Below are positions 1 to 21,491 of a stretch of DNA of 21,491 bases, in pieces. The stretch lies in IMG/VR virus record IMGVR_UViG_3300037502_001039, positions 1 through 21,491 of that record. One strand, given 5' to 3'. Origin of the DNA: a virus. The notes beneath the pieces were generated by a model that was given only the letters and a program-made list of their open reading frames with translations, searched no databases and had not been told where the DNA came from. A program made the translations under genes and the position numbers. Every line of letters starts with the position of its first letter. The first letter of the stretch is position 1.

Positions 1-99
1 CTTAGCCATGTCCGATGCGGTGTCAATGTCATCTAAGATGTCCCATAGCGTTTCCAAAGCCTCCAACGCCATCTCTGCTGCTTTGCGTAGGTCAGTCAT
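1..99 (-). CDS. Partial small phage protein, runs off left edge
   Basis: This is the first 33 codons of an open reading frame that leaves the window at base 1. It begins MTDLRKAAEMALEALETL, an alanine/leucine/glutamate-rich helix of a kind I know from many small phage proteins of unknown function. The start at 97-99 forms an ATGA overlap with the stop of the upstream gene, and an AAGGGGTGAG ribosome binding site lies just before it, inside the end of that gene. It is the last visible member of the leftward small-gene operon. No function can be assigned, and its full length is unknown. Confidence 0.7.
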   Translation of the reverse strand, partial: MTDLRKAAEMALEALETLWDILDDIDTASDMAK

Positions 100-116
100 T
101 TCTCACCCCTTGCTCG
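95..116. repeat. 22-bp direct repeat, copy 1 (at gene junction)
   Basis: Bases 95-116 are identical to bases 292-313. On the minus strand the repeat reads through ARGEK and the TGA stop of one gene, and carries the AAGGGGTGAG ribosome binding site and ATGAC start of the next. It is a complete stop/start junction that has been copied. Confidence 0.9.
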
Positions 117-296
117 AATCATCGCCGCCGCTACTACTCCTTGGTTATGCCAATCACCATGCAACCATTCTTCAACCACCTTCGCACACGCCTCACGCTC
201 TCGCTCAATAACTAATTGCACCAAGGCATAAACGGCCTCACCGACAACGACGATGCCATTTTCTTTCATCAATTCGTCTATTTCATCTCTCGTCAT
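96..296 (-). CDS. Small phage protein of unknown function (66 aa)
   Basis: A 66-residue protein, mostly predicted helix, with a central charged stretch IEREREACAKVVEEW and the ending AAAMIRARGEK. Proteins with EREACAKV and AAAIRARG motifs are common as hypothetical proteins in phages of Gram-negative bacteria, but I know no function for them. It starts in an ATGA overlap with the gene before it and ends in an ATGA overlap with the gene after it, so it is probably translationally coupled on both sides. Its last seven residues (IRARGEK) are identical to those of the preceding gene product because a 22-bp repeat covers both gene ends. Confidence 0.75.
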   Translation of the reverse strand: MTRDEIDELMKENGIVVVGEAVYALVQLVIEREREACAKVVEEWLHGDWHNQGVVAAAMIRARGEK

Positions 297-313
297 TTCT
301 CACCCCTTGCTCG
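292..313. repeat. 22-bp direct repeat, copy 2 (at gene junction)
   Basis: Second copy of the 22-bp repeat at 95-116, with no mismatch over the 22 bases. It again spans the end of one small gene, a ribosome binding site and the start of the following gene, in the same reading frame as copy 1. Confidence 0.9.
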
Positions 314-622
314 TATTGAAGGGCGTGTTGCTTTTGCAATGGCGGTACGGGCGGCTTCCACGGCCTTGATCGTTTCATCATCACGTTCCTCGTCGTAGCA
401 GCAAGACAGCATTCCACGCAGGGCTTCCAATAAATCAGGGGCAGCCGCGATTAGCCGTGCGTTAGCTTGTTGTTCTTGTGGCGGTATCGTTGCGCGAACC
501 GGAATGTTGGCAATCACGGCAGAGTGAACCCCGCGTTTGCGCGCGCTGATGCTAAAGGGGTGCGTCTTCCAATTAAAGTTTTCGTTATAAAGCCATTTTT
601 CCTTTGTGTATAACGAATTCAT
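293..622 (-). CDS. Small phage protein of unknown function (109 aa)
   Basis: A 109-residue protein. The middle has ANARLIAAAPDLLEALRGML followed by an acidic stretch (CYDEERDDET) and an alanine-rich helix. The NARLIAAAPDLLEAL motif is very frequent in short hypothetical phage and prophage proteins, so this looks like a member of that widespread family, whose role I do not know. A strong GAAAGGAG site sits a few bases before the start at 622, and the start overlaps the upstream stop as ATGA. The C-terminus IRARGEK is shared with the next gene product through a 22-bp direct repeat. Confidence 0.8.
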   Translation of the reverse strand: MNSLYTKEKWLYNENFNWKTHPFSISARKRGVHSAVIANIPVRATIPPQEQQANARLIAAAPDLLEALRGMLSCCYDEERDDETIKAVEAARTAIAKATRPSIRARGEK

Positions 623-816
623 GTTGCTCTCCTTTCAATCAGGTTAAATGGGTCATGCCATTTATAAGTCACGGGCGCAGCGTCGTAATACAAATACATA
701 TTGGATGGCCCACGTTTTTTTGTCATCAACCCTGCCTCAACCTGTCTATCCAGACGGCTACGGGCGGCTTTGAGCGAGATCTTTTTCTTCTTGGCGAAGT
801 CTTTGATGGTCATCAT
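619..816 (-). CDS. Small helix-turn-helix DNA-binding protein (65 aa)
   Basis: The N-terminal half, MTIKDFAKKKKISLKAARSR followed by LDRQVEAGLMTKKR, has the pattern of a small winged helix-turn-helix: a turn after ISLKAA, a recognition helix, then a basic wing ending in SNMYLYY. It probably binds DNA, but the target is unknown. I place the start at 816 rather than at the upstream ATG at 834, because 816 forms the ATGA overlap with the upstream stop (813-815) seen throughout this operon. The ATG at 813 is an equally possible start one codon later. The C-terminal half has no recognisable domain. It is the third DNA-binding protein in this operon. Confidence 0.7.
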   Translation of the reverse strand: MMTIKDFAKKKKISLKAARSRLDRQVEAGLMTKKRGPSNMYLYYDAAPVTYKWHDPFNLIERRAT

Positions 817-1025
817 CCTGCGAACCCCACGCATTGCTGATACGCGAGCTCATAAGCAAGGTCCTGGCATTCTTCGTTGAGCTTGTTGAGCTCCTCATCA
901 GCCAAGGCTTCGCCTGTGTCCGCCCACCGTGCAAACGAAATGTATGCTTCGCAGAAGTCTGGGTAATCCCGTGGGTCAACACCGTCAACCTCTAGGTCAG
1001 TAATCTCTCGGTCTTGAAATTTCAT
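813..1025 (-). CDS. Conserved acidic phage protein of unknown function (70 aa)
   Basis: A 70-residue acidic protein beginning MKFQDREITDLEVDGVDPRD, followed by DFCEAYISFARWADTGEALADEELNKL. The DLEVDGVD-RDYPDF block recurs in small proteins of many environmental and Gram-negative phages, and no function is known to me. The start at 1025 overlaps the upstream stop as ATGA and is preceded by AAAGGTG. The acidic, compact character would fit a protein that binds a host or phage protein, but that is only inference. Confidence 0.8.
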   Translation of the reverse strand: MKFQDREITDLEVDGVDPRDYPDFCEAYISFARWADTGEALADEELNKLNEECQDLAYELAYQQCVGFAG

Positions 1026-1312
1026 GCTGACACCTTTACAAGAAACTCTCGGCCCTTCTCCGTGATTCGTATGTAATGAATCCTCTTGTCCGCCCCTCTA
1101 ACGGGAACGTCTTCGATGAAGCGGCGGCGCTTGAGACGGGAGATGTACTTATGGGTCGAGGCCGGGGAGCTCACGCCTCGTTTCAAGCAGGCGGTGATAA
1201 GCGTCTGCGTGGGCTCGCGCTCGGAATATTCGCTCAATATTTCTAAAGCGAGCACCTCCCTTAAGTCTAACCTTAAGTCTTTTAGCATTTGGAATAAGGT
1301 AAGTGGTTTCAT
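1022..1312 (-). CDS. MarR-like winged helix-turn-helix regulator (96 aa)
   Basis: A 96-residue protein with a MarR/PadR-like winged-helix layout: a helix near residues 15-30, a helix-turn-helix about 35-63 (TQTLITACLKRGVSSPASTH, then YISRLKRRRFIED), then a beta-hairpin wing about 64-85 (VPVRGADKRIHYIRITEKG) and a short last helix. The RITEKG-REFL ending is typical of MarR-like wings. It probably binds DNA as a dimer and regulates phage or host transcription. The start at 1312 has a GGAG site about ten bases upstream. A gap of 12 bases separates it from the small membrane protein gene before it, and its stop overlaps the next start as ATGA. Confidence 0.8.
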   Translation of the reverse strand: MKPLTLFQMLKDLRLDLREVLALEILSEYSEREPTQTLITACLKRGVSSPASTHKYISRLKRRRFIEDVPVRGADKRIHYIRITEKGREFLVKVSA

Positions 1313-1324
1313 TTTGCTGAGCTC

Positions 1325-1489
1325 CTACCAAGCACCGAACCAGACGCCGGTTCCGTGGATGATGGCGATTGGAAAAAAGAGTGCTCCTGCGATAAGGAAG
1401 AACCACTCACCTTGATTGATACAGGTGATCACGTGCGTGAGCCATGATCCGAGCATCCAGAAGACGAATACGAAGCCGAAGAAATTCAT
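1325..1489 (-). CDS. Small hydrophobic membrane protein (54 aa)
   Basis: A 54-residue open reading frame starting MNFFGFVFVFWMLGSWLTHV and ending HGTGVWFGAW. It has two strongly hydrophobic stretches, about residues 2-22 and 29-46, separated by a short polar linker (INQGEW), so it should be a two-pass inner-membrane protein. The start at 1487-1489 overlaps the upstream stop as ATGA, and the frame fills what would otherwise be a gap between genes. Tiny membrane proteins in early phage operons can affect the host membrane, superinfection or lysis timing, but nothing here tells which. It is too short for a holin to be claimed with confidence. Confidence 0.75.
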   Translation of the reverse strand: MNFFGFVFVFWMLGSWLTHVITCINQGEWFFLIAGALFFPIAIIHGTGVWFGAW

Positions 1490-1731
1490 TCGCTCACCTC
1501 GATCAGTTTGTCGAGATAGTGGCGAGCTTTGCGAAGGTCTTCGATGCCGTTCTTTGATTGCCAGCGGGTAACGTACTTAACGATGTTGCCCTCGAGGTAG
1601 CCGAGCTTGTTGGAGATGATGTAATCCCAGGGTTGCATGGGCATGTCTCTATAGTGGCTGCCGCCTTCTTGAATGTCGTTGGCGGTGGTAGTTACTTTGC
1701 GGGGGCGACCGCGACCTCTTATTGCTTTCAT
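1486..1731 (-). CDS. DUF3310 family protein with AT-hook-like N-terminus
   Basis: An 81-residue protein. Residues about 24-79 match the DUF3310 phage family: HY at 26-27, QPWDYI at 33-38, GYLEGNIVKYVTRW at 44-57 and GIEDLRKARHYLDKLIE at 62-78. Phage T7 gp1.7, a nucleotide kinase, is usually placed near this family, so a role in nucleotide metabolism is possible but not shown here. The N-terminal GRGRPRK (residues 6-12) has the core of an AT-hook, a minor-groove DNA-binding motif. The start at 1731 has an AAAGGAG site and forms an ATGA overlap with the upstream stop. Confidence 0.85.
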   Translation of the reverse strand: MKAIRGRGRPRKVTTTANDIQEGGSHYRDMPMQPWDYIISNKLGYLEGNIVKYVTRWQSKNGIEDLRKARHYLDKLIEVSE

Positions 1732-2048
1732 GCTGCTTCTCCTTTGGTGGTTAAAGTAATGCCTTCGGGGCTGACTCGTACGTCGATTCGGTCTTCTGGA
1801 AGTAGATCGTCAAAGTAGACAACTCGCTCTTCGTCTTGAACGGCCAGTTCATCCTTTCCCAACTTAGACCGCTTGGGTGTAGGTTGCTCGAGCAGTTCGA
1901 TGGCCTTGGATAACAGGTCAGAAGCGGCCCAAAGGGCGTACTCTGTGTCGTCATTTGTTTCCCCCTTACAAAGTGCTACGTTTTCCATGGTGATGTTAAC
2001 GATGGCCCGTGCTTTGCATATCAGTGAATCAATTTCAATCTCATTCAT
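1728..2048 (-). CDS. Hypothetical phage protein (106 aa)
   Basis: A 106-residue acidic protein with no domain I recognise. Residues 1-53 look helical (MNEIEIDSLICKARAIVNIT, later ALWAASDLLSKAIELLEQP), followed by a Pro/Lys linker and a C-terminal part that looks beta-rich (ERVVYFDDLLPEDRIDVRVS, then GITLTTKG). The ATG at 2048 is preceded by a GGAG site and overlaps the upstream stop as ATGA. Its stop overlaps the DUF3310 gene start in the same way, so the two are probably co-translated. No function can be assigned. Confidence 0.7.
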   Translation of the reverse strand: MNEIEIDSLICKARAIVNITMENVALCKGETNDDTEYALWAASDLLSKAIELLEQPTPKRSKLGKDELAVQDEERVVYFDDLLPEDRIDVRVSPEGITLTTKGEAA

Positions 2049-2290
2049 TTGATGTATCTCCGTATGAAGTTATAAAAGCGGTCCTTGAGCCGTGAGCTTT
2101 CGCCCTTGGACTCGATGACCTCGCGTAGGTAGTCGTTGCCATCCCATGCGCGACCGGTCTGCTCGAGCAAGATGCGTTGCATCTCAGCTGCTTCTGCAAG
2201 GGCCTTGTCGCGTTCTCTGCGATAGCGCTCGGCCACCTCTTGCCAGTACATGGCATTAGCGCGTAGCGACGCCTCTTTAAGCGGCATCAT
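2045..2290 (-). CDS. Hypothetical coiled-coil phage protein (81 aa)
   Basis: The likely product starts MMPLKEASLRANAMYWQEVA and continues through a charged helix (RYRRERDKALAEAAEMQRIL) that looks like a coiled coil, ending in a basic tail (KDRFYNFIRRYIK). The frame stays open upstream to 2380, but that extension lies inside the preceding gene. The ATGs at 2288-2290 and 2285-2287 give only a short overlap with it, so I use 2290. Short coiled-coil proteins of this type are common in phage early operons, and no function is known to me. The stop overlaps the next gene start as ATGA. Confidence 0.65.
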   Translation of the reverse strand: MMPLKEASLRANAMYWQEVAERYRRERDKALAEAAEMQRILLEQTGRAWDGNDYLREVIESKGESSRLKDRFYNFIRRYIK

Positions 2291-2501
2291 GGACGCCAAC
2301 CTTATCGAGGAAGTTCTTCTTGATTGACCTATCCCAAGCTTCGCCCATCTGATCAAGGCCTCGCAGATGCCCTTTACCAAAGGCTGTGATCACCATTTCG
2401 ATGATGTTGCATCTCTCAGTGTTGTCGAGCTTGTTAACGTCCATTGCTTCTTCAAGCTCTGCCAATACGGACTGTACGGTGGGCCATTCTGGTGTTGACA
2501 T
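2277..2501 (-). CDS. Hypothetical phage protein (74 aa)
   Basis: A 74-residue, mostly helical protein starting MSTPEWPTVQSVLAELEEAM, without a recognisable domain. An AGAAAGGAAT ribosome binding site precedes the start, inside the sequence CTTTTAGAAAGGAA that also occurs, nearly unchanged, before the genes starting at 2710 and 9657. It begins two bases after the stop of the upstream gene and its end overlaps the next gene by 14 bases. No function can be assigned. Confidence 0.65.
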   Translation of the reverse strand: MSTPEWPTVQSVLAELEEAMDVNKLDNTERCNIIEMVITAFGKGHLRGLDQMGEAWDRSIKKNFLDKVGVHDAA

Positions 2502-2503
2502 GA

Positions 2504-2710
2504 TTAATTCCTTTCTAAAAGTATTTCGTCTTCTAAGTTGATGATCTGCGATTCGTCTAGCACTCGCAGAAGGTTTGCACCGTTCTTACCAGCTTCACCT
2601 TTTGCATAGACCTTAACAATGTCTATTTGTTCCGGAAAACCATTCTCAGCTGGTTCGATGGTGTAGTGCACTTCTACATCAAGGATTACTTGGGTCTGTA
2701 AGGTTGGCAT
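2504..2710 (-). CDS. Hypothetical phage protein (68 aa)
   Basis: A 68-residue protein starting MPTLQTQVILDVEVHYTIEP. The pattern suggests two or three beta strands (VILDVEVHYTIEP, QIDIVKVYAKG) and a short C-terminal helix. I prefer the start at 2708-2710 to the ATG at 2746, because AGAAAGGAAGGAG lies directly before 2710 and the longer form would overlap the upstream gene more. With this start the overlap with the ribbon-helix-helix gene is 32 bases. No domain or function recognised. An all-beta phage anti-host protein or a small binding protein are possibilities that the sequence does not decide. Confidence 0.65.
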   Translation of the reverse strand: MPTLQTQVILDVEVHYTIEPAENGFPEQIDIVKVYAKGEAGKNGANLLRVLDESQIINLEDEILLERN

Positions 2711-2891
2711 CTCCTTCCTTTCTAAAGTATTGGTCAAAAGCATCATCCAGCAGACGCTGAAGCATTGCGTTTACAGATACATTGTTTGCCTTTGCCAGAT
2801 CAACGAGCTTTGCTTTGTACTCTGCGCGAACAGAGATGGTGTGCCAAGACTTGTTACGGGCATTAGGGCTTAATTCGCGTTGTAGAACCAT
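2679..2891 (-). CDS. Ribbon-helix-helix (Arc/CopG-like) DNA-binding regulator (70 aa)
   Basis: A 70-residue protein with a ribbon-helix-helix layout: strand SWHTISVRAEY (residues 15-25), helix KAKLVDLAKANN, turn, and second helix VSVNAMLQRLLDDAFDQYF, ending in a short acidic tail. Arc/CopG-type proteins bind DNA as dimers through the paired strands and usually repress their own promoter. This is the first gene of the leftward small-gene operon. Its promoter region holds a perfect palindrome (2927-2938) within the promoter spacer, a natural candidate for its binding site. GAAAGGAG precedes the start at 2891. Antitoxins share this fold, but no toxin-like partner is visible next to it. Confidence 0.8.
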   Translation of the reverse strand: MVLQRELSPNARNKSWHTISVRAEYKAKLVDLAKANNVSVNAMLQRLLDDAFDQYFRKEGDANLTDPSNP

Positions 2892-2913
2892 GATTTCTCC
2901 TTTCTTGCTTCGC

Positions 2914-2942
2914 AGTGTATCGCAAGACTACCGGTAGTGCAA
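2914..2942 (-). promoter_or_regulatory. Candidate sigma70-type promoter of the small-gene operon
   Basis: On the minus strand, TTGCAC (2937-2942) and TACACT (2914-2919) are separated by exactly 17 bases, and the -10 ends 22 bases before the ATG of the ribbon-helix-helix gene. Matches to the consensus hexamers are moderate (3/6 and 4/6), but spacing and position are right, and the downstream terminator-like hairpin of the polymerase operon ends just before it. Confidence 0.5.
2927..2938. promoter_or_regulatory. 12-bp perfect palindrome, candidate operator
   Basis: ACTACCGGTAGT is identical to its own reverse complement. It lies inside the spacer of the candidate promoter and overlaps the last two bases of the -35 hexamer, so a bound protein would block RNA polymerase. 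The ribbon-helix-helix product encoded immediately downstream is the obvious candidate ligand. An 11-of-12 match occurs at 11784-11795. Confidence 0.55.
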
Positions 2943-2953
2943 ATGGGTAGGAG

Positions 2954-2999
2954 AAAAAGGGTGGGGCGAGACGCCAAGAGAGGGAAAGCGCCTCGCCCC
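2954..2999 (-). terminator. Terminator-like hairpin after the DNA polymerase gene
   Basis: GGGGCGAG (2963-2970) and CTCGCCCC (2992-2999) form an 8-bp GC-rich stem, extended by CGC/GCG after one mismatch. On the minus strand the stem is followed by a run of five T (2954-2958) after a few bases. It lies between the stop of the polymerase gene and the promoter of the next operon, as expected for an intrinsic terminator, although the T-run is short and offset. Confidence 0.6.
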
Positions 3000-3001
3000 G
3001 A

Positions 3002-3054
3002 GTGCTCCCTGTGAGAGCACCAAAGGAGGCTTCACGCTGTCTAGGACGCGAAGC
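3002..3054. other. Two further hairpins in the 2892-3061 gene-free junction
   Basis: GTGCTC (3002-3007) pairs with GAGCAC (3015-3020) around a 7-base loop, and GCTTC (3029-3033) pairs with GAAGC (3050-3054), extended by two more pairs after a mismatch. With the terminator-like hairpin at 2954-2999 they make three consecutive hairpins downstream of the polymerase gene. The 170-base junction holds no convincing gene. An open frame at 2863-3075 overlaps both neighbours and has no ribosome binding site. Confidence 0.5.
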
Positions 3055-3061
3055 ACCTTCA

Positions 3062-4924
3062 TTATGTGGCCTCACCCCAACTGGGTCCAGTCTCTACGTC
3101 AACTTTCGACGGGATTTCCAAATCGACTGCCGTCCGCATGATTTCAGCTGCTTCAAGGGCCTCCTTCTTCGAGTAGACTGAAAGCGCGATCTCGTCATGA
3201 ACTTGCAGTAGAAGCTTGAATCCAGCCTTATGCAAAGCAATCATCCCGGCCTTCGTTTGGTCAGCAGCCGAGCCTTGAATAAGGCGATTCAGTCCTTTGT
3301 AAGTGAACGCTCGCTTAATCGAACGACCATATTCTATAACGGCCTGCTCATACGGCAGGGCCTTGTTTACGCCCCACTGCGTCGGCTCCCAGAGCGGGAA
3401 GCGGCACTTCCTTCCCAGCAACGTCCGAATTGAGCCGCCTGAAGCCGGGTGCTCGATCCTCTTTTGCACGGCGTTGACCGTGCCACGCAGGAAGGGAACC
3501 TTGGTGTGGAAGGTCTGAATCAAGGTTTCTGCTTCGTCGAGCGGTAAATCGAGCTCGTTAGCAAGCTTGTTCTTGCCCATGCCATACATCAGGCCAAGGC
3601 CAATCGTCTTGGCTTGCTTGCGTTTGATACCTGCCATGTCCGCGACCATCTTGTGAAAGTCCGTATCAGGATTTTCCCTGTAGGCGTCGGCCATCTTCTC
3701 TGCACCGGGCAAGTCTAAAAGCGCTGAGTAGTGGACCAAGAGCCGTGGTTCTTGTGACGAGAAGTCGCATGCGGCCCACGTGTCACCTTCTTCTGGTAGG
3801 AAGAGACCACGGACCATAGGGCCGATGACCTCATGCCGTGCAGGGACTTGCTGTAAGTTGGGTGATGCCATAGAAAGACGGCCTGTGACCGTGCCGCCAT
3901 CATCAGAGCGCAGCTGATTGACGTGTGGGTGGATGCGCCCATCGGCTTCTGAGAAGTCGAGGTAGGGCTGGAGAAACGTGCCGTGGGTTTTGTTGAGCTC
4001 TCGTGCTTCGACGATGAGCTTGGCGATGGGGTGGTCGTGCGTTTGAAGGAAGGTGCGGGTGAAGCTTGGCAGGCCGGTGTTGCTTTTGGGGTAGGAGAGC
4101 TTGAGCTTGTCGAAGGCCTGGGCGACGCTGGCGGCGGCCCAGATCTCCACGGGCGCGCCGGTCATACGCTTGAGGTGGTTTTGCAGATCCTCTTCGCGCT
4201 CCTGCATCTGTACCATAAGCTTCTTGGCCTTGTCGCGGTCGAAGCGGATGCCCTTCTTGGTGAGATTGATGAGGATGGGAAGAAGTTCCGTCTCAAGATT
4301 AAAAATTGATTCGACCTCTTCCTTCCGCAGGATGGACTTAAATGCTTGCCAGAGCTTTAGCGTGAGCGCGGCGTCCTGCTCTGCGTACTCACCGACGAAC
4401 ATCGCGGGGAGCTTCCACAGTTCCTTCTTAGCGTGGACGTTGAAGTCGCTGGCGGCTTCTTTCAGTGCCTGTTCAGACTTGATCTCTTTGAGGTAGTCAA
4501 AGCCCAAGGCGTTGAGGCTGTATGAGAAACGGTTTTCATCGATCAGCGGGGCCGCGATCATTGTGTCCAGGATTCGACCTTTAATTTCGTACCCTGAGGC
4601 GAGGAGCCATCCGCAATCGTAAGCTGCATTGTGCATGACCTTATCACAGGGAAGCAGAAGAACTCTTCGGATGAAACGCTCAACGAGCCCCTGGTCAAGA
4701 TTCCCTCCACCTTGATGTCTAACTGGGAAGTATCCGCACCATCCGTCAGTAGCGAGGGCGTAACCAACAATGTAGCCATCGTTTCGAGGCCATCCCGGCC
4801 CGTATTTTTCCATGTGAGGGTCACAGGTTTCGAGGTCAATTGCGATCTCCTTTGCATCCGATAAATCGGGAAATTTTTCTGGTGGAACCCACTCCGTTTG
4901 GCGTGGGAAGAGCGGTAACGTCAT
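3062..4924 (-). CDS. Family A DNA polymerase with 3'-5' exonuclease (620 aa)
   Basis: This is the replicative phage DNA polymerase. Proofreading domain: D30/E32 in AIDLET, N99/D103 in HNAAYD, and Y180/D184 in YAEQD. Polymerase domain: TGRLSMASPNLQ (347-358), motif A D387 in ACDFSSQEPR, motif B RKQAKTIGLGLMYG (435-448) with K439 and Y447, and motif C H576-D577-E578 in QVHDE. There is no 5'-nuclease domain, as in T7-like enzymes. The residue equivalent to E. coli Pol I F762 is L443. The ATG at 4924 overlaps the UvrD-like helicase stop as ATGA, so the two are probably translationally coupled. All catalytic residues I can check are present, and the length is normal for this class. Confidence 0.97.
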   Translation of the reverse strand: MTLPLFPRQTEWVPPEKFPDLSDAKEIAIDLETCDPHMEKYGPGWPRNDGYIVGYALATDGWCGYFPVRHQGGGNLDQGLVERFIRRVLLLPCDKVMHNAAYDCGWLLASGYEIKGRILDTMIAAPLIDENRFSYSLNALGFDYLKEIKSEQALKEAASDFNVHAKKELWKLPAMFVGEYAEQDAALTLKLWQAFKSILRKEEVESIFNLETELLPILINLTKKGIRFDRDKAKKLMVQMQEREEDLQNHLKRMTGAPVEIWAAASVAQAFDKLKLSYPKSNTGLPSFTRTFLQTHDHPIAKLIVEARELNKTHGTFLQPYLDFSEADGRIHPHVNQLRSDDGGTVTGRLSMASPNLQQVPARHEVIGPMVRGLFLPEEGDTWAACDFSSQEPRLLVHYSALLDLPGAEKMADAYRENPDTDFHKMVADMAGIKRKQAKTIGLGLMYGMGKNKLANELDLPLDEAETLIQTFHTKVPFLRGTVNAVQKRIEHPASGGSIRTLLGRKCRFPLWEPTQWGVNKALPYEQAVIEYGRSIKRAFTYKGLNRLIQGSAADQTKAGMIALHKAGFKLLLQVHDEIALSVYSKKEALEAAEIMRTAVDLEIPSKVDVETGPSWGEAT

Positions 4925-6423
4925 ATGCGAAAACCTCTATTTGAATACTCGGGAAGGATGAGATGCAGTGACTTCTTAGCCCGTGTTGCGGCAACGTAGG
5001 CGAGTCGATACATGTCATCAGGTCGTATGTCGTATTCCTTTGAGAACTTGGCAGACAGATCCATGAAGAAGACCACGTGGTCAGCCTCTCCGCCTTTTGC
5101 CCCGTGGATCGTGGAGAGTTTTACTTGCGGGGTGCTGGTGAGCTTTGTGCCTCGGCGCAAGAGCGAGATGATGTAGTCGCGTTTCTCTTCGGCAATTTTG
5201 GTTAAAGCCTCGTGCCAAATGACATCAGTTTTTAGGCCGTGGTCCGTGGTCAGTGTCTCCATGCTGTAGGAGCGCTCTGGGTCGGCTGTTTTAAGGTTCT
5301 TATGGCCTCGAGCGATGAAGTCTGAGCCGAGGTGTTTGTAGATCTGTTCAACAACGCGGAAGGGGACTTCTTGGCCCTTGCGTAGGGTTTCCCATCCGAG
5401 CACGGCAGACAAGATGTTCTCGGAAATGCTGCGGTTGCCGTTGCGCTCAAAGAGAATGCCTTGGGACTTGAGCCATGGGTGAACGGGGTCGAGGATGTAG
5501 TTTGCGGCGGCAAGAACTAGCCATGTGCCTTCTATGTTGAAGTTAACTGGCGTGATGCTGCTGTAATAGTGAATCTCGCCTTTTTCCTCGCGCGCCTCCC
5601 ATGTTTTGGGTTGACGCTTACGAATTCGTTTGACAATGTTTTCTGCCAACTCGTGCACTGTCTTCGGGATACGGTAGGACTTGTTGAGCACTCGCACTTC
5701 CCCTGGAAGAGAGAGAAATGTTCCAACGTCCGCTCCTGCCCAAGCATAGATTGCTTGATCGTCATCACCTGCAATGTAGGTATCGTCAGAGCGTTCGATG
5801 AGGTTCTTCACCAGATCCCATTGGATAGGGGAGAGGTCTTGTGCTTCATCGACAATCACCGTCTTGAGCCGTGGTAAACGCTCGGGCTCGAGATTGATTT
5901 TTTCGAGTAAGTCGGTGAAGTCAAAGAGCATGCGCTCTTCTTTGTACTGACGGTAGGTGCGCTCGACAAACTCAAAGTGCCACCATTCGATAGGGAGGTT
6001 GGAGAGGTTGTAGTGCGTGCGAAGGTCAAGCTTCTTGATCCGTGCGAGATTGACCTCGTTCAAGATTGGGTTGTTGGCCTTAACGAAGCCCTCTTCCTCG
6101 CCCGTCTCCTCGATGGTCATATCAAGGCGCGCAAGCTTGCCAAACTCTTCGTAGTGCTCTGGCGACATCATGTCGTTCTGCTTCACGCCTAGGCAGCGGT
6201 AAGCAAGACTGTGTAGCGTCCTGAACCACGGGAAGTCTGTAGCGCCTTGGAGGTTAGGAAACTTCACAATCGCGCGCTCTTTGGCCTCAGTGGCTGCCTT
6301 GCGGGTGAAGGCGAAGTAGCCAATGTCAATGGGCAATAGGCCGCGATCAAGCTCTTGCTCAACGGTATTGAGCAAGAACGTTGTCTTACCGGTCCCTGGG
6401 GGACCAAAGATTTTCCGTATCAA
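4921..6423 (-). CDS. UvrD/PcrA-like superfamily 1 DNA helicase (500 aa)
   Basis: An ATP-driven DNA unwinding enzyme of the UvrD type. Seen in order: Walker A GPPGTGKTT (7-15), FTRKAATEAKER (motif Ia region, 39-50), DEAQD (192-196), GDDDQAIYAWAG (219-230), the SYR motif about 249-251, TIHGAKGGEADHV (438-450) and YVAATRAKK (476-484). At 500 residues it is shorter than bacterial UvrD (about 720), so accessory subdomains are reduced, as is usual in phage versions. It lies between primase and polymerase with ATGA overlaps at both ends, which suggests a direct role in phage DNA replication or recombination rather than host-type repair. Confidence 0.95.
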   Translation of the reverse strand: MIRKIFGPPGTGKTTFLLNTVEQELDRGLLPIDIGYFAFTRKAATEAKERAIVKFPNLQGATDFPWFRTLHSLAYRCLGVKQNDMMSPEHYEEFGKLARLDMTIEETGEEEGFVKANNPILNEVNLARIKKLDLRTHYNLSNLPIEWWHFEFVERTYRQYKEERMLFDFTDLLEKINLEPERLPRLKTVIVDEAQDLSPIQWDLVKNLIERSDDTYIAGDDDQAIYAWAGADVGTFLSLPGEVRVLNKSYRIPKTVHELAENIVKRIRKRQPKTWEAREEKGEIHYYSSITPVNFNIEGTWLVLAAANYILDPVHPWLKSQGILFERNGNRSISENILSAVLGWETLRKGQEVPFRVVEQIYKHLGSDFIARGHKNLKTADPERSYSMETLTTDHGLKTDVIWHEALTKIAEEKRDYIISLLRRGTKLTSTPQVKLSTIHGAKGGEADHVVFFMDLSAKFSKEYDIRPDDMYRLAYVAATRAKKSLHLILPEYSNRGFRI

Positions 6424-7946
6424 AATGGACTCCCTTTCTGGCTTTCTGGTGTATCGAAGGGTGCGTCTTGCTTCTCAAAACGCGGGATGGACCAGCACCG
6501 TGTTGCGCGGCCCTTTAAAAAAAGTGGGATGGGCTCTCCACCGATGTCACGCAGGCGCTGCGCGATCTTGGCTGAGTTCAGTCCAACGAAGTTGTTCCTT
6601 TTGAGGTGACCCTCCAGATCCTTGATCCGGAAGTAGACCTTCGCGGTTTCTTCTTCGGTCCAGGGCCGTCCCATGAGGATTTCGTCTCGGTCCATTGCCT
6701 GTTGGAGGTGGGTCGTAAATTCTTCCAAGAGGTCAATAAAACGGCCAGTGAGGCTTGTGTCTTGTGGCGCTTCAATGATCTGCTCTAGCTCAACCATCTC
6801 ACGCAGGAGCGCGTTGAGCATGCCTTCCCAATCTTGTTTGCGTAGGGTGGGCGGGAGCATGTTGATCTTTTCAACACAGGCCTTCTGGAAAAGGCTCTGG
6901 TTGTACAAACTATCTGTCTCCAACTCCACCCGCCTGCCGTCCACGTTTAAGAACCAAAGGGGCGGTTCTGAATTGTACTTCGACAGGCTCGAGAGCTTTG
7001 GTGCGTCTGGACCATTGCCACCGATACCAAACTTGCGCGTCCTGCAAAGCCCTGCGTTGCAGAAGCTGTTGAGCGGTTGGTCTTTGCACTTGTAGTGGTA
7101 TTCCTTTTTGTTCAGTTGCTTGACGAGCACCTGCACCTCAGAGATCTGTAGCGGTGGTCCGAGGTACTTCATGTTGTGTTCGTAAAGCGGGTTCTCCCAA
7201 TCGTTGGGATTAACCTTCTTCAAGTAGATGCCGATGTTGAAGAGGCCATTGTTCCGTGTGCCTTCAGGAAAGCCCTGTCCACAAAGAGCCTGGAGGCATG
7301 GTGGGCCGTCCTTGATCGGCTGGTCTGGTTGAACGGGAGGCTCAACAGAAGGCAAACCGTCTTGCACGTAGCTATCGTAAAGGACATAAAACTCTTCGAG
7401 TGAGGCAGCGGTGCCGTCTTCTTTGAAGGCATAGCGCATACCGTCATCGCCTGCGAAGTAAGGCAGGTTCAAAAAGTTGCCGGTGTCTCCGCGCTCAACC
7501 AAGATCTCCGACTGCTTAGGGAAGATCTCCCTGCCAGCCTCGCCTAAAAGGGCGGCCATTGTTTTGAGGCAGTCCTGCATGTCACCAGCAGGCACGGGTT
7601 CTTTGGTAAAGAGAAAGCAATGCGCGCCGCCTGATTTACTTCGGCAGACGACGAGCGGAAGTTTGAGCTTAAGAACTTTTTCGACCAAACCTTTGTGGTC
7701 TAACGGGTATTGGTCAATGTCAATGCATCCCCAGATGCATGTGTTATCAGACTTAATAGGGATGATTCCGAGCGAAGGCTCTACGCCTTGTAAGTGCTTC
7801 TCCCAGAGCTCGTCCGTGGGTGCTTGGCGCACAACGACGCCCTTCCCCGTTTGCTTACCATCGCCCCTGGATTTTTCAATCTTGTACGTTCCATAGGCAA
7901 ACTCCAGCCCGGAGAAAATTGCCTTAAACCGTGTTATATCGGTCAT
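6420..7946 (-). CDS. Archaeo-eukaryotic-type primase with PriL-like Cys domain (508 aa)
   Basis: A primase of the archaeo-eukaryotic superfamily, which makes primers for the polymerase. Catalytic signs: CIDID with D76 and D78 (metal binding), SKSGGAH ending at H109, the EIFPKQ region at 140-145 and GNFLNLPY at 156-163. A second domain begins PPCLQALCGQ at 215-224, continues with GTRNNGLFNIGIYLKK (229-244), and ends with C287, C296 and C301. With C217 these give four cysteines in a pattern that recalls the Fe-S domain of PriL. The C-terminal part (about 455-490, KIAQRLRDIGG) looks like a small winged helix. An AGAAAG site precedes the start. The stop overlaps the helicase start as ATGA. Confidence 0.85.
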   Translation of the reverse strand: MTDITRFKAIFSGLEFAYGTYKIEKSRGDGKQTGKGVVVRQAPTDELWEKHLQGVEPSLGIIPIKSDNTCIWGCIDIDQYPLDHKGLVEKVLKLKLPLVVCRSKSGGAHCFLFTKEPVPAGDMQDCLKTMAALLGEAGREIFPKQSEILVERGDTGNFLNLPYFAGDDGMRYAFKEDGTAASLEEFYVLYDSYVQDGLPSVEPPVQPDQPIKDGPPCLQALCGQGFPEGTRNNGLFNIGIYLKKVNPNDWENPLYEHNMKYLGPPLQISEVQVLVKQLNKKEYHYKCKDQPLNSFCNAGLCRTRKFGIGGNGPDAPKLSSLSKYNSEPPLWFLNVDGRRVELETDSLYNQSLFQKACVEKINMLPPTLRKQDWEGMLNALLREMVELEQIIEAPQDTSLTGRFIDLLEEFTTHLQQAMDRDEILMGRPWTEEETAKVYFRIKDLEGHLKRNNFVGLNSAKIAQRLRDIGGEPIPLFLKGRATRCWSIPRFEKQDAPFDTPESQKGSPF

Positions 7947-7961
7947 CTTTCTTCTCGGTCG

Positions 7962-7995
7962 AAAAAGGCCGAGGGCCGTGAGCCCCCGGCCTCGG
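7962..7995 (-). terminator. Terminator-like hairpin between ssDNA-binding and primase genes
   Basis: On the minus strand CCGAGG-CCG pairs with CGG-C-CCTCGG (arms 7987-7995 and 7969-7978, with one bulged base), followed by CC and five T (7962-7966). This is a classical intrinsic terminator shape in a 51-base gap between genes of the same operon, and only about 15 bases remain before the primase ATG. It may therefore lower, rather than stop, transcription into primase, helicase and polymerase. Confidence 0.65.
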
Positions 7996-7997
7996 AG

Positions 7998-8762
7998 TTA
8001 GAACGGGGTGTTGCCTGTCTCTGCTGCTTCGTCCTGGTGCTTGACCTTCACGTCTCCGGCGTTCACCGAAGTCGCAAAGGATTTAGCAGCCTGATAGACA
8101 GATGCATCTTCAACGGGACCAACGCGCTCTACCTCCCAACCGAACCACTTGCCTTTGTCATTGGACTCGGCAACGGTCGTGAGCCGATAGACTTGGCTGT
8201 ACATCGGAGGTGTGAAGAGGCCATTCTTACCGGCGACCTTCACGGACTGCATCATGCTATTCCACTTGCGGGACTTCTTCAGCTGCGTGGACTTCATGCT
8301 GATCAAGGCAGGCTCTGGCGTACCGTCATCGCGAATGACCATCACGTAATGATTGGCCGTATTCTCAATGTAGTTGCCATTGTCTAGATAGTCCTTGTTG
8401 TCGCCCGGTTCGCGGTGAGTGCGGGAGAGCACGTCGCTCGTGGCAGGGTACATTGCCACAGGTGCGCCACTGCCTGACCCACGCGGGGCCCACTCAATGT
8501 ACTGTCGAACGTAAGCGCAAGGGACTACTTCGATACCTTTCTTGCCATCGTACAAATCACCGGTGACGGTGTTGTAGATCATCCCAGGCATTGCACCTTC
8601 AACATCGCCAACCTCAGGCGACGTGTTGGTCAAGAGGCGCAGAAACGGAAGCGCAAAGTCATCCTGGTTCATGCCTTCAAAGCCAGAGAGAGCGTCCTCC
8701 TCAAACATCGAGTTGAGGGCTACGGCGTTTTCCTTCTTTACTGCAACGTCAGTCTTGGTCAT
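7998..8762 (-). CDS. Probable phage single-stranded-DNA-binding or recombination protein (254 aa)
   Basis: A 254-residue protein of a type I recall next to replication genes in many phages. It has the conserved-looking blocks FLRLLTNTSPEV, AMPGMIYNTVTGDLYDG, YVRQYIEWAPRG, ISMKSTQLKKSRKWNS and KGKWFGWEVE. The centre is beta-rich with many aromatic and basic residues, and the tail is acidic and ends in NTPF, like the acidic tips of SSB proteins that end in PF. Together with its place before primase, helicase and polymerase, this suggests it coats single-stranded DNA. That function is inferred, since no OB-fold signature can be proven by eye. An AAGGATCAC site precedes the start. Confidence 0.75.
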   Translation of the reverse strand: MTKTDVAVKKENAVALNSMFEEDALSGFEGMNQDDFALPFLRLLTNTSPEVGDVEGAMPGMIYNTVTGDLYDGKKGIEVVPCAYVRQYIEWAPRGSGSGAPVAMYPATSDVLSRTHREPGDNKDYLDNGNYIENTANHYVMVIRDDGTPEPALISMKSTQLKKSRKWNSMMQSVKVAGKNGLFTPPMYSQVYRLTTVAESNDKGKWFGWEVERVGPVEDASVYQAAKSFATSVNAGDVKVKHQDEAAETGNTPF

Positions 8763-8774
8763 GGTTCGTGATCC

Positions 8775-9329
8775 TTAAATGGATTTGATGGTTACTTTTT
8801 GGCCGATGTAAGCGCCAAAAAGATCGGCAGGGAAAGCGTTGCCACGCTCGACCTGTTCTTTCACCCATGCCTTGAGGGTCATGGGCTCTATCTTCTCCGC
8901 TTGCTCCGCAGGGAAGCGTTGCTCACGGAGGAGATCCAGTAGACGAGTGCAAAGCTCGTCTTCGCCTTTGCCGAAACGGACAGAGACGGTGTTCTTGATG
9001 ATGTCATCAAACCCGTGGTTGCGTAGCCACTCGTAGGCTTCTGCACGACGTGCTTCTGGGATTGATGCGGAATAGAAGGGTTTGAGCGAGACTTTAGAAC
9101 CGTCTTCCATGTCGAAGCCCTTCATGCCTAAGCCTGTCATGGCCTCTGGCAGTGCTTCTTCAGTCAGTTTGCGGAACTGCTCTTTGCGCTCCTTGACGAC
9201 AAGCTCCATCTCCTCGATTTCTTTCTCGAGTTCCTTAGCGCGACGGGCCATAGCGGATACACCAGCAAGATCGTTGTCTGCGACCTTGAAGGCCTCGGCG
9301 TCTTTCTCAAATAGACTCGTAAGACTCAT
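8775..9329 (-). CDS. Conserved replication-module protein of unknown function (184 aa)
   Basis: A 184-residue protein. Residues about 25-60 are a heptad-like charged helix (MARRAKELEKEIEEMELVVK) likely to form a coiled coil. The middle has GMKGFDMEDGSKVSLKPFYS, then EAYEWLRNHGFDDIIKNTVS and VRFGKGED, which look like conserved folded-domain blocks. I recall similar proteins paired with the ssDNA-binding-like protein in phage genomes, but no function is known to me. TAAAGGAG precedes the start at 9329. It overlaps the upstream gene by 23 bases and is 12 bases before the next gene, so it belongs to the same operon. Confidence 0.75.
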   Translation of the reverse strand: MSLTSLFEKDAEAFKVADNDLAGVSAMARRAKELEKEIEEMELVVKERKEQFRKLTEEALPEAMTGLGMKGFDMEDGSKVSLKPFYSASIPEARRAEAYEWLRNHGFDDIIKNTVSVRFGKGEDELCTRLLDLLREQRFPAEQAEKIEPMTLKAWVKEQVERGNAFPADLFGAYIGQKVTIKSI

Positions 9330-9657
9330 TACTTTCTCCTTTATTAAAAATGTCGATCTGCAACGGGATGTACAAGGATTCGCGGCGGTCCCACTTCAGC
9401 AACTTGAAACGCCCGTTGTTTTTGGCAGCAGCGATTGAGCAAACGATTCCAATCACTGCGGGGTCACCAATGAGAACAAGATAATCCTCATCAGTAAACT
9501 TTTCAAGTTTGCGTCGGATGCGTTGAATCGTCGGTACGACGCTAAACAAGACCTGAGAGTTCGGCGGCAGTATGGTAACGATCTCACCGTACTTCAATGC
9601 TGGTGTGACGTTGTGCTGCGTAGTCTCAGAGGTTAGGTAGACCTTTGGCAATTTCAT
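9307..9657 (-). CDS. Conserved phage protein of unknown function (116 aa)
   Basis: A 116-residue protein that opens the leftward replication operon. The start at 9655-9657 (MKLPKVYLTSE) is chosen because TAGAAAGGAG precedes it. The longer frame to 9690 would run over the promoter. The C-terminal half contains DYLVLIGDPAVIGIVCSIAA and NNGRFKLLKWDRRESLYIPL, a block seen in many aquatic phage proteins of unknown function. The first half is predicted to be mixed beta/helix. Being first in the operon, it may act early in replication, but its activity is unknown. Confidence 0.75.
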   Translation of the reverse strand: MKLPKVYLTSETTQHNVTPALKYGEIVTILPPNSQVLFSVVPTIQRIRRKLEKFTDEDYLVLIGDPAVIGIVCSIAAAKNNGRFKLLKWDRRESLYIPLQIDIFNKGESNESYESI

Positions 9658-9662
9658 TCTCC

Positions 9663-9691
9663 TTTCTAAAAACGAGTTCGCATAGTACACT
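9663..9691 (+). promoter_or_regulatory. Weak candidate promoter for the SNF2/nuclease pair
   Basis: On the plus strand TACACT (9686-9691) is the same hexamer as the -10 at 2914-2919. TTTCTA (9663-9668), 17 bases upstream, is a poor -35. Its -10 overlaps that of the leftward promoter, so the two divergent operons may compete for RNA polymerase or share a regulator. Positions 9658-9732 hold nothing else except the AGAAAGAGAG ribosome binding site before 9733. Confidence 0.3.
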
Positions 9692-9710
9692 CGGTTTTAC
9701 GGCAACGCAA
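9682..9710 (-). promoter_or_regulatory. Candidate promoter of the leftward replication operon
   Basis: On the minus strand TTGCGT (9705-9710), a 17-base spacer and TACTAT (9682-9687) lie 24 bases before the ATG at 9657. The arrangement (TTGC.., 17 bases, TA..T, then 22-24 bases to the ATG) closely resembles the candidate promoter at 2914-2942. Confidence 0.5.
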
Positions 9711-9732
9711 GCGCCGCCAGAAAGAGAGAAAA

Positions 9733-11187
9733 ATGGAAGACAAGTACCTAGCCGCTTATCCCTTTAAGAACAAGCCTTTCTTGCATCAGCAGGCGTACTT
9801 ACAGCGCTTTTGGAAAGAGCCTGTGTGCGCGCTTTTTGCTGACACGGGTACAGGCAAGAGCTTCATGCTCATCAACAACATTGCGATGTTGTACGACCAG
9901 GGTCATATCAACGCAGCGCTTATCGTCGCACCCAAGGGCGTTTACCGTAACTGGCTAAAGGTCGAGGTTCCAAAGCACATGCCTGAGCACGTCATCTATC
10001 GCATGGCGATCTGGAATCCTTCACCACGTAAGGACGAGAAGAAGTCCCTTGATTCGTTGTTCGAGGTCAGTGAGGACTTGAAGATCTTGGTGATGAACAT
10101 CGAGGCCTTCTCTACGCCTAAGGGTGCAACCTTTGCACAGTCGTTCTTACGTAGCCACAACGCGTTCTTCGCGGTGGACGAGAGCACGACGATTAAAAAC
10201 CATTCAGCGCAGAGGACTAAGTCCACAATCAAGGCAGGCAAGCTTGCGCGGTTTCGACGCATTGCGACAGGGTCGCCTGTGACCAAGAGCCCGATGGATC
10301 TCTTCTCACAGTGTGAGTTCTTGCATCCGGATTGTTTGGGCATCCATTCCTTTTATGCTTTTCAGGCGCGGTACGCGATCCTTGTTGAGCGCTCAGTTGC
10401 CACGCACAGCTTCAAGCAGGTGGTGGGCTATAGGCACTTGGATGAGATCCACGAGAAGCTTAGTCGGTTCAGCTTTCGGGTTCGGAAGGATGAATGCTTT
10501 GATTTGCCGGACAAGGTCTTCCTGAAGCGTGAGGTAGAGCTCACCACAGAACAGCGCCGTGCGTATGACCAGATGGTGTTGATGGCCTTGGCTACGTTTG
10601 AGGCTGGTATGACAACCACGACTAATGCGCTGACGCAGATCATGCGGTTGCAACAGATAGTCTGTGGTCATGTGACCTTGGACGATGGGCAGATAGTCCC
10701 GCTTAAGAACAACAGGCTTGATGAACTGCTCTCAGCCATCGAGGAGTCAGACGGCAAGATCATCATCTGGGCGCACTTCAGGCATGACATCGAGGCTATA
10801 AAACTTGCATTGCAGAAGGCCTACGGGATGAACTCTGTGGCGACCTACTTTGGTGACACAAAGGCCGAAGAAAGGTCCGAGATTGTGGATCGTTTTTCTG
10901 ATGAAAAGAGTGATCTGCGTTTCTTTGTTGGGCAGCCTAGGACGGGTGGATACGGACTTACCCTAACCTCTGCACACACGATGATCTACTACAGCAACGG
11001 CTACGACCTGGAGGTGCGGTTGCAGTCAGAGGCACGGATTGACCGCTACGGCCAGACCAAGAAAATGACATACATCGACCTGTTTACGCCCAATACGGTG
11101 GACGAGAAGATCGTCGATGCGCTTTTGGACAAGATGGACATCGCTAACGCAATACTTAAGGAAAACCCTAGGGAGTGGATCAAATGA
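9733..11187 (+). CDS. SNF2-family DNA helicase/translocase (484 aa)
   Basis: An ATP-dependent DNA translocase of superfamily 2, SNF2 type. Seen in order: Q-motif-like PFLHQQAYLQRF (15-26), Walker A DTGTGKS (37-43), IVAPKGVYRNW (64-74), motif II VDESTTIKN (148-156, DEST in place of DEAH), TGSP (179-182), then the second RecA-like domain with IIIWAHFRHDIE (343-354), GGYGLTLTSA (405-414) and QSEARIDRYGQ (431-441), whose arginines are expected to act in ATP hydrolysis. AGAAAGAGAG precedes the start. It is divergent from the replication operon and its stop overlaps the start of the nuclease gene as ATGA. A role in replication-fork remodelling or recombination with that nuclease is inferred. Confidence 0.93.
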   Translation: MEDKYLAAYPFKNKPFLHQQAYLQRFWKEPVCALFADTGTGKSFMLINNIAMLYDQGHINAALIVAPKGVYRNWLKVEVPKHMPEHVIYRMAIWNPSPRKDEKKSLDSLFEVSEDLKILVMNIEAFSTPKGATFAQSFLRSHNAFFAVDESTTIKNHSAQRTKSTIKAGKLARFRRIATGSPVTKSPMDLFSQCEFLHPDCLGIHSFYAFQARYAILVERSVATHSFKQVVGYRHLDEIHEKLSRFSFRVRKDECFDLPDKVFLKREVELTTEQRRAYDQMVLMALATFEAGMTTTTNALTQIMRLQQIVCGHVTLDDGQIVPLKNNRLDELLSAIEESDGKIIIWAHFRHDIEAIKLALQKAYGMNSVATYFGDTKAEERSEIVDRFSDEKSDLRFFVGQPRTGGYGLTLTSAHTMIYYSNGYDLEVRLQSEARIDRYGQTKKMTYIDLFTPNTVDEKIVDALLDKMDIANAILKENPREWIK

Positions 11188-11894
11188 TTGACATGATTCC
11201 GATCCGAAAGAAGTACGTCTACGAGAAGCTCGAGCGGGTAGATGGCCCTGAGGGGCGGACCTACGGCGAGCAAAAGTTGCCTAGCGTCACCAGAATCCTG
11301 GCCGCGACGAAGGATACGACTGCTCTTGATGCGTGGGCCGAGAGGATTGGCAAAGACAACGCGGAGCGGATTAAGAACGAGGCGGCGACCGTGGGCACAC
11401 ACATGCACATGGTCATGGATCGGATGATCGCAGGGAGGGATCTCCCTAGGCCTACGAGTTGGCTCATGACCCGTGGGTATGAAATGGGCTATCGATTAAT
11501 CAACACTTACTTTCCCAATCTGCAAGAGATTTGGGGCTCAGAAGTCACGCTCTACTATCCTAACAAGTACGCAGGGACGACTGACCTAGTGGGTGTGTAT
11601 AGGGGAAAACCCGCAATCGTGGACTTCAAACAGGCTAATAAGCCCAAAAAGCACGAATGGATCCAAGACTACTTCCACCAACTGGCCGCCTATGCTCTGG
11701 CGCACGACGAAATCCACGGTTCGCACATCGAATTTGGGGCTGTTTTAGTCTCCGTGCAGGACGGAACTACCCAAGAATTCACTACTACCGGTAGCGAATT
11801 CTTGGAGTATAAGGCTCAGTGGATGGAACGGGTGGACGCCTACTGGAGAGGCGATCCGGCGCGCAGCGTCGTGTCAAACGGGAAGAGTGACTGA
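11184..11894 (+). CDS. RecB-like PD-(D/E)XK nuclease (236 aa)
   Basis: A probable DNA exonuclease of the PD-(D/E)XK superfamily (RecB/phage-exonuclease branch). The core is seen at E120 (GSEVTLYY), D134 in GTTDLVG, D147-F-K149 in IVDFKQANKPK, and Q166 in QLAAYA. Upstream, GTHMH (71-75) supplies the helical His motif common in this branch. There is no cysteine cluster, so it is not a Fe-S Cas4. I use the ATG at 11184, which overlaps the SNF2 stop as ATGA and has AGGGAG nine bases upstream, rather than the GTG at 11175. It probably works with the SNF2 protein in processing DNA ends. Its last 55 bases overlap, on the opposite strand, the end of the 1140-residue structural gene. Confidence 0.88.
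   Translation: MIDMIPIRKKYVYEKLERVDGPEGRTYGEQKLPSVTRILAATKDTTALDAWAERIGKDNAERIKNEAATVGTHMHMVMDRMIAGRDLPRPTSWLMTRGYEMGYRLINTYFPNLQEIWGSEVTLYYPNKYAGTTDLVGVYRGKPAIVDFKQANKPKKHEWIQDYFHQLAAYALAHDEIHGSHIEFGAVLVSVQDGTTQEFTTTGSEFLEYKAQWMERVDAYWRGDPARSVVSNGKSD
11771..11805. repeat. Inverted repeat around a copy of the candidate operator
   Basis: CCAAGAATTC (11771-11780) and GAATTCTTGG (11796-11805) are perfect 10-bp inverted arms. Between them lies CTACCGGTAG (11785-11794), itself a perfect 10-bp palindrome. With one base on each side (11784-11795) it matches the candidate operator at 2927-2938 in 11 of 12 positions. The whole lies inside the nuclease coding sequence. Confidence 0.6.
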
Positions 11895-14800
11895 AGCATC
11901 TGACGGCTGCTGGTCTGCGGTTGTCCTGGAGGAGCAGGAGGAGTAGCCCGTGGCCCTGGTCCTTGAGGCCTGACACTCGGTGCGCTGCTTAGTCCCGGCA
12001 CTCCTGTTGTTGGCGGAGCCGGTGGTAGTTGACGCAGCAACTTTGATGCAGGAGCTCCGGTGCTTGGGCTTTCCAACATCTCCATCGCCTCCTCATCCGT
12101 CATCGGAGGATCTTTTTGGTCAAAGTAGTTCATGGTGGCAACGCTCAAGGGCGTTAAGCCATTCCGCTGCATGGACTGAATTACGCGTTTTCCAATGTTG
12201 AAATAGGAACGCTGATCGTAAGTCTTGCCTCTTTCCAAGAGACTAGCCATGAACTCTGGGTCTTTCGCAGCCCTTTCTAGTACAGCCCTTGTCTTACCCA
12301 TGGGCATTTCTTCAAAAAGTTTTTTGAAAGTGCGAACGCCTGCTCCTGCGGCAACGAGGGCTCCCGGTCCTTCTGGTGCCAGAGGAGAAACAATGTTAGT
12401 ACCAGCCATTCGGATAGCAAGGTCTTCAAGCGGGTTAATGTTGTTGAGAGTCTCAACAAACCTACGCGTCCCCATCACTTTTTGAGTCTTTTCAATCGTT
12501 TCCGCGATATTTTTCAGTCGCGCCATTTCATCAACAGTAGCCAACCCATTCTTCACCATGATTTCGGAAAGAGAGGGTTGTTTTGGCTTGATGGGTCCAA
12601 ACATGGCCGCCTTAAAAGCCGCGGGATTAAATGTAGCGCTTTCCCGCATCGGGCCGCCGGGTTCTGGAGCAGCTTTTAGAAAGGCCCAATCGTATAAAGA
12701 AGAAGCTAAGCCACGTTGAGCAGCGTCTCCTAAGCCGGTTCCTTTTACAACCCTTTTGTTCTTTGTGAGATCGACAAGCCGCTTAAGCTGCGTTACTGGA
12801 TCGCCTGAGTTAAGGGCATCAGACACAACTCGAGTAATGTTTTCTGGGGAGTTCAAAACTGCTGCAAAGGCAGACTTGTCCCGAAGAGATCTGTTAAGAG
12901 CACTTGTCTCATCTAACACATATCGAAAGTACTCTTCGGCCTTGTTCACGTTCTGCAGGTCATTAAAGAGCGCGGGGTGAAAGCGCTTTAAAATTTGTTC
13001 GTTTTGAACTATAAAGTTAGTGTACTTTTCACGATTGAATTCCAACCTATTCATGGTCCCGGTGGCCGTGTTTACGCTAACTGGAGTGAACAACCTCCTT
13101 ACATCCTGCTCAAAAATTTTCTTGAAAGCGTCGTCCACAGACAACACATACGACTCTTGCTTTACTTTGTTTGCTATTGGAGCAAGCCGACGCAAAGTCT
13201 TCTGGTCTCCGTTTTGAATCGCTTGTACCCATTCATCTCTTGTTGCCACGGCCTTTGTTGGATCGTCTACGGCCTTTGCCCAGGCAGCAAGTTCAACAGC
13301 ACTCTCCAACTCACGCATGCGAAGAGCTGTCTTATCTCCCGTAGAGGCAAGAGTGTTGAAGAAATTGTTGACAAGGATTTCAGGAGGAATCTTGTCCGCC
13401 CCGGATCTCTTGGTTGCTGATATCTCTGCTGGAAAAGCACGAGTAAAGTAATCGTTGAGAGTTCGCGAAAAGCGCAAAGCCTCATCGTATTCAGGTATTT
13501 TGAATGCTTGTAAGTCAGAAAGTGCTGCACTAGCAAGTTTCCCGTATGCATTCGCATCCCCAGCTAGTCTTCCTGCTTTTGCTTCTCTTGACGCTGTAAG
13601 AAGGTCTCCTCGGAAAGTTCGGATTTGGGAAGGTGTAATCAGACCAATTTTTTTATCTATTTCGTTCCTAACAGACTCTGGGAGAACACCGGTTTCTCTA
13701 AAAGATCTTGTTAAGGTGGCGTCGTTGTAAAGCTTTACTGTTGCTTCGTCTAAGCCAAGTTCTTTTAACTTTTTAAAAACATAGGGAGAAAAAACGTCTT
13801 CCCCGTAAGACAATCCCCTATCTTCCAAAATTTCTAGAGCTTGATAGATGAGAGAACTAGCTTTACCTTGCTTTGGAGCAACATGTGCTGCTCTATAAGC
13901 TGCCCACTGTTCTTTTGGAATATTTAAGCGTGTTAAATCAGCATCAGTGAGCTCACGATATCCAAATGATTTTGCTTTGTTGTACAAAGAGCTCTCAAAA
14001 GTCCGCAAGTCTTCAAGAGCTTTATCCACGCCTACTTTAAGACTCTCACCTATCTTTTTGGAATACTCAGGAGTATCTGGAGCAAGATTTTTTAAAGCTG
14101 GATCAATGTTTGCCTGCGCTAACTTCAAACGCGTGGCGATAAGATCACGGAAGTAGTCTGACTGAAACTGCGCCGCTTTTACTAAAGCCTGTGGATCTTG
14201 CGTTTGCGTAAGAAGGTTCACAAGTTCCTTGTGTGCCTTCATGTAAGCCTCACCCTTGCTCTGCACATCGCCGCCAAACTGTGCGTTTTGCTTTGCAAGA
14301 GAAGCTTCAAAAGCGGAAAGTACAGTGCTCCCTGACTTTTGAGCCGCAGTTCCTGTAACACCTATACCGGAAATCTCAGGAGCACGAAGTGCCGCTACTA
14401 CCTTTTGCGGATCCTCTTTAAACGTCTCTAAGATGTAGGGATCGTTAAAAATTTTATAAAGTCGTTCTGCTGCACGAGACTCTGCTTTGCCTTGACCAAA
14501 GAGGTTACTTGGTTGTTTTGAGAAAAGATTCTTGGCCTCGCCAAAATTGCTCACTACTGTTCGGAACGGGAAAAGAACACCGCCACCAAACTCCAAAAGA
14601 AACTTAGGAAGAGGTTCACCGGGGAAACGTTCTTCTGCTATTCCACCCCCAATCCCAGAACCTACCGCTCCCATGGACTCTACCGTGGCGAAAAGCTTAG
14701 GTGTTTCTCTTGCGCTTCTTCCAAGAGCCGAAACTATGCGGGACGTCCAATTGTCCACCATATCTGGGAGGAAACGCACCCCAGCTGCAAATGGTAAAGC

Positions 14801-15262
14801 GCTACCCGTTGTCTTTGCACCTTCTCTAAACGGAGCTAAATCAGGCCTTTCGGGATCAGGAAAAAGACTGTATTTGTTGGCTAGAGCGGTCACAGCATCT
14901 TCCGCTTCCCCACCCGCAACCATTCCTATTCCTGCACCAACAATAGGAGCTAAGGGGGCAAAAGGCCCTACAAACGGAGCAACCTTCATCCCAATGCCAA
15001 GACCCATTAATGTCCCTGCTCCAACAGGAGCGGCTTTTACCGCACCTTCGGTAAGACCAATAGGTATTTCGCCTAACTTTTCGGTTACGGTTGAGTATTC
15101 CCGAAAATCTTCTTGACGTGGAACTGCACTAACATTTGTGTCTACAGCAGGCGAAGAGATGGCAGGTGTTGGCGAGCCGATAGGAGTCCCGCCAAAGCTG
15201 TAGGCTTGTACCTCGTCAATGTCTTCGGCAGGAACAGAATTAAGCTGAGGGTTTGTTTCCAT
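11840..15262 (-). CDS. Large phage structural / internal virion-like protein (1140 aa)
   Basis: A very large protein without a catalytic motif I recognise. Residues about 1-55 are low complexity (SFGGTPIGSPTPAISSPAV). Residues 74-118 are Gly/Ala/Val-rich and hydrophobic (GAGTLMGLGIGM, PLAPIVGAGIGMVAG), like membrane-active parts of ejection proteins. Most of the rest (about 250-1030) is long charged helix. The C-terminus (about 1080-1130) is proline-rich. Size, hydrophobic Gly-rich N-terminus and position after other structural genes suggest an internal-virion or DNA-ejection protein, like the large T7 core proteins in role but not visibly related. A TAAGGTGCG site precedes the start. Its 3' end overlaps the convergent nuclease gene by 55 bases. 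Confidence 0.8.
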   Translation of the reverse strand: METNPQLNSVPAEDIDEVQAYSFGGTPIGSPTPAISSPAVDTNVSAVPRQEDFREYSTVTEKLGEIPIGLTEGAVKAAPVGAGTLMGLGIGMKVAPFVGPFAPLAPIVGAGIGMVAGGEAEDAVTALANKYSLFPDPERPDLAPFREGAKTTGSALPFAAGVRFLPDMVDNWTSRIVSALGRSARETPKLFATVESMGAVGSGIGGGIAEERFPGEPLPKFLLEFGGGVLFPFRTVVSNFGEAKNLFSKQPSNLFGQGKAESRAAERLYKIFNDPYILETFKEDPQKVVAALRAPEISGIGVTGTAAQKSGSTVLSAFEASLAKQNAQFGGDVQSKGEAYMKAHKELVNLLTQTQDPQALVKAAQFQSDYFRDLIATRLKLAQANIDPALKNLAPDTPEYSKKIGESLKVGVDKALEDLRTFESSLYNKAKSFGYRELTDADLTRLNIPKEQWAAYRAAHVAPKQGKASSLIYQALEILEDRGLSYGEDVFSPYVFKKLKELGLDEATVKLYNDATLTRSFRETGVLPESVRNEIDKKIGLITPSQIRTFRGDLLTASREAKAGRLAGDANAYGKLASAALSDLQAFKIPEYDEALRFSRTLNDYFTRAFPAEISATKRSGADKIPPEILVNNFFNTLASTGDKTALRMRELESAVELAAWAKAVDDPTKAVATRDEWVQAIQNGDQKTLRRLAPIANKVKQESYVLSVDDAFKKIFEQDVRRLFTPVSVNTATGTMNRLEFNREKYTNFIVQNEQILKRFHPALFNDLQNVNKAEEYFRYVLDETSALNRSLRDKSAFAAVLNSPENITRVVSDALNSGDPVTQLKRLVDLTKNKRVVKGTGLGDAAQRGLASSLYDWAFLKAAPEPGGPMRESATFNPAAFKAAMFGPIKPKQPSLSEIMVKNGLATVDEMARLKNIAETIEKTQKVMGTRRFVETLNNINPLEDLAIRMAGTNIVSPLAPEGPGALVAAGAGVRTFKKLFEEMPMGKTRAVLERAAKDPEFMASLLERGKTYDQRSYFNIGKRVIQSMQRNGLTPLSVATMNYFDQKDPPMTDEEAMEMLESPSTGAPASKLLRQLPPAPPTTGVPGLSSAPSVRPQGPGPRATPPAPPGQPQTSSRQMLQSLFPFDTTLRAGSPLQ

Positions 15263-15271
15263 TCGCGCACC

Positions 15272-17449
15272 TTACTTGGCTTTTCCGGGGGCAGTGTAAA
15301 GCTGTATCTTACCGCTAGGTAGCATTACAGCGTAGGGCTTTCCTGGGTTTTGTGCTTGGAAGTTTCTAATTGCTTCTTCGTTTCTAAACGAGAACGTGTC
15401 CTTTCGGCGTATATCAAACTGGTTAGGATCACGCTTGTCTACAAACTCTTGGCCTACTGGAAGCGATGCAAAATCCTTATTCGTAAATATGCTTGGCGGG
15501 ACTTTAAGATTCATTCGATAGTTGTCGATAAGATTGACTTTTAGACGTGCATTACTAGCAGCGGAAGCCAGAACATCTTTTGCATTTATGGTTGCCATGT
15601 GATTAGCCCTTTCTTTAAGAAGAGCATCATCTAAGGAAACCAATGCCGTTGTCATTGCGCCTTCACTACCAAAAACTCGTGGAGTCAGTCCAATTAATGG
15701 TCGTAAACGACTCATCTCATCATTACTTAACTTCCCGTCATTGGTAGCTAACGCTTCAATCAAAGCTTCGTTAGTCTTAGTCGCATCTTTTCTTGTCTTA
15801 TCAACCTTATTAGGATCCATAAAAGGAAGGTTACGAGTCAGGAAAGCTTCAGCCGTGTTGATTGGTCCAGCCAAATAGCCTCTTACTTGCCATAATCCTG
15901 GATTATTTGGATCGGGGTTCAATGATGCAGAGTAGTTTTCAAGCAGCCTAGCGCCTTCAGGCGTCCTAAGTGCACCTTCTGTTGTATCTCTAACAGTAGG
16001 CGTTGTTGCTGTTGTTCGTTGAGAACCTTTGGTAGGAACAGTTCCCGGACCAACTGCTGTGGGATAAGCAATGGGGGAGATTTTAACCCCTTCTCCAAGG
16101 CTACTCACCCACGAATCTGCGGCCTCTTGACCGAAATTCCTGACGAGCCCATCGTAAAAGGTTCGAGGAACATCTCCGCGTTTTACTTCGGTTACTTGAT
16201 AACCAAATCTGTTGGTGTAACTGACCGTTTCTGGTTTCACCATTTCAGCAACTGTGTTCAACAGTCTAATCTGCCCTGGTTGATCCAAAGTGCCTTCTAT
16301 AAACGACGGGATAAGTTCCTGGTACTGGTTGAAGGGGGTTCCTTTAACGCCTTGACCCTTGTTTTTAGCTGCTAATTTGACATCTTCCGCATACAAATCA
16401 GCCAGTGTTTTTTGTTGCTTGAGCCGTGCTTCTTGTGCCGTTTCGTAACGCTTCTCAGCGGCCTGCAAGCCCATGAGCTTCAGGGCACGATCCTCTTTAT
16501 CCATCTCGGCGGTGTACTTGCCTACTGTTGCAGGCAATGTCCGGACAGCACCGGCCAATCTAGCTAAAGGACTGCCTCTTAAAGGCCGCCCTTCGGCATC
16601 TACGTTAGCAGCGTAGCCAAAAGCTCTTTGGCCCAGTTCAAGAAGAAGCTGTGCTTGTGCTGACTTTTTGTCCGAACCCAACAGCGTCCGATACTCATCA
16701 GCAAGCGTCTTTGCTAACGTGGCCCGATCAGGAAGTGCTGCGGGTGTTTGTAGCGAAGCAAGAAAAGCTTTTTGAGCTTGCGCTCGAATGTCTGGAGACA
16801 ATCCAGCTAAAACTGACGACATATCGGTACTGGGGGACACCCCGCCGTCTTGGTCCTCAGTTGGACCGGTTGTCCCTCTACTAAAACGCTGAACAATGCC
16901 CCCTTTTGCCATCTGCACAGGAGGAGGCATTCCACCAGCAGGTAATCCACCAATGCCGCCAGCCATTTCAGGAGGAGGTACTGGGGGTACAGGAGGCACC
17001 GGAGGCTGAGGCATACCCATATCAGGAGGCATTCCACCAGGAGGGGTAGGAGGCATCATGCCTGGAGGTGGTCCGGGAGGCATGGCCCCTGGTTGCGGCA
17101 GGCCGCCAATACCACCCTGGGAGGCTAACACTGGTTGAAGCATTGCGAGCACCGACTCAGGAGTCTCTTCTGCTGCTTCATAACCAACAAGATCAGCTAA
17201 CTCGTCGCGCCGCGCATCCAGAGAACGCATGTCACCGCGAAGGTTGTTCATTAGGATCTCAGGCGAATCAGGAGTACGGCCCATGATCTGGGACATCTCC
17301 ATATCGTCCTCATCCATCTCTTCGTCGTCGTCCTCGAACAGATCCTTAAAGCCTGACATGATGCCGACGTTTTCTACGTCCATCACAGGCTCGTCGGACA
17401 TCTCTGCCCCTTTGAACATTGGCCGATCCATTACTTTGCTCTTTGCCAT
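15272..17449 (-). CDS. Phage structural protein with acidic and proline-rich tracts (725 aa)
   Basis: A 725-residue protein, probably a virion component. The N-terminus has a strongly acidic tract (FEDDDEEMDEDDMEM, 38-52). Residues 119-178 are a Pro/Gly/Met tract (PGAMPPGPPPGMMPPTPP...) flanked by two copies of GGIGGLP (112-118 and 164-170), followed by MAKGGIVQRF (180-189), a motif shared with the 775-residue protein. The rest is mostly helical. No enzyme motif is visible. It is separated from its neighbours by nine bases on each side, and AAGAGG before the start lies in the end of the upstream gene. It resembles poorly known structural proteins of aquatic phages, and its exact place in the virion is unknown. 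Confidence 0.75.
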   Translation of the reverse strand: MAKSKVMDRPMFKGAEMSDEPVMDVENVGIMSGFKDLFEDDDEEMDEDDMEMSQIMGRTPDSPEILMNNLRGDMRSLDARRDELADLVGYEAAEETPESVLAMLQPVLASQGGIGGLPQPGAMPPGPPPGMMPPTPPGGMPPDMGMPQPPVPPVPPVPPPEMAGGIGGLPAGGMPPPVQMAKGGIVQRFSRGTTGPTEDQDGGVSPSTDMSSVLAGLSPDIRAQAQKAFLASLQTPAALPDRATLAKTLADEYRTLLGSDKKSAQAQLLLELGQRAFGYAANVDAEGRPLRGSPLARLAGAVRTLPATVGKYTAEMDKEDRALKLMGLQAAEKRYETAQEARLKQQKTLADLYAEDVKLAAKNKGQGVKGTPFNQYQELIPSFIEGTLDQPGQIRLLNTVAEMVKPETVSYTNRFGYQVTEVKRGDVPRTFYDGLVRNFGQEAADSWVSSLGEGVKISPIAYPTAVGPGTVPTKGSQRTTATTPTVRDTTEGALRTPEGARLLENYSASLNPDPNNPGLWQVRGYLAGPINTAEAFLTRNLPFMDPNKVDKTRKDATKTNEALIEALATNDGKLSNDEMSRLRPLIGLTPRVFGSEGAMTTALVSLDDALLKERANHMATINAKDVLASAASNARLKVNLIDNYRMNLKVPPSIFTNKDFASLPVGQEFVDKRDPNQFDIRRKDTFSFRNEEAIRNFQAQNPGKPYAVMLPSGKIQLYTAPGKAK
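16909..17116 (-). repeat. Proline/glycine/methionine-rich low-complexity coding tract
   Basis: The DNA consists of variants of GGAGGCAT, CCACCAG and GGTACTGG-type units encoding PPG, PPM and VPP runs. The block around GGCATTCCACCAG occurs at about 16926 and again at about 17029. It probably grew by local duplication and may vary in length between related phages. Confidence 0.6.
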
Positions 17450-17458
17450 GTCTGCCTC

Positions 17459-19093
17459 TTAGAAAAGTTTCTTGATGCCTGCTGCAGTAGCCAGTGCTCC
17501 AAGACCTGTACCCACTACTTGTTGGAAAGGGCTCGGTTGCGGGGACGAGGTTGCTGTAGTCGCCATTTGCGAAGACGGCGCGCCTCGATAGATGTCGGAC
17601 AAGAAGGCCGCTTGCTGGTAAGGCACATAAATCTGCTGCATTGCAGAAGCTCTCTGTGCGTCCAGTCTCTGCTGCTCCAACGCCTGACGAGCCTGACCGA
17701 TGTTGTACAAGAAGTTGATGTCGCCCTGCGCCAGACCTTGTGCGGTCTGTCCCAAAGCACCTGCTTGAATCCCCAGACCACCAAGCTGTTGACCAAGCGC
17801 TCCCAGGCCACCAGCCATCTGTTGGCCGATTCCAAACTGCTGCCCTGCTAATGAGCCAATGCCCATGCCGAGGTTTTGCAATTGCTGAGCTTGCTGACCG
17901 TAGATCCCTGCGGTCTGTCCTGCTAGTGAGCCATAGAGTTGTGCAGCCTGCTGTTGCAACTCTGCCTGCCGTGCCGTGGTCCCTGTTTCAAGAGCCCCGG
18001 CCTGTGCAAGCTGTTGTGCGGCCTGTTGACCAAGACCTGCACGTTGTCCTGCAACACCAATCTCACCAAGACCTGCTTGACGAAGCATTTCCGCCGTCTG
18101 CTGTCCCATCTGTGCTTGGGTTAGCCCATACTGACCCATCAACTGCTGGTTAGCCAACGCCGCCTGCATTCCTGCCTGTTGGTTGGCCTGCTGTGCAGCA
18201 AGACGTGCCTGCTCTTCAACATTGAACTGCTGCTGGCCCTGTTGAAAAGCTTGTTGCAAACCAGTGGCCTGGATGTTTGACTTTAGTTGGGCCAAGTTCC
18301 GTGCAGCTTCAGCCTCAGCTACCGCCTCACGAGTACCGCCAAATGCTCCGGATGCCACTGCTCGTGCAGCACGAGACTGACGTGCAATGTCATCCTGCCT
18401 CTGAGCTTCACGCTGTTGAACATCAACAACCGCTTGCATGTACGGGGACATATAAGCAGTAGAAGCCCCAGGCTGGAGGAAAGATCCCGTAGTGACGCCC
18501 GGATAAGATTCAATCGTAGGAGCCCGACCAAGCTGCCCTGCCATGCGCGAATAATCAGCAGCACCATAAAGTGCCCCAATCCCACGCTCAAACCCAGGCT
18601 GTTGCGCGGCTTGTTGAGCCTGCTGAGCAGCCGTGTAACTTGCTCCAACTCCACGTCCAAAACCGGGAAGTTGAGACGCTCCAGCGGCCAAAGTTTGCGC
18701 TTCCCCAAGAAGAGGAAGGCCCTTGGTCATTGCTGCAGTAGCCCCGCCTGCTTGTGCAATAGCCTGCTGTGCATCCCCAAACTGCCTGCGAACATCAGAT
18801 CCACGAAGAAGATCTGCTGCTTCTGCCGTTGTGGTATAGGCAGATTGCAGTGCTTGGCTTGCCGACTGCATGTAAGGCGAAAACGCCCCAATACCTTGGC
18901 GTTCAGCAGCAGAAATTGCCGCCTGTTGGGCAGGGTCAAAGCCAGCAATCCGATACTGCGTTTCTGGTCTTTGTAGCTCCGTTTTTAGCTTATCGCTAAG
19001 AGCAAGCCCCTGGGCCTGCTCCATAAGCTGCCGTTTAAGCAGCTCAATCTCTGGAGCTTCGCGGACTATCTGTTGTACGGTTTCTGTAGCCAT
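17459..19093 (-). CDS. Gln/Ala-rich phage structural protein (544 aa)
   Basis: A 544-residue protein dominated by Gln, Ala and Gly, almost entirely predicted helix, with many QQ-A and LGQQ units from about 270 to 490. The block AYMSPYMQAVVDVQQREAQR followed by SGAFGGTREAVAEAEAARN (about 213-266) is one I recall from structural proteins of many aquatic phages. Internal duplications are visible: SPYMQ occurs at 72-76 and 216-220, and PGFGRGVGASY at 143-153 resembles PGFERGIGALY at 166-176. A DNA-ejection or internal-virion role is likely but inferred. Its start shares one base with the upstream stop (TAATG), so it is probably co-translated with the 775-residue protein. Confidence 0.78.
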   Translation of the reverse strand: MATETVQQIVREAPEIELLKRQLMEQAQGLALSDKLKTELQRPETQYRIAGFDPAQQAAISAAERQGIGAFSPYMQSASQALQSAYTTTAEAADLLRGSDVRRQFGDAQQAIAQAGGATAAMTKGLPLLGEAQTLAAGASQLPGFGRGVGASYTAAQQAQQAAQQPGFERGIGALYGAADYSRMAGQLGRAPTIESYPGVTTGSFLQPGASTAYMSPYMQAVVDVQQREAQRQDDIARQSRAARAVASGAFGGTREAVAEAEAARNLAQLKSNIQATGLQQAFQQGQQQFNVEEQARLAAQQANQQAGMQAALANQQLMGQYGLTQAQMGQQTAEMLRQAGLGEIGVAGQRAGLGQQAAQQLAQAGALETGTTARQAELQQQAAQLYGSLAGQTAGIYGQQAQQLQNLGMGIGSLAGQQFGIGQQMAGGLGALGQQLGGLGIQAGALGQTAQGLAQGDINFLYNIGQARQALEQQRLDAQRASAMQQIYVPYQQAAFLSDIYRGAPSSQMATTATSSPQPSPFQQVVGTGLGALATAAGIKKLF

Positions 19094-21420
19094 TATTTAC
19101 CCCTTTTCGCCATGCCAACAGGGCCACCTTCGAGCATCTTCATCATCTTGTACATCCGAGCCGCACCTTTGCGCCGTGAGCCACCGCCCATGTTGCGAAC
19201 TGCCTTGGCCGTGAATACGAACTCACCGTCAGAGAGCATTGCGGGGATGCTGTCAGAAGTCCCGGTTCCTGGTCCGTTGATCGGGCCCGTCTTACGCGGG
19301 AACTTCTCAACACCCATGATTCCAGAGCCGCTCTTTGCCATGTAAAGCATCGGAATGCCGTAGATGCCTTCTCTGTTGTAGGGCTGCGGAATGCCACCCG
19401 GTTGCAAGGTGAAGGCAGGAGCAGAGTAAGGGGATGCGCCGATTGTGGGCATCACGCTGTAACGCGGAGGCTCTACGACAGTGTCCGCAAGTCTGAACCC
19501 AGGATCACTAAGCTTACGATCATCCGCAAAGAGATCAGGGCGCTGCTCCTTAAACGTCGGACCACCAATCTTTTCCCCCGTGGTAGGGTCAAAGTCAAGC
19601 GGCGTCGGATCTGTCGGAGGCGCTTTCATCGCGCCTGATGCGCTAAGGGCCAAGGCTCCAGCGCCGGCTAAAGTACCGTATCTGCCGAGAAGAGTTGTAG
19701 CGTTTGGATCGATAAAAATGTCGGAGAAAGAATCCAAAGACGGGTTCTTGTAGAACGCTTTTGCCCTATCAATAATCCCAGGGGACTCGCCAGCAGCAGT
19801 TGTACCACCGCCACCAGTTGTACCACCCCCACCAGTTGTACCACCGCCACCAGAAACTGTAGGCACCTTTTCAAACGTCAAAGGACGGCTACCTGGAGTT
19901 GGGGTGTATTTATACCCTTCAATCGGAAGACCACCTACGGAATCAGCAGCAGCACCAAAACCTTCAATACCAGTAAGATTTGGTGTGTAACCCCTACCCG
20001 CACCTCCTACTTGATCCGCCGCCTCACCGAAACCAGCAATACCGCTTGGTGGTTCAAAAGAAACCGGAGGCGGCACATTTGCTGTTGGGGTTGTATTTAA
20101 AGGAGCAGTAGCCGGAGCAGTAGCTGGAGCAGTATAAGGAGCGATTGCAGAATCAACAGGAGCTTTGTAAGAAGTGGGCATCGCTGTTGCCGATTCAAGA
20201 GGAGACAATCCTCCTTCAAAACCAACAGGAATTCCTCCTGGAGCGGACGGTGCAGGGTAAAAACCAGCAGCGCCACCAACCTGATCCGCAGCAGCACCAA
20301 AGCCGTCAATACCCGTCACGGGAGTAGCAGGTGGGGCAGCCGTTGCTGTAAGTGCGGTCGGGGCCGAACCTGTGAGCCGCTCCCACTGGCCTGCGATTGT
20401 CGTCGGTCCTGTGTAACTTCCTGGCGTAAATGCGGCGCTTCCACCAGCAACTCCTTGAATTGCGCCTGCGGTAAGGGCTGAAACAGCACCCTGCTTCAAG
20501 GCAACCGATATCTTGTCACCTGCTACCGCGCTAGAAGTAAAACCTCCAACAAATCCACTAACTGCTGCGGTTCCTACCTTAGAAGTAAGTATTGGAGCAG
20601 CTTTACCTAGCGTTGTAGCCACGGTCGGCCCTAAGAAATAACCAGCGGCAACGGCTATCGCAACACGGCCAATGGGGCTCTTTGCAATCTTCTTAACACC
20701 ATTGACAACACCCTTGACCACGCTCGTAACGGCTTTGCCCACGGACTTCACAACACTGCCCACGGCCTTTACGACGCTCTTCACCGCGCCAGTGACTGCC
20801 TTAACAACTTTCTTTAAAAAGAACTCAGGCAACCCTGTGTAAGGGTTGATCGTCCCCGATCCACCCATGGCCTTGAGCATTGCTGCTTCTTGCGGGGTGA
20901 TGTGAGCAAGCATGGTGTCGCCATTACGACCCATCTGCTGCATCGCCTGGGCAACAGGACTCATCGGTGCAGGGGGCAACGAAGCAAGGCCTCCCTTTGC
21001 CATACGCAACGGAGGCTGCGCGTTCATGCTCGGCGTGAGCTTGTTCAACGCCATCTGGAACATGGTGAAGAATTCAACGTCGAAAGACGCTGGCAACAAC
21101 TCTTCAGGAATGCCCTCTTGCAGGGCCAACTGCCGAATCTCTGCGTAATCGCCAGGATTCTCCAGAATCACCTGGACCAGATCCTTGAGCGCTATTACAA
21201 GCACCGGAGGCAGATTTGCCATCTCCAATTGAGCAAGGAATTGTTCCGTTGTCTGAGGATCCATCTCAGACATCGAGTCGAACATATCCGAACTGAACTG
21301 GGGTGGGCTTACGTTTGTGCGGAGGTCCTCATATACCCCAGCAACCTTCGGGTCTGCGTAAACATTGGGTGCGTCAGCGGCCTGCCCCGTGGGCAACGCC
21401 ATAATGCCGTCTTCATTCAT
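19093..21420 (-). CDS. Modular phage structural protein with amphipathic segment and tape-measure-like C-terminus (775 aa)
   Basis: A 775-residue multi-part protein. Residues 1-135 are helical. MAKGGLASL is at 140-148. DTMLAHITPQEAAMLKAMGG (168-187), followed by SGTINPYTGLPEFF, is a block I recall from aquatic phage structural proteins. Residues 199-246 are a Lys/Val-rich amphipathic repeat, then comes a hydrophobic segment (251-271). From 370 to 540 it is Ala/Pro/Gly-rich with three GFG-AAD-VGG repeats and a triple GGGGTT run. The C-terminus has GPGTGTSDSIPAMLS (716-730) followed by DGEFVFTAKAVRNMG, resembling the end of many tape-measure and tail proteins. GGAAAGGAT before 21420 supports this start. 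Role inferred: tail or ejection component that may contact membrane. Confidence 0.78.
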   Translation of the reverse strand: MNEDGIMALPTGQAADAPNVYADPKVAGVYEDLRTNVSPPQFSSDMFDSMSEMDPQTTEQFLAQLEMANLPPVLVIALKDLVQVILENPGDYAEIRQLALQEGIPEELLPASFDVEFFTMFQMALNKLTPSMNAQPPLRMAKGGLASLPPAPMSPVAQAMQQMGRNGDTMLAHITPQEAAMLKAMGGSGTINPYTGLPEFFLKKVVKAVTGAVKSVVKAVGSVVKSVGKAVTSVVKGVVNGVKKIAKSPIGRVAIAVAAGYFLGPTVATTLGKAAPILTSKVGTAAVSGFVGGFTSSAVAGDKISVALKQGAVSALTAGAIQGVAGGSAAFTPGSYTGPTTIAGQWERLTGSAPTALTATAAPPATPVTGIDGFGAAADQVGGAAGFYPAPSAPGGIPVGFEGGLSPLESATAMPTSYKAPVDSAIAPYTAPATAPATAPLNTTPTANVPPPVSFEPPSGIAGFGEAADQVGGAGRGYTPNLTGIEGFGAAADSVGGLPIEGYKYTPTPGSRPLTFEKVPTVSGGGGTTGGGGTTGGGGTTAAGESPGIIDRAKAFYKNPSLDSFSDIFIDPNATTLLGRYGTLAGAGALALSASGAMKAPPTDPTPLDFDPTTGEKIGGPTFKEQRPDLFADDRKLSDPGFRLADTVVEPPRYSVMPTIGASPYSAPAFTLQPGGIPQPYNREGIYGIPMLYMAKSGSGIMGVEKFPRKTGPINGPGTGTSDSIPAMLSDGEFVFTAKAVRNMGGGSRRKGAARMYKMMKMLEGGPVGMAKRGK
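19799..19852 (-). repeat. Three tandem 18-bp repeats encoding GGGGTT
   Basis: GTTGTACCACCGCCACCA occurs three times head to tail at 19799-19816, 19817-19834 (one G to C change) and 19835-19852. It encodes a flexible glycine/threonine linker in the 775-residue protein and is a likely slippage site. Confidence 0.85.
20683..20826 (-). other. Coding segment for a Lys/Val amphipathic repeat
   Basis: Residues 199-246 of the 775-residue protein repeat units such as VVKAVTGAVKSVVKAVGSVV and VKSVGKAVTSVVKGVV, with lysine about every four to seven residues and small or hydrophobic residues between. The pattern resembles membrane-active amphipathic helices and is followed by a hydrophobic segment (GRVAIAVAAGYFLGPT). 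Confidence 0.6.
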
Positions 21421-21425
21421 GGCAA

Positions 21426-21476
21426 TCCTTTCCGAATTGGGTCTATGTGGCTCGTGGGCCGCGCGCCGGGAAAGGA
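21426..21476 (-). promoter_or_regulatory. Inverted repeat that could mask the ribosome binding site of the 775-aa gene
   Basis: TCCTTTCC (21426-21433) and GGAAAGGA (21469-21476) are perfect 8-bp inverted arms 35 bases apart. On the minus-strand transcript, the arm nearest the ATG at 21420 is exactly the GGAAAGGA ribosome binding site, so folding would hide it. The rest of 21421-21491 holds no convincing gene, and no clear -10/-35 pair is visible. Confidence 0.4.
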
Positions 21477-21491
21477 CGCGAAATTAACCAA

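Follow-up and report, generated by a model that had tools for sequence, protein, structure and literature searches.

What is the role of a perfect palindrome that lies in the predicted promoter of a small phage gene? The locus belongs to the window analyzed here, a stretch of 21,491 nucleotides from a virus (IMG/VR record IMGVR_UViG_3300037502_001039), and the gene encodes a 70-residue protein with a predicted ribbon-helix-helix (RHH) fold. Because evolution has kept the palindrome beside a gene that encodes a small DNA-binding protein, it is probably the self-control switch of that protein. From sequence comparison, we put at about 0.6 the probability that it serves as operator for the RHH protein of the gene immediately downstream, with auxiliary sites inside other genes. 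Such a self-control switch is ordinary phage regulation, while the dispersed copies inside genes are less ordinary.

The palindrome and the transcription unit it precedes

The proposed primary operator, ACTACCGGTAGT, occupies positions 2927-2938 and is a perfect 12-bp palindrome, found only once in exact form in the 21,491-base record. The existence of such a palindrome is in itself unremarkable, since the window contains three perfect 12-bp palindromes where about five are expected by chance. Its conservation at one position among relatives and its enrichment in the lineage, both described below, do exceed chance.

Read along the minus strand, the region has the order TTGCAC-TACCGGTAGTCTTGCGA-TACACT, followed by the Shine-Dalgarno sequence AAAGGAGA (2896-2903, minus strand), which is kept in the aligned relatives, and then by the ATG of the 70-codon gene. 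The two hexamers, proposed as -35 (TTGCAC, 2937-2942, minus strand) and -10 (TACACT, 2914-2919, minus strand) elements, are separated by 17 bases. An earlier note on this DNA had placed the palindrome within that spacer. The palindrome and the spacer length are exactly as described there, but the palindrome overlaps the -35 hexamer rather than lying wholly in the spacer, because its first two bases (2938-2937) are also the last two of TTGCAC; it thus covers the end of the -35 element and the upstream half of the spacer.

Both hexamers are weak by consensus, TTGCAC matching TTGACA at three of six positions (by inspection) and TACACT matching TATAAT at four of six, and a consensus scan of 2700-3080 reported no sigma-70 promoter. 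TTGCAC is invariant across all site-bearing relatives. Their best -10 hexamers, found at a spacing of 17 or 18 (for example TATAGT, TAATAT and TACAGT), are weak in some cases.

Just upstream, the replication operon that includes the family A DNA polymerase gene (3062-4924, minus strand) ends in an intrinsic terminator (2954-2999, minus strand), made of a 13-bp G+C stem and a T-rich tail. The hairpin has a folding energy of -27.9 kcal/mol (z -5.8), and relatives carry a stem and T-run at the matching position. As this strong terminator closes the polymerase operon, a new transcription unit begins at the RHH promoter. The palindrome lies over the predicted -35 element and spacer of the regulator's own gene and directly upstream of it. 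A reading of the palindrome as an RNA hairpin was rejected, given that the dyad is perfect and leaves no loop and that the site is upstream of the predicted transcription start.

The protein encoded downstream (2679-2891, minus strand) is the proposed autorepressor. In a Pfam scan it scored 12.6 against RHH_1 (PF01402), whose cut-off is 20.5, and 13.2 against Antitox_RHH, whose cut-off is 27.2; by sequence, it is consequently not a member of PF01402. PHROGs profiles of partition and Arc-like repressor families matched it weakly (3e-5 to 4e-3), and a profile and sequence search of the PDB gave no significant match (best value 0.12). An AlphaFold model built from 16 relatives contains helices at residues 23-35 and 40-62, with a pLDDT of about 90-94 in the two-helix core, and this compact core of about 45 residues is of the RHH type. 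No strand was assigned in the monomer model; the β-strand would form only in the dimer. The best Foldseek matches in the PDB are RHH proteins (CopASO, AmrZ, CopG, Arc and MatP); for CopASO, AmrZ, CopG and Arc the probabilities are 0.98-1.0 and the TM scores, taken by target, reach 0.83. The predicted RHH fold, already named in the earlier note, is thus well supported even though the sequence falls outside the curated families.

The RHH gene heads an operon of about 12 small genes (96-2891, minus strand) that extends to the edge of the window, in agreement with the ten or more genes proposed previously. The genes lie on the same strand and are tightly packed, neighbors being separated by -32 to +12 bases. 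Among the members are a DUF3310 protein (1486-1731, minus strand), a weak winged-helix match (1022-1312, minus strand) and a partner gene that overlaps the RHH gene (2504-2710, minus strand). The partner encodes about 69 amino acids with the conserved pattern '..PEQ[VI]DI...LEDEI..'; it comes after the RHH gene throughout the phage group and may be a conserved effector of the operon. Profile scans, including Pfam and PHROGs, recognized no lysis gene in the operon. The integration function that would mark a temperate-phage immunity region was sought as PF00589 integrase, which was absent from 12 related records, some of them possibly incomplete. The suggestion that the arrangement acts as a lysis/replication timing switch is therefore speculation.

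The site in related phages

Searches with the RHH sequence alone gave no match in viral contigs and one weak match in a phage collection. For this reason, relatives were reached through the adjacent DNA polymerase, which retrieved 80 viral contigs. The closest named phage is DSL-LC04, with a polymerase 77% identical to that of the window; its authors propose the name 'Dishuiviridae' (PMC10611076). Most of the contigs fetched in this way carry an RHH-type gene after the polymerase and, behind it, the same partner gene.

About 15 related contigs have the sequence TTGCACTACC[C/G]GTAG between the polymerase terminator and the RHH gene. The carriers of the promoter site are the window, L005, L009-L013, L015-L017, L110, L153-L155 and L191. 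In nine representative promoters, no other stretch between terminator and start codon stays invariant over so great a length (14 of 15 columns), and the remaining intergenic region has diverged far more than the palindrome. In L010, L011 and L153/L191, the center of the site has C in place of G, with the CTAC and GTAG arms invariant in these promoters. The RHH proteins of site-bearing relatives are mostly about 30% identical to that of the window, those of L154 and L155 reaching 49%. A search of the viral contigs with the exact 21-mer gave no match, and the 15-mer TTGCACTACCSGTAG gave at least 119 matches, mostly coincidences in coding sequence, among which only L153, L154, L155 and L191 added to the promoter class.

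The site and the RHH gene co-occur in most site-bearing loci, and the expectation that the palindrome would recur at the same position beside the same gene holds among close relatives. It breaks down in two directions. In the first, L006 and L007 keep the promoter and a 14-bp palindrome, CACTACCGGTAGTG (L006:2774-2850 and the same region of L007), followed directly by the partner gene, the adjacent RHH gene being missing. Strict linkage of site and gene thus fails in these two contigs, which are close kin and short fragments of about 4-5 kb (under 5.5 kb). The RHH gene is present in L005, which has almost the same polymerase as L006, and its absence from L006 and L007 may reflect a recent loss or a location of the gene elsewhere.

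In the second, more distant relatives have an RHH gene after the DNA polymerase but no such site. As these wider relatives keep the protein without the palindrome, either the operator would be lineage-specific or the pairing of site and RHH protein would not be obligatory. The distant RHH proteins have longer basic N-termini. AT-hook-like basic N-terminal extensions (KRKRGRPKKNGRPKK) were observed in L053, L070, L073, L076 and others, and are absent from the palindrome-bearing lineage.

Another arrangement is seen in L008 and L304, whose promoters lack the palindrome and contain two copies of GGTGTATA as a direct repeat, possibly a different type of operator for the same RHH family. In both, the RHH gene contains ACTACC[C/T]GTAGT within its first codons. 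These two loci (L008:3840-3910 and L304:1700-1780) represent a sister lineage with a near-consensus promoter. If the intragenic copies are functional, the relatives offer a natural series, with the site in the promoter, in the first codons, or without the regulator, along which the turnover of operator and regulator could be traced.

Two further loci deserve mention. Among the bacterial genomes searched, only one phage-like contig was found, in a Verrucomicrobia bin and without the site; this contig, L305 (CAJAHH010000075.1), contains the polymerase-RHH-partner region and is either a misbinned phage or a hint of the host. In L014 (7918-8785), and among the relatives only there, a reading frame of 288 amino acids, possibly a mobile insertion, lies between the polymerase and the RHH gene.

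Copies inside coding sequence

To compare the site with other palindromes, we counted them in 187 kb from seven site-bearing contigs. The 10-bp core CTACCGGTAG is the commonest palindrome of its length, with 12 copies against 5 for the next, where about 0.05 would be expected in all across the 187 kb under a first-order Markov model. ACTACCGGTAGT is likewise the commonest 12-bp palindrome in the same sequences (7 copies, the next having 3). In 308 kb from five relatives without the promoter site, CTACCGGTAG has zero copies, and the comparison of four non-promoter positions in carriers with none in the site-less relatives gives a Fisher p of 0.02. Most of the longer contigs contain 2-4 sites, one of them in the promoter. 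As copies also occur inside other genes, the site is not solely a promoter element.

The window contains a second site, ACTACCGGTAGC, at 11784-11795 on the plus strand, 8.9 kb from the promoter site. It lies in an exonuclease gene (phrog_298; 11175-11894, plus strand), within the codons of the peptide TTGS. The exonuclease site is also present in G001, G010 and G017. Of 17 runs in the four carriers, only ACT ACC GGT is invariant, against a baseline of 17%, in a comparison of genes that were chosen for carrying the site. The structural genes of G001 contain copies as well.

The DNA polymerase gene of the window has no site, whereas that of the L008-L017/L110 lineage carries it as CTA CCG GTA; the L304 polymerase also has the site. 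Of the 37 runs of three degenerate codons with conserved residues in 10 loci, CTA CCG GTA alone is invariant, where single codons of this kind are invariant in 10% of cases. The polymerase copy is thus under constraint at the level of codons. If the copies inside genes are functional, regulatory DNA is kept in replication genes by codon choice, and it is this upkeep of operator copies that would be of interest to specialists.

Candidate binders and known parallels

In the mechanism that we favor, the RHH protein would accumulate until its dimers bind the two arms of the palindrome (CTAC..GTAG) over the -35 element and spacer. The bound dimers would then block RNA polymerase, and the operon would shut itself down by negative autoregulation. 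The exonuclease copy, and in one sublineage the polymerase copy, would act as auxiliary sites through cooperative bridging or titration. The autorepressor arrangement suggested in the earlier note gains from the conserved site, the RHH fold and the upstream terminator, and is weakened by the exceptions to site-gene pairing and by the intragenic copies. It provides a concrete candidate pair of regulator and operator for an uncultivated group of phages, which appears in many metagenome contigs.

A more far-reaching version, which we advance tentatively and think rather improbable, is that the RHH protein links the early-operon promoter with operators inside replication genes as a looping, roadblock or DNA-organizing factor, the sites being kept up through codon choice within essential genes. 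The distances to be spanned would be 8.9 kb for the exonuclease and about 570 bp for the polymerase in one sublineage, in phages among which no integrase was detected.

The main rival holds that the palindrome is the operator of a different protein, be it a regulator of the host or some other factor of the phage, and that the RHH gene is merely the first of the operon. The promoter and palindrome of L006 and L007, which stand without an RHH gene, point in this direction, as do the distant relatives with an RHH gene and no site. Furthermore, the presumed DNA-facing ribbon residues differ, by eye, among RHH proteins that share the same site. Among the window genes tested, however, no other tracks the site, and copies within phage replication genes are easier to explain by a reader that the phage itself encodes. 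We consider a different binder doubtful on balance.

Less probable still is that the invariant TTGCACTACCSGTAG serves a host or phage-modified RNA polymerase as an unusual promoter element, an extended -35 region, and is not an operator. In favor of this, the TTGCA upstream of the palindrome is equally invariant, and the -35 hexamer otherwise matches sigma-70 poorly. The exonuclease and polymerase copies, which lie within coding sequence and lack TTGCA, argue against a pure promoter element. Relatives also manage without TTGCACTACCSGTAG, L008 for instance having TTGACA/TATATT, and the dyad symmetry suggests a dimeric protein.

Two other explanations appear very improbable. RHH antitoxins with palindromic operators are common and are present among the fold matches, and the RHH and partner genes overlap and stay paired across the phage group, so that the two could be taken for a toxin-antitoxin pair with its usual operator; this is disfavored because the L006 and L007 fragments keep the partner without an adjacent RHH gene, a state that should not be allowed for a toxin without its antitoxin, and the longer partner reading frame (2504-2746) had no toxin match in PHROGs or Pfam scans. 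That the site is kept by common descent only, its intragenic copies being coding coincidences of LPV and TTGS peptides, would fit the polymerase tree, in which most carriers group together (L153 being separate on a long branch) and a single clade is not rejected (p-AU 0.14), and the exonuclease of G006, which lost the site and retained the peptide, but is disfavored by the divergence of the surrounding intergenic region, the invariance of the polymerase codons and a copy number above expectation (P ~3e-5).

Autorepression by the RHH protein, the first half of the favored mechanism, would by analogy follow the known pattern of Arc, CopG and SvtR. The Arc operator lies between the -10 and -35 elements of its promoter. 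Arc of Salmonella phage P22, as well as Mnt, resembles the present case as a small phage RHH protein beside a short dyad operator over promoter elements; in addition, the fold of the window protein matches Arc structures, and the Arc-like repressor profiles of PHROGs match it weakly. The Arc operator is, however, unrelated in sequence, Arc belongs to a temperate-phage immunity region whereas no integrase was found in the 12 records related to the window, and the window lineage has further copies inside replication genes. CopG, which represses plasmid copy number, and the RHH_1 family share the fold (1b01, 1ea4), and CopG autoregulates a small operon, but the window locus is not a plasmid replication control region and its PF01402 score is below the cut-off.

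MatP, a larger RHH protein with extra domains, organizes the chromosome terminus through dispersed sites. It is among the fold matches (7nyw, 4d8j), and palindromic sites are dispersed in both systems; unlike matS, the sites of the window lineage number few per contig, with one of them in a promoter.

The closest precedent is SvtR of the archaeal virus SIRV1, an RHH protein that acts as repressor at its own promoter and binds three other sites in the viral genome (PMC5569661). SvtR would share with the window protein a site at its own promoter and additional sites elsewhere, and its structure, PDB 2kel, is among the Foldseek matches. It differs in its archaeal host and transcription machinery, in its binding sequence and in its best known target, which is the promoter of a structural gene, in contrast to sites inside replication genes here. 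The stoperators of Cluster A mycobacteriophages are repressor sites at the repressor's own locus and dispersed over the phage genome (PMC6550527), as is proposed for the sites of the window lineage. They are far more numerous and belong to temperate phages, and they are asymmetric sites to which a repressor binds that is monomeric and not of the RHH type (PMC9283540).

Within the operon, the winged-helix gene was also considered as a shared reader of the sites and was rejected, being absent from G001, G006 and G010. Elsewhere in the window, the primase encoded at 6420-7946 has an archaeo-eukaryotic primase domain of the TOTE type (PF22548), and the phage with this primase also has the family A polymerase and a UvrD-like helicase.
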